Below are positions 1 to 64,000 of a stretch of 64,000 nt of DNA, piece after piece. The position numbers were made by a program, and so were the translations under genes. Below the pieces are notes generated by a model. It made no database searches, was not told the DNA's origin, and was given only the letters and a program-made list of their open reading frames with translations. Source of the stretch: Planctomycetota bacterium (GTDB taxonomy: Bacteria > Planctomycetota > Planctomycetia > Gemmatales > Gemmataceae); NCBI GenBank assembly GCA_003671255.1, contig QWPF01000006.1:1-64000 (forward strand), read 5' to 3'. Each line of letters begins with the position of its first letter. Within the stretch, counting starts at the first letter, position 1.

Positions 1-533
1 AGAAGGCCAAGGGTGCTGATGAGATCAAGCCCTGCGGTGGGTTCATCAAAAATTAATACGGGCGGGTCGTGAATGAGTGCCCTAGCGAGAGAAACTTTTT
101 GCCTAGTGCCTGTGCTTAGCTTGGCACCAAGTCTATTGCGATACATTTCAAGGCCCAATATTGCAAATAGGTTGGCAGTGCGGTCTCTGATAGTTTTATC
201 GTCAACACCATGTAATCTGCCATGGTATTGCAGAAGTTCTTCAGGGCTTAAGCGGTCATAGATTCCAGTACCTGCGGAAACGAAACCTAGATTTTTGCGA
301 ACATCATCGGGATGGGTGGAGACATCAAAGCCAGCAATTTTAGCGGTACCGGATGAAGGAGTAAGAAGGGTGCACAGAATGCGCATGGTGGTGGTTTTGC
401 CTGCACCATTTGGACCTAATAGCCCGACCACTTCGCCTTTTTCGATTTTGAAGGTTAATGAATCAACTGCTTTGAAAGGGATATCACTTCCCGTTATGAA
501 AAATTCTTTTGTTAGGTTTTCAGCTTCAATCAT
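1..533 (-). CDS. ABC transporter ATP-binding protein, NatA-like (C-terminus cut by window edge)
   Basis: I read this on the reverse strand from an ATG at 533; the frame stays open for about 177 codons to the window edge, so the C-terminus is missing. It shows a full nucleotide-binding domain: Walker A GPNGAGKTTT near residue 42, a signature loop reading LSTGTRQK near residue 138, and Walker B VLIFDEP followed by a TAGLD D-loop. The STGTRQK-type signature resembles NatA/CcmA-family ATPases of ABC-2 exporters (NatA has STGMKQK). The expected partner permease would lie beyond position 1. No clear ribosome-binding site precedes the ATG. ATP hydrolysis for export is family knowledge; the substrate is unknown. 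Confidence 0.88.
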   Translation of the reverse strand, partial: MIEAENLTKEFFITGSDIPFKAVDSLTFKIEKGEVVGLLGPNGAGKTTTMRILCTLLTPSSGTAKIAGFDVSTHPDDVRKNLGFVSAGTGIYDRLSPEELLQYHGRLHGVDDKTIRDRTANLFAILGLEMYRNRLGAKLSTGTRQKVSLARALIHDPPVLIFDEPTAGLDLISTLGL

Positions 534-584
534 GTTTTGATCGCTGTTTGGGAGTAATGAAAAGCATCGAATAAAAGGTTGTAA

Positions 585-1871
585 TTACAGTGGGCTTTTA
601 TCTTGTTTAAGGACGCCAGCGACGAATACTTTTTCCGCCCTACCTTTTACTTTCCAACCAGCAAAGGGGCAGTTCCTGCTTTTGGATTTGAACTTGTTTG
701 GATCAATGGTCCATTCCACATCTGGATCGATGATGGTGACATCGGCCCACGCATTTGTTTTAAGAGTACCCCTGTCGATCCCCAAAACTTTTGCAGGATT
801 GATAGTCATCTTTTCGATCATGTGGCTCCAAGTTAATACGCCTGGAATTATAAGCGCTTGAATGCAAATGGGAAGAAAGGTTTCAAGACCGATGATGCCA
901 TTTGGTGCCTGATCGAGTTCGCGCATTTTCTTTTCAGGAGCATGTGGCGCATGATCGGTTGCTAGAACTTCCAAGGTGTTATCTTTGAGCCCCACTAAAA
1001 TTGCATCAATATCAATTTGGGTGCGCAATGGCGGAGACATCTTGTAGTTGCTATCGAATGTGCGAAGGCATTTATCTGTAAGGGTGAAATGATGCGGGCA
1101 AGCTTCGCCGCTGGCTTTGACTCCCCTGCTCTTTCCCTGCCTGATCAGTTCTACTCCGCCCTTTGAGGAAATATGAAGAATATGGACCTTTGCACCTGTA
1201 AGTTCTGCAAGTGCGATTTCACGGTAGATCATAACTTCTTCGGCAGCGGCAGGCATACCGCGTAAACCCAGGCGCATGCTTTCGAATCCTTCGTTCATCA
1301 CGCCGCCCTTGGTAAGATCCAGATCTTCCGAATGGCTGAGTACGGTTTTGTCGAACCCCTTGCAATATTCCATGGCTCTGCGCATGATTTCAGCGCTGAC
1401 AACGGGAGTGCCATCATCAGTGAATGCAACAGCGCCACCGTTCACTAGGCCGCCGATCTCTGCGAGCTCTTTGCCTTCGCGCCCTTTGGTAATGGCACCA
1501 ATAGGAAAGACATTGGCGTATCCTGCTCGCTTTGCTTGAAGGATGACAAATTCTGCGGAAGCTTGAGTGTCGATTGCGGGTTCTGTGTTTGGCATGCAAG
1601 CCACCGAGGTGACGCCTCCAACGATTGCCGAATGAGCACCTGTTGCGATGGTTTCGTCTTCTTCGCGCCCGGGTTCGCGGAGATGAACATGCATGTCGAT
1701 AAGGCCTGGGGTAACAATCATGCCTTTGGCATCAATGATCTGGCTGGGGTTAGAAGCGAGGTTGGGCCCGATGCCAAGAATTTTCTCGCCTTGGATCCAG
1801 AGGTCTGCAATTTGATCAATGTTTTGGGAAGGATCGATAACTCTGCCAGATCGGATGAGAATGGTGTTCAT
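585..1871 (-). CDS. pyrC: Dihydroorotase, class I
   Basis: Catalyses reversible cyclisation of N-carbamoyl-aspartate to dihydroorotate, the third step of pyrimidine synthesis, in the cytoplasm. The 428-residue length fits class I bacterial dihydroorotases. The metal-binding HxH is H61/H63 in DMHVHLREPG. The other expected ligands are visible: D152/D153 in FTDDGTPV, H180 in LSHSED, H233 in ILHISSKGG and D306 in ATDHAPH. No catalytic residue appears missing. The gene stands alone rather than in a pyr operon; carA and carB are elsewhere in this window, and no pyrB lies beside it. It is divergent from the polymerase gene at 2058, sharing a 186-bp intergenic region. Confidence 0.95.
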   Translation of the reverse strand: MNTILIRSGRVIDPSQNIDQIADLWIQGEKILGIGPNLASNPSQIIDAKGMIVTPGLIDMHVHLREPGREEDETIATGAHSAIVGGVTSVACMPNTEPAIDTQASAEFVILQAKRAGYANVFPIGAITKGREGKELAEIGGLVNGGAVAFTDDGTPVVSAEIMRRAMEYCKGFDKTVLSHSEDLDLTKGGVMNEGFESMRLGLRGMPAAAEEVMIYREIALAELTGAKVHILHISSKGGVELIRQGKSRGVKASGEACPHHFTLTDKCLRTFDSNYKMSPPLRTQIDIDAILVGLKDNTLEVLATDHAPHAPEKKMRELDQAPNGIIGLETFLPICIQALIIPGVLTWSHMIEKMTINPAKVLGIDRGTLKTNAWADVTIIDPDVEWTIDPNKFKSKSRNCPFAGWKVKGRAEKVFVAGVLKQDKSPL

Positions 1872-2022
1872 AGATGGATTTCCTGCAATGCAAGTACGAA
1901 TGAAGTCATGTAGGTGTTATATGATGTGATTGGTGATGTGGGTTGGGAAGTTTTGAGGAATATCGGGTTGAAAGGCACATTTTTTGAGAAGGAAGGGGGA
2001 AAGCCGAGCTGGCATATGTAAG

Positions 2023-2036
2023 GTACAAATGTATAC
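2023..2036. promoter_or_regulatory. Candidate LexA/SOS operator upstream of the DnaE-type polymerase
   Basis: The 14-bp element GTACAAATGTATAC has a TAC-N4-GTA palindromic core and ends 21 bases before the ATG at 2058. Its 12-mer TACAAATGTATA matches TACATAAGTATA upstream of lexA at 10 of 12 positions. Error-prone DnaE2 genes are commonly SOS-regulated, and LexA is normally autoregulated. The core alone should occur by chance around fifteen times in 64 kb, so the case rests on position, the extended match and the identity of the two genes. Confidence 0.5.
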
Positions 2037-2057
2037 TATCGCTATGGAGGTCGAACC

Positions 2058-5000
2058 ATGGCTGCTTCTTTGCTTAATCATTCTTGGTATTCGTTGCTTC
2101 AAGGTGTTTCCAGCCCGGAACATTTGATATCAGAGGCAGCCCGCCTTGGATATCAATCTCTCGCTCTGACCGATACCAATAATCTTCTGGGCGCAGTTGC
2201 ATTTCATGACCTAGCGCTAAGCCATGGCATCAAGCCAATTCTGGGTTCTGTGTTGCGAACGCGGACTCAATCGGTTGTTGCGCTTATTCAAAATCGTGCG
2301 GGTTATCGAAGTCTGTGCTGTATTCTCAGCAGGTTAAACTTGAATGATGATGCCAATCTGGGCGAACTATTGCTGCAATTCAATCAAGGGTTGCACCTAT
2401 TGGTTGATACTCCAGAGCTTTTGGAATTGTTGCATCGTGTTTATGCATCAAGAGTGTGGGCTGGGATTAATCGTTCGGGGCGCAGGCGTTCAGTTTCTTC
2501 TCGGCAGCGCAAATTGCTTGAGTGTGCTGATCGATTGCGTGTATCTCCAGTCGCCCTGCATGGTTGTTATTTTGCCCAACCAGGATTATTGGAGTTGTAC
2601 CGTGTTGTTCGAGCTATTCGCGAGTGCACCCTATTGCAACGATTAAGAGATGATCATGTTGGTTTAGAAAGTCATTTGCTTCCCTTAGATGAGTTTCACG
2701 AATTATTTTGCGACATACCAGAAGCGTTAACCAATGCCAGTCTACTTGCAGGAACTCTTGAGGTCGATGTTCTGCCTCATGAACTTATTCTTCCAGAACC
2801 TTTAGATTCGCGTGGTATGGAATCTGTGGTGCATTTAAGAGCCTTGTGTGTTGAAGGAATGCACCTGCGTAGATTGTATAAAAATGAAGATGCGGAACTG
2901 AGATTAGAGGAAGAGTTGAAGATCATTCATGCACGCAGTCTGGATGGTTACTTTCTTACAGTGAATGAGATTACTAGGTTGGCACGCTCTGATGGTCATA
3001 CCCCTGCCCTTCGTGGCTCTGCAGGTAATTCTTTGGTTTGTTATTTGCTTGGTATTACCGATGTTGATCCCCTGCGACACAATCTTGTGTTCGAGCGTTT
3101 TTTGCACATGGGGCGTGTTGATCTACCCGACATTGATCTCGACTTCGATTGGAAAATCCGTGATGCGTTGATTGAGCATGTGCTTGAACAAAGGGGCAGG
3201 CAATATGCAGCAAGGATCAGTTCGCATTTGTTTCTTCAACCCAGATCGGCGTTGCGTGAATCCGCGAAGGTGCATGGGCTTTCGGAAGAACAAATCAGTG
3301 TGATGGGCCCGGAGATGGAAAAGCGTTTAGAGCCTTATATAGCCGGGGGAAAAGGGGAACTAGCACCACCTCATTATTCTAGTTGCCCATTGGGGCCATT
3401 GCAGTGGAAGCAGATGTTTCGTCATGCCCGATTGTTGGTGGGAAGGCCGCATCACTTGTCGATTCATCCTGGTGGAATAGTGATCACGCCAAATCCGATC
3501 GAGGAATATGCACCTTTGCAGTGGTCGCGCAAAGGTGTGGTGATAACCCAGTACGAAAAAGATGCAGTCGAGAAAATCGGGTTGGTGAAGATTGACCTTC
3601 TGGGTAATCGGGCACTTGCGACTGTAGATGAAGCTTCCAGACTTGCGGGAGAAAGAATATTGCCTCATGCAGATATGCCTGAAGAGGATCCAAAAGTTGG
3701 TGAACTGCTTCTGCGTGGTGATACCCTCGGTGTTAACCAGATGGAATCACCCGGCATGAGGCATCTACTGGTACAGATGCAGGCGCATAGTCTGGATGAT
3801 GTGATACAGTCGCTGGCATTGATTCGCCCGGGAGCTGCATCAATTGGCATGAAGGAAAGATTTATTCGCAGGCGCAGGGGGATTGAGAAACCAGTAAGCA
3901 TCGAGCCCGCCCTTGCAAAATTATTGGGCGATACCCAGTTGATGCTGCTTTACGAGGATGATTCGTTGAGGTTGTTAAAGGCGCTTGCACAACTTTCGCC
4001 TTCCGATGCCGATGCTTTTCGTAAGAAGGTTACCAAGTGGGAGACCGAAGAACAGTATAAGGCTTTGGCTATTGAGTTCTTCACTTTGTGTGAAGGGTCT
4101 GGTGTTTCGAAGCAGGCACTTTCAGACCTATGGTTGCAATTGTCCAAGTTCAACCGCTATTCATTTTGTAAAAGTCATGCGGTTAGTTACGGCATCATTG
4201 CTTGGAAAGCTGTTTGGCTGAAGGCTTATCACCCGCGTGAATTTTGGACTGCAGCACTGAACAATAACCAAGGTACCTACCCCAGGCATGTGTACATCGA
4301 GGCAATTCGCAGAGCGGGCATTCCTTTGTTTGCACCTTGTGTCAATCGTTCCCGTGGTGATTTCAGTCTCGAAGAAAATGGTATTCGTGTTGGTCTTGAT
4401 GCGATTGCAGGCTTGACTCAGAATTTGAAGTTGTTGTTGTACGAAGAAAGAGCCCACAATGGGCCTTACACCAGTCTTTCTGAACTGATCACCCGATTGC
4501 AACCCGGTGCGGAAACCCTTGCGCTTTTGATTCAGTCTGGTGCTTGTGATTGTTTTGGCCTGCCCAGACCTGTGCTTTATCTTCAAGCAGAATCGGAGTT
4601 AAGGCGAAGTTCGCAAGAACTTTTTACACCCCGTATTCCCGATCGTTGGGCCCCTGTGCAGGTTTCAAAGTTGCATAAAGCCCGTGATGAATGGCAAACT
4701 CTCGGCTTTACATTGGAAATGCCCCTGATCGCAATGCTTCGTTCAAGTAGTGAATATACTATGCCTGTTGGATTCGGGAATATTACAAGTTGTGATGATT
4801 TTTCTCGAAGTGTTGGCAAGAAAATCACAATTGAAGGAACCGTAGCTACCGCAAGGCGAACAACAACAGAATCCGGAAAGCCAATGCAATTTATTTCTTT
4901 GGAAGATGAGACGGGGCTTGCAGATGTTGTTTTATTTCCTGGAAATTGTAATCCGATTGCGCATCTTTCTCTTGGGCCTTATGTTGTCCAAGGAATCGTG

Positions 5001-5102
5001 GAAGAACATCATGGCGTTGCAGTGCTTGCAGCCACTAAGATAAGTAGTACGCAGGGTAAAGTAGCTTTGCAAGCACAAGAGTATTCCGGAGGGTTTTCTT
5101 GA
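2058..5102 (+). CDS. dnaE2: DNA polymerase III alpha-type subunit, error-prone DnaE2/ImuC-like
   Basis: C-family DNA polymerase of 1014 residues, closer to DnaE2/ImuC (about 1000-1100) than to most replicative DnaE1. Order: N-terminal PHP domain, palm with catalytic aspartates in PDIDLDF (around 357-363) and KIDLLGN (around 512), fingers and helix-hairpin-helix region (SKFNRYSFCKSHAVSYG, residues around 695-715), and a C-terminal OB fold (KITIEGTVATARR). The first PHP motif reads LNHSWYS, lacking the first histidine of the usual HxH, so PHP metal binding is probably lost. Likely role: translesion synthesis after DNA damage. No imuA or imuB lies beside it. The stop codon overlaps the next gene's start. 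A replicative-type role is less likely but not excluded. Confidence 0.85.
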   Translation: MAASLLNHSWYSLLQGVSSPEHLISEAARLGYQSLALTDTNNLLGAVAFHDLALSHGIKPILGSVLRTRTQSVVALIQNRAGYRSLCCILSRLNLNDDANLGELLLQFNQGLHLLVDTPELLELLHRVYASRVWAGINRSGRRRSVSSRQRKLLECADRLRVSPVALHGCYFAQPGLLELYRVVRAIRECTLLQRLRDDHVGLESHLLPLDEFHELFCDIPEALTNASLLAGTLEVDVLPHELILPEPLDSRGMESVVHLRALCVEGMHLRRLYKNEDAELRLEEELKIIHARSLDGYFLTVNEITRLARSDGHTPALRGSAGNSLVCYLLGITDVDPLRHNLVFERFLHMGRVDLPDIDLDFDWKIRDALIEHVLEQRGRQYAARISSHLFLQPRSALRESAKVHGLSEEQISVMGPEMEKRLEPYIAGGKGELAPPHYSSCPLGPLQWKQMFRHARLLVGRPHHLSIHPGGIVITPNPIEEYAPLQWSRKGVVITQYEKDAVEKIGLVKIDLLGNRALATVDEASRLAGERILPHADMPEEDPKVGELLLRGDTLGVNQMESPGMRHLLVQMQAHSLDDVIQSLALIRPGAASIGMKERFIRRRRGIEKPVSIEPALAKLLGDTQLMLLYEDDSLRLLKALAQLSPSDADAFRKKVTKWETEEQYKALAIEFFTLCEGSGVSKQALSDLWLQLSKFNRYSFCKSHAVSYGIIAWKAVWLKAYHPREFWTAALNNNQGTYPRHVYIEAIRRAGIPLFAPCVNRSRGDFSLEENGIRVGLDAIAGLTQNLKLLLYEERAHNGPYTSLSELITRLQPGAETLALLIQSGACDCFGLPRPVLYLQAESELRRSSQELFTPRIPDRWAPVQVSKLHKARDEWQTLGFTLEMPLIAMLRSSSEYTMPVGFGNITSCDDFSRSVGKKITIEGTVATARRTTTESGKPMQFISLEDETGLADVVLFPGNCNPIAHLSLGPYVVQGIVEEHHGVAVLAATKISSTQGKVALQAQEYSGGFS
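5088..5101 (+). promoter_or_regulatory. Ribosome-binding site and TTG start coupling amidohydrolase to the polymerase gene
   Basis: GGAGGG at 5088-5093 lies five bases before a TTG at 5099. The TTG shares bases with the polymerase TGA stop (TTGA, 5099-5102). The strong site inside the upstream coding region decides the start and implies translational coupling. Confidence 0.75.
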
Positions 5103-6286
5103 AAGAATCTGGAGAGCAAAAAACATTGTCTGCCCGTTGGGTTGTTCCCATTGATGGCCCGCCATTGGAATGGGGGCAGGTTCACATTGAAGGTGAAAAA
5201 ATAACAGGGGTCTCGAAGGCGGGTACCATTGAGGTTGATGAAAATCTGGGCGAGGTTATTCTTCTACCGGGGTTGGTGAATGCCCACACGCACCTTGATT
5301 TGACTGGATTTCCCCAAGAGGGAAAAAACGGGAGTAATTTTCTTGATTGGATCGATTCGGTAATTGCCCATCGGATGTCGACAACACCTGAGCAAATGCA
5401 AGAGCATATTCAAAAAGGAATTGATCAATCCTTGAAGGCAGGAGTTTGTTTAGTAGGGGATATATCCTCGGGGGGATCGTCTTGGAATTTGCTTTCCAAA
5501 AGCAAACTAGGTGGAGTGGTCTATTTCGAATTGTTGGGGTTGAAGAGAGATCGGGCCCAAATGGCCCTCGAAGCATTTTTAAGCTGGATAGAGCGTATCA
5601 AGCCCCATGACAATCTTTCGCCCGGGGTTAGTCCGCATGCGCCTTACAGTGTTCGCATCGAATTATTGAATTTTGCGATAGAGCAGGAATTACCTTTGCA
5701 AATGCACCTAGCGGAAACTTTACTCGAACTCGAGTTGATTAAAACTAGGAAGGGTTCTTTTGCAGATTGGTTGATAGCCAAGAATGTTTATGATGAATCA
5801 GGCATGGCTCCTTCGATGCGAAATATACTGCAGTTATTAGATCGGAACTCTCAAAGTGTATTGGTTCATGGAACATTCCTTGATGAATTTCTAGAGAAGA
5901 AAAGGCAGTTGGTGTATTGCCCGCGCACTCATGACTTTTTCAACTCTTCACCCCATCCGTTGCCCCAAATGCTATCTGCGGGTTGGAAAGTAGCCTTAGG
6001 TACCGATGGACTTTCTTCAAATCCTGATCTTGATGTGCTTGGTGAGGCAAGATTTGTCAGAAATAAATTCCCTCAAGTTTCTTCAGAACAAATTCTGGGA
6101 ATGATCACTATTAACGGAGCTGGTCTTTTGCGTATGGATAGGAAAAATGGTACCCTTGCGCGTGGGAAGTATGCCAACTTTTGCTGCTTTCCCATCGACC
6201 TTGTTGCACCTTTTGATCCGTTGGAAAATCTTCTTTTGGGAAATCAAAGTTGTTCACGGGTGATGATTCATGGTAAATGGATGTAA
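5099..6286 (+). CDS. Amidohydrolase, MtaD/TrzA-type deaminase family (possibly aminofutalosine deaminase)
   Basis: Metal-dependent hydrolase of 395 residues with an N-terminal composite domain and TIM barrel. The metal site is seen as HTHLDL (HxH), H in LQMHLAET, H in LVHGTFL and D in LGTDGLSSNP. This set fits the MtaD/TrzA/SsnA deaminase group acting on aminated purines or related heterocycles. Organisms using the futalosine route to menaquinone often carry an aminofutalosine deaminase of this group, so that activity is plausible but not shown here. The TTG start overlaps the polymerase stop by four bases, with a strong ribosome-binding site, so it is co-translated with a DNA-repair polymerase, an unexpected pairing. 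The family call is firm; the substrate is unknown. Confidence 0.85.
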   Translation: MKESGEQKTLSARWVVPIDGPPLEWGQVHIEGEKITGVSKAGTIEVDENLGEVILLPGLVNAHTHLDLTGFPQEGKNGSNFLDWIDSVIAHRMSTTPEQMQEHIQKGIDQSLKAGVCLVGDISSGGSSWNLLSKSKLGGVVYFELLGLKRDRAQMALEAFLSWIERIKPHDNLSPGVSPHAPYSVRIELLNFAIEQELPLQMHLAETLLELELIKTRKGSFADWLIAKNVYDESGMAPSMRNILQLLDRNSQSVLVHGTFLDEFLEKKRQLVYCPRTHDFFNSSPHPLPQMLSAGWKVALGTDGLSSNPDLDVLGEARFVRNKFPQVSSEQILGMITINGAGLLRMDRKNGTLARGKYANFCCFPIDLVAPFDPLENLLLGNQSCSRVMIHGKWM

Positions 6287-6371
6287 GGTATTTCTTTTTG
6301 TTATTAAACTTCTGTGTGGAATTTATATTGTTGAACTTTATTGAAGGTAAACTTTTAGAGTTGGAGCTTTA

Positions 6372-7985
6372 ATGCCTTTAGGCTATTTAACCTTGGTTTT
6401 GCATGCGCATCTCCCATTTGTTCGCCATCCTGAATTTGAAGACTTTTTAGAAGAAGATTGGCTCTATGAAGCCATTGCTGAAACTTACATCCCCTTGCTT
6501 GAAGTGTTTGATAACTTGGAAAGAGATGGGGTTCAATGGCGCTTGACCATGTCCATAACCCCGACTCTTGCAGCCATGCTCGAAGACCAGTTGCTTTCCC
6601 AACGCTTTGTTCGATACATCAACAATTTAATTGTGCTTGCTAAAAAAGAGGTGGAGCGCACCCGCTGGGAACCCGAATTTTACAAACTTGCGAAAATGTA
6701 CCTCGCACAGTTTGAGATGATTCTTGATCGGTTTGAAAACCGCCATAAAGGTAATCTTCTTCATTCTTTCAAAAAACATTTTGATTCAGGGAAACTCGAA
6801 CTTATTACTTCTGCAGCAACTCATGGGTTCTTACCGTTGCTGAGTTCGAATCCTAGTGCAGTTCGTGCCCAAATCGAAATTGGTGTGAAAGAATTTGAAA
6901 GGCACTTTGGAAGAAAGCCAAAAGGGATCTGGCTCCCCGAGTGTGGCTATATTGAAGGCCTTGAAAAAGTTCTAGAAGCGTGTGGTGTTTCTTATTTTTT
7001 TACTGACACCCATGGCGTTTTGTTTGCAGAGCCACGCCCCACTTATGGTATTTATGCGCCTATTCAATGTACTGGTTCATCTGTTTTTGCATTTGGAAGA
7101 GATACCGAACCCAGCAAACAAGTTTGGAGTGCCCTAGAGGGATATCCAGGAGATTACACTTACAGAGAATTTTACCACGATATCGGTTTTGATCTCGATT
7201 TTGAATATCTTAGGCCGCATTTGCATCAAATTGGTATCCGTACCATGACCGGAATCAAATACTTTCGAATTACTGGAAGATCAGGTGAAAAGAAACCATA
7301 TCATCCAGAGCACGCCACTGAAAAGGCAGCAGAACATGCTGGTAATTTTTTGTTCAATCGTGAAAAGCAGGTTGAGTGGCTTAGCGGTGCAATGAGGGAT
7401 CGCCCTGCTTTGATTGTTGCACCTTACGATGCGGAACTTTTTGGGCATTGGTGGTTTGAAGGCCCACAATGGCTTGATTTTCTCTTTCGTAAAATGCATT
7501 ATGATCAGCAAACAGTGAAGTGTATCACCGTTCCCGAATATCTTGAAAAACACCCCAACATTCAGAACTCTAGACCGGTTTTTTCTAGTTGGGGGAACAA
7601 TGGTTATAGTGAAGTTTGGCTTGAAGCTTCAAACGATTGGATTTACATGCATCTTCATGCTTGTGCTGATCGCATGGAAGAACTCGCATCCAATAACCTT
7701 TCTCCTGATGCCCTTAACTTACGGGCACTCAATCAGGCCCTAAGAGAATTGTTGCTAGCGCAATCGAGTGATTGGGCTTTTATTATCAAAGCAGGCACCA
7801 CTGTTGATTATGCAGTTAACCGTACAAGGATGCACATCTTGAATTTCCTTCATTTGTATGAGCAGATAATTGATAAAAAGATTGATGAACCTTGGCTTGC
7901 TGAAGTGGAATCTAGGCACAATTTATTTCCAAATATTGATTACCGTGTTTTCTCTTCCGTCAATTACCAATACGGCGGTAATTAA
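6372..7985 (+). CDS. GH57 1,4-alpha-glucan branching enzyme
   Basis: Glycoside hydrolase family 57 protein of 537 residues, the usual size of GH57 branching enzymes such as Thermus TTHA1902. It creates alpha-1,6 branches in glycogen. The N-terminus carries the family motif HAHLPF. The nucleophile is E190 in GIWLPECGY and the acid/base is D353 in YDAELFGHWW; both sit at about the positions known from characterised members. The C-terminal helical region (SSWGNNGYSEVW onward) is also conserved in the family. The stop codon overlaps the convergent gene at 7982 by four bases. The ATG follows AGAGTTGGAG. An alpha-amylase activity is a less likely alternative. Confidence 0.92.
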   Translation: MPLGYLTLVLHAHLPFVRHPEFEDFLEEDWLYEAIAETYIPLLEVFDNLERDGVQWRLTMSITPTLAAMLEDQLLSQRFVRYINNLIVLAKKEVERTRWEPEFYKLAKMYLAQFEMILDRFENRHKGNLLHSFKKHFDSGKLELITSAATHGFLPLLSSNPSAVRAQIEIGVKEFERHFGRKPKGIWLPECGYIEGLEKVLEACGVSYFFTDTHGVLFAEPRPTYGIYAPIQCTGSSVFAFGRDTEPSKQVWSALEGYPGDYTYREFYHDIGFDLDFEYLRPHLHQIGIRTMTGIKYFRITGRSGEKKPYHPEHATEKAAEHAGNFLFNREKQVEWLSGAMRDRPALIVAPYDAELFGHWWFEGPQWLDFLFRKMHYDQQTVKCITVPEYLEKHPNIQNSRPVFSSWGNNGYSEVWLEASNDWIYMHLHACADRMEELASNNLSPDALNLRALNQALRELLLAQSSDWAFIIKAGTTVDYAVNRTRMHILNFLHLYEQIIDKKIDEPWLAEVESRHNLFPNIDYRVFSSVNYQYGGN

Positions 7986-9061
7986 AGCGTTTTACCTTCA
8001 TCCATGCTTACAAGTTGCGCAATTTCAGTGGTCTTAAATCCGAGAACCATTGGCCGGATTACATCTTTTAAAATTACAACATCATAAAGTTCTGTAACCA
8101 TGCCGTTTAGCCTAACCCATTCGATTACATTTCCGGTAGAAAGCTCTATTACTTGCAATCCACACCAAGCTTCTGCATCTCGTTTAGATAGTTCCGAATC
8201 CAATTGAAGGCCGCTGAAAGTTTTATCTTTGCGTGGCCCTGAGAGGCCGACAATTGCAAAGTTTCCTGAAAAAGCCATGCCACGAAGATAACCTGGGCAG
8301 AAAGTGATAGGTTCAAATACGCCTTTTTTACGATCTACCTTTCCAAAATACCCGGTGCCCGAGTTATGTACATAAAGTTCACCTCGATAAACTCTGGGGG
8401 AATGTGGCATAGAAAGGCCCGAAACAATTGTTTCACCACTTGGAACTTCTAACACACAACCGCCATCATGCCTCCGATTTCTCCATCCGTCCACCACATC
8501 CGATTTGCTCACCACGGTAACATATTTGCATTTCCCATTTTCCAAAGCTAAGCCATTAAGATGGCATCGGTCTTCTGGGGTGATTTTACTTAGGAAAGGG
8601 GGTTTCCAAAGTGGAGTAAAACTATGTTGATTGCTGAAAGTTGCTAGGCATCCGAACATGGTGTTTACAAAAACAATCCGTCCAGAATCTTCGACAACGA
8701 TGTCGTGTACATCAAGATCGCCTGTTGTGTACCCAACCCGAGGTATGTAAAGTTTGTCATGATCGTTATGCATTTGGCCAGGCAGCAAAGCGTTTTCAAA
8801 ACGCCATACTTGATAGGTGGAACTAAGCCAAAAGCCATTATCAGTAGAGCAAAGCCCCATGCAGCGCTGTAAAGTTCGTTCGAATACAGAGATTTGCCCA
8901 TCTTGTTTTCTTCCAAGAAGAAAAACTTTTCCTGCCTGATAGGTGGAGAATGCAAGGCTGATTTTTTCGAGGGCAAGCCAATTGCTGAAATTACGGGATG
9001 ATGTTACTTCTAGCCAAGGTTCTTCATTAGCTGTGATTTGATTGGTAGTTGCATTGCTCAT
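7982..9061 (-). CDS. TIGR03032-like protein of unknown function
   Basis: A 359-residue protein resembling the TIGR03032 family, known mainly from planctomycetes, cyanobacteria and proteobacteria and lacking an assigned activity. Regularly spaced strands and the motifs HDIVVEDSGRIVFVNT, HLNGLALENGK, MPHSPRVYRGELYVHNSG and PGYLRGMAF suggest a beta-propeller fold. There is no signal peptide, so it is probably cytoplasmic. It converges on the GH57 gene with a four-base overlap and is divergent from the TPR-GT41 gene across 125 bases. Family members are, as I recall, often near or fused to TPR proteins, which fits this pairing. I assign no function. Confidence 0.8.
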   Translation of the reverse strand: MSNATTNQITANEEPWLEVTSSRNFSNWLALEKISLAFSTYQAGKVFLLGRKQDGQISVFERTLQRCMGLCSTDNGFWLSSTYQVWRFENALLPGQMHNDHDKLYIPRVGYTTGDLDVHDIVVEDSGRIVFVNTMFGCLATFSNQHSFTPLWKPPFLSKITPEDRCHLNGLALENGKCKYVTVVSKSDVVDGWRNRRHDGGCVLEVPSGETIVSGLSMPHSPRVYRGELYVHNSGTGYFGKVDRKKGVFEPITFCPGYLRGMAFSGNFAIVGLSGPRKDKTFSGLQLDSELSKRDAEAWCGLQVIELSTGNVIEWVRLNGMVTELYDVVILKDVIRPMVLGFKTTEIAQLVSMDEGKTL

Positions 9062-9186
9062 TAAATTAACTCTTAGATTACAATAAGTTTAAAGCATAAA
9101 TCTATGATATGTTTGTATTGAATATATTAAGGAAATCTGAAAAATACAAGGTGTTTTATAGTATTGGTTAATTAGAATTCTTAACT

Positions 9187-11424
9187 ATGACAAATTTTAT
9201 GGATCCCTATGAAGTTGAAAAATTCCGTAACGAAGCTTATGCTAAATTTCAATCAGGGAATATTGATGAAGCTAGGGAAATAGCGTTCAAAATACTTGAT
9301 AAAATGCCCGAGCATGGTGATTCTTTGTATTTGTTGGGGGTAATCGCCCATGGTGAGAAAAAAATAAAAGAAGCCCTTGGTTGGATTTCAAAAGCAGTAC
9401 AAAGTGCTCCTAAAAATGCGGTTTTCTGGAATTCCTTGGGTGAATTGTATCTGGATAATGAAAACCAAAAAGATGCAGAGTATAGTTTTCAACAATCAAT
9501 TATTTATGATGCTGGGTATGCCCGAGCTTTCAATAATCTTGGAAGGCTTAAAATGCTTCAGAAGGACAATGCTTTAGCGCGTTCGTTTTTCGAAAAAGCC
9601 ACATTAGCTAATCCCAACTATGCAATTGCATTCAATAACCTAGGTGTGGTTTTGCAGGGGTTAAAATTGCACGATGATGCAAAAGTTTCTTTTGGAAATG
9701 CACTGAATATTAGGCCGAATTACCCTGAAGCCCATTTTAACATTGCCAATACCTTGTTTAATCTGGGTGATGTGGTTGGTGCAATTGAACATTATCAAAA
9801 AGCAATCCCCAACAAGCCTGATTACGCAAAAGCGTACTTTCAAATGGGAGTGTCGTTCCAGCAATTACGCAGAGATTTTGATGCCTTGGTTTGTTTCCAA
9901 AACGCGGTAAAATTTACTCCCAATGATGCTGAGATGCTTACCAAACTTGGTGATCACCTACTTGTCAAGCAGGATTGGAAAGAAGCAATTGCAGTATTGG
10001 AAAAAGCAGTTGAAATAGATCCAGATGCCATGGAAGGATTTACACGCCTATGCCACGCTAGGCAGTTGGTTTGCGACTGGAATAGTTACCATGATGATTT
10101 GGATTTATTGTGGAAGGATGCCGAAATAAAAATTAGAAAAGGTGAATGCCCCGCAGTTGGGCCTTTTCAATCTCTCACACTTCCTTGGTCTATGGATCGG
10201 TTGCAGATGATCGCCAAGATGCATAGTGCCAAAATCAAAGTTGAAATAGGGGCTGCAAAGTTGCATCAATTTGATGTGTGTAATAATGATTCCTCATCGA
10301 GATTACGAATTGGATATTTGTCAGGGGATTTTTATAATCATCCGGTCAGTCATCTTTTGCATGGTTTTTTCGGAAGACATGATCTGAAATATTTTGAAGT
10401 CTTTGTTTATTCTTTCAGCCAAAAAGACGACAGCGATTTTCGTAAACGAATTGAAAATGAAAGCGAACATTTTGTCAATGTTGCAGGAAAGAATGCCAAA
10501 GAAATAGGGGCCCAGATTGCATCTGACAATGTTAATATATTGGTTGATTTGATGGGGTATACAGGTTTTAACCGTGTTGCTTCTTTTGCAATGAGACCCG
10601 CTCCAATTCAGGTGAGTTTTTTAGGCATGTTGGGAACCATGGGGGCCGATTTCTTCGATTATATAATAACCGATTCATTTTTGACGCCGGAAAACTATCA
10701 GATTTTCTTTGATGAAAAATTTGTCTTTATGCCTCACTCCTATTTGATAGCAGAACTTGAACCAGAAGACTTCTCTGAAAAGGTAGATAGGGAAAAGTAT
10801 GGATTGCCTTCCAATGGTTTTGTTTTTTGTAGTTTCAACAATAGTTATAAAATTGAGCCCACAGGTTTTTTAATTTGGATGCGAATTTTAAATCAGGTTC
10901 CCGGTAGTGTGTTATGGCTTGCAGGGCAGTCCGGTGGGGCGTTGCTTGAAAAAAATCTCCGTGAAGAAGCTGCTCGCAGTGGTGTAGATGAAAGCCGACT
11001 AATTTTTGCAGGTTTTCTTCCAAGAAATGAACACTTGAAGCGGCATCAAGTTGCTGACTTGTTTCTTGATTCATTTATTTACAATGCTGCTGCTACATCG
11101 AGTCTGGCTTTGCAATTGGGCCTTCCGGTTATTACTTGTCCGGGTGATACGCTTGCTTCTCGTGTTGGAGGAAGTTTGTTGAAGTCTGCAGGATTGCCTG
11201 AATTAATTGCACAGGACCCAAGTGACTATGAAAGGCTTGCGGTAAAGCTTGCAAATGAACCAAACCTATTGCAATCGTATCGGGTTCGATTACTTGAGAA
11301 TCGGTCAAAATCGCCATTGTTTGATACTAGTCGTTTTGTTGGAAATCTAGAAAAAGCGTTCTTGTTCATGTGGGAAAACTTTAAATCAGGGAGTAAACCC
11401 AAACCATTTAAAGTCGAAGAATAA
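9187..11424 (+). CDS. TPR-containing O-linked N-acetylglucosamine transferase, SPINDLY/OGT type (GT41)
   Basis: A 745-residue protein. Residues about 15-290 form tandem tetratricopeptide repeats of 34 residues (A-NNLG and FNIANTLFNLG patterns), a protein-binding superhelix. Residues about 375-735 form a GT41 catalytic region: RIGYLSGDFYNHPVSHLL with the family histidines, ILVDLMGYTG, RPAPIQVSFLGMLGTMG, and a C-terminal nucleotide-sugar site with FLDSFIYNAAATSSLALQ and GLPVITCPGDTLASRVGGS. Family enzymes attach GlcNAc or another sugar (fucose in plant SPY) to serine or threonine of proteins. Sugar and targets here are unknown. It is divergent from the TIGR03032-like gene and converges on a cytochrome gene with an eight-base gap. 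Confidence 0.9.
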   Translation: MTNFMDPYEVEKFRNEAYAKFQSGNIDEAREIAFKILDKMPEHGDSLYLLGVIAHGEKKIKEALGWISKAVQSAPKNAVFWNSLGELYLDNENQKDAEYSFQQSIIYDAGYARAFNNLGRLKMLQKDNALARSFFEKATLANPNYAIAFNNLGVVLQGLKLHDDAKVSFGNALNIRPNYPEAHFNIANTLFNLGDVVGAIEHYQKAIPNKPDYAKAYFQMGVSFQQLRRDFDALVCFQNAVKFTPNDAEMLTKLGDHLLVKQDWKEAIAVLEKAVEIDPDAMEGFTRLCHARQLVCDWNSYHDDLDLLWKDAEIKIRKGECPAVGPFQSLTLPWSMDRLQMIAKMHSAKIKVEIGAAKLHQFDVCNNDSSSRLRIGYLSGDFYNHPVSHLLHGFFGRHDLKYFEVFVYSFSQKDDSDFRKRIENESEHFVNVAGKNAKEIGAQIASDNVNILVDLMGYTGFNRVASFAMRPAPIQVSFLGMLGTMGADFFDYIITDSFLTPENYQIFFDEKFVFMPHSYLIAELEPEDFSEKVDREKYGLPSNGFVFCSFNNSYKIEPTGFLIWMRILNQVPGSVLWLAGQSGGALLEKNLREEAARSGVDESRLIFAGFLPRNEHLKRHQVADLFLDSFIYNAAATSSLALQLGLPVITCPGDTLASRVGGSLLKSAGLPELIAQDPSDYERLAVKLANEPNLLQSYRVRLLENRSKSPLFDTSRFVGNLEKAFLFMWENFKSGSKPKPFKVEE

Positions 11425-11432
11425 AAGATTTT

Positions 11433-12773
11433 CTAAAGGGTTTTTAAGTATTCTAAAACTTGGGATCGTTCCTGCTCGTTTAGGTCGTCACCGAAAGTAT
11501 GGCCTGTATTTAGCCTTCCCGGAGTGGAAGTGTCATACCATTTTCGTTGTTCTGTAATTTCTTTATTTTGAAGATGTTCAGTATTGTTTTTGGATTGAAA
11601 GTTCCAGCCAAGTTCTTTTTGGTTATAGTTTTCAAATTTATTTTGGAAATCACGGGTGAAAACTTTGGGACGGGCCTTGGAATTTAACAGGGAATAAATT
11701 GTCGGAACAGAACCATTATGCAGATAAGGGGCGGTAGCCCAAACACCATCCAAGGGAGGGGCCTGATAGCCATTGGTTTCGCGTGCTTTGTAATCATCTG
11801 AAAACCAACCTTCAACTTCCTTTGAAAACCATGATGAGTTGTAGAATCTCCCAAATTCTTTGGTGATACCAAAAAATCTTTTGGAATCTGTACCAATAAC
11901 ATCAAGTGGAATAATCCTGTTGGGATAGTTGGGTTTTTCGCCATAAGTGCCATGACATTTTGAGCAATTGTTTTGAAAAACCTCCTTACCTAAAGAGGCG
12001 AGTGATTGATCAATATTGAAAGGGTAAGCAGGAGGTTGAATCGAAAGCATAAAAGCTTGGAGGTCTGCGAATTTTTTTTCATTGGTATTAAAGTGATCTG
12101 GGCCATGAAGGGGGCTCATCATGAATTGCATAACAGAGCGAACAGACCTAGCATCCGCACCACCTGTTGAGTACATCGATTTTTTCTTTTTTAAAAGCCA
12201 CCATGCAGGGGCATCTTCGTGAAGATCATCATTAAGCCCAAGGTTAGTCCAAGATGTTTTTAGAGATAGGTCTGGATTACGAAACCCTAGCAAGAAAACT
12301 GAAACAGCCCCGGCTTCATTAGTTCCACGAGAGTTCCCGAAACGAAAAGCGAGAGGTTTTTTATTACCATCGGCTTTATTCATGTCTTCAAAAAATGTTT
12401 GAAGGTCTAGGGAGTTATTCCCAAGACCTGGATAAGGTTTGCCGTCAAGGGCTCCGCCATGGCAAATCAAACAATCAAGAGCGATACCTTTTACCGCACC
12501 AAAAGTAAACGGGAAAGCAGCGAGCTTAATCCCCATGGGAAGGTAATCGTTTTGGTAAGGTGCTTGATGCATACCGTATCGTGATTCGAAAATTTGGAGT
12601 GCGATTTTGGGTTCAGGATAAGAATCAAGTCCCCATTGTTTGTGAAGGTTGTTAAATGCCTTTAAAGTAAAGGAGGGCGCTGCAAAATCTTTGCTTTGTA
12701 AATAGTTCTGCCCATTAAGGGCATCTGTATGCTGTGAAGAAAGCAAGGTTGTAATCAAAAAGAGAAAGTTCAT
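11433..12773 (-). CDS. Secreted di-heme c-type cytochrome, RoxA / cytochrome c peroxidase-like
   Basis: A 446-residue protein with a hydrophobic N-terminus (NFLFLITTLLS) that looks like a short signal peptide, so it probably acts in the periplasm. Two covalent haem sites are visible: CLICH at 101-105 and CSKCH at 270-274. The segment YQAPPLDGVWATAPYLHNGS is characteristic of RoxA-like and di-heme peroxidase-like proteins. RoxA-type enzymes use dioxygen on polyisoprene, while peroxidase relatives reduce hydrogen peroxide. The sequence alone does not decide between these or a plain electron-transfer role. It faces the GT41 gene tail to tail. The catalytic assignment is open. Confidence 0.82.
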   Translation of the reverse strand: MNFLFLITTLLSSQHTDALNGQNYLQSKDFAAPSFTLKAFNNLHKQWGLDSYPEPKIALQIFESRYGMHQAPYQNDYLPMGIKLAAFPFTFGAVKGIALDCLICHGGALDGKPYPGLGNNSLDLQTFFEDMNKADGNKKPLAFRFGNSRGTNEAGAVSVFLLGFRNPDLSLKTSWTNLGLNDDLHEDAPAWWLLKKKKSMYSTGGADARSVRSVMQFMMSPLHGPDHFNTNEKKFADLQAFMLSIQPPAYPFNIDQSLASLGKEVFQNNCSKCHGTYGEKPNYPNRIIPLDVIGTDSKRFFGITKEFGRFYNSSWFSKEVEGWFSDDYKARETNGYQAPPLDGVWATAPYLHNGSVPTIYSLLNSKARPKVFTRDFQNKFENYNQKELGWNFQSKNNTEHLQNKEITEQRKWYDTSTPGRLNTGHTFGDDLNEQERSQVLEYLKTL

Positions 12774-12802
12774 TTTGTTACCTAAGTGCGTAAGGATGAT
12801 AC

Positions 12803-12834
12803 TCTTTATTATTAGCGTTAATGCATGATAAAGA
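12803..12834 (-). terminator. Weak hairpin after rsmH
   Basis: TCTTTAT at 12803-12809 pairs with ATAAAGA at 12828-12834, directly after the rsmH stop on the reverse strand. The stem is A/T-rich and lacks a clean T run, so termination is only a possibility. Confidence 0.25.
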
Positions 12835-12836
12835 AA

Positions 12837-13766
12837 CTAATTACTTTTGCGAGCCCAGCGTAATTTAGCAGAACGAGACCGAGGATTAAGCATTTTTTCG
12901 TCGTAGGAAGGTCTGATAGGCTCTTTTGAAACCTCTGAAAATATTCCTTGATCGAGAAGTGCTGCGAGATTTTTTTTCACAATGCGATCTTCGCCTGAAT
13001 GAAAACTGATGAAAGCAACTGTAGCACCCGGTTTTAAAATAAAAGGAAGAATGCGCATGAGAGATTTTAAATTATCCAACTCGCGATTTACAAGAATTCG
13101 GAGTGCCTGAAAAACTTGGGACAGCACATTGACAGGCTTGACCCCGCCTCGTTCAAAAACCTGCTGGTTTGATTTCCTTAGGCTGTATTTTCCTACGACA
13201 TGCGAAAGATCAGTGGTATTTCGAATCATCCCAGCCAGGTAATTATCTTTAATATCTTGTGCAATAAGCTCTGCTTTTTCGACATCGCCGAATTCTCCAA
13301 GCTTTTCTGCCAAAGTTTCCACATCAATTTTTTCAAGTATTTGGGCGAGTTTCTGTCCTTTAGTTGGATCCATCCGCATATCAAGGGGGCCGGGTCGCAT
13401 ATAAGAAAAACCTCTCTCAGGATCATCGATCTGCGGGCTTGAAACACCCAAGTCTGCAAGAAGACCATCAACTTGAAAGATTTCTTTTTCCATCAATAAT
13501 CGGTCAAGCCCAGCAAAGTTGCCATGCAGAAAATGAAACGAATCTGCATAAGCCCCAAGTTTTTCCAGCAATCTTTGGTGTGCAAGCGGATCGAGATCGA
13601 CTCCAAAAATTTTTCCTCCCGGAACCACCAAGGGAAGTAAAAGAGATGTATGCCCCCCTGCTCCAAGGGTGCAATCGACTATGATTTTGCCAGGGGTTGG
13701 GCACAATAAAGTGAGGATTTCATCTGCTAAAACAGGCAGATGGTCGCCTTCGGGTGTTGTGCGCAT
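12837..13766 (-). CDS. rsmH: 16S rRNA (cytosine(1402)-N(4))-methyltransferase
   Basis: A 309-residue SAM-dependent methyltransferase that N4-methylates C1402 in the ribosomal decoding centre. Visible signatures are the SAM-binding loop TLGAGGHTSLLL near residue 35, LLADLGVSSPQIDDPERGFS, GPLDMRMD, and the C-terminal PRSRSAKLRWARK. Length and motif order are typical of RsmH/MraW. In many bacteria it heads the division and cell wall (dcw) cluster. Here no ftsL, murein or ftsZ genes follow, which fits planctomycetes, where that cluster is dispersed or lost. It is divergent from the phosphatase gene at 13860. Confidence 0.95.
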   Translation of the reverse strand: MRTTPEGDHLPVLADEILTLLCPTPGKIIVDCTLGAGGHTSLLLPLVVPGGKIFGVDLDPLAHQRLLEKLGAYADSFHFLHGNFAGLDRLLMEKEIFQVDGLLADLGVSSPQIDDPERGFSYMRPGPLDMRMDPTKGQKLAQILEKIDVETLAEKLGEFGDVEKAELIAQDIKDNYLAGMIRNTTDLSHVVGKYSLRKSNQQVFERGGVKPVNVLSQVFQALRILVNRELDNLKSLMRILPFILKPGATVAFISFHSGEDRIVKKNLAALLDQGIFSEVSKEPIRPSYDEKMLNPRSRSAKLRWARKSN

Positions 13767-13859
13767 GTAAATGTTTTCAATAAGTGTTACAAATTAAAAT
13801 GAAACCAAGTATTATCTTAATGAATGTTACCTGATTAATCACTTTTTAAGGGTATAGAA

Positions 13860-14522
13860 ATGTTGAAAGGTGTGCTATTTGATTTTGACGGAACACTTGC
13901 GGATAGCTTTGAGGCAATTGCCGAGAGTGTGAATTTTGTAAGGGTTGAAAACCGCTTGCCTGAATTAAGATTCGAGGAAATCAAAGCTCATGTAGGGCAT
14001 GGTTTGGAGCATTTAATGCAGAAAATGCTTCCGGGATGTGACATAGATCAGGCAAAAAAAGCGTATCATGCGCATCATAAAGTTCACATGAAAACACGCA
14101 CGAGATTGTATCCTCATGCTCGCGAATTCTTAAAGAAACTTCATCTTTTAGGCATAAGCATGGGGGTTTGCAGCAACAAGCCTGTTAGATTTACCACCGA
14201 ATTAATCGAGCATCTTGGCATAAATGAATACTTTAAGGTGGTCTTAGGGCCAGAAGATGTGCCCAACCCGAAGCCTGCACCTGATATGCTTATAGAAGCT
14301 GCCAAAAGGTTGCAAATTAATCACAATGAAGTGGTTTATGTGGGCGATATGGATGTGGATATTAAGGCGTCAGTTGCTGCAGGTATGGAAGTCTGGATTG
14401 TGCGCCATGATGATTCTTCATTCAAGATTTCAGAAAACATAGCAACTGAGAACATCTATGATTCGTTTTTAGAAATCGAGAAAAAAAAGAGCCTAGTTTT
14501 TGTGGCACATGATCGCAGTTAA
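13860..14522 (+). CDS. gph: HAD-superfamily phosphatase, phosphoglycolate phosphatase-like
   Basis: A 220-residue HAD hydrolase. Motif I is DFDGTLADS with nucleophile D8 and acid/base D10; motif II is SNKP; motif III lysine sits in PNPKPAPDM; motif IV is VGDMDVDIKA. A helical cap domain after motif I and overall length match phosphoglycolate phosphatase (Gph) and related small-phosphoester phosphatases. In the first role it salvages 2-phosphoglycolate. HAD substrate specificity is hard to call by motif, so other sugar phosphates or pyrophosphate are possible. It precedes the FHA-kinase gene by 51 bases on the same strand. Confidence 0.85.
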   Translation: MLKGVLFDFDGTLADSFEAIAESVNFVRVENRLPELRFEEIKAHVGHGLEHLMQKMLPGCDIDQAKKAYHAHHKVHMKTRTRLYPHAREFLKKLHLLGISMGVCSNKPVRFTTELIEHLGINEYFKVVLGPEDVPNPKPAPDMLIEAAKRLQINHNEVVYVGDMDVDIKASVAAGMEVWIVRHDDSSFKISENIATENIYDSFLEIEKKKSLVFVAHDRS

Positions 14523-14573
14523 ATGGTGTACAATAATGAATTATAAAAACAGGCTCGCCAAAGGCTCAAAGTT

Positions 14574-16307
14574 GTGCCAAGTATAATAATATTAAAAGGT
14601 TTGGATGAAGGCAGGCGATTTGAACTGCTTACCCCATTAAGTGCAATAGGGCGGGATCAAGCTTGCTTTATTCGATTACAAGATACGGAGATTTCCCGCA
14701 GGCATGCAGAAGTTTATAAATCTGCAGATGGCTTTCGATTTAGAGATTTGGGAAGTGCGAATGGTTGCTTTGTCAATTGTAAATCAGTTCGAGATGTTTT
14801 GTTAAAGCCGGGCGATCAAATTCAAGTTGGACAAACAGTTCTGCTTTTTGCCCCTCTGGCTGGTGAAATAGGCGCGGAAGTTGCAGATCCATTTCTAGAA
14901 AGCTTGAAAATAAAGCCCCCAAAAGAACCCGAAAACTTTGAGCGCTCGTTTGCTCTTTTAGGTACTGTCCCTGAATCTGAAGGAAGTGCACTGCTTTCGC
15001 GGCCTGAAGTCGCTCAAGGGGATTGGTTGCGTAGTGCGCTTGCCAGGCTTGGTGTGATTTATGAAACCATAAATGCCACTAGTCAAATTCTAGATATCCA
15101 ACTGTTGTTGGATCGTATTCTGGGTTTGGTGCTTAAAACTCTTTCGGCTGATCATGGATCAGTTTTACTAGCAACTTCTTTTGCTCAATCAGCAGCTTTA
15201 AAATCGCAAGGCGATTCCGAAACTTATGGGGATTTTAAAGTCGTAGCAAGGGCAAGTGCTGTCCCGGGTAAAGGGGATATTCTTGTAAGCAGGACGGTTG
15301 TAGATCATGTAATGCGCGAGAAAATTGGGGTTCTTGTTAGTGATGCGCTGAATGACTCGCGATTTAATGCGGTACAAAGTATTGTTCGTTCCGGTGTGCG
15401 TGAGATCATTTGTGTACCCATGCGAGGCAGGCACGCTACTGTAGGGGTTATTTATTTAGATAAACACCCAAAAGAAGCAGAGATGGATATCCATGGTACT
15501 CCCAAGAGGAGTTTTGCTTTTGAAAAAGAGCATTTGACGCTTGCAATCGCGGTTGCGCACCAGGCAGCGCTAGCGGTGGAAGACACGCTTTACTATAAAG
15601 CTCGGGTTCAGGGGGAAAGACTAGCTGCAGTAGGTGAAGCTGTGGCCCATCTATCGCACCATATAAAAAATATACTACAAGGTTTGAAAAGTGGTGGCGA
15701 AATATTGAGGATGGGCGTTAGAGATCAGGAGATGCCCTTATTAGAGCAGGGATTGCGAATCATAGAAAAAAATCACACCCGTCTTTTTGATCTTGTAAAA
15801 GATATGCTCGGATTTTCGAAAGACCGTGTGCCTGCTTTCCAAGAAAAAAATCTAGTTGAAATTTTAACCGATGTTGTTGAATTGTCTGCTCCCATGGCAA
15901 AAGCTAATGGAGCGGAGATTCGTTTAGAAACCTTTGCACAAGAAGTAGTTGCCTTTGTGGATCCCGAGGGGATTCATAGAACCATCTTAAACTTGGTTAA
16001 TAATGCCATTGATGCAATTCGTGAAAAAAGTTATGGATTGGTAATTGTCGGGTTGAATCCTTCTGTTGAAGCAGGATATGTAGAAATAGTAGTATCTGAT
16101 AATGGTGAAGGAATAGCGGAAGCGGATATGAAGACGATTTTTGCACCGTTCCAAAGCTCTAAAGGTAATTCTGGTACGGGTTTAGGTTTGGCTGTAGCCC
16201 GAAAAACGATTGAGGAACACAAAGGTATTATTTGGGTTGAAAGTAAGCCGGATGAAGGGGCGTCTTTCTATGTTAAAATTCCATTAGGGCCCCCCGTTAA
16301 AGGCTAA
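14574..16307 (+). CDS. FHA-GAF sensor histidine kinase
   Basis: A 577-residue cytoplasmic kinase starting at a GTG with AAGG nine bases upstream. Residues 1-95 form an FHA domain (GRDQ, RRHAEV, DLGSANGCFVN) that should bind phosphothreonine peptides. Residues about 165-335 form a GAF domain. A dimerisation/phosphoacceptor helix reads HLSHHIKNILQGL near 360, followed by a HATPase domain: NLVNNAIDAI (N box), DNGEGI (G1) and GTGLGLAVARK (G2). No transmembrane segment is seen. No response regulator gene lies adjacent, so it is an orphan kinase. The FHA domain suggests cross-talk with Ser/Thr kinases, which planctomycetes have in numbers. Confidence 0.9.
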   Translation: MPSIIILKGLDEGRRFELLTPLSAIGRDQACFIRLQDTEISRRHAEVYKSADGFRFRDLGSANGCFVNCKSVRDVLLKPGDQIQVGQTVLLFAPLAGEIGAEVADPFLESLKIKPPKEPENFERSFALLGTVPESEGSALLSRPEVAQGDWLRSALARLGVIYETINATSQILDIQLLLDRILGLVLKTLSADHGSVLLATSFAQSAALKSQGDSETYGDFKVVARASAVPGKGDILVSRTVVDHVMREKIGVLVSDALNDSRFNAVQSIVRSGVREIICVPMRGRHATVGVIYLDKHPKEAEMDIHGTPKRSFAFEKEHLTLAIAVAHQAALAVEDTLYYKARVQGERLAAVGEAVAHLSHHIKNILQGLKSGGEILRMGVRDQEMPLLEQGLRIIEKNHTRLFDLVKDMLGFSKDRVPAFQEKNLVEILTDVVELSAPMAKANGAEIRLETFAQEVVAFVDPEGIHRTILNLVNNAIDAIREKSYGLVIVGLNPSVEAGYVEIVVSDNGEGIAEADMKTIFAPFQSSKGNSGTGLGLAVARKTIEEHKGIIWVESKPDEGASFYVKIPLGPPVKG

Positions 16308-16471
16308 TCAGTTTATGGTGTGGGTTGTTTTTGGTGGAAAACCTTCTCAAACTGATTTAACCTTAAAAAAGAACCGAGTGTTGATAAAAAATTTGCTTGG
16401 TTTAATGGTATTTTGTTGTAATTGAGTTAGAATTAATCATGAAATCTTTGATTTAGCTGTGAGGTGATTCT

Positions 16472-19285
16472 ATGTCTTCAGGAAGCGTTGGGTTTAGGCC
16501 AAATTTGGAAGCTATTGAATCAATGTACCTTGCTTGGAGAAGCGACCCTTCAAGTGTGGAATCTTCTTGGTCTATATTCTTTGAAGGTTTTGAAATTGGG
16601 TTACAGCAGTCCAAAGGCGATCAATTGACTATGGAGTCGACCGATTCCATGGCAAGTCTTGCTGAAAAACTTATTGGAATGTTTCGTGATTATGGCCATT
16701 TGCAGGCCAGCCTTGATCCTTTGCAGATAGAGTCGGTTTCTCAGCAGATTTTGAATAAATCACTTCAAGACCTCGTTGAAAAAAATCTTGGTGCTCATTT
16801 TAACATCCCTAGTTTTACGCCTTATCCTAACGGTACGATTCACGGTTTGGTGAAGATTCTTCAAGATATTTACTGTCGCAGTGTTGGAATCGAAATTACC
16901 CATCTGCATGATGGTGGTGAAAGAGACTGGCTTGTTTCAAGGATTGAAGAAAAAGCAGGAAAGTTCGAGTTCTCCTCTGGTGATAAAAAACAAATATTGA
17001 ATCAGTTGATGCGCGCTGATCTCTTCGAAAAATTCCTGCACCATAAGTTTGTAGGCCAGAAAAGATTTTCCCTCGAGGGCGGTGATTCGCTTATTCCACT
17101 TCTCGAAGCCGTTGTTGAAGGCTACCCCGATCTTGGAGGCGAACAACTTGTGCTTGGCATGGCTCATCGAGGTAGGCTTAATGTTCTTACCAATGTAATG
17201 ATGAAGCCCTATGGCGATGTTTTTGCTGAATTCGAAGAGAATTTTTCGACCACCGGTATTATTGGTGATGGGGATGTGAAGTATCATCTGGGTTATTCTG
17301 TGGACAGGCAGAATTCGAAGGGAAAAAATTTGCACCTCTCGCTTACCCCCAACCCCAGCCATCTGGAGTTTGTTAACCCCGTGGTTGAAGGTCGTGTGAG
17401 GGCTAAACAAGATTTGTTGAATGATTCAAGCAGACGCGCTGTTCTCCCTGTTTTGATTCATGGTGATGCTGCATTTGCAGGCCAAGGTATTGTTCCTGAA
17501 TCTTTAAACCTTGCGGGTTTGGAAGGCTATACCACAGGCGGCACTTTTCATGTTGTGATAAACAACCAGATTGGTTTCACAACTCGTCCTTCTGATTCCC
17601 GTTCTACATCTTATTGCACCGATGTTGCCAAGATTATTCTTGCACCCATTTTTCATGTTAATGGCGATGATCCTGAAGCAGTTGTTTGGGTTGCCAAGCT
17701 GGCTTTGGAGTATCGTCAACGATTTGGCAAAGATGTTGTTGTTGATATTGTTTGCTACCGCAAGCATGGTCACAACGAGGGAGATGAACCTTCATTTACC
17801 CAACCCGTTATGTATCAGAATATAAAAACGAGATCTTCACCTGCAGTTAAGTACGGTGAGAAATTAGTACTCGATGGTATTTGTTCTTCTGAAGAGGTTG
17901 CAGCAATTGGCACCGATTTTGAAACCCGCCTTCAGCTCTCTTTGGATGAGATGAGAAACAATCCTGTTTCCTATCAGCGAATGTCTGCATTTCAAGGAGT
18001 TTGGAAGAATTTATCCAAGCAGTATTCGCATAAAGTTGTGAAAACAGGCGTTTCAAAAAAAGATTTCGGCGTGATTGCCCAAGCATTGATCAATGTTCCC
18101 TCAGGTTTTAATGTGCACCCGAAGATTTCGACATTGATCCGCTCTAGGGGCCAGAATTTTACGGATAAAAAACCAATCGATTGGCCAACTGCAGAACTCT
18201 TGGCTTTTGGGTCCTTGGTTATCGAGGGGCACAAAGTCAGGCTTAGTGGCCAAGATTCAAGAAGAGGGACATTCAGCCAAAGACATTCTGTTTTTTACGA
18301 TTCTAACAACGGGCTGGCTTACTCGCCCTTGAATTTCATTTCTGATAATCAGGCCCCATATGAAGTTTTTGATAGCATGCTTTCTGAAGCTGCTGTTCTT
18401 GGTTTTGAGTTTGGCTATACCCTTGATAACCCAAATGCCTTGGTTTTGTGGGAAGCGCAATTCGGCGATTTTTGGAACGGTGCGCAAGTGATTGTTGATC
18501 AATTTATTGCGTCCAGCGAATCCAAATGGAAGCGTGAAAGTGGTTTGGTTATGCTGCTTCCTCATGGGTATGAAGGTCAGGGCCCTGAGCACTCCAGTTC
18601 GCGCATTGAGCGCTTGCTACAGATGTGCGCAGAAAATAATTTGCAGATTTGTAACGCTTCTACTCCGGCTCAGTACTTTCATTTGTTGCGAAGGCAATTG
18701 CATAGGGATTTCCGCAAACCTTTGGCAGTTATGACTCCTAAAAGCCTTCTACGGCACAAACTTGCTGTTTCTCCTGTTGAGGAATTTACTTCTGGCTCGT
18801 TTATGGAAGTCCTCGATGATACTAATGTTGATCCTTCTCGTGTGAAGCGTGTTGTTCTTTGTTCCGGTAAAGTTTATTACGATCTTTTTGAACAAAGAAT
18901 CAAACAGGAAAGTTTTGAAACTGCTATCATTCGTCTTGAACAACTTTACCCTTTCCCTGAAGAACAACTTAAGAAAATCCTCGACAAATATAGTAAAGCA
19001 ACTGAGTTTGTTTGGGTTCAGGAAGAGTCGCACAACATGGGTGCATGGGTTTTTGTAGAATCTAGGCTCCGTGCCATGGGATACCTTTTTGAGTATGTTG
19101 GGCGTGATGAAAGCGCTAGCCCTGCGGTTGGTTCCAAAAAGATCCATGAAAGTGAACAAAAGCAATTAGTAGAAGCAACCTTTAAGGGTGAGCTTCCTTT
19201 TTTTGCCAAGGCATTACCTGTATTCGGAAATAAGGCCAAAGATGCCCAGCCTTCCAATGCTGGAACAAAGGTTGATGCCCGCTGA
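16472..19285 (+). CDS. sucA: 2-oxoglutarate dehydrogenase E1 component
   Basis: A 937-residue thiamine-diphosphate enzyme that decarboxylates 2-oxoglutarate and passes the succinyl group to E2 in the TCA cycle. It has the E1o N-terminal motif (IESMYLAWRSDPSSVE), the ThDP region GMAHRGRLNVL, HGDAAFAGQG and NNQIGFTT, and the C-terminal transketolase part with LWEAQFGDFWNGAQV and HGYEGQGPEHSSSR. Length is typical. The ATG follows GAGGTGA. It heads a three-gene cluster encoding E1, E2 and E3, with a 50-base gap to the E2 gene, so the complex is made from one locus. Confidence 0.96.
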   Translation: MSSGSVGFRPNLEAIESMYLAWRSDPSSVESSWSIFFEGFEIGLQQSKGDQLTMESTDSMASLAEKLIGMFRDYGHLQASLDPLQIESVSQQILNKSLQDLVEKNLGAHFNIPSFTPYPNGTIHGLVKILQDIYCRSVGIEITHLHDGGERDWLVSRIEEKAGKFEFSSGDKKQILNQLMRADLFEKFLHHKFVGQKRFSLEGGDSLIPLLEAVVEGYPDLGGEQLVLGMAHRGRLNVLTNVMMKPYGDVFAEFEENFSTTGIIGDGDVKYHLGYSVDRQNSKGKNLHLSLTPNPSHLEFVNPVVEGRVRAKQDLLNDSSRRAVLPVLIHGDAAFAGQGIVPESLNLAGLEGYTTGGTFHVVINNQIGFTTRPSDSRSTSYCTDVAKIILAPIFHVNGDDPEAVVWVAKLALEYRQRFGKDVVVDIVCYRKHGHNEGDEPSFTQPVMYQNIKTRSSPAVKYGEKLVLDGICSSEEVAAIGTDFETRLQLSLDEMRNNPVSYQRMSAFQGVWKNLSKQYSHKVVKTGVSKKDFGVIAQALINVPSGFNVHPKISTLIRSRGQNFTDKKPIDWPTAELLAFGSLVIEGHKVRLSGQDSRRGTFSQRHSVFYDSNNGLAYSPLNFISDNQAPYEVFDSMLSEAAVLGFEFGYTLDNPNALVLWEAQFGDFWNGAQVIVDQFIASSESKWKRESGLVMLLPHGYEGQGPEHSSSRIERLLQMCAENNLQICNASTPAQYFHLLRRQLHRDFRKPLAVMTPKSLLRHKLAVSPVEEFTSGSFMEVLDDTNVDPSRVKRVVLCSGKVYYDLFEQRIKQESFETAIIRLEQLYPFPEEQLKKILDKYSKATEFVWVQEESHNMGAWVFVESRLRAMGYLFEYVGRDESASPAVGSKKIHESEQKQLVEATFKGELPFFAKALPVFGNKAKDAQPSNAGTKVDAR

Positions 19286-19335
19286 TTCTATGAGTTGAAG
19301 CTGTTTATATAACCTGATACCTAAGAAGTAAAAGT

Positions 19336-20514
19336 ATGATCACTGAAATTAAAGTCCCGTCTGTAGGCGAATCAATATCTGAAGGAGTTTTATCCAAATG
19401 GTATAAAAAAACCGGGGACACCGTAAAAGTTAATGAACCTCTTTTTGAAGTAGAAACGGAAAAAGCAACAACTGAGATAGTCGCACCTGATGCAGGTGTT
19501 TTGACCATCCTCACTGCTGAAGGTGATAAGGTCTTGATTGGGGCGGTAGTAGGCAAAATAAACAAGTCAACTGGCGGCGCTTCTCCTGCAACTTCCCCCG
19601 CTTCTGTTTCTGCTTCTGTTGCAACCGAACCAGCCTCTTCTGGTGCAGTTTCCAATCCTGCTGCTAGGCACCTTGCCGAAAAAGCAGGTGTCGATCTTTC
19701 GGCAATTGCCGGTTCAGGCAAAGGTGCTAGAGTTCTAAAAGAAGATGTGATTGCGCATGTTGAGTCGCAACAAAAACCAAATGCTATTGTGCCTAAAGAT
19801 GTTCGAAGAGAGGTTGCAAGGGAAACCAGGCAACGCATGACTCCTATCCGTCAACGAATTGCGGAGAGGTTGCTTCATGCCCAGCAAAGCAGCGCCATTC
19901 TTACTACTTTTAATGAAGCAGATATGTCTGCGATCATGGCTTTTCGTGCCAAATATAAAGAATCGTTCCAGAAAAAGCATGGTGTAGGTCTTGGATTTAT
20001 GAGCTTTTTCGTCAAGGCAGTTATCGAAGGATTGAAGGCGTATCCTGCAGTAAATGCAAGAATTGATAACCAAGATATTGTTTATCATCATTTCTATGAT
20101 ATTGGTGTCGCAGTTAGCACCGAAAAAGGTTTGATGGTTCCTGTGCTTCGCAATGTTGATGAATTGACCTTTGCAGAGATCGAGAAGAAAATAGTCGAAC
20201 TTGCAGTGAAGGCGAAAGAGAACAAGATTACCGTGGGCGATCTTCAGGGAGGCACTTTTACAATCACCAATGGTGGAACTTTTGGTTCAATGCTTTCCAC
20301 CCCCATATTGAACCCTCCTCAAAGTGGTATTCTTGGCATGCATGCCATCCAAAAGCGTGCTGTTGTTGTTGATGATCAAATTGTCATCCGTCCTATGATG
20401 TATATTGCTCTTTCTTATGATCATCGAATTATCGATGGAAAAGAAGCTGTTAGCTTTTTAGTTCGTGTCAAAGAATGCTTGGAAAATCCCGAGCGCATTT
20501 TCTTTAGTGTTTAA
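19336..20514 (+). CDS. sucB: Dihydrolipoyllysine-residue succinyltransferase, E2 of 2-oxoglutarate dehydrogenase
   Basis: A 392-residue E2 core. The lipoyl domain (residues 1-76) carries the lipoylated K43 in ETEKATTE. An Ala/Ser/Pro-rich linker (about 78-105) follows, then a peripheral subunit-binding domain (PAARHLAEKAGVDLSAI, about 108-145), then the catalytic acyltransferase domain with the active-site SYDHRIIDG near the C-terminus. The motif order and length fit SucB. It transfers succinyl groups to CoA. The gene sits between E1 and E3, supporting the oxoglutarate rather than the pyruvate complex. Confidence 0.95.
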   Translation: MITEIKVPSVGESISEGVLSKWYKKTGDTVKVNEPLFEVETEKATTEIVAPDAGVLTILTAEGDKVLIGAVVGKINKSTGGASPATSPASVSASVATEPASSGAVSNPAARHLAEKAGVDLSAIAGSGKGARVLKEDVIAHVESQQKPNAIVPKDVRREVARETRQRMTPIRQRIAERLLHAQQSSAILTTFNEADMSAIMAFRAKYKESFQKKHGVGLGFMSFFVKAVIEGLKAYPAVNARIDNQDIVYHHFYDIGVAVSTEKGLMVPVLRNVDELTFAEIEKKIVELAVKAKENKITVGDLQGGTFTITNGGTFGSMLSTPILNPPQSGILGMHAIQKRAVVVDDQIVIRPMMYIALSYDHRIIDGKEAVSFLVRVKECLENPERIFFSV

Positions 20515-20580
20515 CAACTATTTGGTTTACTTTTGTGTTTCTTCCGTATTTCCTTCTTAGATTTATTTTGAGAAACAAAC

Positions 20581-21987
20581 ATGGCTATTGAATCTTTTGA
20601 TGTTGCGATTATTGGTGGTGGCCCTGGGGGATATGTTGCTGCAATCAGGGCTTCTCAACTAGGTTTTAAAGTTGCTTGCATTGAAAAACGCGAGACTTTG
20701 GGTGGCACCTGCCTTAATGTTGGGTGTATCCCTTCAAAGGCTTTACTTGAATCCAGTGAACTTTTCCTCCAAGCCTCCAAGCATTTTGAAAATCATGGCA
20801 TTATTGTTTCTAAACCTCAGATTGATGTTCCTGCAATGATTGCTCGGAAAGATAAAATTGTCAAAGGGTTGGGTGATGGCATTTCTTCTCTCTTCAAAAA
20901 AAATAAAATTAATCGTATTGCTGGCCTGGGAAAAATCATCGCATCGAATCGTATTGAGGTTACTGATAAAACAGGATCTAAGTCAGAAATCGAAGCCAAA
21001 TTTATTATTATTGCCACAGGTAGTGAACCCGCTTCCCTTCCCTGTCTGCCCATGGATGGTGAATTCGTTGTTAGTTCAGCAGAAGCTTTAAATTTTAAAT
21101 CCGTTCCTAAAGATCTTGTGGTGGTTGGCGCGGGTTACATTGGATTAGAAATGGGTTCGGTTTGGACTCGTTTAGGTAGCAATGTTCAGGTTCTTGAATT
21201 TTTGCCCAAAGCGTTACCCATAAGTGATTCTGAGAGTGCCGCTTTGTTGCAGCGAAGTTTGGAAAAACAGGGACTGAATTTTAATTTTGATACCAAGGTT
21301 ACTGGTGGCAAACGAGAAGGCGGCCAAATAATTATCGAATGTGAAAAAGCAGGACAGAAGGTTCAATTTAAAGCAGATAAGGCATTGGTATGTGTTGGAC
21401 GCAAACCCAACTCTTTGGGCCTTGGTATTGAAGCTCTTGGAATTATTGTGGATCCCAGAACAGCGCAAATCAAGGTAGATCAGTTTTTGAGAACTGCTGT
21501 TCCCAATATTTATGCGATTGGAGATTTAGTCGCGGGTCCCATGCTTGCTCATAAAGCTGAAGAAGAAGGTGTGGCTGCTGCTGAAAATATTGCGGGCGGT
21601 AAGACAACTGTTAATCATGATACCATTCCTAGTGTGATTTACACATGGCCTGAACTTTCAAGTGTTGGTAAAACTGAAGAGCAATTAAAAGAAACCAAGG
21701 TTCCATATAAAATTGGCAAGTTCCCTTTTATTGCCAATAGTCGTGCTAGAACTATGGGCGAAACCGAAGGCATGGTTAAAATTCTGGCCCATGAAAAAAC
21801 GGATCGTATTCTGGGTGTTCATATCGTTGGACCTCGAGCTTCGGATATGATTGCCGAGGCTGTCGCTTGGGTTGAAATGCAGGCTAGTGCTGAAGATGTT
21901 GCCAGAACCTGCCATGCTCATCCTACGCTGTCAGAAGCGTTTAAAGAAGCAGCCATGGCGGTAGAGAAAAAAGCGATTCACATTTAG
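20581..21987 (+). CDS. lpdA: Dihydrolipoyl dehydrogenase (E3)
   Basis: A 468-residue FAD flavoprotein that reoxidises dihydrolipoamide and reduces NAD+. The N-terminal FAD fold is GGGPGGYVAA. The redox disulfide is C44/C49 in GGTCLNVGCIPSK. The NAD fold is VVGAGYIGLEMG, the second FAD contact is YAIGDLVAGPMLAHKA, and the C-terminal His-Glu pair lies in CHAHPTLSEAFKEAA. Length is standard. It is third in the E1-E2-E3 cluster; it may also serve pyruvate dehydrogenase or glycine cleavage if no other E3 exists in the genome. Confidence 0.96.
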   Translation: MAIESFDVAIIGGGPGGYVAAIRASQLGFKVACIEKRETLGGTCLNVGCIPSKALLESSELFLQASKHFENHGIIVSKPQIDVPAMIARKDKIVKGLGDGISSLFKKNKINRIAGLGKIIASNRIEVTDKTGSKSEIEAKFIIIATGSEPASLPCLPMDGEFVVSSAEALNFKSVPKDLVVVGAGYIGLEMGSVWTRLGSNVQVLEFLPKALPISDSESAALLQRSLEKQGLNFNFDTKVTGGKREGGQIIIECEKAGQKVQFKADKALVCVGRKPNSLGLGIEALGIIVDPRTAQIKVDQFLRTAVPNIYAIGDLVAGPMLAHKAEEEGVAAAENIAGGKTTVNHDTIPSVIYTWPELSSVGKTEEQLKETKVPYKIGKFPFIANSRARTMGETEGMVKILAHEKTDRILGVHIVGPRASDMIAEAVAWVEMQASAEDVARTCHAHPTLSEAFKEAAMAVEKKAIHI

Positions 21988-22093
21988 CCTAATATCTTAC
22001 CGAATCGTTATTATTGTTCTTTTATTTGCCTTCCTGCAAATTCTAGCAGTCAAAGTCTAATCATAATGATTGATTATCATGCAAAATTAGGGT

Positions 22094-22486
22094 GTGAGAA
22101 AAGTAAGCTACCTATTTATTGGTGTAATTTTCCTTGTGGGCATTGCTGGATTTAATCTGGATGCTCAAACTGGTCCCTCGCTTGATTTTGTGGGGAAGGA
22201 TGCCCCTGTTGCAAAACCTGGTTCCAAGGTAAATAAATACCGAGATCTTGAGTTAACCATCAAAATTCGAAGGTTATTGTCTGAAGATCCAGATTTAGGC
22301 CAGCTGAACATCGGGGTTAGTGTTCGGGATGGAGTTCTTAGGCTCTGGGGTCCCGTGCCCAGCGTTGAAAAAACACAGAAAGCCCTCGCTAAGGTTGGGA
22401 CTGTAAAGCTTCTTTTTGATGTGAAAAGTGATCTTTACTTGGGAGTTATTGAAGACATCCCACCTCCGATCTTTATCAAAGATTGA
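22094..22486 (+). CDS. Secreted BON-domain-like protein
   Basis: A 130-residue protein starting at GTG. Residues 1-24 form a signal peptide (hydrophobic YLFIGVIFLVGIAGF, then DAQ). Residues about 48-112 resemble a BON domain: a helix (ELTIKIRRLLSEDPDL), then strands with GVSVRDGVLRLWGPVPSVEKTQKAL and a closing strand LFDVKSDLYLG. BON domains bind phospholipid or other envelope surfaces. The C-terminus ends in a proline-rich VIEDIPPPIFIKD. The ribosome-binding site is poor (AGGG touching the GTG). Probable periplasmic or cell-surface protein; precise role unknown. Confidence 0.7.
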   Translation: MRKVSYLFIGVIFLVGIAGFNLDAQTGPSLDFVGKDAPVAKPGSKVNKYRDLELTIKIRRLLSEDPDLGQLNIGVSVRDGVLRLWGPVPSVEKTQKALAKVGTVKLLFDVKSDLYLGVIEDIPPPIFIKD

Positions 22487-22618
22487 TTTTAAATTTTCAC
22501 TGTTACTTTTCTTTTATCCCCACCCATCCAAGCAATTCACAATCCGGGTTCCACTCTTTTGCTGTTTTTGTTACTACTTATTTATCTTGCTATTAGTTTT
22601 TACGGGAAAGGATTTTCT

Positions 22619-23347
22619 ATGGACTTGCGTGGCGTTATACTTGCTGGCGGTAAAGGCACTAGGCTTGGTGAGTTGACCAAGGTTACCAACAAGCATCTTC
22701 TTCCTGTCGGACCCTACCCCATGGTATATCATCCCCTTAAGAAAATGACGGGATGTGGTATCAAAGACATATTATTGGTATCCGGCACCGAACATATGGG
22801 TGATTTTGTCGAATTGCTGGGTTCAGGCAAGGATCATAACTGTAGGCTTACTTATAGGGTTCAAGATGAAGCAGGCGGCATTGCCCAGGCTCTTGGTCTT
22901 GCTGAAGGATTTTCAAGGGATGCCCGAAGCCTTGTAATTCTTGGGGATAATATATTTCAGGATAACTTGGTTGATTTTGCACAAGAAGCTGCAAAGCATC
23001 CAGATTCAGCTTTTGTTGCGCTGAAAAAAGTTCACGATCCGCAGCGCTATGGTGTCGCTGAAATGAAGGACGGTAAAATTCTCTCTATTGAAGAGAAACC
23101 TAAAAATCCCAAAAGTGACTACGCTGTTGCTGGTATTTACATCTATCCTTCAGATGTTTTTGAAGTTATCAAAACCCTTCGACCAAGTCATCGAGGTGAA
23201 CTTGAAATTACTGATGTTAATAATTATTTTTTGAAAACTGGCCGTCTCCGGTATCTGACTCTTGACGGGTATTGGACTGATGCAGGTACCTTGGATTCCC
23301 TCGCTGTTGCCAATCAATTGGTTCAGGCAAACGACCCAAGGTTTTAG
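22619..23347 (+). CDS. Sugar nucleotidyltransferase, glucose-1-phosphate thymidylyltransferase-like
   Basis: A 242-residue nucleotidyltransferase. I start it at the ATG at 22619 because GGGAAAGGA precedes it and the product then opens with the expected strand and loop MDLRGVILAGGKGTRLGE; a longer frame from 22559 adds a spurious hydrophobic stretch. Conserved features are the nucleotide loop GGKGTRL, the metal aspartate in LGDNIF, EEKPKNPKSDYAVAGIYIY and WTDAGTLDSL. Short RmlA-type enzymes make dTDP-glucose from dTTP and glucose-1-phosphate. Nucleotide and sugar specificity are not certain. No rmlB, C or D lies adjacent. Likely supplies sugar for surface glycans. Confidence 0.87.
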   Translation: MDLRGVILAGGKGTRLGELTKVTNKHLLPVGPYPMVYHPLKKMTGCGIKDILLVSGTEHMGDFVELLGSGKDHNCRLTYRVQDEAGGIAQALGLAEGFSRDARSLVILGDNIFQDNLVDFAQEAAKHPDSAFVALKKVHDPQRYGVAEMKDGKILSIEEKPKNPKSDYAVAGIYIYPSDVFEVIKTLRPSHRGELEITDVNNYFLKTGRLRYLTLDGYWTDAGTLDSLAVANQLVQANDPRF

Positions 23348-23380
23348 TGCTCTAGTTTATACCCAGCCCCGGGATTGCTG

Positions 23381-24514
23381 ATGCTTTTTTGTATTTTGGC
23401 GATACTTATAACAATAGGGCATTTTAATTTTGTTGTCTTTTTGCATAATTGGTTTTATTCAAAACCGTTTCCAAGATTATTGGGTGACCTGATTCAGGCC
23501 ACCCATATTCTTTTTGGGTTCTTTGGATTGTTTTTTATTTATATATTAACATTAAAAACAGAATCTTTTTTAATTGCTCCCCATATTGATTTGCTTCCTG
23601 ATGCTTTTCTTGGTTATGGTTTGTTTTGCTCGTTTGTTGCTGCAATATTATTTCCTATTAATGAGCTTTTTAGAAATTGTTGGGCCCTCTCGCCCTATCT
23701 TTATAGACAAATAAGTTCATTCTTTGATTACGAAAATCACTTTGTGATGAATAAACCTTTTAATTTTCTTAATGATTCTTTCAAACTTGAAATTGTCTCT
23801 GCTGAAATATCAACAGAGTTTTTGCCTGTAAATTCCCAACTAAAAATTCTTCACATTAGCGATTTTCATTTCGGGGGTAATGATAATTATGCTTATTATC
23901 AATTTGTTTTAGCGCAAATTGATGCTGAAGTTTATGACTTTGCTTTTTTTACAGGCGACCTTGTTGATAATGTCGCTTTCCTGCGTTGGGTTGTTCCACT
24001 TTTAAAGAAAATTAAAACCAAGCACGGAAAGTTCGCTGTGCTTGGTAATCATGATTTGTGGAATGATCCTGATATGGTTCGTAAGTATCTGCGTAAGGCT
24101 GGTTTTACTTGTCTTTCAGATCAATGGTGTTCCATTGAATATGAAGGGAAAAGAATTGGTATCTTTGGAAATGAATTCCCCTGGTTCTCGAAGAAATTAC
24201 CTGATTTGTCTTCTGATGTTTACGATATTAAAATTCTTTTGACGCATTCACCAGATGAATTTTTTTGGGCTGCTAATCAAAAGTTTAATTTAATGTTTTG
24301 CGGTCATGTTCATGGTGGCCAAATTTCCCTACCTTTCTTTGGTCCTTTACTCATCCCTAGTAAATTTGGTAGAAGATTTGGCAGTGGTTTCTTTTCCAAT
24401 AGCGGAATGATTATGCATGTAAGCAGGGGCCTTGCTGGATCTTTTCCCTTAAGAATTAACTGTAAGCCTGAAGTAACAATTCTTTCCTTGGTTTCAAAAC
24501 AGGTCTTACTTTAA
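23381..24514 (+). CDS. Membrane-anchored metallophosphoesterase, YaeI/YkuE-like
   Basis: A 377-residue protein. The first 100 residues hold about three to four hydrophobic segments. A calcineurin-like metallophosphoesterase domain follows: HISDFHFGG, FFTGDLVDN, VLGNHDLW, LTHSPD and CGHVHGGQI, so all metal-ligand motifs are present. YaeI/YkuE/LpxG-type enzymes act on membrane phospholipids or lipid intermediates; the substrate here is unknown. ATG 23381 is preferred over TTG 23375 because GGGA lies six bases before it. It follows the nucleotidyltransferase gene by 33 bases. Confidence 0.85.
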   Translation: MLFCILAILITIGHFNFVVFLHNWFYSKPFPRLLGDLIQATHILFGFFGLFFIYILTLKTESFLIAPHIDLLPDAFLGYGLFCSFVAAILFPINELFRNCWALSPYLYRQISSFFDYENHFVMNKPFNFLNDSFKLEIVSAEISTEFLPVNSQLKILHISDFHFGGNDNYAYYQFVLAQIDAEVYDFAFFTGDLVDNVAFLRWVVPLLKKIKTKHGKFAVLGNHDLWNDPDMVRKYLRKAGFTCLSDQWCSIEYEGKRIGIFGNEFPWFSKKLPDLSSDVYDIKILLTHSPDEFFWAANQKFNLMFCGHVHGGQISLPFFGPLLIPSKFGRRFGSGFFSNSGMIMHVSRGLAGSFPLRINCKPEVTILSLVSKQVLL

Positions 24515-24626
24515 TTGCTAAAAATCATTCACATTATCATGAGATTTGAATTCGTTTTGGAAAAACGATATTGCCCTTTTATTACGAATTCGGTTGAAAT
24601 AGGTTAATCATTTTGAGGGAACATTA

Positions 24627-25988
24627 ATGGATACGAAGACTTCAGATAAAGATAAGTTTGGATTAAATGGTTTTGAAACCGTTCTTGTTGCAGTTTTGTT
24701 TTGTTTTCTACTTTTCTTTGCTGATATTGTTCAGATTAGGTCTGCATTTTTATCACGGGTAATGGGAGATGCGGATTGTTTTTTTCGGGCAGGATGGGCT
24801 GCCAAAGTTGGTAAAAGCATTTACGAAGTTACGGATCCAAATGGCTGGCATTATAATTACCCGCCTCTTTTTGCGATTGCCATGATCCCTTTGGCTGATC
24901 CTCCCCCTGGTGAGAGTAGGGATGGTTGCCTTCCTTATCCTATTTCCATCAGCATTTTTTATAAGGTTAGTTTACTTAGTCTTTTCTTTGGTGTTTTTTC
25001 TTTAGCTCGTGCTTATGAAAAACAATTCCCTTTGATGTTTGAAAATTTGTTTGTCAGAAAATGGTACTATTTGCGCATCTTTGCAATTGTTGTTTGTTTG
25101 AGTCCGATTGCACATACTCTTATGCGTGGGCAAGTAAATCTTTTTTTGTTGATGATGATTTGTCTTGCGATCGCATTTCAGTTATCGAATAAAAGTTTCC
25201 TTAGTGGAATTATGATTGCAGGAAGTATTTGCCTTAAGGTTTTTCCTGTCTTTCTTTTAGTTGTTCCTGTTTGGCGTAAAGATTTTAAACAGTTGGCAGG
25301 TTGTTTAGTGGGTCTAATCTTGGGTCTTGGGGTTATTCCTGTCTCTGTAATGGGCGTCGAAAAAACTAAAACTGCTTATTCTGATTTTTATAATGTTTTA
25401 ATTGGCCCCTCGTTGGGTTTGTCTGGTGATAACACGCGTGGTGTTGAACTCACGAATTTAAATTCAACTGATAATCACAGCGTGCTTGCTTTTCTACATG
25501 GTATCGAACACCCAGACTTTAGTAAAAAACCTGCTAAACCATCTTTGGTTATTAAAATTGTGCAGATTTTAATGAGTCTACTTTTTCTAGGCTGGTTGCT
25601 TTGGTCCAAAGGAGTACCCAAAAAAGGTTCTACAATGGAAGACGCTCATTTTTTTGCACTTGCTTCTTTGTTGATGGTGTTGATTTGCCCTGTTAGCCAT
25701 TCGCAGTATTTTGTTCTCGCTTTACCTTTGGTTATGTCCATGTTGGTTTTTTCTTGGCTTAATTCCGCAAAGGTAGTTTCGCCATGGTTGGGCTTTTTAT
25801 TCTTGTTTTATATTGTTGCTAATTTGCTTCCTTTATTGCCTGCTTTTGAAAATATCAAGCGCATGGGGGTTATGTTTGTCCCAAATTTTATCCTTTTCGT
25901 TTATGGTACAACCTTATTTGCTAGTATTAAAAACAATGACAAAATCGCATTTGAAAAAGCAACGGCTATAAATCATTCCGAGGCATAA
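24627..25988 (+). CDS. Polytopic GT-C glycosyltransferase, GT87/DUF2029-like
   Basis: A 453-residue integral membrane protein with about ten hydrophobic segments. The first loop contains the acidic motif MGDADCFFRAGW and then YEVTDPNGWHYNYPPLFA, the pattern expected of DUF2029/GT87 polyprenyl-phosphate-dependent mannosyltransferases, where the loop aspartate is catalytic. A following segment (SHSQYFVLALPLVMS) is also typical. It would transfer a sugar from a polyprenyl carrier outside the membrane. GAGGGA precedes the ATG. It sits among envelope-type genes. Sugar and acceptor are unknown. Confidence 0.8.
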   Translation: MDTKTSDKDKFGLNGFETVLVAVLFCFLLFFADIVQIRSAFLSRVMGDADCFFRAGWAAKVGKSIYEVTDPNGWHYNYPPLFAIAMIPLADPPPGESRDGCLPYPISISIFYKVSLLSLFFGVFSLARAYEKQFPLMFENLFVRKWYYLRIFAIVVCLSPIAHTLMRGQVNLFLLMMICLAIAFQLSNKSFLSGIMIAGSICLKVFPVFLLVVPVWRKDFKQLAGCLVGLILGLGVIPVSVMGVEKTKTAYSDFYNVLIGPSLGLSGDNTRGVELTNLNSTDNHSVLAFLHGIEHPDFSKKPAKPSLVIKIVQILMSLLFLGWLLWSKGVPKKGSTMEDAHFFALASLLMVLICPVSHSQYFVLALPLVMSMLVFSWLNSAKVVSPWLGFLFLFYIVANLLPLLPAFENIKRMGVMFVPNFILFVYGTTLFASIKNNDKIAFEKATAINHSEA

Positions 25989-26083
25989 GTACTAGACTAC
26001 ATTTTTCTATTCCTTTTGATTTCTTCCGTAGTGATAAAAGTATATAATTAATATTTGGTACTGTTTTGAAGATAGGAGTTTTT

Positions 26084-26914
26084 ATGAAACTTGATAAGGT
26101 TGGAGTTTGTAGCTGGTCCTTGCAAGTTAAAAGCATTATTGAATTAGATGGTTTTACCAATAAACTTGGGATTCAAACTGTTCAATTAGCTTGTGGTGAT
26201 CCTCATCATGCATCTTGGGATGAGGGTGATGATATGCCTATTAAAGCAAAGAATTCAAGTTTTAAAGTTACTGGTGCAATGCTTGGTTTTCCTGGAGAAG
26301 ATTACACCACGCCTCAAACAATTGAAAAAACAGGTGGTTTTGGTGATCCTGCAACTCGGCCTGAAAGATTGGAACGCTTTAAATGGAGTCTTAAAAGGGT
26401 TCAAGATCTTGGTGTTAATGATATCATGTTGCACGCTGGATTTATTCCGTCTAATAATGATTCTGGTAGAAAGAGTTTTTTGCAAACTTTGGAGACTGTG
26501 AGTCAACTTGCAAATAATTTCGGTGTTAATGTTGCATTTGAGACAGGGCAAGAAACTTCTGAGCTACTTTTTTCTACTCTTAAAGAACTGGATTGTTCTA
26601 ACTTGTTTGTTAATTTCGATCCTGCCAATATGTTATTGTATGATCAGGGTAATCCAATTGAAGCAGTAGAGTTGTTAGGGAAGTATATACGAAGTGTTCA
26701 TTTGAAGGATGCTAACAGACCTAAAAACAAAGGGGAATGGGGAGAAGAAGTTGTTTTGGGTAAGGGGCAAGTAGATATACCTTTGTTTTTAAAAACACTT
26801 AAAAAAGTTGGATATACCGGGTCAATGTCGATTGAACGGGAAGTAGGAACCCAGCAAGATAGGTTTAACGACATTTTAAATGCAGTTGAATATTTACGCG
26901 GATTGGATGTTTAA
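26084..26914 (+). CDS. Sugar phosphate isomerase/epimerase family protein (xylose isomerase-like TIM barrel)
   Basis: A 276-residue protein of the AP endonuclease 2/xylose isomerase-like barrel family. The expected metal ligands are visible: E in NVAFETGQE, D in FVNFDPANM, H in IRSVHLKDA and E in MSIEREVG. The ATG at 26084 is chosen because AGGAG lies six bases upstream; a TTG at 26066 would place this site inside the gene. Family members isomerise or epimerise keto-sugars, inositols or hydroxypyruvate. The real substrate cannot be read from sequence. It lies 15 bases upstream of an ABC exporter operon and may be co-transcribed. Confidence 0.83.
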   Translation: MKLDKVGVCSWSLQVKSIIELDGFTNKLGIQTVQLACGDPHHASWDEGDDMPIKAKNSSFKVTGAMLGFPGEDYTTPQTIEKTGGFGDPATRPERLERFKWSLKRVQDLGVNDIMLHAGFIPSNNDSGRKSFLQTLETVSQLANNFGVNVAFETGQETSELLFSTLKELDCSNLFVNFDPANMLLYDQGNPIEAVELLGKYIRSVHLKDANRPKNKGEWGEEVVLGKGQVDIPLFLKTLKKVGYTGSMSIEREVGTQQDRFNDILNAVEYLRGLDV

Positions 26915-26929
26915 CAAACATAAATATAA

Positions 26930-27916
26930 ATGATTGTCATAAAAACTAATAATCTTAGCAAACTATTTCGAGTTTATGAAAAACCTGCTGGTCTAATTGG
27001 TTCTCTTAAAAGTTTATTTAATAATAAATTCAAAGATATTCATGCAGTAGAAAATATTAACCTTGAAGTGCATGAAGGTGAAATTGTTGGTTTTCTTGGC
27101 CCAAATGGGGCAGGTAAAACAACTACCTTAAAAATGCTTTCAGGTTTGTTGTTTCCTACTAATGGAAGTGCGACTGTTCTCGGGTATGTCCCTTGGGAAA
27201 GGCCTATAGAATTTAGGAAAGCTTTTTCCCTGGTTATGGGGCAAAAGAGCCAATTATGGTGGGATTTACCCGCTTCTGATTCCTTTGAGTTACATAAAGA
27301 AATTTACGCTATTGAGCCTTCAAGATTCAAAAAAAATGTTGGAGAACTCACGGAGATATTTCAAGTTGCAAATCTTCTAAATAAACCCGTCAGGGAACTT
27401 TCTTTAGGCGAGCGCATGAAGCTCGAGTTGATTGCATCGTTACTCCATGATCCTAAACTTTTACTGCTTGATGAACCTACTATAGGATTGGATGTTGTCG
27501 CCCAATCAGCAATGCATCGTTGTCTTTATGAATTTAATAAAACCAGAAAAATAACCATACTTTTAACCAGTCATTATATGAGAGATGTTGAGACCCTGTG
27601 TTCTAGAATCTTGGTTATTTCTGGTGGTAGTATGGTCTACGATGGTCAATTACAGGGATTGAAAGATGAGTTTGGAAAAGAGAAATTAATTAAGGTTCAA
27701 TTTAACAATTTGGTTCCTGATCAAGTTTTTGACAAATTTCAACCACTAGAAATTACCGGCAACATTGTCCGACTTCGCGTTGCTAAAAATGATGTTCCGA
27801 ATGTTCTTGCTGTGGTTTCTCAATGTGAAGATGTTTTAGATATAAGTATTGAAGATCCTCCCGTTGAAGAAGTTATCGAAAAATTGTTTGTTAGTCATCG
27901 ACTTAAAAAGATGTAA
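26930..27916 (+). CDS. ABC-2 type exporter, ATP-binding subunit (COG4586-like)
   Basis: A 328-residue ATPase. Walker A is GPNGAGKTTT near residue 62, the signature is LSLGERMKLE, Walker B is LLLLDEP and the D-loop TIGLDVVAQ. An N-terminal extension before the domain (KLFRVYEKPAGLIGSLKSLF) is a hallmark of the COG4586 subfamily. A C-terminal accessory region follows the H-loop (LLTSHYMRDVE). It is the first of three genes with the two permeases at 27937 and 28746, an arrangement known for COG4586-4587-3694 exporters. Substrate is unknown. Confidence 0.9.
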   Translation: MIVIKTNNLSKLFRVYEKPAGLIGSLKSLFNNKFKDIHAVENINLEVHEGEIVGFLGPNGAGKTTTLKMLSGLLFPTNGSATVLGYVPWERPIEFRKAFSLVMGQKSQLWWDLPASDSFELHKEIYAIEPSRFKKNVGELTEIFQVANLLNKPVRELSLGERMKLELIASLLHDPKLLLLDEPTIGLDVVAQSAMHRCLYEFNKTRKITILLTSHYMRDVETLCSRILVISGGSMVYDGQLQGLKDEFGKEKLIKVQFNNLVPDQVFDKFQPLEITGNIVRLRVAKNDVPNVLAVVSQCEDVLDISIEDPPVEEVIEKLFVSHRLKKM

Positions 27917-27936
27917 ATTTTATTCAGGCTGATCCT

Positions 27937-28743
27937 TTGAAAAAGTATTTTAATATTGCCCGATTATCTCTTAAGGAAAGACTCACCTATCGTGGGGATT
28001 TTCTTTTAAGTTCGTTCTTACGATTTTTGCCAATGATCACTTCTATTTTGTTGTGGAAGTCTGTCTATGGTTCTTCCGAGCAAGAATCATTATCTGGTTT
28101 TTCATTTAAGCAAGTGATCGCTTATTTGTTGCTTGTTAATATCAGCAGAATGTTTTCTAGTATGCCAGGTTTGGCAACTAATTTGGCTAGGGATGTTCGG
28201 GAAGGAAGTATTAAAAAGTATCTTCTTCAGCCAATCGATTTAATTGGTTATTTGATGAGTTATAGAGTTGCGCACAAAGCGGCGTATATATCGACATCAT
28301 TGGTTCCTTATATGATTTTGTTTGGTTCATGTGCAAGTTTTTTTGATACATTTCCGACTCCGGTTGGTTGCGTGTATTTTTTCATGTCCCTGATACTTGC
28401 TTTTGTTATTGGGTTTTATTTTGAAGTTTGTTTGGGTATGCTTAGTTTTTGGATTTTAGAAGTAACTTCTTTGCTTTATGTGGTTACGACTTTGAGTTTT
28501 TTCTTATCAGGCCATCTTATACCACTTGATCTTCTCGATACTACGGGTTGGCTTGATGTGTTAAAAAATCTACCATTTGCATACCTGGCTTATTTTCCTG
28601 CTGCGATTTTTCTTCAAAAGGTAAGTGATGAAGAACTTTTATTAAGGTTCTTTATCGGGGCTTTGTGGGCCTTCTTTTTCTTTTTACTCTCAAGGGTTAT
28701 TTTGTACTTTGGTTTGCGCAAGTATAGCGCCTACGGAGCCTGA
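27937..28743 (+). CDS. ABC-2 type exporter permease (COG4587-like)
   Basis: A 268-residue membrane protein with six predicted hydrophobic segments. The start is a TTG, giving MKKYFNIARLSLKERLTYRGDF, the usual amphipathic opening of this family. The internal motif LARDVREGSIKKYLLQPID is shared with the second permease (FSELVRSGNLDFCLLKPID), as expected for paired ABC-2 half-transporters. It ends two bases before the next permease gene, so the two are probably translated together and form a heterodimer with the ATPase at 26930. Confidence 0.87.
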   Translation: MKKYFNIARLSLKERLTYRGDFLLSSFLRFLPMITSILLWKSVYGSSEQESLSGFSFKQVIAYLLLVNISRMFSSMPGLATNLARDVREGSIKKYLLQPIDLIGYLMSYRVAHKAAYISTSLVPYMILFGSCASFFDTFPTPVGCVYFFMSLILAFVIGFYFEVCLGMLSFWILEVTSLLYVVTTLSFFLSGHLIPLDLLDTTGWLDVLKNLPFAYLAYFPAAIFLQKVSDEELLLRFFIGALWAFFFFLLSRVILYFGLRKYSAYGA

Positions 28744-28745
28744 TT

Positions 28746-29546
28746 ATGCTAAGGCATTTGCGTTTAATGTTTTGTTTTGCCAAGTTTAGTTTGCTTGGAG
28801 AATTGGCTTTTCGCAGTAACTTTCTTCTCAAAATTCTTGTTGAGATGATTTGGCTCGGGATCTTATTAACTTTTTTTAAAACCATTTTTGGGAAAAGCTC
28901 TAGTGTTGCTGGCTGGAATGAACACGAATTCCTTTTTTTTGTTGGAGCTTATTACGCACTTGAAGGATTTGTCGAAACATTCTTCTTAGAAAATTGTGTC
29001 GAATTTTCTGAACTAGTAAGATCTGGCAATCTTGATTTTTGTTTGCTAAAACCCATTGACCCGCAGTTCTTTATTACTCTGAGAAGAGTTGATTGGTCTA
29101 CCGCACCTAAGATATTGCTTGGTTTTATCATGATTGGATTTGCCATGTTTGAAATTGGCAAACCTTTGGAACTTTGGAAGATTCCTGTCTTTTTAATTTT
29201 ATTTCTTTGTGGTTGTTCTCTGGCTTATAGTTTTCTTTTATTTTTAACTGCTCTTTCCGTTTGGATGATAAGAAATCAGAGCCTCATGGAAGTTTGGTGG
29301 CTTTTTACAAATTTAATGAGGTATCCCAGGCAGATCTATGACTCTGAATGGGCTCTGCCAATACGAATGGTATTTGGTTTTATAATTCCGGCTTTATTAG
29401 CAGTAAGTATTCCCGTGGAATTTGCAGTTAAAGAAATCAATATTCAATTTACTTCGTTTTTATTTGTGATTGCAGTCGTTTATTTCTTTATCAGTCGGAT
29501 ATTTTTTAATTATTCACTAAAACATTATCGAAGCGCTAGCAGTTAG
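28746..29546 (+). CDS. ABC-2 type exporter permease (COG3694-like)
   Basis: A 266-residue membrane protein with about six hydrophobic segments, third in the exporter operon. It carries the ABC-2 motif VRSGNLDFCLLKPIDPQF and a late segment PIRMVFGFIIPALLAVSIPVE typical of COG3694. It partners the permease at 27937. The 3' end overlaps the convergent FHA gene by 11 bases, which leaves no room for a conventional terminator between them. Confidence 0.87.
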   Translation: MLRHLRLMFCFAKFSLLGELAFRSNFLLKILVEMIWLGILLTFFKTIFGKSSSVAGWNEHEFLFFVGAYYALEGFVETFFLENCVEFSELVRSGNLDFCLLKPIDPQFFITLRRVDWSTAPKILLGFIMIGFAMFEIGKPLELWKIPVFLILFLCGCSLAYSFLLFLTALSVWMIRNQSLMEVWWLFTNLMRYPRQIYDSEWALPIRMVFGFIIPALLAVSIPVEFAVKEINIQFTSFLFVIAVVYFFISRIFFNYSLKHYRSASS

Positions 29547-29856
29547 GCTTTGAATTTGCACCGCTTAATATTACCGAATCCCAATGCAAAATATACTTGC
29601 TATTTCCTATGCACAATTCGTCGCCTGGAACAAAGGAACCTTCCAGCACTTTTTTCCCATTTATACTTACGCCATTAGTACTACCTAGATCGCGGATTAT
29701 TGCTTTGTTTTTTAGAAGAATTATGCAGCAATGTTTACGAGATATTTTTTTTGAATCAATTTGGACATCGCATTCTTCATGGCGACCTAAAAGCAATATA
29801 GGTTTATTTAAAACAATGCTCGGACCTTCAGAAATTGCGACAAGTTGAGCGGTCAT
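29536..29856 (-). CDS. Small stand-alone FHA domain protein
   Basis: A 106-residue protein that is nearly all one forkhead-associated domain. The phosphothreonine-binding residues are visible in order: GRHEECDVQID, ISRKHC, RDLGSTNGVSINGKKV. No other domain or membrane segment is present. It should bind threonine-phosphorylated partners, acting as an adaptor downstream of Ser/Thr kinases. It lies directly downstream of carB on the same strand with 113 bases between, and its 3' end overlaps the exporter operon. A candidate operator lies about 90-103 bases upstream of its start. Confidence 0.88.
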   Translation of the reverse strand: MTAQLVAISEGPSIVLNKPILLLGRHEECDVQIDSKKISRKHCCIILLKNKAIIRDLGSTNGVSINGKKVLEGSFVPGDELCIGNSKYILHWDSVILSGANSKPNC

Positions 29857-29935
29857 TTTTAGAAGACCAAAAGAATGTTTATATCACTGTAATATAGCAC
29901 ACTTATAGACGATGTGAAATATTTTAAACTGCTTT

Positions 29936-29959
29936 GTGTGCATATGTGTACATTTGTGC
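29936..29959 (-). promoter_or_regulatory. Ten-base phased repeats with a LexA-box-like element upstream of the FHA gene
   Basis: GTGTGCATAT (29936-29945) is followed at once by GTGTACATTT (29946-29955) and then GTGCA, giving repeats in step with one helical turn. On the gene strand, GCACAAATGTACAC (29959-29946) matches the polymerase element GTACAAATGTATAC at 12 of 14 bases. It lies about 90 bases before the start, so regulation is speculative. Confidence 0.3.
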
Positions 29960-29969
29960 ATTATTGGCA

Positions 29970-32900
29970 TTAGTATCTATCTTGAATTGCTGTTACGGTA
30001 AAGTCTTTTTCCCTTAAAGCGGCGCATGCTTCAACTGCTGCCTGGGCTGCTGCCATGGTTGTTATACATGTCACCCCGTGAGTTACCGCGGCAGACCTTA
30101 TTTTACCTTCATCTGTTCGCGAACCCCTGCCAACCGGGGTGTTTAGTATTAATGCTATTTGTCCATTCTTCATCAGGTCTATAAGGTTTGGTCGACCTTC
30201 CTGCAGTTTTGAAATTTCTTCAACAGGCAGGTTTGCTTTTTTTATAACCAAGGCCGTGCCTCTGGTTGCGATCAATTGGTAGCCAAGTTTGTGGAGTTTT
30301 TTTGCAATGTAAGCGATGTCGTTTTTATCACGATCGGAAACGGATAAGAATACTTTTCCTTTAAGTGGTAAAGCGCTGCTAGCCGCAAGTTGACTTTTGG
30401 CAAAAGCCATGGGGAAAGAGTCATCGATGCCCATTACCTCGCCAGTCGATCGCATTTCAGGCCCGAGGATGATATCTACACCAGGGAATTTATTGAAAGG
30501 AAATACGCTTTCCTTGACGGAATAGTGTAAAGGTGTAATCTCTTGGGTAAAGTTTAATTCTGCAAGAGTTTTTCCCACCATGACTAAGGAAGCTAATTTG
30601 GCCATTGGTATACCGATAGCTTTTGAAACGAAAGGAATCGTTCTGCTGGCTCGAGGATTTACCTCAAGTACAAAAATTTCAACTGTTAGGTCACCTTCTT
30701 TGCTAGTATTTGGTATTAATTTTGATTGCTTGTCTGAATCTTCCGAATGGTCAATTTTTAAACCTGTAATTGCGAATTGTACATTCATTAGCCCGCGAAC
30801 TTTAAGTTCTTTGGCCATCGCTTTTGTTTGTCTTTTGATCTCATCAATAACATAAGTAGGCAAACTGTGTGGGGGTAGTACGCTTGCGGAGTCGCCCGAA
30901 TGAATCCCTGCTTCTTCGATATGCTGCATGACCCCGCCAACAGTGGAATCAGTACCATCGGAAATACAGTCAACATCTGCTTCGATTGCAGATTCGAGAA
31001 ACTTGTCCAAAAGGATTGGCTTTCCTGGAGATACTTCCATTGCTTTGGTTACAGAGCGAATTAAAGAAGATTCGTCGTAAACGATTTCCATTCCGCGCCC
31101 ACCAAGTACATAACTTGGCCTAACCAGAATGGGGTACCCTACCCGCCTGGCGACATGGATGGCTTCTTGAAGATCGTTGGTGATTCCGTTAGGTGGTTGC
31201 TTGAGGCCAAGCCTGTTAACCAGATCTTGGAATCTTTCGCGGTCTTCAGCGATATCAATGCTCTCGACGCTGGTGCCTATAATAGGCGCCCCTGCGGTCT
31301 CCAAGGCTCTAGCAAGATTCAAGGGGGTTTGGCCGCCAAATTGTACGATAAGTCCCTTAGGATTCATTTTTTCGCAAATATTAAGCACATCTTCAGCAGT
31401 TAATGGTTCGAAAAACAAATGATCACTCGTATCATAATCGGTCGATACTGTTTCGGGGTTAGAATTTACCATGATGGTTTCGTACCCTGCTTCTCGCAAA
31501 GCAAACGCAGCGTGGCAGCAGCAATAATCGAATTCAATGCCTTGACCAATGCGGTTGGGGCCACCGCCTAAAATCATGATTCTTTCTTTTCCCGTAGAAG
31601 GTATTGTTTCATCTTCGAAATAAGTTTCATTGGTAATTGTGTTTGTGACGGAAGATTCGTAAGTGGAATAATAATAAGGTGTGTAGGCTTCGAATTCTGC
31701 TGCGCAGGTGTCTACTCGTTTGAATACAGGCAAGACCCCCAAGGCTTTTCTGGACCTACGAATTTCCATTTCGCTTGTAAGCAAAATAGCTGCAAGTTGC
31801 CTATCGGAGAAGCCATGTTGTTTTGCTTCAAGCATTTCAGCATGACTTACGCTGTTGATGTTTTTCAATGCGCGAAGTTTTAATTCTTGTTTGATGATAT
31901 CAAGGATGTTGTTAAGGAACCAAGGATCGATTTTGGTTCTATCGTGAATTTCTTCAATGGTCATGCCGTCTAAAATTGCATAACGAAGAAACCAAATTCT
32001 TTCGGAGTTTGGGATTGCGATTTTTGCAATGATTTCTTCGCGTGAAGGTTGCTTATCTGTTCCCCAAAGATCAGCCCTATCGCAACCAAGACCAAACCTA
32101 CCTGTTTCCAAACCTCGAAGGGCCTTTTGCAAAGATTCTTTAAATGTTCTGCCAATTGCCATGGTTTCACCCACGGATTTCATCTGAGTAGTAAGCGTGG
32201 TATTAGCATCAGGGAATTTTTCAAAAGCCCACCGAGGAATTTTGGTGACAACATAATCTATCGTAGGTTCAAAGCATGCTGGAGTTTCCCGGGTAATATC
32301 ATTTCGAAGCTCATCAAGCCTGAAACCCACTGCAAGTTTTGCTGCAATTTTAGCAATCGGAAAACCAGTTGCCTTTGATGCCAGGGCGGAAGATCTTGAC
32401 ACCCGAGGGTTCATTTCAATCGCAACCATATCACCGTTGGCCGGATTGATTCCGTATTGAATATTGCTGCCTCCCGTTGCAACACCTATTTCTCGAATAA
32501 TCGCCAACGCTGAATCCCGCATTTGCTGGTATTCTTTATCAGTAAGTGTTTGGGCCGGTGCAACTGTGATACTATCGCCTGTGTGAACGCCACATGGATC
32601 GAAATTTTCAATACTGCAAATGATGACCACATTGTCAGCATTATCCCTCATAACTTCGAGTTCAAATTCTTTCCACCCAATGATTGATTGTTCGATTAGA
32701 ACTTCACCAACCGGACTTAATTCCAGCCCTCTGGTGATTAATTCGTTAAATTCATCTTTGTTGTAAGCAATGCCGCCACCAGTGCCACCCATCGTGAAAC
32801 TGGGTCGTAAAACTGCTGGAAGTCCAATTTTTTCACGAATTTCTTGAGCTTCGGCAAAGCTTTTTGCCACGCCACTTGGCGGAACCTTGACCCCAATTTT

Positions 32901-33311
32901 CTTCATGGCATTTTTAAACTTTTGGCGATCTTCAGCTTTTTCGATAGCCTCGGGGCTTGCACCTATCATCTCGACGCCAAATTTTTGAAGGATGCCTTTA
33001 TTATGAAGTTCCAAGGCAACATTAAGTGCGGTTTGCCCACCCAAAGTAGGAAGTATTGCGTCAGGGCGTTCTTTTTCGATTATCTTCTCTAAAATTTCCC
33101 ATTTGATTGGCTCGATATAGGTTCGGTCTGCAATCTCAGGATCCGTCATGATGGTTGCAGGATTGGAATTTACCAAAATTACTATGTACCCTTCTTCGCG
33201 AAGTGCTTTGCATGCCTGGGTACCGCTGTAATCAAACTCACAAGCTTGGCCAATGATAATCGGGCCTGAACCGATGAGAAGTATTTTCTTCAGATCTGTC
33301 CGTTTTGGCAT
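29970..33311 (-). CDS. carB: Carbamoyl phosphate synthase large subunit
   Basis: A 1113-residue enzyme that makes carbamoyl phosphate from bicarbonate, ATP and ammonia delivered by CarA, feeding arginine and pyrimidine synthesis. Two homologous ATP-grasp halves are present: the first opens with [22 protein letters not shown], the second with [20 protein letters not shown]. The C-terminal allosteric MGS-like domain begins near [13 protein letters not shown]. It is about 40 residues longer than the E. coli protein (1073). Most of the excess is an extra hydrophilic segment in the second ATP-grasp, between NVQFAI and [12 protein letters not shown] (about residues 848-875). carA is not adjacent but 14 kb away on the same strand. 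Confidence 0.96.
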
Positions 33312-33435
33312 AATAAAACTCGCTACTTTTCAAATCGGATTGGTAAATCGAATGAACAAAACCAGTCGCTTCGAGTATTATTTAATAATAACTCTATTCA
33401 ATCAAACATCTTAGCCTTATAGAGGTTGTTTCCAA

Positions 33436-33462
33436 GATATTTCGATGGAATATTGAAATATC
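33436..33462. repeat. Perfect 8-bp inverted repeat before the UvrC-like gene
   Basis: GATATTTC at 33436-33443 is mirrored by GAAATATC at 33455-33462 with an 11-base spacer. It lies 35-61 bases before the ATG at 33497 and could be an operator or a leader hairpin. It does not resemble the TAC-N4-GTA element. Confidence 0.45.
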
Positions 33463-33496
33463 AGTAACCTTGGCTGGAAATGCAGGCGTTTTTAGA

Positions 33497-34642
33497 ATGA
33501 GAGATTTGTTTCCACGACTAGAATTTACAGGGTTTGGCCCCAGCAGAGTCCTTCCAGAGGGATGTGAAACTGTTTGTGGTCAAATTAAAAAAAATGGCCC
33601 AGGCGGGCTTAAGCATCAGGTTAAAGTGCTTGTACCTAAGGAAGCTGGCATATATGGGATTGTTGATTCTTCCGGGATTTTGATTTATGTTGGGAAAGCC
33701 AAAAACCTTAGAAAAAGACTACAGTCCTACTTTCTTAAAAAAAAATCGAAAGAAAGAAAATTAATCAGGCGGGCCACTCTCATTTGTTGGCAAACATGTT
33801 TTTCAGAATTTCATGCTTTTCTACGAGAAATCGAAGTTATCAACCTATTTCTTCCTAGTGCAAATGTCATGGGCGTTGCTCATAGGTTGCGACCCGTTTA
33901 CCTCGTTTTAACTTCAAGTGAAGCCCCTGCGATTAAACTAGTTAAAAAACTCTCGAGTAAATATTTGGAAGCTTATGGACCATTTAATCGCTCTAAAACC
34001 CTGCGTAATGCCGTAAGTATTTTGAATGAAACCTTGGGCCTAAGAGATTGTGCTGAAAAAACGCCGATTCATTTTGCAAATCAGAAAACCTTGCTGGGTT
34101 TATTGCCTTTGTTTGGTTGTATGCGTCACGAAATAGGTAATTGTCTGGGGCCTTGTGCAGGGGGTTGTGATAAAAAATCATATTTGGCGAAATTGGCCCA
34201 ACTCAAAGGGTATCTTAAGGGGGAAGTCGGGCCGGTATTAGAAATTCTTCGCATGCAAATGTCTGAATTTGCAAATCGTCTTCAATTCGAGTTTGCGGGT
34301 CTGATTAAACAAAAAATTCACACTCTTGAGGTTTTTGCGCAGATCCTACTTAAAGTCAAAGATTTGGGTAAGCTAAATTTCTTGTATTGGCAAAAATTGA
34401 AGAACGGGATGTTTGTTATAAATATCATTCATGAAGGTGTTTTGGTTCACTCCGAAATAGTCGAACAATTTGACAGCAAGCGTTCACTCTCAAAACCTAT
34501 ACTCGAAAAAATAAGGCTAAAAATGAAAGATAGCAATCAAGTATTATGGGCTTCTTTCCAGAAATTACTTATTCAACGATGGTTTAAAAAAATGAAAAAG
34601 GAACTTGAACAGACAATATCTTTGCCAAAAGGTATAGGTTAG
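33497..34642 (+). CDS. GIY-YIG nuclease resembling the N-terminal half of UvrC (Cho-like)
   Basis: A 381-residue protein from the ATG at 33497; a TTG at 33470 would add nine residues, and neither start has a strong ribosome-binding site. The GIY-YIG domain reads GIYGIVDSSGILIYVGKAKNLRKRLQSYF with the catalytic glutamate in FLREIEVINLFLPSAN. The four cysteines expected for the UvrC iron-sulfur cluster are present (RDC, then GCMRHEIGNCLGPC). The protein ends after a UVR-like helical segment and lacks the RNase H-like C-terminal nuclease and HhH domains of a full 600-residue UvrC. That architecture recalls E. coli Cho, a UvrC homologue making the 3' incision in nucleotide excision repair. A full UvrC probably exists elsewhere. 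Confidence 0.8.
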   Translation: MRDLFPRLEFTGFGPSRVLPEGCETVCGQIKKNGPGGLKHQVKVLVPKEAGIYGIVDSSGILIYVGKAKNLRKRLQSYFLKKKSKERKLIRRATLICWQTCFSEFHAFLREIEVINLFLPSANVMGVAHRLRPVYLVLTSSEAPAIKLVKKLSSKYLEAYGPFNRSKTLRNAVSILNETLGLRDCAEKTPIHFANQKTLLGLLPLFGCMRHEIGNCLGPCAGGCDKKSYLAKLAQLKGYLKGEVGPVLEILRMQMSEFANRLQFEFAGLIKQKIHTLEVFAQILLKVKDLGKLNFLYWQKLKNGMFVINIIHEGVLVHSEIVEQFDSKRSLSKPILEKIRLKMKDSNQVLWASFQKLLIQRWFKKMKKELEQTISLPKGIG

Positions 34643-34673
34643 GCGTTAAACTTTACCCATCTTTCCTTGTTCT

Positions 34674-34699
34674 ACAATTGGTATTGATTGTTTTTTTTT
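34674..34699 (+). terminator. Possible rho-independent terminator after the UvrC-like gene
   Basis: ACAAT at 34674-34678 pairs with ATTGT at 34687-34691 over an eight-base loop, followed by a run of nine T (34691-34699). The T run is strong but the stem is short and A/T-rich. Confidence 0.4.
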
Positions 34700-34756
34700 C
34701 GTTGTTATACCCCTCAAAGTAACTTCGATTAATTGGTCGAGCTAGGAGGAAACTCA

Positions 34757-34993
34757 ATGATGAAAACTTTTTTAATACTACTTACTGTGCCAGCAGGTGC
34801 GTTACTGCAATTGGGTTGCGCTCATAATCGAAATCACGATTATCCACCTCAAAACTATTATCAGCAGCCCCCAGCAAACTATTGCGTACCTCAGCAGCAA
34901 ACTCAACCTTGCATGCCAGTACAGGGTGCATCTTATAGCCCTAATACGCAAGGGAATTGGGCTCAACCCCGGGCTAATTGTGCCTGCCCATAG
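34757..34993 (+). CDS. Small secreted Pro/Gln-rich protein, possible lipoprotein
   Basis: A 78-residue protein (ATG at 34757 or 34760), with a strong AGGAGG eight bases upstream of the first ATG. Residues 1-20 form a signal peptide (KTFLILLTVPAGALLQLGC); the cysteine could be lipidated, but LQLGC is not a good lipobox. The mature part is rich in Pro, Gln, Tyr and Asn (NYYQQPPANY, QQQTQPC) and contains several further cysteines (C in NYCVP, QPCMP, NCACP), as in small extracytoplasmic, possibly cross-linked, planctomycete proteins. No domain recognised. The strong ribosome-binding site suggests high expression. Confidence 0.7.
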   Translation: MMKTFLILLTVPAGALLQLGCAHNRNHDYPPQNYYQQPPANYCVPQQQTQPCMPVQGASYSPNTQGNWAQPRANCACP

Positions 34994-35035
34994 TGAGTAT
35001 CAATTAAAAAGATAAAAGTTTTGATGACTCCTAAT

Positions 35036-35062
35036 AAACAATTGGCTAATTCCCAGTTGTTT
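35036..35062 (+). terminator. Hairpin after the small Pro/Gln-rich gene
   Basis: AAACAATTGG (35036-35045) pairs with CCAGTTGTTT (35053-35062) around a seven-base loop, ten pairs with one G-U. It is followed only by a T-rich stretch rather than a clean T run. It separates the small secreted-protein gene from the TPR gene. Confidence 0.5.
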
Positions 35063-35111
35063 GTTACTATTTGGATCGAATAGGAATTCGTTTTTAGGAA
35101 AGGACTTTCAA

Positions 35112-36374
35112 ATGTTGAACCGTGTAGTTGCATTTTTTATCTCTGGAATTTTAGTAAATTTGCTCTTAATTGGCTCCCCGATTACGGCCAATGCGTTTTA
35201 TCAGGAAGACACGGTGTTAAAAACCGTACTTGTTTTTAACTTTATCACTGGCGAAGAACCTGTAAAAAATAAGATTATTGAAATACTTAAAAACAATGAA
35301 AAAGCTAAGAGAATAGTTGAAGGTGCTCAAAAATTAAACCCCGCAGATGAAAAAAAGCTGAATGGTAACGCTTATTGGTTGCTGGCGAGAGTGGCCCAGG
35401 AATTGCGTGAGAACGAAGCAGCAGTTGATTTTTACAATAAATTTTTAGTCGATGCTAAAAAATTAGGCAGTGGTCAAAAAATGGCTGCAGGGTATGGGCC
35501 ATTGATTCAGATTCTTTTTGATACGAAAAAATATAAAGAATGTGAAAAATTGTGTTCGGAATTCTTAGATATTACCCTCGAGGATGAAGCTGCTTTTATA
35601 CCAATTTTAAGATTGAAACCAGTGGTTTTTCGCAGAATGGTGCTCTGCCAATCTAGACTGGGAGAAGTAGATAAAGCAATCGAGAGGGTTGAAAAGCTCT
35701 ACAAAGATCAGCCAGATAATTGGCTTAATCTTGAGCTTAAGGCTCGCATTCTAAGAGAAGTTGGCAGAACTGCTGATGCAGAGAAAGCCTATCAGGATTT
35801 AATTATAAAAATTGATTCGGATAAACGCTTGGGTAAGGATGAGAAAGAAGAGTTTCTTGAAGAAATAAAATATACGCTTAGCAATGTTTATGTTGAACTT
35901 AAAAAGATTGATAAAGCAGCAGACATTCTAAAAGCTTTGGTTGAAAAAAATCCGGACAATCCAACGTATCATAATGATCTTGGTTATATTTGGGCCGATA
36001 ACGATTTAAATCTTGAGGAAGCGGAAAAATTAATTCGTAAAGCAATCGAGATCGAACGAGGTTTAAGAAAGAAGATCAAGAATCTTAAACCTGAATTTGA
36101 TAAAGACAATTCTGCTTATCTTGATAGCCTTGCCTGGGTTCTCTTTAAGAAAAAGAATTATGCTGAAGCAAAAAAATTACTCGTTGAAGCAATCAAAGAT
36201 GAAGAAGGCCAACATATAGAAATATTGGATCATCTTGGCGATATTCATTACGCAATGGGTGAAAAAGCAGAAGCTACTAAAGTTTGGAAAGATGCACTTA
36301 ATTTCGCTGGTACCTCCAAAAGAGAGCAAGATAAGAAAAAGGAAGTAGAGAAAAAAATTGAAAAGAACAAGTAG
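35112..36374 (+). CDS. Secreted TPR-repeat protein
   Basis: A 420-residue protein from the ATG at 35112, preceded by AGGAAAGGAC; a longer frame from 35061 adds residues ahead of the signal peptide and is rejected. The signal peptide (MLNRVVAFFISGILVNLLLI) has a likely cleavage after ANA near residue 28. The mature protein is helical with tetratricopeptide repeats: NAYWLLARVAQELRENEAA, LRLKPVVFRRMVLCQSRLG, LELKARILREVGRTADAEKAY, YTLSNVYVELKKIDKA, NDLGYIWADNDLNLEEA and LDHLGDIHYAMGEKAEA. Probably a periplasmic protein-interaction scaffold. A good terminator follows. No specific partner is indicated. Confidence 0.85.
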   Translation: MLNRVVAFFISGILVNLLLIGSPITANAFYQEDTVLKTVLVFNFITGEEPVKNKIIEILKNNEKAKRIVEGAQKLNPADEKKLNGNAYWLLARVAQELRENEAAVDFYNKFLVDAKKLGSGQKMAAGYGPLIQILFDTKKYKECEKLCSEFLDITLEDEAAFIPILRLKPVVFRRMVLCQSRLGEVDKAIERVEKLYKDQPDNWLNLELKARILREVGRTADAEKAYQDLIIKIDSDKRLGKDEKEEFLEEIKYTLSNVYVELKKIDKAADILKALVEKNPDNPTYHNDLGYIWADNDLNLEEAEKLIRKAIEIERGLRKKIKNLKPEFDKDNSAYLDSLAWVLFKKKNYAEAKKLLVEAIKDEEGQHIEILDHLGDIHYAMGEKAEATKVWKDALNFAGTSKREQDKKKEVEKKIEKNK

Positions 36375-36394
36375 GTGTTTTGTTGGTATAGATA

Positions 36395-36421
36395 AAGCTG
36401 GGCATTTATTGCCCGGCTTTA
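36395..36421 (+). terminator. Rho-independent terminator after the TPR gene
   Basis: AAAGCTGGGCA (36395-36405) pairs with TGCCCGGCTTT (36411-36421) over a five-base loop; one T-G wobble, otherwise complete pairing. A T-rich tract (ATTTTGTTTC) follows. This is the most convincing terminator in the window. Confidence 0.8.
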
Positions 36422-36503
36422 TTTTGTTTCATGCTTTTTAGAGATTGCGCGTTTTATACCCGTTCTCTTTTTATCACCCTTTCCCTAAGGTTATTCTTAA
36501 AAA

Positions 36504-37727
36504 ATGACATCTCCGGTATCAATATTTTTTGATATTTCCCTACCTAATGCTTCGACATGGTTTTATTTTTCATTGCTCTTAGCCTGTGCTCTTTTTTTTA
36601 AATTCAATCGGTTTTTAAGTTTTCGAAATCTCGATATCTTGTCGATTTTCTTTTTCATGCCTGGATTTCTTCTTCTTTTAGAAGGTGGGCACGATGATCG
36701 TATTTATTTTTCTTGGCTTTTGTTGAGTTGTCTGTTCTGGTTAGTCCGTTGCCTGTTGGATCTCGTTTTAGAGAGAAGGCCTGCGTTTAAGCCAAACCTT
36801 AATGTTCCCGGTATGTTATTACTTGCCTTTGCTTTTTATTTCAGTCTTGTTGCTGTTGCAGTTCGTGAGCCTAATCTTCCTGATCAAAGAGAAACCCGCC
36901 CGCAAACGCCAATCGATAAAATCAGGGAGCATGGCGAAAAGATTATCGAGAATAGAGGCGGGGCTGAGGTTGATGTATCCAAATTAAGGCTATGGGTTGA
37001 ACGCGGTTTGACTTTGTTTTGCCATCTTCTTATTGCAGTTGGGCTTATTCTTGTTTGTTGGTTTCATTATGATGATTACCACCTTGGTTTTGCTTGTGCA
37101 ACTCTTTATTTCTTGTTGCCTTATACTTATCTTATGATGCCTTATACTGGATTAAAAATTGGCCGTTGGGATCATTCTTGGTTGATGGCTTTAATGATTT
37201 GGGCCCTTGTTTTTCACAATAAACCAATCGTATCAGGGATTTTGATGGGTTTATCTTTTGGAAGTCTTTTCTTTCCTTTAGTATTGTTGCCTTTATGGTT
37301 TTCTTATTACCACGATAAAGGGATTTGGCGATTTGTAATTGCTTCAATGGCTTCTTTTGTTGTAAGCAGTATTGTTTTTATTTTAGCCTATGGCGGAAAT
37401 ACACAATACCTTGCTTCGACATGGATGATTTCGGATTGGATTCCTTGGAAGGAACCAATGACTGATACACAAAGTTTCTGGCATGGGGTTCATTGGGCGT
37501 ATCGGCTTCCAGTATTTATTCTTTATGCTGTGATAGCTATTTCAGTTTATTTTTGGCCCACTCCAAAGACATTGGGCAACTTGATAGCTTTATCAGCAGC
37601 ATTGCTGATAGGCATACAGTTTTGGTATGCGCACATGGGTGGAGTATATATTTTGTGGTATTTGCCTTTGTTGATTTTGGTTGTATTTAGGCCAAGTATT
37701 TTAACTCAACCTAAATCACTTGTTTAA
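36504..37727 (+). CDS. Polytopic membrane protein of unknown function
   Basis: A 407-residue integral membrane protein with around nine hydrophobic segments and a soluble loop at about residues 125-155 (EPNLPDQRETRPQTPIDKIREHGEKII). The repeated aromatic/hydrophobic helices and the loop LPYTYLMMPYTGLKIGRWDHSW loosely recall GT-C glycosyltransferases, but I see no clear acidic catalytic motif in the first loop, so I assign no activity. It is translationally close to the phosphatase: the open frame for that protein begins inside this gene, though its preferred ATG is downstream. Confidence 0.75.
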   Translation: MTSPVSIFFDISLPNASTWFYFSLLLACALFFKFNRFLSFRNLDILSIFFFMPGFLLLLEGGHDDRIYFSWLLLSCLFWLVRCLLDLVLERRPAFKPNLNVPGMLLLAFAFYFSLVAVAVREPNLPDQRETRPQTPIDKIREHGEKIIENRGGAEVDVSKLRLWVERGLTLFCHLLIAVGLILVCWFHYDDYHLGFACATLYFLLPYTYLMMPYTGLKIGRWDHSWLMALMIWALVFHNKPIVSGILMGLSFGSLFFPLVLLPLWFSYYHDKGIWRFVIASMASFVVSSIVFILAYGGNTQYLASTWMISDWIPWKEPMTDTQSFWHGVHWAYRLPVFILYAVIAISVYFWPTPKTLGNLIALSAALLIGIQFWYAHMGGVYILWYLPLLILVVFRPSILTQPKSLV

Positions 37728-37782
37728 ACTTAATCCTTTGCGGATAGGGTCAAAAACTAAATTAAACAGGATAGGAAATGCA

Positions 37783-38349
37783 ATGGGTTTTTCTCGCATT
37801 TTAGGTTTGCTTGTTTTAGTTGTAGTTATTTTAATTCCAACTTATGTATCTAAATACCAGCAGAAACAGTATCGAAATTTCAGGGTTGTTAAAAGCGGTG
37901 TTCTTTACCGAAGTGGCCAAATGACTCCCATTGGTTTGAAGAAAGTAGTCGATGAGTATCATATTAAGGCAATTGTTTCTTTAAGGGATTCCTATAACTC
38001 TGAGGCCCCTCCTGATGTTCAAGAAGAGGCTTTCGCACGGGAATATGGGGTAAAGTATTTAAGGTTGTCGCCTAAAAAATGGGATAGCGAAACAGGTGAA
38101 CCCCCTGTAATGGAAAATATCAGACAATACTTTAAACTGATGAGCAATTCTGAAAATTATCCTGTATTGGTTCATTGTTTTGCTGGGATTCATCGTACTG
38201 GTTCTTATTGCGCACTATATAGGATGGAATACGAGAAATGGTCTAATGAAAAAGCAATATCGGAACTTAAGCGTCTTGGATATGATCAATTGGAGAGCGA
38301 AAAAGATGTTTATAAGTTTCTCAATGAGTTTAAACCAAGTCTACGATAA
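37783..38349 (+). CDS. Membrane-anchored tyrosine/dual-specificity phosphatase-like protein
   Basis: A 188-residue protein from the ATG at 37783, preceded by AGGATAGGA; an upstream TTG at 37720 overlaps the previous gene. A single N-terminal membrane anchor (RILGLLVLVVVILIPTYV) is followed by a cysteine-phosphatase domain: YRSGQMTPIGLKKVV, AIVSLRDSYNSE, and the P-loop HCFAGIHRTGSY, which matches HCX5R. The general-acid aspartate is less obvious. Substrates may be phosphotyrosine, phosphoinositides or other phosphoesters. The anchor suggests the catalytic domain lies on the outer face or tethered to the membrane. Confidence 0.85.
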   Translation: MGFSRILGLLVLVVVILIPTYVSKYQQKQYRNFRVVKSGVLYRSGQMTPIGLKKVVDEYHIKAIVSLRDSYNSEAPPDVQEEAFAREYGVKYLRLSPKKWDSETGEPPVMENIRQYFKLMSNSENYPVLVHCFAGIHRTGSYCALYRMEYEKWSNEKAISELKRLGYDQLESEKDVYKFLNEFKPSLR

Positions 38350-38350
38350 G

Positions 38351-39850
38351 TTATGTTAGTTTGTAAAACTCCTCAAGCGATTTGATAGCTTTTTTCCAGC
38401 GGTTTCTCTTTTTAAGCATTATTTCTGATTTTACATCGGGTTTATACATTCGCCCTTTTGGATCATTAGGTGTATTAAAATCATCCAGTTTCATTAGGCC
38501 AGAACCTATTCCCGCTAAAATTCCTGCCCCTATTGATGTCATTTCAGCGTTTGCACTTGTTTGAATATATACCCCAGTTGTATTTGCTAATAGTTGATTG
38601 AAAAATTTGTTTTCTGTCATTCCGCCATCGATTGCTAGTATTTTAATCGGATTCGAAAAATTTACAGCTATGGCTTCGAGTAAGTCTGCGACTTGATGTG
38701 TAACTCCTTCGAGGGAGGCCCTAGTGATTTCTTTTTTTGTTGTTTTTCTGGTTAAACCAAGAATTGAGCCTTGGAAATCACTATTCCAATAAGGGCACCC
38801 TAACCCTGAAAGTGCGGGAATAAAAACAATGTCCGAACTTTGATCCGATTCTAAAGAAAAAGTTTCCGATTCCGAAGCGGTTTTAAATATCCCTAAACCA
38901 TCTCTTAACCATTGGACCGCTGCCCCTGCAATAAAAACACTTCCTTCTAAGCAGTATTGAAGTTTATGGCCTGTAGTTGCAGCCAAAGTGGTTAGTAATC
39001 CAGTGTCACTACTGATAGGAGAATCGCCTGTGTGACTCAAAAGAAAAGCCCCGGTACCGAAGGTGCATTTTGCCTGACCAGGAGAATGGCAACGGTGTCC
39101 AACCAATGAAGCTTGTTGATCCCCTGCAACGCCCATAATGGGTATTCCCTCAGGAAGGAAATCAATACCCGAAGTGGATCCAAAATTGAAAACGCTGGGT
39201 TTAATCTCGGGAAGAATATTTTTTGGAATATTAAAATCAGAAAGCAATTCATTATCCCAATCACCAATATGGATATTCATCAAAAGAGTTCGTGATCCAT
39301 TTGTATGATCGGTATAAAAAGATTTAGTTCCAGAAAGTTTCCAGATCAAATAGGTGTCGATAGTTCCTGCAATAATTTTATTGTTATTGCATAAAGATCT
39401 TTGTGGGTCATAGGTTTCTAAAATCCAGCGGATCTTGGTTGCGGAAAAATAAGGGTTGAGTAGTAGCCCGGTTTTTTTTCTGATTTTATCATCTAGATGC
39501 ATGTTCTCTTTGCAAAAATCCGAAGTTCGTGTGTCTTGCCAAACTATGGCGTTATGCAGTGGTTTGCCATTTGACTTGTCCCAAACTACCGTTGTTTCCC
39601 TTTGGTTAGTAATTCCAATGGAAGCTATTCGTGAGTAATGATTTGGGTGATCTTTTTTAAGTGTTAGAATAGTTGATTTGACACTATCCCAAATTTGTTC
39701 TGCATTGTGCTCGACCCAACCTGTTTTTGGATATATCTGTTGGATTGGTGCGCTACTTAGTGCGATGATATTAGCAGAACAATCCATTAAAACGGCCCGA
39801 GTTGAAGTTGTCCCTTGGTCAATCACGAGAATAATTGGATCAGAGTTCAT
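38351..39850 (-). CDS. glpK: Glycerol kinase
   Basis: A 499-residue FGGY-family kinase phosphorylating glycerol to sn-glycerol-3-phosphate. The N-terminus has the ATP-binding DQGTTSTRAVLMD and the QIYPKTGWVEHNAEQIW segment. Also visible are NQRETTVVWDKSNGKPLHNAIVWQDTRT, TFGTGAFLL and the C-terminal IDGGMTEN. The start is set at 39850 because this gives the standard GlpK N-terminus; a further ATG at 39886 would add 12 unconserved residues. No glpF or glpD is adjacent. It is divergent from the MFS transporter gene across 104 bases. Confidence 0.94.
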   Translation of the reverse strand: MNSDPIILVIDQGTTSTRAVLMDCSANIIALSSAPIQQIYPKTGWVEHNAEQIWDSVKSTILTLKKDHPNHYSRIASIGITNQRETTVVWDKSNGKPLHNAIVWQDTRTSDFCKENMHLDDKIRKKTGLLLNPYFSATKIRWILETYDPQRSLCNNNKIIAGTIDTYLIWKLSGTKSFYTDHTNGSRTLLMNIHIGDWDNELLSDFNIPKNILPEIKPSVFNFGSTSGIDFLPEGIPIMGVAGDQQASLVGHRCHSPGQAKCTFGTGAFLLSHTGDSPISSDTGLLTTLAATTGHKLQYCLEGSVFIAGAAVQWLRDGLGIFKTASESETFSLESDQSSDIVFIPALSGLGCPYWNSDFQGSILGLTRKTTKKEITRASLEGVTHQVADLLEAIAVNFSNPIKILAIDGGMTENKFFNQLLANTTGVYIQTSANAEMTSIGAGILAGIGSGLMKLDDFNTPNDPKGRMYKPDVKSEIMLKKRNRWKKAIKSLEEFYKLT

Positions 39851-39954
39851 TATAATTAATCTTCCATTGGTGTAATTCAAGTGCATATGCTTATGTTAGA
39901 TTAAATGTTTGTGCATTTGATTTGAAACTATTTCTAAAGAAATAATGATAATAC

Positions 39955-41088
39955 ATGAATAGCCGATTCAATTTTGCAGGATTTTCTTGGGCTGTTAGTT
40001 TTGGAGCGTTGGCGACTCTAGCGTCATTATCCATGGAGAGAGCCAACTTATCTAGATTTGAAATTGGTTTACATGGTTCCGCATATTATTTTAGCATTGC
40101 CTTGGGCTCGATTTTTATGACAAGGTTAATCAGGAGTATGGGCAATATCACGATGATCGTTGGGCTAACTGGTTCTTCGATAAGCGTTGTTTTGTTTGCT
40201 TTTGCTAATTCATCACCAGAATGGCTGGTGCTTCGCTTGATAAACGGTTTTTGTGCAGCAATGGCACTTGTTCCTCTTGAAACCTTGGTTTATCAGAACG
40301 CAGGCCCTTTAGAGAAAGCTAAAGTTTTTGGTTTTTTCGAATTATGTTTGTCAGCAGGTGTTGGCGTAGGTGCAAGTTTAGCCCCGCTGTTGGAAGAATT
40401 CCAAAGTAGAAGTGGTTATGTTTTGTTTGGTCTTTTTCCAGTGTTTGGCGCGGTGGCGTTGGTTCAAATTAAAATGAAAATTGCTAATGCAGCAGAACTA
40501 GACACAATAAGTTTAAGTGATGTCAAGAAAATGTATGTATGGTTTTGTACAGCATTTACCCAAGGCTTCCTTGAGGGTGGTTTATTGTCCTACCTTGGAT
40601 TGATGATATTAGGAATGGGATACGGAAATGAGTATGTCTCTTTTGTATTCGGAAGTATGTTTGCAGGTGTAATTTGTTCAATGCTATTCATAACTCGCTT
40701 AGCTGATGCCATTGGCCATAATCGGGTTTTATTATTAACGCATATATTATCATTAATATGCTTGGTATTGATGGGATTTAGTGTATCGATTGTTGCAATT
40801 GTAATTTTGATATTTTTTGTTGGTTTAACCTGTGGCGGCCAATATGCGGTAGCCCTTGCGTCGCTTGGATCGCAGGTGGATAGTAAAAAACAACCATCAG
40901 CAAACTCAATGTACCTGACATTAAATTGTGCGGGAAGTGTTGCAGGGCCGATAGTAATGGGTTTGTTGGGTAATGAAGGATTATGGGGGTCAATTTTTAT
41001 AATTGGGTCCGTTCCGATTTTTCTTTTACTACTTGTATGGTTGGTCAATATCTGTTGCTATAAAAGGTGTATGGTAGAGAAAGCATAA
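39955..41088 (+). CDS. Major facilitator superfamily transporter
   Basis: A 377-residue protein with about twelve hydrophobic segments, typical of compact MFS permeases. The cytoplasmic loop after helix 2 (MTRLIRSMGNITMIVG) and the equivalent in the second half (FITRLADAIGHNRVLLLTH) match the MFS motif A pattern. Helix 4 region LVLRLINGFCAAMALVPLETLVY is typical of drug or sugar efflux carriers. Substrate unknown. The neighbour glpK is divergent, but the sequence does not show that this is a glycerol carrier. Confidence 0.85.
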   Translation: MNSRFNFAGFSWAVSFGALATLASLSMERANLSRFEIGLHGSAYYFSIALGSIFMTRLIRSMGNITMIVGLTGSSISVVLFAFANSSPEWLVLRLINGFCAAMALVPLETLVYQNAGPLEKAKVFGFFELCLSAGVGVGASLAPLLEEFQSRSGYVLFGLFPVFGAVALVQIKMKIANAAELDTISLSDVKKMYVWFCTAFTQGFLEGGLLSYLGLMILGMGYGNEYVSFVFGSMFAGVICSMLFITRLADAIGHNRVLLLTHILSLICLVLMGFSVSIVAIVILIFFVGLTCGGQYAVALASLGSQVDSKKQPSANSMYLTLNCAGSVAGPIVMGLLGNEGLWGSIFIIGSVPIFLLLLVWLVNICCYKRCMVEKA

Positions 41089-41122
41089 TAGATACGGTTC
41101 ATAATTAAGAGATAAAATTTCG

Positions 41123-42406
41123 ATGGTCAGGAATAGTGAAAAAATCAATTTGCCGATTTTGCAAAATTGGGATTGTCATGTTTGCGGGACATGCTGCAAA
41201 GAGTATTTGGTTCGTTTGAGTGAAGATGAAGTTGCAAAGATCAAGTCGCAGAATTGGGATGTTAATGAAGATCTTGGCGGATACCAACCTTTTCGGAAGA
41301 CAGGGTTATTTAAAAACAAAATAAATTTGAATCATAGGCCTGATGGGAGTTGTGTATTTTTAGGGGAAAACAATCTCTGTAAAATTCATGGGAAGTTTGG
41401 TTTGGATGCCAAACCTTTGCCTTGCCAAGTTTTTCCGTATGTATTAATCCCCACAGGGAATGAATGGTCAGTGGGAGTGAGATACGCATGCCCATCAGCA
41501 GCAAAAAATCTTGGTACCTCGGTACTAAAACAGCGAGATTCAATTGAAGAGTTTAAAGATAAGTTGATTGAACGAGAAAAGTTCACGATTACGCTCGCAG
41601 AAAATAAAGTTAAGCCAATGCTTTCGAGTACCCAGGATACAAGCTGGGAAATCATATTTGCTATTAGAAACAAATTAACCGAAATGTTAAAAAATGGGAA
41701 ACAGGACATTGGTCATTCTTTACGCTGCTGCATTGCTCTTTCTAATGAATTGAAATCAACAAATTTGAGCAAACTAGGGATTGATCAAGTTAAGGAGTTT
41801 CTTGATATTTTTGGAAAAGTAACTATTTCTGATGTGCCTGTTGATGCGTTTGCAGTTCCTTCGCCAAATTGGGTTGGAAGAATATTGTTTAGGCAAATAA
41901 CTGCGCTTTTTACCAGGAAAGATCATGGTCCAAATCGTGGAATAGCCAACAAAGGACGAATAGCCCTTTTAAAAGCAGCAATTCAATTTGCTAGAGGTAC
42001 TGGAACGGTTCCCAAACTTAATGTTTGGGTTTCTGATACGACATTTGAAAATATTGAATCAAGGCGCTGTGAGTTGGATGAAGAATCTAATGAACTATTG
42101 AAGAGATATTATCTAATAAAGATTGAATCATTACAGTTTTTTGGAGCTTCTAATTTCGGTATTCCTTTTTGGGAAGGTTTGAATATTCTTTTACTCACTT
42201 ATCCCATAATTGTTTGGACTTCCTTGGCCCAAAGTTCCCAAGACCCGATGGTCGATAAAATTCAGCGTGCTATTTCTCTGGTCGATGATCACTTTGGATT
42301 CAATAAGATTCTCGGTGGTTTACGGCAAAGATACGGTTTTAATCTTCTTGCACAAAGAAAAGAAACGGAAAAACTCGTCGCTTGGTACTCAAGACAGAGC
42401 ATCTAA
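41123..42406 (+). CDS. YkgJ-family cysteine cluster protein
   Basis: A 427-residue protein. The N-terminal 110 residues carry the YkgJ/FliB-type cysteine signature: CHVCGTCCKEYLVRLSEDEV, then CVFLGENNLCKIHGKFG and LPCQVFPY. The cysteines probably bind iron-sulfur or zinc. The remaining 300 residues are mostly helical and unassigned. Some relatives are annotated as flagellin lysine N-methylase, but that activity is not supported here by flagellar context. It lies 34 bases after the MFS gene and converges on lexA with a seven-base gap. Confidence 0.82.
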   Translation: MVRNSEKINLPILQNWDCHVCGTCCKEYLVRLSEDEVAKIKSQNWDVNEDLGGYQPFRKTGLFKNKINLNHRPDGSCVFLGENNLCKIHGKFGLDAKPLPCQVFPYVLIPTGNEWSVGVRYACPSAAKNLGTSVLKQRDSIEEFKDKLIEREKFTITLAENKVKPMLSSTQDTSWEIIFAIRNKLTEMLKNGKQDIGHSLRCCIALSNELKSTNLSKLGIDQVKEFLDIFGKVTISDVPVDAFAVPSPNWVGRILFRQITALFTRKDHGPNRGIANKGRIALLKAAIQFARGTGTVPKLNVWVSDTTFENIESRRCELDEESNELLKRYYLIKIESLQFFGASNFGIPFWEGLNILLLTYPIIVWTSLAQSSQDPMVDKIQRAISLVDDHFGFNKILGGLRQRYGFNLLAQRKETEKLVAWYSRQSI

Positions 42407-42413
42407 AAGGTTC

Positions 42414-43022
42414 CTAGCATTTTCTTAAAACCCCTATTAGAATTCCTAAGATTCTTGCATCATTTCCAGGCAAAATAATAATGGGGTTCATTGTGCTGTT
42501 GCATGGCTCCAAGCGGATTTGTCCACGATCTAAAAAGAATCGCTTCAAAGTTACCTCGTGATCAATCATTGCGACCACTCTTTCGCCGTTAATTGCAGTC
42601 TCTTGTTTTTTTACAACAATAAAGTCGCCGTCTTGAATGTGATCTTCAATCATGGAGTAACCGCGAACTTGAAGTACAAAAATATTATCGCCCGGAAACA
42701 TATTTTCTAAAACCAAGGTTTCTTCCTGCGGTATTGCTTGAATGGGAGACCCCGCAGCAACCAATCCCATAAAGGGCAGACCTTGTTTTGGTTTTTTATT
42801 ATTGATTAATTGAATAGCGCGCGCAGAAAACCCTTCGCGTAGAATCATGCCTTTTTTCTCAAGTGCCTTTAAATGGCACATAACCCCATTTGGGGACTTA
42901 ATTCCAAAAGCAGAACCTATTTCACGAACCGTAGGCCCATATCCCCTTATTTCAATCTTATCTTTTAAGAAGTTGTATATTTCTTTCTGTCGTGGGGTGA
43001 GGGTATCTAATTCTGAGTTCAT
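42414..43022 (-). CDS. lexA: LexA SOS repressor
   Basis: A 202-residue repressor that represses DNA-damage genes until RecA filaments trigger self-cleavage. The N-terminal winged helix reads LTPRQKEIYNFLKDKIEIRG and TVREIGSAFGIKSPNGVMCHL. The autocleavage site is A90-G91 in GLVAAGSP; the catalytic dyad is S123 in RGYSMIEDHIQDGD and K160 in HEVTLKRF. All are intact. The recognition helix (SPNGVMCHL) differs from both E. coli (SPNAAEEHL) and B. subtilis, so a different operator is expected. A palindrome lies 31-46 bases upstream. It converges on the YkgJ gene. Confidence 0.95.
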   Translation of the reverse strand: MNSELDTLTPRQKEIYNFLKDKIEIRGYGPTVREIGSAFGIKSPNGVMCHLKALEKKGMILREGFSARAIQLINNKKPKQGLPFMGLVAAGSPIQAIPQEETLVLENMFPGDNIFVLQVRGYSMIEDHIQDGDFIVVKKQETAINGERVVAMIDHEVTLKRFFLDRGQIRLEPCNSTMNPIIILPGNDARILGILIGVLRKC

Positions 43023-43052
43023 TTTAAATTCCTAATAGTGAACTTAAGTACA

Positions 43053-43068
43053 ATATACATAAGTATAT
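43053..43068. promoter_or_regulatory. Candidate LexA autoregulatory operator
   Basis: ATATAC-ATAA-GTATAT is a perfect 6-bp inverted repeat with a four-base centre, located 31-46 bases upstream of the lexA ATG. It contains the TAC-N4-GTA core shared with the polymerase operator at 2023. Position and symmetry are what an autoregulated repressor needs. Confidence 0.6.
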
Positions 43069-43175
43069 GTAATGTAGAAATTTAAAAATACAAGGATAAA
43101 TTATGCTTTTCAGCTTTTTTCTTAGAGCGATTCAGGCTTAAATTAGGTATCTATCTTCTTTTTATTGAGGTTGCT

Positions 43176-44195
43176 TTGACTGATTTTACCCCGTTTTTGT
43201 TCTTGAAAAAACTTCTGGACACCAATATTTTCGACCAATCGGAAGCAATTAATCTTTTTGAAGCTCTTATCGATGGCAAATTAGATGAAACTCAAACCGC
43301 AGTATTTTTGACTGGCTTGGCTTTCCGCCCTGATAACCCACTGTTTTTAGCAAATGCAGCATCTGAGGTGCTTAAAAGAGGCCAAAAGCTTCCCTCTTTT
43401 CCTCATAATGAGGCTTTAGATACTTGCGGTACAGGGGGAGACTATTCGTCTTCGTTTAATATTTCCACCACGGTTGCGTTTGTTCTTGCTGCTTGTGGGG
43501 TTCCTGTTATTAAGCATGGAAATCGCTCATCTTCGAGTAATTCTGGCAGTTCAGATGTGCTTCAGTATTTAGGTGTTCGAATCGATTTATCTCCCGAAGC
43601 CGCGGAAGCAACTTTTAAGAAGCTGGGTCTTTGTTTTTGTTTTGCACCTCAATATTATCCCTTTTTAAAAAATCTAGCTCCAATACGCAAAAAGCTAGGT
43701 TTTCGAACCATATTTAATCAAATCGGCCCTTTAGTTAATCCAGGTGGTGCAGGTACTCACTTGCTTGGAGTTAGCAGAAATTCTTTTCTGGATCTTTTTG
43801 CCGATGCTATTTTGCAAATGGGTAAACAAGGAATTGTGGTTTGTGGCGGTGGAAAAATCGATGAGGTAACCTTAGATGCCCCTAATGAATTACGCATAAT
43901 CCATTCTGGATCGATTTCTTCTGCTATGGTTTTGCCTACCGATTTTGGACTAAGGTCGGTTTCCTTAAATGAAATAAGGGTCAACTCCATTCAGGAAAGT
44001 GCCGGTATTATCATTGAAATACTAAACGGAAGTACGATACCTGGCAGGGATGTGGTTTTGGCAAACACGGCCTTAGGGCTTTTAGCTGCAAAAAAGGTTA
44101 AAAATTTAAAAGAAGGTGTTGAAATGGGAAAATCAGCAATCGATCAAGGTAAAGCAAAAGTAATTCTAGAGCAGCTTAAAAGTTTCGTCGTTTAA
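43176..44195 (+). CDS. trpD: Anthranilate phosphoribosyltransferase
   Basis: A 339-residue enzyme joining anthranilate and PRPP in tryptophan synthesis. The PRPP loop reads DTCGTGGDYSSSFNISTTVAF; KHGNRSSSSNSGSSDVLQYLGV and RTIFNQIGPLVNPGG are the anthranilate-side motifs, and the metal pair lies in DEVTLDAPNE. The start is a TTG with GAGG five bases upstream. It stands alone, without other trp genes in the window. It converges on the sixA-like gene across 25 bases. Confidence 0.94.
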   Translation: MTDFTPFLFLKKLLDTNIFDQSEAINLFEALIDGKLDETQTAVFLTGLAFRPDNPLFLANAASEVLKRGQKLPSFPHNEALDTCGTGGDYSSSFNISTTVAFVLAACGVPVIKHGNRSSSSNSGSSDVLQYLGVRIDLSPEAAEATFKKLGLCFCFAPQYYPFLKNLAPIRKKLGFRTIFNQIGPLVNPGGAGTHLLGVSRNSFLDLFADAILQMGKQGIVVCGGGKIDEVTLDAPNELRIIHSGSISSAMVLPTDFGLRSVSLNEIRVNSIQESAGIIIEILNGSTIPGRDVVLANTALGLLAAKKVKNLKEGVEMGKSAIDQGKAKVILEQLKSFVV

Positions 44196-44220
44196 GAAGG
44201 TGTAGATTCGTTATAAATTT

Positions 44221-44715
44221 CTATCTGTATTTCCATTGTGGGCCAACTAACCACCTTAAACTTCCGGTCCCTTGTCTGGGAAAACCATTGAATTCAATAA
44301 AAGCTGCACCGCACTTTTCCATTTCGATATTTGCCCCGGAAGCACCTATCAACCAGCTAACAAAAACACCAACATCAGGCATGTGACCAACGAAGGCAGC
44401 GGACTTAGGATTAAATTCTTTAATTATTTTGCAAATGATTTCGGGATAAGCACCAGGCTGAAGCTCTGATCTCTCAAAATAAGATTTATTTTGAGAAAAA
44501 ATATCAGGGAAAACAAGTTTTGATGTTTGGCTGGTTCGGATTAGGGGACTGGAAAGAACAATTTCTGGCATTAGGTGAGCGTTTTCAAGGCTTTTTCTAA
44601 GCCTAATTGACTGTTTTATACCCTTTTCACTTAGTGGGCGTTCAAAATCAGTCCGAATGGAATTACCATCAATATCTAGTGCATCCGCATGTCGAATTAT
44701 TAAAAGTTTCATCAA
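44221..44715 (-). CDS. sixA: Histidine phosphatase family protein, SixA-like
   Basis: A 164-residue protein with the branch-1 RHG/RHA motif LLIIRHADAL, a middle arginine in SSPLIRTSQTS, and a late catalytic histidine in AFVGHMPDVG. Size matches SixA, which dephosphorylates the phosphohistidine of the HPt domain of a hybrid kinase (ArcB in E. coli) or acts in the nitrogen PTS. The first two codons are both ATG, so the start could be 44715 or 44712. The partner here is not evident, since no HPt protein lies nearby. Confidence 0.85.
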   Translation of the reverse strand: MMKLLIIRHADALDIDGNSIRTDFERPLSEKGIKQSIRLRKSLENAHLMPEIVLSSPLIRTSQTSKLVFPDIFSQNKSYFERSELQPGAYPEIICKIIKEFNPKSAAFVGHMPDVGVFVSWLIGASGANIEMEKCGAAFIEFNGFPRQGTGSLRWLVGPQWKYR

Positions 44716-44875
44716 AACCTCTTATTTAATATAACTATATCAACGATTTTTTTGCCTGTTTATCTTAATTTCATCTTATTCACTTGGCATTGGGGTGGGC
44801 AGTTCAATGCAGTATTATCTATAATTTCTTTTTGATGTAGATAAGAACAATGAACCAAGATTGGATAATTCAGAG

Positions 44876-46690
44876 ATGATTCGCAATGACATTCGAAATC
44901 TTGCCATTATAGCCCACGTTGATCATGGTAAGACGACTTTGGTCGATCAGATGCTAAAACAATCGGGAATGTTTCGAGAAAGTGAGTTAAAGGGCGTTTG
45001 CATCCTTGACTCCAACGACTTGGAAAAAGAGCGTGGAATTACGATTCTTGCCAAGAACATCGCATTAAAAATTGGCGATACGAAAATTAATCTAATGGAC
45101 ACGCCCGGGCATGCGGACTTCGGCGGCGAAGTTGAGCGTGTATTGAAAATGGCGGACGGTGTTTTGCTTCTGGTTGATTCCGCAGAAGGCGTAATGCCAC
45201 AAACGCGATTTGTATTGCGAAAAGCGTTTGAGTGCGGATTAAGGCCAATCGTTGTAATCAACAAAATCGACCGTCCAGATGCGAGAATCGATGAAGTCCT
45301 TAATGGCATCTTCGATTTATTCGTGGAACTTGATGCCGACGAAAAGGCTTTGGATTTCATGACTATTTATGCTTCCGGTCGGGAAGGGATTTCTACCACC
45401 GACATGAGCATTCCACCTGTAGACTTTAAACCATTATTTGCCGCGATTTTAAAGTATGTTCCTGCTCCTGATGTCGATATGGATGCCCCGTTACAAATGT
45501 TGGTGGTTACCCTCGATTTTAGCGAATTTACTGGAAGAATCGCTATTGGTAAGATTTTTGCAGGGAAAATTCGTAAAGGTCAGCGTATCGCCCACTTAAA
45601 AACCGATGGAACTAAAGTTGAAGACACCGTCACTCAATTGTTTACCTTTGACCGATTGGGAAGAATTGAAGCAAATGATTGCAGTGCAGGAGATATTTGT
45701 GCTTTGATTGGTCTAGAGGATGTCGATATTGGTGACACGATTGCCTGTGTTACTAATCCTGTTGCATTACCAATTATTACGGTTGATGAACCAACACTTA
45801 GTATGGTTTTTCGAATTAACGACTCCCCTTTTGTGGGCCAAGAAGGCACCTATGTAACCAGCAGACAATTACGTGATAGGCTTTTTAAAGAGCTTCAATC
45901 AAATGTTGCCTTGCGAGTTGTTGCGGATGAAATTAAAAAAGATGAGTTCCACGTTTCTGGTCGTGGCTTGCTTCATCTTTCAATTCTTCTTGAAAACATG
46001 AGGCGTGAAGGATTTGAAATATCAGTGGGAAAACCACGGGTTATCAACAAGATGGTAGATGGCATTGAAATGGAGCCCGTAGAATTTCTAGTGATCGAAA
46101 CGCCTCCTTCTTCTGTTGGTACCGTCATGGAACTTGTAGGTAACCGCAGGGGTGAATGTTTGAAAATGGATGGTCGCGGCGCAATGACCCATATCGAGTT
46201 TCTTATCCCAGCTAGGGGTCTTATTGGCTTAAGAACTCGTTTAATGACAGGCACCAGCGGCGAAGCCATTGTGCATCATAACTTTTATGATTACCAACCT
46301 GTAAAAGGTGGTGTACCTAAAAGAGCAAACGGTGTACTTATTTCTACCGATACTGGTAGAGCAACGCCTTATGCCATTGACATGATTCAACCTAGGGGAA
46401 CATTGTTTGTGCCCCCAGGAAGCGAAGTGTATGAAGGTCAGGTATTAGGCGAGCATTGCAGGGATAATGATCTTCCTGTGAATATCTGTCGTGAGAAAAA
46501 GCTGACCAATATGCGTGCTACAGGTTCTGATGGAGTTTCTGTCATTAAACCACCCCGGGCTCTAACTTTGGAACTTGCCCTTGAGTATATTGAAGAGGAC
46601 GAGTTGGTTGAAATAACACCCAAGGCGATTCGATTGAGGAAGATTTACCTCAAAGAAAACGAACGTAAAAGATCGAATCGAAGCAACTAA
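44876..46690 (+). CDS. typA: Ribosome-associated GTPase TypA/BipA
   Basis: A 604-residue translational GTPase from the ATG at 44876; a TTG at 44861 would add five residues. G motifs: AHVDHGKTTL (G1), RGITIL (G2), DTPGHADF (G3) and NKID (G4). EF-G-like domain II, III and V segments follow, and the TypA-specific C-terminal region includes RGLIGLRTRLMTGTSGEA and LTNMRATGSDG. It assists ribosome assembly and stress or cold adaptation in bacteria. A terminator-like hairpin follows its stop. Length and motifs are typical. Confidence 0.95.
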   Translation: MIRNDIRNLAIIAHVDHGKTTLVDQMLKQSGMFRESELKGVCILDSNDLEKERGITILAKNIALKIGDTKINLMDTPGHADFGGEVERVLKMADGVLLLVDSAEGVMPQTRFVLRKAFECGLRPIVVINKIDRPDARIDEVLNGIFDLFVELDADEKALDFMTIYASGREGISTTDMSIPPVDFKPLFAAILKYVPAPDVDMDAPLQMLVVTLDFSEFTGRIAIGKIFAGKIRKGQRIAHLKTDGTKVEDTVTQLFTFDRLGRIEANDCSAGDICALIGLEDVDIGDTIACVTNPVALPIITVDEPTLSMVFRINDSPFVGQEGTYVTSRQLRDRLFKELQSNVALRVVADEIKKDEFHVSGRGLLHLSILLENMRREGFEISVGKPRVINKMVDGIEMEPVEFLVIETPPSSVGTVMELVGNRRGECLKMDGRGAMTHIEFLIPARGLIGLRTRLMTGTSGEAIVHHNFYDYQPVKGGVPKRANGVLISTDTGRATPYAIDMIQPRGTLFVPPGSEVYEGQVLGEHCRDNDLPVNICREKKLTNMRATGSDGVSVIKPPRALTLELALEYIEEDELVEITPKAIRLRKIYLKENERKRSNRSN

Positions 46691-46722
46691 CGATTTAATT
46701 CTACCTACAGAATTAATGATTC

Positions 46723-46751
46723 AAAACCCTTGGCTAATACCCAGGGGTTTT
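46723..46751 (+). terminator. Terminator after typA, possibly bidirectional
   Basis: AAAACCCTTGG (46723-46733) pairs with CCAGGGGTTTT (46741-46751) over a seven-base loop with one wobble pair. A T-rich tract follows on the forward strand and an A-rich start precedes it, so it may also serve the reverse-strand gene ending at 46782. Confidence 0.7.
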
Positions 46752-46781
46752 GTTGTTATTGGTCTATTAAATACAGGACAC

Positions 46782-47765
46782 TTACTTTTTTAGGTGTTGA
46801 GCAATTAGATTAAGAGCGTCAAAAAAGTAAAACGCTGCGGTGTAATGCCCGCAGTCATACCACTGGATTTGTTGCTTCCCGCTTTTTTCCCAAAGAGCCT
46901 GCGCCATGACGGGTGGAACAATAACATCATTTCTCCCAGCGATTTGTAAAAGCTGTTTAGATTTAAGGTTTTCAGCGTGAGTTAATGGGTCAACAGGTGC
47001 AAGAAGATCAACGAGTTGTTTTTTTGTGCCCCCAAATAACTCAAAAGCTTTTCTAACAATAAGTGCTTGGGGATGATCATAGTACCCTTCAATTAATCCG
47101 CCACCCCCTAGAAGGACAACGACTTTACTGACCGATGGCTCCATTTCTGCGCTAAGAGCTCCGATCATGCTTCCCAAACTGGTTCCCGTAATACCAATTC
47201 TGGTTTTGTCGACATCGTTGCGTTGTTCAAGCCAAGCAACAGCAGTTCGGATATCAAGTACGGTTTGCTGGATGGCTTTGATAGTATGTTTGATATCGGG
47301 AGATAAAAGCCTGACTTTGCTATCTGGAGGCCTCCGTGGCCCATAGTAAGCCATTTGAACAAAGAGGCACCCAATTCCCCTTGAAGCGAGATAAGAGGAA
47401 ATAGTGCGTGATAATGATTGGTCCCCGCCTGTAATATCAAGAACAACAGTGGCAGGAAAGGTTTTTAAATTTCTAGGCACATAATATTCTGCATAAACCA
47501 TGTTGTTTTCAGGAAAAGGAGTCGTTATGAGGGATGGAAAAGTTAGGATAAATACATCAACATTTGAAACTGGAAGCTGATGTTTAGGTTTCAAGATATA
47601 ATTAAGAATAGCTTTTTTGAGATGATAGATCTCGGGGGTTTTTTCAGATTCTGGCTTAGCGCCAACTTGAAATGTGCCCTTCTCTTCTACAAAGGTACCC
47701 GCATTTAATTCAGATAAGCCCACGACCGCCATAAAAAACAGCGCAATTGTTATGGACGTTTTCAT
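46782..47765 (-). CDS. Secreted alpha/beta hydrolase, acyl-CoA thioester hydrolase/dienelactone hydrolase-like
   Basis: A 327-residue protein with a signal peptide (MKTSITIALFFMAVVGLSEL, then NAG). The alpha/beta-hydrolase elbow is GITGTSLGSMIG with the nucleophilic serine, the acid lies in GRNDVIVPP and the histidine in DCGHYTAAF, so the catalytic triad is complete. An esterase-like core with an oxyanion-type TFPATVVLDITGGD strand is visible. Probably a periplasmic esterase of unknown substrate. It follows carA by 28 bases in the same direction. Confidence 0.82.
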   Translation of the reverse strand: MKTSITIALFFMAVVGLSELNAGTFVEEKGTFQVGAKPESEKTPEIYHLKKAILNYILKPKHQLPVSNVDVFILTFPSLITTPFPENNMVYAEYYVPRNLKTFPATVVLDITGGDQSLSRTISSYLASRGIGCLFVQMAYYGPRRPPDSKVRLLSPDIKHTIKAIQQTVLDIRTAVAWLEQRNDVDKTRIGITGTSLGSMIGALSAEMEPSVSKVVVLLGGGGLIEGYYDHPQALIVRKAFELFGGTKKQLVDLLAPVDPLTHAENLKSKQLLQIAGRNDVIVPPVMAQALWEKSGKQQIQWYDCGHYTAAFYFFDALNLIAQHLKK

Positions 47766-47793
47766 GTTGTTCCAAATAATTCAGGGTTTTGAA

Positions 47794-48900
47794 TTATCCC
47801 ATCATATCACGGAATGATTCAAATAAATAGCTGCTATCATGAGGCCCCGCAGAGGATTCAGGATGGTATTGGACGCTCATTAAGGGCAGAGTTTTATGTC
47901 TCATACCTTCAAGAGTGTTGTCATTTAGATTGATGTGGGTAGGTTCAAGATGTGTAGGTAATGTATCAATGCCAACAGCGAAGCCATGATTCTGGGATGT
48001 AATTTCAACTTTTTTGGAGGCAAGATTTAATACAGGCTGGTTTGAACCGCGATGCCCGAACTTTAATTTGAATGTGCTAGCTCCGCAAGCATGGGCTATA
48101 AGTTGGTGCCCGAGGCAAATACCAAACATGGGCTTTTTCCCTATAAGTTCGGAAATGGCCTTATGAGCATAAGTTACAGCAGCCGGATCTCCGGGGCCAT
48201 TAGAAAGAAAAATCCCGTCTGGATTTTGATCAAGCACATCTTGGGATGAGCAATTCCCGGGAAGCACGGTAACTTTGCATCCAATCTGAACCAGACATCT
48301 TAATATGTTTTGCTTCATGCCATAATCTAAAGCAACAACATGGTGCGTTGGTTTGGTTGGCGTTAGATAAGTAACCAAAGAACTGGTGAAACCCTCATTC
48401 CAAGTTGACTTGATCTTTGGCATTACTAATTGCGCAAGATCTGAACCAGCCATTGTTGAGCTTGAAATCGCCTTTTGAACAAGCTTTTTGTTGTCCATTT
48501 CGATGCAGGAAAGAACGCCTTTCATTGCGCCACGCATACGCAACCTTCTAACCAGCGCACGAGTGTCGATTCCTTCGATGCCGCAAATACCGGCTTTATT
48601 TAAGTAATTGCTTAAATCATCAATCGATCGATAATTGCTGGGGATCTTCGTTAATTCTCGAACTACGAAGCCTTCCACCTGTGGGAGATCAGACTCTACA
48701 TCTTCCCGATTGATTCCATAATTTCCAATTAATGGGTAAGTCATGGTTACAATCTGGCCTTTATAGGAAGGGTCTGTGATTACTTCCTGATAGCCAGTCA
48801 TACTGGTGTTAAATACTACTTCACCAGTTGATTCAACCTGGGCACCAAATCCCTTGCCGGTAAAAACAGTCCCATCTTCCAAAGCTAGTTTTGCAAGCAT
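47794..48900 (-). CDS. carA: Carbamoyl phosphate synthase small subunit
   Basis: A 368-residue glutaminase that supplies ammonia to CarB. The N-terminal CPSase domain reads LALEDGTVFTGKGFG, VFNTSMTGYQEVITDPSY; the class I amidotransferase domain has the nucleophile in GICLGHQ and the histidine-glutamate pair in VQYHPESSAGP. I choose the ATG at 48900 because AAGGAAGG lies upstream and the product then has the usual N-terminus; a further ATG at 48942 would add 14 residues. It is not beside carB. Neighbours are a hydrolase gene downstream and maf upstream. Confidence 0.94.
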   Translation of the reverse strand: MLAKLALEDGTVFTGKGFGAQVESTGEVVFNTSMTGYQEVITDPSYKGQIVTMTYPLIGNYGINREDVESDLPQVEGFVVRELTKIPSNYRSIDDLSNYLNKAGICGIEGIDTRALVRRLRMRGAMKGVLSCIEMDNKKLVQKAISSSTMAGSDLAQLVMPKIKSTWNEGFTSSLVTYLTPTKPTHHVVALDYGMKQNILRCLVQIGCKVTVLPGNCSSQDVLDQNPDGIFLSNGPGDPAAVTYAHKAISELIGKKPMFGICLGHQLIAHACGASTFKLKFGHRGSNQPVLNLASKKVEITSQNHGFAVGIDTLPTHLEPTHINLNDNTLEGMRHKTLPLMSVQYHPESSAGPHDSSYLFESFRDMMG

Positions 48901-49007
48901 GAGTTGATTGTGCCTTCCTTTATACTGATCCAAGATGTCCACATAAACTTTTTACGGCTAAAGCCCAATCTTTCCAAGATGGTAGCAGGCAAAAATTAGG
49001 ATCATAA

Positions 49008-49604
49008 TCAAAAGTGATCGATTGCTAACATTTTCTCGAACTTTTTAAGGTTAATTAAAAGACTTTCTAAAGGAAGACCAATCACATTGGTGATAGATCC
49101 TTTAGAAATTTTTACCCAAGGATCATTTTCTTCCTCGATGGCATAAGATCCAGAGTGATTTTTCCAAGACCTTGTTTCAAGATAATGCTCAATTTCTTCA
49201 GGTATCACTTTTTTAAACGAAACGATGGATTGTTCCTGCCAGCACATCTGCAAATTTGTAGGTTTATGCCAAAGAACAACGCCCGTCCATAATTCGTGAT
49301 CCCTTCCGGACATTCTTGAAATCATATCTTTGGCGTCATCACGGTCTAAAGGTTTAAGTAAAGGTTTTCCATCAATCCAACCGATGGTGTCAGCTGCAAT
49401 AATAATCCCATCGCCAACCTGAAAACTTACTTCTTGTCCTTTTAGCCAGGAAATCAATGCCACTTGTTCTCTGGGGGATGAAAAACCCGAGGAAGGTTCT
49501 TCAATATCAGGTTTAATGATTTCAAAAGTGTGGAAAATTCTTTTGAGTAGTTCAATTCTTGAGGGAGAAGAACTTCCGAGAATTAAGTTTTGCTTGCTTT
49601 CCAT
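49008..49604 (-). CDS. maf: Maf-like nucleoside triphosphate pyrophosphatase
   Basis: A 198-residue protein. The nucleotide-binding loop ILGSSSPSRIELLKRI is a variant of SxSPRR; other family motifs are IIIAADTIGWIDGKPLLKP, MISRMSGRDHELWTGV and GSYAIEEENDPWVKISKGSITNVIGLPLE. Maf proteins hydrolyse dTTP, UTP, CTP or modified nucleotides as a housekeeping function and can affect division. The start overlaps the upstream GT9 gene by 22 bases, implying coupled translation. Confidence 0.9.
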   Translation of the reverse strand: MESKQNLILGSSSPSRIELLKRIFHTFEIIKPDIEEPSSGFSSPREQVALISWLKGQEVSFQVGDGIIIAADTIGWIDGKPLLKPLDRDDAKDMISRMSGRDHELWTGVVLWHKPTNLQMCWQEQSIVSFKKVIPEEIEHYLETRSWKNHSGSYAIEEENDPWVKISKGSITNVIGLPLESLLINLKKFEKMLAIDHF

Positions 49605-50653
49605 TTTTGAACAGTTCTTTCTACCAGAGGAAACAATTTTTCAGGAACAAGATCATCGAGGCAGATCATTTTTGGGCATTTAGTAAGGTAACTGCCTTTA
49701 CAAGGTACCGAAGTTGAAACGGTGTTATGAAATTGGCCGTATGGCCCATTCCATTCAACTTTAGTGCAAAGAAAGGGGGAAATAATATTTTTGCCCTGCG
49801 CAACTGCTATATGCAAAGGGCCCGTATCGTTGGAAAAGACAAAATCCATCTGCGAAATTACAGCAATAAGCCCACGGAGATTTGTTTTACCCGCAAGATT
49901 TAGCACCGGGGTTTCGGGCGGAATTAAAGCAGCAATTTCAGAAGCATTTTTGCAGTCATCGTTGCCGCCAAAAAGAATGATGCTTCCCGAAGTCTCAGAT
50001 TGTGCTTTATGTAAAGTCTTTGCGTAGTAACTTGAAGGCCATTGTTTGGTAAGCCATCTAGCTCCGGGGCAACATCCAATCCAAGGCCTGGGAAGTCGGG
50101 AAATCAAATTTAAAACATGTGTTTTTTCAGCTTCATCAATAGGAAAAGATGCAGGTGGGATTTCTCCCGTGCAACCAAGAAACTTCGCAGCCTCCCAATA
50201 CCTTTCTACTGCATGCATCCCTTTGGTCGGGTATCGAACCAAGTGCGTGTAAAAATAACTTGAACCTTCCCTGCAATCTTCAAGGCCAATCCTTTTTGGT
50301 GCTCCGCTAAGTCGGGTAAGAATTCCGGTGCGAAGTAAGCACTGCAGATCGATTGTCAAGGTAGGTTTGAAAACTCTAAGCTTGCGAACCAATTGCCAAA
50401 AAGAAGAAATAGACTTACCTAAATTTTTTTTCCAAATATTCCGGTCAAAGCTGAATACTTGGTCAATATCAGGATGATTAGTCAAAATGCTTTCATAGGA
50501 TTGGTTAACCAACCACCCAATTTTAGCTTTTGGATGTGCTTGTCTTATCCCGCGTAAGAAGTGTAAACTGTTGGCAATGTCGCCAATTGCACTGGGTTTA
50601 ATTATTAAAATCCGATCAAGATCAGCTTCGTTTAAAATGGAACTGGCTTTCAT
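49583..50653 (-). CDS. Glycosyltransferase family 9 (heptosyltransferase-like)
   Basis: A 356-residue GT-B enzyme. The N-terminal motif ILIIKPSAIGDIANSLHFLRGIRQAHP is diagnostic of family 9, as is the C-terminal nucleotide-sugar site with FSNDTGPLHIAVAQGKNII. Members transfer heptose to LPS inner core or sugars to other lipid-linked acceptors. Which acceptor applies is unknown, and planctomycete LPS genes are not otherwise evident in this window. It overlaps maf by 22 bases and lies 43 bases after the 608-residue secreted-protein gene. Confidence 0.87.
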   Translation of the reverse strand: MKASSILNEADLDRILIIKPSAIGDIANSLHFLRGIRQAHPKAKIGWLVNQSYESILTNHPDIDQVFSFDRNIWKKNLGKSISSFWQLVRKLRVFKPTLTIDLQCLLRTGILTRLSGAPKRIGLEDCREGSSYFYTHLVRYPTKGMHAVERYWEAAKFLGCTGEIPPASFPIDEAEKTHVLNLISRLPRPWIGCCPGARWLTKQWPSSYYAKTLHKAQSETSGSIILFGGNDDCKNASEIAALIPPETPVLNLAGKTNLRGLIAVISQMDFVFSNDTGPLHIAVAQGKNIISPFLCTKVEWNGPYGQFHNTVSTSVPCKGSYLTKCPKMICLDDLVPEKLFPLVERTVQKWKASKT

Positions 50654-50696
50654 GGTTTTTAAATTGTTCCGTTAGGATGTAAAAACGAAAACCACT

Positions 50697-52523
50697 TTAG
50701 GGTTTCTTGTTCAAGGATTCAAAAAAAATCTTTACTCTTTTGTTTTGATCCTCAAGTAGCGTGATTATTTCCAACGATTCTTTTGGGCTTATGCCAAGTT
50801 TTTCTGGAGTGTTTTGTGCCGGATCTAATTGTAAATATAACTCCCTTGAATGTTTTTGGTATTTTAAAAGGCCCGCAGTATCTGATTCTGCAATGCAAAT
50901 ATCAACACTTGAAATAAGTTTGGAACTTTGTTTGAGGAATTCACTGACACTTAAACCAGGAAATGCACCGAATAAGAATTTTCTCGCCTCCATCACTTTA
51001 TCCGATTTATTAAGCCATAAAGCTTTGAACTGTTTTATATCGGTTTCAACTTCAGGCGCATCAGGGAAAACAGACTCAAGAAGTTCAATCGCCTGTGGGA
51101 AATCTCCATCTCCTGCCATTCGCCTTGCCTCTATAATTTTGAAGTCCAAGATTTTTCTCTTGGGCGAGTTTTTATCAGCCTCAATTTTAATCAGTTTCGC
51201 TTGATAGTTGTTTACTTCAGCGACATGCCCAAGTAAAGCCGAGAGCTTTTTTTCTCCTAGTTTAATTTCATTATCACTTGCTATATCTGGCCATTTCAAT
51301 TTTAAGTCATTGAGTCCTAAAAGAATGCCGTTGGTTTTTTCAAAGCTGTATTTTGCCAGTTTTTCAATTTTATCGATCCTGGTTTTTAACTCGTCGTCTT
51401 TGAATGATGGTTTGTTTAATTCTCTAAAAAGTGCCCCCATGAATGCAAGATGATCATTTACCTGTATCAACCATATAGTTTTTGGCTTCTCATAGGGTTT
51501 TTCAGGTTCGAAATTTAATGTAATCGATTCCTGTTCGTTTGAAGTTCTAAAGAACGGGAATTGTGCGATCGTAATACTGTTTTTGATTATTTCTACAAAT
51601 GCAACTCCAAGAAATGTCTTTCCTGAATAATCGGAAAGTGAAAATATACCTTGATTATTTGTTTTAGAAGTAAAACCTTCCTGATTGCTGGCTACTTTAA
51701 AAGAGGATCGCAATACAACTGCTACTGGAAAATAGCTTTCTAGGCTTTTAACCTCCAAGCTTTGTTTTTTTGGGGTTATTTTAAATCCAATATCAATGGC
51801 AGTGTCCGGGATTTTAATCGCTTTTAATCCAATTAAATCAGGTAACTCGATACCGGTGTGTAATCTGGAATTGAAAAGGCGTTTTTTTTCGTTAGAAGCA
51901 ACGGGATCTGTGAGTTGTAAAACCGTCCATTTATAAATGTTGTTAGATTTGCTGGTCTGGGTTCTTCTTAAAATTTGAAAGTAGTCTCCTTTTTTTGGAG
52001 AAAGATAATCTGAATCAGATTGGTTGTAACTTTCAAATTGAAGTTCGTAAAGGTCTTCGGTAATTTTTTTTGTAATCGTCGCTTTTGGTGCCAGATATTC
52101 CTTAATTAAATTCAAACTTTTCGATGGTATTTCTTCCTGGTTAACACAAGTTGTTTGTTGGGTTGGAAATAAAAGGTTGTTCTCGTAGTCAGCAAAGTTG
52201 ATTTTTATAATAAAATGATTGTCTTCGTAAGTGACAAATAGAGTTGCTGACAAAGTTTTGTTGGTTTCATTTTTCAAATTAATTAAATTTGTTTGATCTA
52301 CAAGTTTAAGTTCTTGTAATTGAATAATTCCTTTAAATGATTGTTTAACCCTGCTAGAAATTGATTCTTTAATTAAGTGCGTTTTTTGTTTTGTTAATAT
52401 ACCTTTAGTTTCAAAAGCAATAAGTATCACAAGGTTTTTTTCTTTTGATGGTGCAGCAACGCATGTACTTGCATGGAAACAAGAAAAAGAAAATAAACTA
52501 ATGATAATCAAGGGCTTTTGCAT
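50697..52523 (-). CDS. Large secreted protein of unknown function
   Basis: A 608-residue protein. Residues 1-23 form a signal peptide (PLIIISLFSFSCFHASTCVAA). Residues about 25-170 hold a soluble domain with alternating strands; residues about 270-330 look like an Ig-like, carboxypeptidase-regulatory-type fold (TSKTNNQGIFSLSDYSGKTFLGVAFVEI); residues about 390-600 are helical and TPR-like (ARRMAGDGDFPQAIELLESVFPDAPEV). I recognise no catalytic motif. It lies 18 bases after aroA and 43 bases before the GT9 gene, so it is probably co-transcribed with them. Function is unknown. Confidence 0.75.
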   Translation of the reverse strand: MQKPLIIISLFSFSCFHASTCVAAPSKEKNLVILIAFETKGILTKQKTHLIKESISSRVKQSFKGIIQLQELKLVDQTNLINLKNETNKTLSATLFVTYEDNHFIIKINFADYENNLLFPTQQTTCVNQEEIPSKSLNLIKEYLAPKATITKKITEDLYELQFESYNQSDSDYLSPKKGDYFQILRRTQTSKSNNIYKWTVLQLTDPVASNEKKRLFNSRLHTGIELPDLIGLKAIKIPDTAIDIGFKITPKKQSLEVKSLESYFPVAVVLRSSFKVASNQEGFTSKTNNQGIFSLSDYSGKTFLGVAFVEIIKNSITIAQFPFFRTSNEQESITLNFEPEKPYEKPKTIWLIQVNDHLAFMGALFRELNKPSFKDDELKTRIDKIEKLAKYSFEKTNGILLGLNDLKLKWPDIASDNEIKLGEKKLSALLGHVAEVNNYQAKLIKIEADKNSPKRKILDFKIIEARRMAGDGDFPQAIELLESVFPDAPEVETDIKQFKALWLNKSDKVMEARKFLFGAFPGLSVSEFLKQSSKLISSVDICIAESDTAGLLKYQKHSRELYLQLDPAQNTPEKLGISPKESLEIITLLEDQNKRVKIFFESLNKKP

Positions 52524-52541
52524 TTCAAATTCCGCAATTAT

Positions 52542-53846
52542 TTAGGTTGCTTTTGCAAGATCATCAAAAAAAACAGGATAAGTTTTAGCAACACATGAGG
52601 GATTACAAATGGTTATTCCAGGGATTTTTAATCCAGCAATTGAAAAACTCATCGCAATTCGGTGATCGTTATAGGTTTCAATTTCCGCCCCATGAAGTGA
52701 GGAGGGATGAATAATAATGCTGTCGGGAAATTCTTCAACCATTGCGCCTATTTTTCTTAATTCATTTGCAAGTGCGCTTATACGGTCTGTTTCTTTGTGT
52801 CGTATGTGGCCAATATTTGAAATCTTTGTTGTGCCCTTGGCAAAGCAGGCTACTACCCCAAGAGTCATTACCGTGTCGCTTATGTCGTTCATGTCGATAT
52901 CAATGCCATGTAATTCTGAACCGGTAACAGTTGTTGAGTTGTCGTTTTGAATGATTTTTGCGCCCATAAGTTGAAGGGCTTGGGCGAATTTTATATCGCC
53001 TTGAAGCGATTTGGTTCCTAGTCCGGGTGTTGTAACGGTTCCGCCCGATATCGCTGCTGCGGCGTAAAAGTAGCTAGCTGCAGAAGCATCAGGTTCAATC
53101 TGGTAATCGAACCGGTTTCCAGTCTGATTCCCTTGGATTAGATATTCTCTGTCAGAAATTTTTTCAGTGTTTATTCCCCAATCTTTCAGCATGTTTAGAG
53201 TTATTTCAATGTAAGATTGGGAAACAATTTTACCTTCTAAAGTGATACGGGTTTCACCTTTGGCAAAAGGGGCTGCCATCAAAATTCCACTAATAAACTG
53301 ACTGCTCATTTCTGAATTGATTCTTGCGTATCCCCCAGACCACCCTGAGGTTTTTATGATAACAGGCGGGCAGCCATTATTGTTTTCACTTGAAGAATTA
53401 ATGTTGAGTTCATTTAAGGCTTTTAGCAAATCATTGATTGGCCTTTCCTGCATTCGCTTGATGCCATCGAGCTTATAGGTTCCATTTCCTAGTCCAACCA
53501 TGGCTGTTAAAAAGCGCATTGTCGTTCCGGAGTTTCCTGTGAAAAGGTTGGCATTCGAAGAGGGAATTATTCCCGGAGCTTTTGGAGATGAAACAAAAGC
53601 TGTACATTCTTTCCAATTTACAGAAAGAATAAACCCAAGTTTTTCTAAGCAATCAACCATAATTTCAGTATCTTCGCTTCGTAAGATGCCGCTTAAATGG
53701 GTTTTTCTATTACCAGAATTGAGTGCTGCAATTACCAATGCTCGATTGGTGATACTTTTTGAACCTGGTAAATTGCACACTAAATCAATCGGTTTTTTTA
53801 ATGGATTGATTGTGATCTTTTCTGAATATACTTGGTCTATTTTCAT
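52542..53846 (-). CDS. aroA: 3-phosphoshikimate 1-carboxyvinyltransferase (EPSP synthase)
   Basis: A 434-residue shikimate-pathway enzyme joining phosphoenolpyruvate and shikimate-3-phosphate. Substrate-binding motifs are LPGSKSITNRALVIAAL, FTGNSGTTMRFLTAM, PDASAASYFYAAAAI and the C-terminal DHRIAMSFSIAGL, with RHKETDRISAL in between. Length is typical. Its start overlaps the truA stop region by four bases, indicating translational coupling. No other aro gene is nearby. Confidence 0.95.
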   Translation of the reverse strand: MKIDQVYSEKITINPLKKPIDLVCNLPGSKSITNRALVIAALNSGNRKTHLSGILRSEDTEIMVDCLEKLGFILSVNWKECTAFVSSPKAPGIIPSSNANLFTGNSGTTMRFLTAMVGLGNGTYKLDGIKRMQERPINDLLKALNELNINSSSENNNGCPPVIIKTSGWSGGYARINSEMSSQFISGILMAAPFAKGETRITLEGKIVSQSYIEITLNMLKDWGINTEKISDREYLIQGNQTGNRFDYQIEPDASAASYFYAAAAISGGTVTTPGLGTKSLQGDIKFAQALQLMGAKIIQNDNSTTVTGSELHGIDIDMNDISDTVMTLGVVACFAKGTTKISNIGHIRHKETDRISALANELRKIGAMVEEFPDSIIIHPSSLHGAEIETYNDHRIAMSFSIAGLKIPGITICNPSCVAKTYPVFFDDLAKAT

Positions 53847-54601
53847 GGTGTTAAATCTTCATAGGAAACGCGTACTAGAAACAACCCCTTAGCTGGTGCG
53901 GTTGGCCCAGCATATTTTCTCTCTTTTAATTCTATAAGTTCAATAATTTTATCTTCAGGCCAATGCCCCCTTCCAATTTCTATAAGTGTACCTGCAATTG
54001 ACCTGACCATATTATAAAGAAAACCGTTCCCTTCGATATTAAACCATATCCATGGACCCATTCGGTTTATTGATGCTCGATAAATTGTTCTAATGCTATT
54101 GGTACGGTTTGGCCACTCCGATTCAAAACATCGAAAATCATGTGTTCCAAGCAGTTGTTGTGCCGCTTTATGCATTTTTACATGGTCAAGTTCCTGTTTC
54201 ACGAGATGACAAAATTTTCTTGTCAATGGATCCCAAATCCCAGATTGCCTTATTACATAGCGGTAGTGTTTTTTCTTGGCATCTTTTACTGAATGAAAAT
54301 CATAAGGAACTTCTGTTATTTCACTGATGGATATATCCTCAGGCAATAGGGCGTTAAGGCCTAAAAGTATTTTGGATTCACTTAAAATGGAATCTACTCT
54401 GAAATTCGCAACCTGGGCTATAGCGTGAACTCCGGTATCGGTTCTGCCACTAGCATAAAGTGTGATTTTTTGATTGGTTATCTTCTCTAGGTGCTTTTGA
54501 ATGGTTTCTTGGACGGTCCTAAATCCAGGTTGGGTTTGCCAACCCTGAAAATCTGTGCCATCATAACTAATAATAAGTTTTAAATTTCGCATAATAGGCA
54601 T
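53843..54601 (-). CDS. truA: tRNA pseudouridine(38-40) synthase
   Basis: A 252-residue pseudouridine synthase acting on tRNA positions 38-40. The opening LIISYDGTDFQGWQTQPGFRTVQ and the catalytic D55 in SGRTDTGVHA are standard. The C-terminal motif GNGFLYNMVRSIAGTLIEIGRG is also conserved. The start could be the ATG at 54601 or the in-frame ATG at 54592. It heads the reverse-strand run that continues into aroA with a four-base overlap. Confidence 0.94.
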   Translation of the reverse strand: MPIMRNLKLIISYDGTDFQGWQTQPGFRTVQETIQKHLEKITNQKITLYASGRTDTGVHAIAQVANFRVDSILSESKILLGLNALLPEDISISEITEVPYDFHSVKDAKKKHYRYVIRQSGIWDPLTRKFCHLVKQELDHVKMHKAAQQLLGTHDFRCFESEWPNRTNSIRTIYRASINRMGPWIWFNIEGNGFLYNMVRSIAGTLIEIGRGHWPEDKIIELIELKERKYAGPTAPAKGLFLVRVSYEDLTP

Positions 54602-54764
54602 TGTGAATTACAAGCGAGATTATTCCCTGTAGGGTTATTTGGATATTGTTCGAATGAAAAGCTTTCTTTCATGCCTCTTTGATCTAGAAATAATCATGTT
54701 ATGTTTGCCCAAGATCAATATCTTTCATTGTATCTTTTTATTACTTTAAGGGAATTAATTTATC

Positions 54765-55877
54765 ATGAACGATGATGGGCCGGAAAGATGGATGAGTTTG
54801 GCCCTTGATCTCGCTATTCGAGGTCGTGGAATGGTTGAACCCAATCCTATGGTTGGGGCGGTATTGGTGAAGGATAATATTGTGGTTGGGATTGGTTGGC
54901 ATCAAAAGTTTGGTGGTTTGCATGCAGAAACCGAAGCTTTAATCCAAGCAGGTGAAAAAGCCCGTGGAAGTACTTTGTTTGTTTCCTTGGAGCCATGTTC
55001 GCACCATGGGAAAACCCCTCCTTGCGCAAATGCTATTTTAAATTCGGGCATTTCTAAAGTGTTTGTGGCTATGCGTGATCCAAATCCGTTGGTGGCTGGC
55101 AAAGGTATTGATTTTTTGCAGGCTCATGGAATTGAAGTAGTGGTAGGTGTTGGGAAGGAAAAAGCTGAAACCATCAATGCCCCTTTTATCAAATATTACC
55201 TGCATTCAAAACCATTTGTTATAGCCAAGTGGGCAATGAGTTTAGATGGGAAGATAGCGACAAAATCAGGGGAATCTAAATGGGTAAGTAATGATAAATG
55301 CAGAGAAAAAGTTCATCAATTGCGTGGATTGGTCGATGCTATTTTAGTGGGGATAGGAACGGTGATTCGTGATGACCCAATGTTGAATGCAAGGCCGGAA
55401 GGGTCCAGAAAACAAATCCGAATTGTAATTGACCCAAATGCCAGGATAAGCCTTTCCTCGAAAATTGTGCAGTCTGCAAAGGATTATCCAACAATAATTG
55501 CTGTGCGTGAAAATGTTTCGCAAGAATCCAAGGTTGCATTACAATCATTTGGGTGTGATCTGTTAGAAATTTCGTCGGCTTCCCCTATTGAAGTTGTTAA
55601 TGAAATATTAAGTCATTTGGGTCGGTTGGGCATTCAAAACCTATTGGTGGAGGGGGGCGGAAAAACACTTGGCAGCTTTTTTGATGCTTCTCAGGTTGAT
55701 GAAATTCAGGTTTATATTGCTCCAATAATTATTGGCGGTGAAGATGCTATTACGCCAGTAGGGGGAATTGGAATTCTCGAGATGGCGAATCGACAAAGAT
55801 TAGCTTCTTTTTCCAGTGAGATGATTGGTGATAATATTCTGTTATCGGGTAGACTTAAACATTATTACTCTGAATAA
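54765..55877 (+). CDS. ribD: Bifunctional riboflavin deaminase/reductase
   Basis: A 370-residue fused enzyme for the second and third steps of riboflavin synthesis. The N-terminal deaminase has the zinc site H53 and E55 in GLHAETEAL, with C78 and C87 in SLEPCSHHGKTPPC. The C-terminal reductase begins near FVIAKWAMSLDGKIAT and includes ILVGIGTVIRDDPMLNAR and LLVEGGGKTLGSFF. Both domains look intact. No other rib gene is adjacent. It reads away from truA across a 163-base gap in which I see no further gene. Confidence 0.94.
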   Translation: MNDDGPERWMSLALDLAIRGRGMVEPNPMVGAVLVKDNIVVGIGWHQKFGGLHAETEALIQAGEKARGSTLFVSLEPCSHHGKTPPCANAILNSGISKVFVAMRDPNPLVAGKGIDFLQAHGIEVVVGVGKEKAETINAPFIKYYLHSKPFVIAKWAMSLDGKIATKSGESKWVSNDKCREKVHQLRGLVDAILVGIGTVIRDDPMLNARPEGSRKQIRIVIDPNARISLSSKIVQSAKDYPTIIAVRENVSQESKVALQSFGCDLLEISSASPIEVVNEILSHLGRLGIQNLLVEGGGKTLGSFFDASQVDEIQVYIAPIIIGGEDAITPVGGIGILEMANRQRLASFSSEMIGDNILLSGRLKHYYSE

Positions 55878-55891
55878 ATTATTGGGTGTTT

Positions 55892-56818
55892 ATGAAGACA
55901 ACTACTTGGGGAAAAGAACTTTGGGCTAGATATTCTCCAAACTACGAATCATTTACATCGTTGTTTGTTTCATTTATCGTTCATATTACTTTGGTTGTTT
56001 TGATTATGATGCTAAGTTGGGAAGGGCTGAAAAAAGCAATCATTGGAGATGTGAACCGCAGGCTTGGAGTTTCTTCAGTAAGAGTTGGTGGTGGCACCTC
56101 ATCGGGTTCTCCAGATTCGAAAGAAAACGATGATGTCATCAAGTCTTTACCTAAATTGAAAAACCAAGATAAAGAAATAATGCCGGAAATACCCTTAAAG
56201 TTAGACCCCTCGCCAACAGAAAAAATTCAAGTTGATAAGACAGGCGGAAAATCGTTGGTGGAAGATGCCAATACCAAAGCACAGGAGTTATCCCGAATCG
56301 GGCAGAATTTGAAAAGTAAATTAATTGATGGTTTGAAAGGTGTTGGGAATACAAAAGGTGGGGGTGTTGGCGATGGCCGGGGCGAACGAATGCTTCGGTG
56401 GATAATGGTTTTTAATACTACAAATGGTGCAGATTACCTTTCACAATTGATGGATTTGAATGCTCGCATTGCTTTCCCGGATCCAGATAAGCCTGGTAAA
56501 TTTTTAGTTATTTCAAACCTTGGTGCTAAACCTATAACAACCATGGAATTAGATTTGTCTACGGTGAGTGATATTTTCTGGGTGGATGACAAAGCACAAT
56601 CAGTTTCCAATTTATCTCGTGCAATGGGCCTTCAAATCAAAGCGGAAGCTTTTGTGGTTCTTATGCCAGTATCAGTTGAGGAGAAGTTGCAAAAACTTGA
56701 AAAAGCCTCTCTTCAAGGTGCTAAAGAGGAAGATATTCAAGAGACCCGTTTTGCGATAAGTAAAACTTCGGGCAAATATGAACCTGCAAAAGCTGATATT
56801 ATCTTTAAGAAGAAGTAG
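55892..56818 (+). CDS. Membrane-anchored TonB-like-topology protein of unknown function
   Basis: A 308-residue protein from the ATG at 55892 (an in-frame GTG at 55886 is also possible). One transmembrane segment at about residues 23-45 (SLFVSFIVHITLVVLIMMLSW) is followed by a linker rich in Gly, Ser, Pro and Lys (GGGTSSGSPDSKEND, PEIPLKLDPSPTEK). A C-terminal domain of about 140 residues (RWIMVFNTTNGADYLSQLM) completes it. The topology recalls TonB or TolA, and its 3' end meets the ExbD gene at 56821. I infer it may work with that ExbBD operon, but no TonB motif is seen. Confidence 0.65.
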   Translation: MKTTTWGKELWARYSPNYESFTSLFVSFIVHITLVVLIMMLSWEGLKKAIIGDVNRRLGVSSVRVGGGTSSGSPDSKENDDVIKSLPKLKNQDKEIMPEIPLKLDPSPTEKIQVDKTGGKSLVEDANTKAQELSRIGQNLKSKLIDGLKGVGNTKGGGVGDGRGERMLRWIMVFNTTNGADYLSQLMDLNARIAFPDPDKPGKFLVISNLGAKPITTMELDLSTVSDIFWVDDKAQSVSNLSRAMGLQIKAEAFVVLMPVSVEEKLQKLEKASLQGAKEEDIQETRFAISKTSGKYEPAKADIIFKKK

Positions 56819-56820
56819 AG

Positions 56821-57423
56821 TTATTTTTCTAGTGCTTGGAGTATTTGTTGGAAATCTGCGGCCCTTGCTGCATCTTGTATAGAAATAACTGCTTGGTAAG
56901 GAACATCATCGCTGTAGAATAGAATCAAATCTTTGCTTTTTAATTTTCGTGCAGAAGCTTTTAATGCAGTGGTAAGATTTTCGCTTTCAACTACTTGTTC
57001 ATTAATGTAAAACAAGGTTTTTCCCGCTTCTGTTTTTATCACAACTTTAGTTTTTTGGTCAGCTTGAGTGGTGGTTATTGAAGGGATTTTTGAATCTGGA
57101 TTGGTTTTCGCAGCTTCAAGATGTTGGACTAATTTTGCATAGCTTGTCAACAAGATGAAAAACACCAAAAGTACTAAACAGACATCTATCAAGGCATTCA
57201 TGTCTATATTTTCATCTTCGTCATGTTTGATTGATGATTTGACTGAAAAAGTATCATCAAATTCTGGGTAATCTAGGAATGTTTTCCATGTGGTTTCCCC
57301 TTCCTTGCGTATTTCGTCATTGATGGATATTAACCCTGATACAATCAAATCTTGTATTTCGATGGACTCAAGTAAAATTGATTTAGAGTCTGAATCATGG
57401 TTTCTAAGATCCCAGCGGCTCAT
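56821..57423 (-). CDS. ExbD/TolR-family protein with N-terminal GYF_2-like module (second copy)
   Basis: A 200-residue protein. Residues about 1-60 resemble a GYF_2-type module (EIQDLIVSGLISINDEIRKEGETTWKTF). A transmembrane ExbD segment follows at about 74-98 (IDMNALIDVCLVLLVFFILLTS) with the conserved aspartate of LIDV, then a periplasmic ExbD/TolR domain. It overlaps the first ExbD gene by four bases and converges on the TonB-like gene two bases away. ExbD proteins work with ExbB to harvest the proton gradient. The partner is the ExbB at 58105. Confidence 0.82.
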   Translation of the reverse strand: MSRWDLRNHDSDSKSILLESIEIQDLIVSGLISINDEIRKEGETTWKTFLDYPEFDDTFSVKSSIKHDEDENIDMNALIDVCLVLLVFFILLTSYAKLVQHLEAAKTNPDSKIPSITTTQADQKTKVVIKTEAGKTLFYINEQVVESENLTTALKASARKLKSKDLILFYSDDVPYQAVISIQDAARAADFQQILQALEK

Positions 57424-58097
57424 TTTTTTCCGGTGACTCCCAAGTGGATTTTAGAAATCTCATCTTTGCCAAATGATTTTTCAATTGAGGTTACCAAGGT
57501 GCGAATGGTTCCAGCGGAAATATCGCCCGGGGCATACACGGTTATTTCTTTAAACCCCTGCCCTTTTTTGATTTCACCTTGAAGGTGTGCAATGAGTTTA
57601 TCTTGAGTATCAAATTTGGTTGCTTGGTTCTTTTTTCTTTCTGCAAATCCCACGGTATAAGATTTTTCGTTTTCTATTTCAATCCAAGCCTGATCTTTAA
57701 CACCTTGTACACTTGCATATTCTGCAATAGGAAGTTTGGTGGATGTACCCGAACCCATTGATGATGAACTCATTAAAAAATAAACCAGTAGCACCAGACT
57801 TACATCAATTAACGGGATCATATCAACATCATCATCAACACCTTGATATTTTTTAAAAGAATGAAAAGGGGCTTCAAAAACATCAGTTTCATGGTTGTCT
57901 TTTTGCGGTAAAGTGCTTGCTAAGGAAGGATGCTGCCCCACTTCAAACCAATCTGCAGTTCCTGAAGGGCGTATTTTGTCTCGCCCAATTAAGCGTTTTT
58001 CTGCAATCCATTGCAAAATGGTTGCTGCGGGGATTTCTCGAATCACCTGATTGGATTTAACAATCCATACATCATAATATTTAGCATCTGGCAGCAT
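57420..58097 (-). CDS. ExbD/TolR-family protein with N-terminal GYF_2-like module (first copy)
   Basis: A 225-residue protein. The N-terminal GYF_2-like module reads VWIVKSNQVIREIPAATI, EKRLIGRDKIRPSGTADWFEV. The transmembrane helix is at about 94-115 (VDMIPLIDVSLVLLVYFLM) with the conserved aspartate of PLIDV, and a periplasmic domain ends in LGVTGKK. It is the middle of a reverse-strand set: seven bases after exbB, and overlapping the second ExbD by four bases. Two ExbD paralogues with one ExbB suggest a heteromeric ExbB-ExbD-ExbD motor. Confidence 0.84.
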   Translation of the reverse strand: MLPDAKYYDVWIVKSNQVIREIPAATILQWIAEKRLIGRDKIRPSGTADWFEVGQHPSLASTLPQKDNHETDVFEAPFHSFKKYQGVDDDVDMIPLIDVSLVLLVYFLMSSSSMGSGTSTKLPIAEYASVQGVKDQAWIEIENEKSYTVGFAERKKNQATKFDTQDKLIAHLQGEIKKGQGFKEITVYAPGDISAGTIRTLVTSIEKSFGKDEISKIHLGVTGKK

Positions 58098-58104
58098 AAT
58101 TGAT

Positions 58105-58737
58105 TTAAGGTTTAAGGGGTGTTTTTAATGTGGTTGCCAACTCAATAAACTTTAGAGTCGTTTTTTTTATTCGCAGTTCAAAATCATTGATTTGAGCTTT
58201 GAACATTACATGTGCAAAAACGAGTGGTATTGCAGTTACCAAGCCAAGGGCTGTAGCAAAAAGTGCCAAACCAATTGAGCCCGCTTGTTCAGACACGCCT
58301 CCCTGTGCTTCTTGGATTTTTGTGAAAGTTCCAATCATACTGATGACTGTCCCGAGTAAGCCAACCATGGTTGCTATTTTTGCGATTGCCAACATGGTTG
58401 GGAGAAGATAGTTAAGTCTCGGAATGATTTCAAATTCTACTGCATTGTTTATTTCTTTTCTGGATGCAGGGATTCCATTTCCCAGCCCTTTAATTCCCGC
58501 GGAGAATAATAACACCCCCAACCAATCTTTTTGATCATTGTTTAATGTTATTGCTGCTTTTATGCCATCGCGTAGCAGAACAGTTTTTAATGTTTCCATG
58601 TGGGCTTCAGTATTTTGCAGAAGTCCTTTATTTAGCAGAATTCGCCATGTGATTAAGGCTATTCCGCAAACAGACATTGCTAACATGGGGATTGCGAATA
58701 TCCAGTCGTTTAATACAAACATCCAAAATGATGACAT
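58105..58737 (-). CDS. MotA/TolQ/ExbB-family proton channel protein
   Basis: A 210-residue inner-membrane protein with three predicted transmembrane segments: near residues 12-35 (NDWIFAIPMLAMSVCGIALITW), 108-125 (LPTMLAIAKIATMVGLLGTVI) and 147-170 (GSIGLALFATALGLVTAIPLV). The family signature is VGLLGTVISMIGTF and the LFATALGLVTAIPLVFAH segment. It is the ExbB-type scaffold whose pentamer would house ExbD dimers. It heads the ExbB-ExbD-ExbD unit, 11 bases after the amidase stop. Confidence 0.88.
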   Translation of the reverse strand: MSSFWMFVLNDWIFAIPMLAMSVCGIALITWRILLNKGLLQNTEAHMETLKTVLLRDGIKAAITLNNDQKDWLGVLLFSAGIKGLGNGIPASRKEINNAVEFEIIPRLNYLLPTMLAIAKIATMVGLLGTVISMIGTFTKIQEAQGGVSEQAGSIGLALFATALGLVTAIPLVFAHVMFKAQINDFELRIKKTTLKFIELATTLKTPLKP

Positions 58738-58748
58738 CGTAAGTCCTT

Positions 58749-60071
58749 TTAAAAGTTTACAGCTTTGATGATTTTATTAAGTCCATCGGGGTAACGATAG
58801 GAATAATTGATTTCTTTCTCGCACCATTTTCCCAATTGGAATAATTTGAGTTCAGAATTTGTTTGGGCAACCAGTTGAATTGCAAGAGGTAAGCCAGATT
58901 GAGAAAGTTGGCAAGGCATGGACAAAGCGGGCAGGCCGGTGAAACTCCATGGGGAATTAAAAGCCGGATCGCCAGTTGTTTCGTTGCTTGGTGCTTCTGT
59001 AGTTGTTGCAGGCACCATATAGCAATCGTGTTGCTTTAAGTTTGTTTCGAAATAATCCTTCCAGTATTTTTGTTGGTTTTTGCAATCAAGATAATATTCA
59101 GGTTTGATCTTAGAACCTTCTTTAATGAGGGATGTTATCTTGGGAGGATAATCTTCCGGCCTTCTTGAAATCCAATACTCATGGATTTTAAATGCTTCAT
59201 AAGACATTATTGCGCGATGTTCCGCGATTGATTTTGCAAATGTTTCAGGCAGTTCAACGAAAGTTATTTGGGCGCCTGCTCTTTGAATTTTTTTAATTGT
59301 TTCATCTAGCATTTGGCGGATTTCTTCAGATGCATTATCCCAGAAGAAAGATTTGAGAACAGCAATGCATGGTGGCTTTGAAATTTCTGGATTATTCTTT
59401 TTGGTTTGTGTTATTTCTTCCCAGATTATTTCTAAATCTTCTATTCTTGGTGCTAGCATTCCCATATGGTCCATGGATTGGGCCAATGGTAATACGCCTT
59501 GTAATGAGATCCAGCCAAAGGTGGGTTTTATTGCAGCAACTCCACAATAACTTGCTGGCCTGGTAATGGATCCCCCTGTTTGAGTACCTAATGCTGCAGG
59601 TATCATCCCGGAAGCTACAGCGGCGGCCGAACCACTGCTTGATCCCCCCGGCGTTTTTTGCAAGTTCCAAGGGTTGCGAGTGGGTGGTGGATCAAAACTT
59701 GCATATGCAGTCGTTACGGTTTTTCCAACTAGGATTGCGCCTGCTTTTCGTAACTTGGTTATAATTGCTGCATCTTGTCGTGCTAGTGAACGAGTCCAAG
59801 ACATACAGCCTGCACGCGTTGGCCAATCGTTTACATCAATAATATCTTTAACCCCGAACGGGATGCCATGAAGTTTTCCTCGATGCAATCCAGAAGCAAT
59901 TTCTTTAGTTGCAATAATTGCATCAGATCTTGCCTGTTGTGGGTCTAGAAATTCCCAAGCGTTGATTATTGGGTCGATTTGCTTGATTCTATCCAGATAT
60001 TTATCTAAAAGGTTAAGCGGCGTAGTTGAACCTTGTTTGATAGACTGGTATAAGGTTTGGATGGAATCCAT
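58749..60071 (-). CDS. Amidase-signature family hydrolase
   Basis: A 440-residue enzyme from the ATG at 60071, where AGG precedes the start; a longer frame to 60119 overlaps the argC ATG and is unlikely. The Ser-cisSer-Lys triad is visible: K in GVKDIID, the cis-Ser in TPGGSSSGSAAAVASG, and the nucleophile in GTQTGGSITRPAS. Family members include GatA, but the local context and lack of gatB/C suggest a general amidase. Substrate unknown. It is divergent from argC across 46 bases. Confidence 0.87.
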   Translation of the reverse strand: MDSIQTLYQSIKQGSTTPLNLLDKYLDRIKQIDPIINAWEFLDPQQARSDAIIATKEIASGLHRGKLHGIPFGVKDIIDVNDWPTRAGCMSWTRSLARQDAAIITKLRKAGAILVGKTVTTAYASFDPPPTRNPWNLQKTPGGSSSGSAAAVASGMIPAALGTQTGGSITRPASYCGVAAIKPTFGWISLQGVLPLAQSMDHMGMLAPRIEDLEIIWEEITQTKKNNPEISKPPCIAVLKSFFWDNASEEIRQMLDETIKKIQRAGAQITFVELPETFAKSIAEHRAIMSYEAFKIHEYWISRRPEDYPPKITSLIKEGSKIKPEYYLDCKNQQKYWKDYFETNLKQHDCYMVPATTTEAPSNETTGDPAFNSPWSFTGLPALSMPCQLSQSGLPLAIQLVAQTNSELKLFQLGKWCEKEINYSYRYPDGLNKIIKAVNF

Positions 60072-60117
60072 TGGAGTACCTGCGTTTTTTCTAGGATGAA
60101 GAAAAGGTAAGCATAAC

Positions 60118-61134
60118 ATGATAAATGTTGCGGTTCTAGGGGCCTCTGGTTATACAGCGTTAGAAGTTATAAAAATTTTGCTCAGGCACCCGCACGCAAA
60201 AATTGTTGCTTGTATTTCCAGGCAAGAAGGCACGCCTCTCGTCTCTAGTATTCATCCTTCCCTTGCAAAAAGAATCGATTTGCGCTGCGAGGAGCTTGAT
60301 CTGGCTTCATTAAAAAAGAAAGGTGTGCAATGCGTGTTCAGTTGCCTGCCTCATGGGGCTAGTATGGAGGTGATTCCAAAACTGATTAAAGCTGGCATCC
60401 GTGTGATCGATCTGTCTGCGGATTATCGGATAAAAGACCCTGTGATTTATAAAAAATGGTACGGTGAAGAACACCTCGATCTTTCAGGATTAGCTAGTGC
60501 TGTTTACGGTCTTCCTGAATTTAATTCGATGGATATCAAAGCTTGTAATCTGTTGGCGAACCCTGGTTGTTATCCACAGACAGCGATTCTTGGGTTGGCG
60601 CCTTTGCTGGTTGAAAAGATTATTTACCCCGAACAGATAATCGTTGATAGTAAAAGTGGTGTTTCTGGTGCAGGAAGAAACCCCAAGCAAAATACGCATT
60701 TTCCTGAATGTAATGAAAGTGTAAGTGCCTACCAAGTTGGCAAGCATCGGCATACTCCTGAAATGGAGCAGGCTCTCGAGAAAGTTTCTGGGGAAAAGGT
60801 GAAAATCATGTTTACCCCTCATCTTATCCCAATGGATCGGGGGATATTTTCGACTATATACGCCAAGCCTAAAAAAGAAATTTCTGAGCAGGCGATAAAT
60901 GAGTTGGTGGGCAAATTTTATAAAGACAAACCATTTATTCGATTAGTTGATCATCTTCCATCAACTAAAGATTCCGTCGGTACAAATTATGTCGACTTAC
61001 ATTATAAAGTTGCTGGTGATTATATTGTAGTGCTTGCAGCAGAAGACAATCTTATTAGGGGCGCAAGCGGGGTTGCGATACAAAATTTCAACCTGATGTT
61101 TGGGTTTCCCGAAGTTACTGCTCTTCTACCTTGA
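60118..61134 (+). CDS. argC: N-acetyl-gamma-glutamyl-phosphate reductase
   Basis: A 338-residue NADPH-dependent enzyme of arginine synthesis. The nucleotide loop is VAVLGASGYTALEVIKIL; the catalytic cysteine is C151 in ANPGCYPQTA; the substrate segment KSGVSGAGRNPK follows. AAGGTAA precedes the ATG. It stands alone without other arg genes. The reaction reduces N-acetylglutamyl phosphate to the semialdehyde. Length is usual for the family. Confidence 0.94.
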   Translation: MINVAVLGASGYTALEVIKILLRHPHAKIVACISRQEGTPLVSSIHPSLAKRIDLRCEELDLASLKKKGVQCVFSCLPHGASMEVIPKLIKAGIRVIDLSADYRIKDPVIYKKWYGEEHLDLSGLASAVYGLPEFNSMDIKACNLLANPGCYPQTAILGLAPLLVEKIIYPEQIIVDSKSGVSGAGRNPKQNTHFPECNESVSAYQVGKHRHTPEMEQALEKVSGEKVKIMFTPHLIPMDRGIFSTIYAKPKKEISEQAINELVGKFYKDKPFIRLVDHLPSTKDSVGTNYVDLHYKVAGDYIVVLAAEDNLIRGASGVAIQNFNLMFGFPEVTALLP

Positions 61135-61221
61135 TTTTTAGTTAAATCCCTATTGACAAGGTTCTTCCTTCGGCTATTTCGAGTCTTATGTTGGGGTATT
61201 TCTTAATAGGGGGATTTTGTT

Positions 61222-61581
61222 ATGAAAAAAAGGGTATTAGCCTTTGGTGCTTTGATTATCTTTAGTTCAATTTCATTTGGCCAATCTCAAAGTAATCCTA
61301 ATGGAACTATTACGCAAAACAGTAATAGTTGGAATCCTTTTGCGTTTTTGTTGCCCAGTCCGCAAGATGCAGCGGCAATGCAAAAAGCCCAGCTTGATAA
61401 CGCACGATTAGCACAACCACAGAATTTCTATAAACGAGATCAAAGCTTAATGGATTTCTTTAGCCCTTTGCCCAAATTGACTAATTCGAATCCGGTGGGC
61501 TATTCAAATTTTCCCAAGCGAAGCCAATTGCCTGGTAAAGATTATCTTAGGGGGTTTGGTTATAGGAATGGTGGGCAGTAA
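61222..61581 (+). CDS. Small secreted protein of unknown function
   Basis: A 119-residue protein. Residues 1-23 form a clear signal peptide (KKRVLAFGALIIFSSISFG) with a likely cleavage before QSQS. The mature part is polar (NGTITQNSNSWNPFAFLLPSPQDAAAMQKAQLDNARLAQPQN) and ends in a basic stretch (KRSQLPGKDYLRGFGYRNGGQ). No domain recognised. GGGGGA precedes the ATG. It lies directly upstream of the structured leader of the next secreted-protein gene. Confidence 0.65.
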   Translation: MKKRVLAFGALIIFSSISFGQSQSNPNGTITQNSNSWNPFAFLLPSPQDAAAMQKAQLDNARLAQPQNFYKRDQSLMDFFSPLPKLTNSNPVGYSNFPKRSQLPGKDYLRGFGYRNGGQ

Positions 61582-61590
61582 AATTCCACA

Positions 61591-61660
61591 TTTATAAAAG
61601 TTTTCTTTCATAAATCCTCTGAGTTTGGTATAAGGAAATATCAAATACGGAGGATTTATG
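61591..61660 (+). promoter_or_regulatory. Candidate bistable leader RNA: start-burying hairpin and competing hairpin
   Basis: CATAAATCCTCTG (61609-61621) pairs with CGGAGGATTTATG (61648-61660), 13 pairs with one U-G, covering the ribosome-binding site GGAGG (61649-61653) and the ATG at 61658. Inside it, TTTGGTAT (61624-61631) pairs with ATATCAAA (61638-61645), leaving a six-base loop. An alternative hairpin pairs 61591-61600 with 61605-61614 across a UUUU loop (nine pairs, one A-C mismatch) and overlaps the first arm, so both cannot form together. Confidence 0.65.
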
Positions 61661-62257
61661 GCTATTTTACGATTTGGATTTTCGGTTCTTTTAGTATTAT
61701 CTCTGACTTTGGGTTCATCAGTAGCCCAAGACAAAGATAAAAAAGCAGAAGATAAGACCGCTAAAGCTGATCCTAAAGAAAAATGGATTCCTGTGGGACA
61801 GGTTGTTGCAGTATTAAAAGAAGTTCGCGAAAGCGATAAATCCGTAGTTATTGCCATCCAAACTCAGGGATACAGTCCGCAAGCAAGAAGAGTTGTTGCT
61901 AAGATGGAGAATCACACTCTTTTTCTTAAAGATGATGTTAAAATTCGTTTGTTAAATCCCCCTGAAGCATTTGATGATAAGGGCAGAGCTAAAAAATATA
62001 CTCCTAAAGAATTGAAAGAACTAAAGGGCGACGATTTAAAAACCCCTGGATATCCAGGTGATTTCTCAGATTTAGTTAATGACTTGATAGTGAATGTAAC
62101 ATTGATGCAAAAACCAATAAAACCGGTTCGAGGTGGAGCCACTGGCTTGGTGGGCGTTGCAGGAAAAAAAGACGATCCAGACATAGCTAAAGAATTAGGA
62201 CCCAAAATATCAGCCATAGTGATTATGGGTCGCATTCCAGATTATAACAAAAGATAA
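61658..62257 (+). CDS. Small secreted protein of unknown function
   Basis: A 199-residue protein. Residues 1-23 form a signal peptide (ILRFGFSVLLVLSLTLGSSVA) with cleavage before QDKDKK. A lysine/aspartate-rich linker precedes a compact domain from about 44 (WIPVGQVVAVLKEV) with strands KSVVIAIQTQG and NHTLFLKDDVKIRLL and helix YTPKELKELKG. No family recognised. Its start codon and GGAGG lie inside the hairpin at 61609-61660. Its stop abuts the convergent HpcH gene with no gap. A periplasmic or surface location is inferred. Confidence 0.7.
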   Translation: MAILRFGFSVLLVLSLTLGSSVAQDKDKKAEDKTAKADPKEKWIPVGQVVAVLKEVRESDKSVVIAIQTQGYSPQARRVVAKMENHTLFLKDDVKIRLLNPPEAFDDKGRAKKYTPKELKELKGDDLKTPGYPGDFSDLVNDLIVNVTLMQKPIKPVRGGATGLVGVAGKKDDPDIAKELGPKISAIVIMGRIPDYNKR

Positions 62258-63052
62258 CTAGTACTTAGCTGCCCCAGAGTCTGATTTAAGTCCAACTTTT
62301 GCAAGAGTTGAAGCAACTCCGTCCATCATCATTTTTAATTCGCTGTTGATTGCTATAAACTGCCAGCCTTGTTCTATTCGAAGTTGTGCCTCTTCTGGGC
62401 TCATGCAATGAATTCCAGGTGCAACCTTATTTCTTTTGCATGCTTCTAATATTGTGTTTAATGCTGCGTTAAAGGCATCTGCTGATGGCCCCTTACCATC
62501 TGGGGTTCGCATACTTGCTGCAAGATCATTGGGCCCAACAAATATTGCATCAATTCCTGGTACTGAAAAGATGCTATCTGCATTATTAACTGCATCAATG
62601 TGCTCACATTGCAAAATTACCAATAATTCGTCATTCGCCTTGCTGAAATAGTCTGGTGCAGTTGCTCCAAAGTTTAAAGCATGAACATTGCCCCCAACAC
62701 TTCGGGTTCCCAAGGGTGGATAAAACATTGCAGAAACTGCATCTAATGCTTCTTGCCTTGAATTCACCATAGGTACAACTACGCCAAAAGCCCCGTTATC
62801 CAGCGCTCTTTTAATATGATCATGGCGGTTGGAAGGAACTCTGGCCAAAGGGACACCGTTGGCATCAGCAATCGAAGCAAACATGTGGGTAGCGGTTTCC
62901 CAGCTTACTAATGTGTGTTCAATGTCTACAGTTAACCAGGAAAATCCAGTCCGAGCCATGAATCTCGTTGCAATGATGCTACCAAGCGAAAGCCAGGTGC
63001 CAAGAGCAGGTTTTCCTTCTTTAAGTGTTTTTTTTACGGGATTTGTTTTCAT
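62258..63052 (-). CDS. HpcH/HpaI-family aldolase
   Basis: A 264-residue class II pyruvate-type aldolase. Visible motifs are GTWLSLGSIIATRFMA, the VDIEHTLV strand, VPMVNSRQEALDAV, LLVILQCEHIDAVNN and the metal/phosphate-side IDAIFVGPNDLAASM. Family members cleave 4-hydroxy-2-oxo acids, including HpaI and YfaU-type rhamnonate aldolases; substrate here is unknown. AAGGA precedes the ATG. Its start lies 32 bases inside the upstream zincin gene, so they are probably co-translated. Confidence 0.87.
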   Translation of the reverse strand: MKTNPVKKTLKEGKPALGTWLSLGSIIATRFMARTGFSWLTVDIEHTLVSWETATHMFASIADANGVPLARVPSNRHDHIKRALDNGAFGVVVPMVNSRQEALDAVSAMFYPPLGTRSVGGNVHALNFGATAPDYFSKANDELLVILQCEHIDAVNNADSIFSVPGIDAIFVGPNDLAASMRTPDGKGPSADAFNAALNTILEACKRNKVAPGIHCMSPEEAQLRIEQGWQFIAINSELKMMMDGVASTLAKVGLKSDSGAAKY

Positions 63053-63512
63053 CTTTGGATTCCTTGGTTGTTAAAGAAAGTTCCTTACTAAAAGGATTAG
63101 GGTTATTATCAAAATTTTCTAGATCTTTGTCCGATAAACCAAAATGGTGGGCGAGTTCATGGATGACCGTTTTGCGAATTTCGATTATAAGTTGAACCGG
63201 GTCAGGGAAAGATTCTTCATGGGGATTTTTGAAAATAGTGAGTTTGTGGGTAAGAGAATGGATATCGATGGCATCTCCTGCCCAAGGGTGAGAAAGTTCC
63301 ATGGGTTCAAAAAAACCAAAAAGGGAATGCCCTTCTTTAATCTCGGCATCAGAAAAGCTCGCTTTTTTAAGGGTTTTCTTGGTGGGAAACTCCTGAACCT
63401 CAACAACAACATTATCAAGGTGTTCATAAAAAAAGCTGGGGAGTGAATTCATGGTTTTTTTCACTTCCGCACAAAAGTCATCCATTGTTAATTGAATCAT
63501 ATGCTTTTTCAT
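63021..63512 (-). CDS. Zincin-like metallopeptidase family protein
   Basis: A 163-residue protein of the small zincin family (pfam06262-like). The zinc motif is H118-E119-x-x-H122 in IHELAHHFGLSD, within a helix, and the N-terminal part (LPSFFYEHLDNVVVEVQEFP) matches the family pattern. No signal peptide is seen, so it is probably cytoplasmic. Proteolytic substrates for this family are not known. A charged tail (KELSLTTKESKDENKSRKKNT) overlaps the start of the aldolase gene. Confidence 0.83.
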   Translation of the reverse strand: MKKHMIQLTMDDFCAEVKKTMNSLPSFFYEHLDNVVVEVQEFPTKKTLKKASFSDAEIKEGHSLFGFFEPMELSHPWAGDAIDIHSLTHKLTIFKNPHEESFPDPVQLIIEIRKTVIHELAHHFGLSDKDLENFDNNPNPFSKELSLTTKESKDENKSRKKNT

Positions 63513-63583
63513 GGCTTACATTTACAACTTCAAAGTAAGATATAACAAAGATTACATGATCGTTGTAGATAAGGGAAATTTAT

Positions 63584-64000
63584 ATGCCTCCAAGTTTAAA
63601 AAATATAAAGCTGGTTAACGGGTTGGAGTTTTTTGATGTTGTAAAAGCAGAAATCGGAAAAAGAATTGTTGGCATGGATGTGGTTTTGGAAAAAATGGTG
63701 GTTGCAGTTCTTGCACGAGGGCATGTTCTTTTGGAAGGAATGCCCGGTCTTGCGAAAACGCTTTTAGCAAGCAGTATGTCGGAATGTTTAGACCTCAATT
63801 TTAAACGAATTCAATTTACTCCGGATCTAATGCCCTCGGATATATTGGGAACTCAGGTTTACTACCAGCAAATGGGGGAGTTTAAAATCAAGAAAGGGCC
63901 CCTATTCTCGCAGATTGTTTTGGCGGATGAAATAAATCGTGCCCCTGCAAAAGTTCAATCCGCACTTTTAGAAGCCATGCAGGAAAAGCAAATTACGCTG
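63584..64000 (+). CDS. MoxR-family AAA+ ATPase (C-terminus cut by window edge)
   Basis: I read this directly from the ATG at 63584; GGGAAATTT precedes it. The frame stays open for 139 codons to the edge. Visible parts are the N-terminal helix VVKAEIGKRIVGMDVVLEKM, Walker A EGMPGLAKTLL, the segment RIQFTPDLMPSDILGT, Walker B IVLADEINRAPAKVQSALLEAMQE. These are diagnostic of MoxR. MoxR ATPases act as chaperones for assembling von Willebrand factor-domain complexes, usually with DUF58 and vWA genes downstream, which would lie beyond this window. It is divergent from the zincin gene. Confidence 0.93.
   Translation, partial: MPPSLKNIKLVNGLEFFDVVKAEIGKRIVGMDVVLEKMVVAVLARGHVLLEGMPGLAKTLLASSMSECLDLNFKRIQFTPDLMPSDILGTQVYYQQMGEFKIKKGPLFSQIVLADEINRAPAKVQSALLEAMQEKQITL

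Follow-up and report, generated by a model that had tools for sequence, protein, structure and literature searches.

This locus raises the question of what a long inverted repeat does when it lies exactly over the start of a gene: whether it acts in the mRNA, as a fold that hides the start of translation, or in the DNA. The window, i.e. the whole stretch of 64,000 nucleotides that was analyzed, originates from G000, a planctomycete metagenome-assembled genome of 3.2 Mb in 191 contigs. Its open reading frames comprise argC followed by two small genes in tandem, which code for proteins of 119 and 199 amino acids and are separated by 76 nt. Both proteins were searched against Pfam and NCBIfam, and neither was assigned. 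The 199-aa protein carries a signal-peptide-like N terminus, in agreement with the initial annotation, which had described it as a small secreted protein. The features of the locus are collected in Table 1.

Table 1. Features of the two-gene locus, with positions in the window.
Feature	Position	Strand	Remarks
Putative promoter of the 119-aa gene	61153..61180	+	TTGACA-N16-TATTTC; from alignment and the L037 sequence
Upstream gene, 119-aa protein	61222..61581	+	Conserved across the genus and in G034; N terminus resembles a signal peptide
A/U-rich spacer from upstream stop codon to hairpin	61582..61607	+	From sequence; outside the main hairpin in folds
Weak alternative hairpin	61590..61615	+	TTTT loop; shares part of the 5' arm; from fold energy; probably incidental
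Hairpin predicted to occlude RBS and start codon	61608..61661	+	Stems of 14 and 9 pairs separated by an A·A mismatch; loop of 6 nt
5' arm (anti-SD/anti-AUG), non-coding	61608..61631	+	Contains CATAAATCC and most of GGTATAA (alignments)
3' arm	61638..61661	+	Contains GGAGG (61649-61653) and ATG (61658-61660); from sequence and fold
Putatively regulated gene, 199-aa secreted protein	61658..62257	+	Small beta-barrel by structure prediction; belongs to a protein family expanded in this bacterial family

A predicted hairpin covers the start of the 199-aa gene

The minimum free energy fold of the 101-nt context 61580-61680 reached -29.6 kcal/mol, and none of 200 dinucleotide shuffles of this context folded as well (z = -5.1). 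The fold contains an outer stem of 14 pairs (61608-61621 with 61648-61661) with a closing U·G pair, an A·A mismatch at 61622/61647, and nine inner pairs (61623-61631 with 61638-61646) that enclose the loop AAGGAA at 61632-61637. A nearly continuous hairpin had been annotated at 61609-61660; the structure predicted here bears this out and is slightly larger. The sequence and the predicted fold also agree with the annotation in placing GGAGG and AUG within the 3' arm, so that a stable predicted stem lies over both SD and start codon, as is characteristic of RBS-occluding hairpins.

Gene starts in 0.95 Mb of G000 were ranked by structure, and the start of the 199-aa gene came first among 678, with a ΔG of -26.7 kcal/mol as compared to a mean of -8.1 (sd 3.9). 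It ranked second of 628 when a slightly longer folding window was used and the window's own genes were excluded from the background. Shuffling of the 5' half alone restored the stability of the window hairpin in 0 of 2000 trials. A repeat element was rejected, as a DNA search of G000 returned the hairpin sequence in a single copy. An additional match of the model R1 in G000 was weak (C68, E 0.24) and falls within a response-regulator-like gene.

Palindromic elements were also observed at two other gene starts of G000. At locus L069 on contig C2 (start at about 7758, minus-strand count), the inverted repeat ATACTGCAGAC-N7-GTCTGCAGTAT is located just upstream of the start; it resembles an operator, or a leader hairpin with the SD left free. 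At locus L109 on contig C150 (start at about 5530, minus-strand count), a strong GC-rich hairpin, GAGGGCCCAGTTTTTGGGCCCTT, directly precedes SD and ATG.

Conservation within the genus

The gene is present in six of the seven genomes of the genus, and these six species were compared. The initial annotation had named a lack of conserved pairing in related genomes as evidence against the structure; this was not seen, since all six leaders form the hairpin, with energies of -20.7 to -28.7 kcal/mol, and shuffled 5' halves matched them in 0 of 2000 trials each. Standard pairs make up 95% of the pair cells in the genus alignment as compared to 24-48% with the partner slid.

G000 itself is the most divergent species and carries nine substitutions in the hairpin at almost equal stability. 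The most informative comparison is that with G005, from which G000 differs by nine substitutions in the freely varying part. Random substitutions gave energies of -12.9 ± 4.2 kcal/mol as compared to the -26.7 kcal/mol observed (P = 19/10000); the reverse direction gave 7/10000. Stability was kept because the nine differences between G000 and G005 are located in the loop, in the mismatch region, or at pair-compatible sites. Retention of structure in orthologues despite sequence change, the second characteristic of an RBS-occluding hairpin, was thus found in all six species, and for G000 with P ~0.002.

Alignment of orthologous leaders had also been proposed as a check for compensatory changes. 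None were found within the genus: the number of pairs changed on both sides in the six-species alignment was zero, because this alignment is too uniform. Paired sites showed no significant reduction in variability relative to unpaired sites of the leader (3/24 vs 9/34, p = 0.32), and the leader is conserved across the genus as a whole, not only in the hairpin. This overall conservation and the missing formal covariation would also be expected if a functionless palindrome had arisen by chance in the ancestor of the genus and had been kept together with its leader. We regard such an origin as highly improbable, given that stability withstood nine substitutions in G000, that the fold is extreme genome-wide, and that a hairpin in the same register occurs in G034, outside the genus. 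Overall, the evidence for selection on the hairpin structure is moderate.

Relatives outside the genus

Locus L037 of G034, a genome of another genus, has the same gene order as the window locus, namely amidase, argC, the 119-aa homologue, the 199-aa gene, an aldolase gene, a metalloprotease-like gene, and a MoxR-like gene. Its leader is predicted to form a weaker hairpin over SD and AUG. Shuffling its 5' half gave a less stable structure in 1991 of 2000 trials (9/2000 as good). The hairpin stood out no further than the 5% level with the conserved apex GGTATAAACA held fixed (266/5000), and it ranked 42 of 291 in its own genome, i.e. it is unremarkable there. Six positions differ from the genus on both sides with pairing kept. 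These double changes were not counted as compensatory because random bases at the same positions were equally or more stabilizing in 8295 of 20000 trials (41%). With filters off, the model R1 recognized the orthologous G034 leader at 9.7 bits and in the right register, and it missed this leader at default filters; a search of 95 genomes of the family yielded no further convincing loci. Retention of the hairpin across genera is weakly indicated by these data.

The leaders of other members of the 199-aa family showed no obvious equivalent hairpin, and in four genomes of two other genera the homologues of the 119-aa gene adjoin a different gene. The leaders of the homologues at L038, L040, and L042, which belong to another genus (g18), contain a conserved promoter-like element, TTGTAC-N17-TAAACT, well upstream of the start instead of a hairpin.

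Transcription of the two genes

All seven orthologous loci carry the sequence TTGACA-N16-TA ahead of the 119-aa gene. A scan for terminator-like sites between the 119-aa and 199-aa genes found none, and a de novo search for promoter motifs gave no usable signal. Because the upstream promoter is conserved and no terminator was found, the hairpin is most likely located between the cistrons of one mRNA.

Located between the two genes, the repeat might itself serve as an intrinsic terminator or as an attenuator, given that the strong stem is followed by a few T, GCTATTTT in the window and GCGTTTTTAG in G034. We consider this very unlikely: the scan did not report the site, the tail scored low (0.5-2.0) and is coding sequence of the 199-aa gene, and the lower stem is A/U-rich, which differs from intrinsic terminators, in which a U tract comes immediately after a GC-rich stem.

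A promoter inside the repeat has a precedent in bacteriophage T4. In read-through transcripts of the T4 genes e, soc, 49, and I-TevI, a stem-loop pairs with SD and/or AUG; in gene e, the late promoter TATAAATA is located upstream of the RBS within the hairpin's 5' strand, and mapped late promoters yield transcripts without the 5' arm (PMC3014915). Here, mRNA reading through from the 119-aa gene would likewise be sealed, and transcripts initiated within the hairpin, with GGTATAA in its 5' part as -10 box, would be free of the 5' arm and be translated. This arrangement would reconcile so stable a hairpin with expression. The locus resembles the T4 genes in the stem-loop, which would pair with SD and AUG on a read-through transcript, and in having TATAA within or close to the 5' arm. 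All seven loci share an identical GGTATAA at the apex, which is the longest such stretch in the upper part of the hairpin and reads in the genus as an extended -10 element, TGGTATAAA or TGGTATAAG. The hexamer 17 nt upstream, however, is TTTCAT or TTCCAT, not TTGAC, and the TG of the extended -10 element is missing in G034. The end of the -10 box would be only about 23 nt from the ATG as compared to 40-119 nt, mostly 40-69 nt, for the few TTGAC-N-TANNNT pairs in the genome, and a promoter scan of the + strand at the hairpin found nothing. Thus, unlike at the mapped T4 late promoters, neither -35 box nor spacing supports a promoter within the hairpin, and we judge gating by an internal promoter, the foremost of the rival readings, to be unlikely.

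A palindrome may also act at the DNA level, for example as operator of a dimeric regulator, with the RNA fold being incidental. The arms are nearly palindromic, and the antisense strand therefore also matches the structural model; the sequences flanking the apex, TTTGGTAT and ATATCAAA, are operator-like, and paired and unpaired sites of the leader could not be told apart by substitution rate. Several pairs are G·U, though, which are mismatches in DNA: those of alignment columns 23/36 and 3/56 are invariant, and that of columns 14/45 occurs in 5/6 species. Moreover, the repeat spans exactly SD and AUG, and the sole conserved canonical promoter is located far upstream of it. We infer that RNA rather than DNA has been under selection and hold a DNA-level function to be quite improbable. 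An antisense start codon created by the palindrome was considered and rejected, as in relatives its reading frame is disrupted early.

Alternative structures of the leader

The initial annotation had drawn a second hairpin at 61591-61614 that competes for part of the 5' arm, and had proposed a translational riboswitch, an RNA thermometer, or a protein-binding leader. The second hairpin can indeed be drawn from the sequence, at 61590-61615, but amounts to only -3.4 kcal/mol in the window and -3.1 kcal/mol in G006, and was not predicted in G001, G002, G003, and G005. A conserved alternative structure is thus missing, as the mutually exclusive fold is weak and confined to two of six species. A search of Rfam with the leader gave no match at gathering scores and otherwise chance-level matches only, as anticipated in the annotation, which had known of no matching RNA family. 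The leader shows no aptamer-like conserved domain and no feature for binding of a ligand or protein, and its sequence occurs at no other locus of the genome.

When the fold was modeled over a temperature series, the probability of GGAGG being unpaired did not exceed 0.008 up to 70 °C. The main stem stays closed to this temperature in the model and the SD does not open in the physiological range; simple thermal opening is therefore not supported. Both the riboswitch and the thermometer reading share SD sequestration with the locus, which differs from such RNAs in lacking a conserved alternative structure, an aptamer, and melting at physiological temperatures. A switch made of two mutually exclusive hairpins appears most improbable.

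Proposed mechanism

The explanation that we favor, with somewhat better than even confidence, and that is also the simplest, is an intercistronic hairpin in one mRNA that occludes the start of the 199-aa gene and represses it. This mRNA would be transcribed from the TTGACA promoter that precedes the 119-aa gene and include the 76-nt intergenic leader, which would fold into a hairpin of 23 pairs over SD and AUG. Since ribosomes would load only on the opened hairpin, the second cistron would be translated less than the first and would probably be gated. The hairpin thus probably throttles the second gene. If the -27 kcal/mol is taken literally, translation would all but cease unless the hairpin is opened, which speaks against this explanation. 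The stop codon of the 119-aa gene is located 26 nt 5' of the hairpin, so that by geometry a terminating ribosome should not melt it. Candidate openers are a 30S subunit poised on the A/U-rich spacer, which, going by established work on standby binding, could be a ribosome standby site, a trans-acting factor, or cleavage by RNase III. That the leader is a lineage-specific regulatory RNA whose sealed start, between two secreted-protein genes, is opened by a dedicated factor (a protein, a small RNA, or RNase III processing) seems rather unlikely.

The 199-aa protein and its family

Structure prediction for the 199-aa protein gave a small barrel of five strands, with a helix following the third (pLDDT 74). 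Its best PDB matches were weak (E ≥ 0.007, TM about 0.2-0.4), and ribosomal S17-type proteins are among them. An OB-like fold is hinted at by these results, which assign no function.

Members of the family in G000, G018, G029, and other genomes are secreted proteins that have a small barrel, a linker rich in lysine and aspartate, and the conserved motif PPxxFDDKGxxKxYTxKELxELKG, and lack a Pfam or NCBIfam assignment. They often occur in several copies per genome, in tandem in G018; in G029, a single frame of 485 aa was matched repeatedly.

Relation to known systems and significance

In ISPpu9 tnp and similar transposase genes, the RBS is masked by a structured leader, and translation stays low until this structure is opened (PMC8450116). 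The 199-aa gene resembles ISPpu9 tnp in the predicted leader structure over the RBS and differs from it in that the locus is single-copy, without an apparent mobile element, and no antisense RNA gene was identified.

We assign the hairpin to a known class, the RBS-occluding intercistronic hairpins, of which it is a new, lineage-specific example from a freshwater planctomycete group. To our knowledge, there are no well-studied cis-regulatory RNAs in planctomycetes, and a literature search on this subject found nothing on point. The locus, found genus-wide and in single copy, is a clean candidate for strong occlusion of translation between two genes for secreted proteins, and it raises the question of how a start buried at -27 kcal/mol gets translated.
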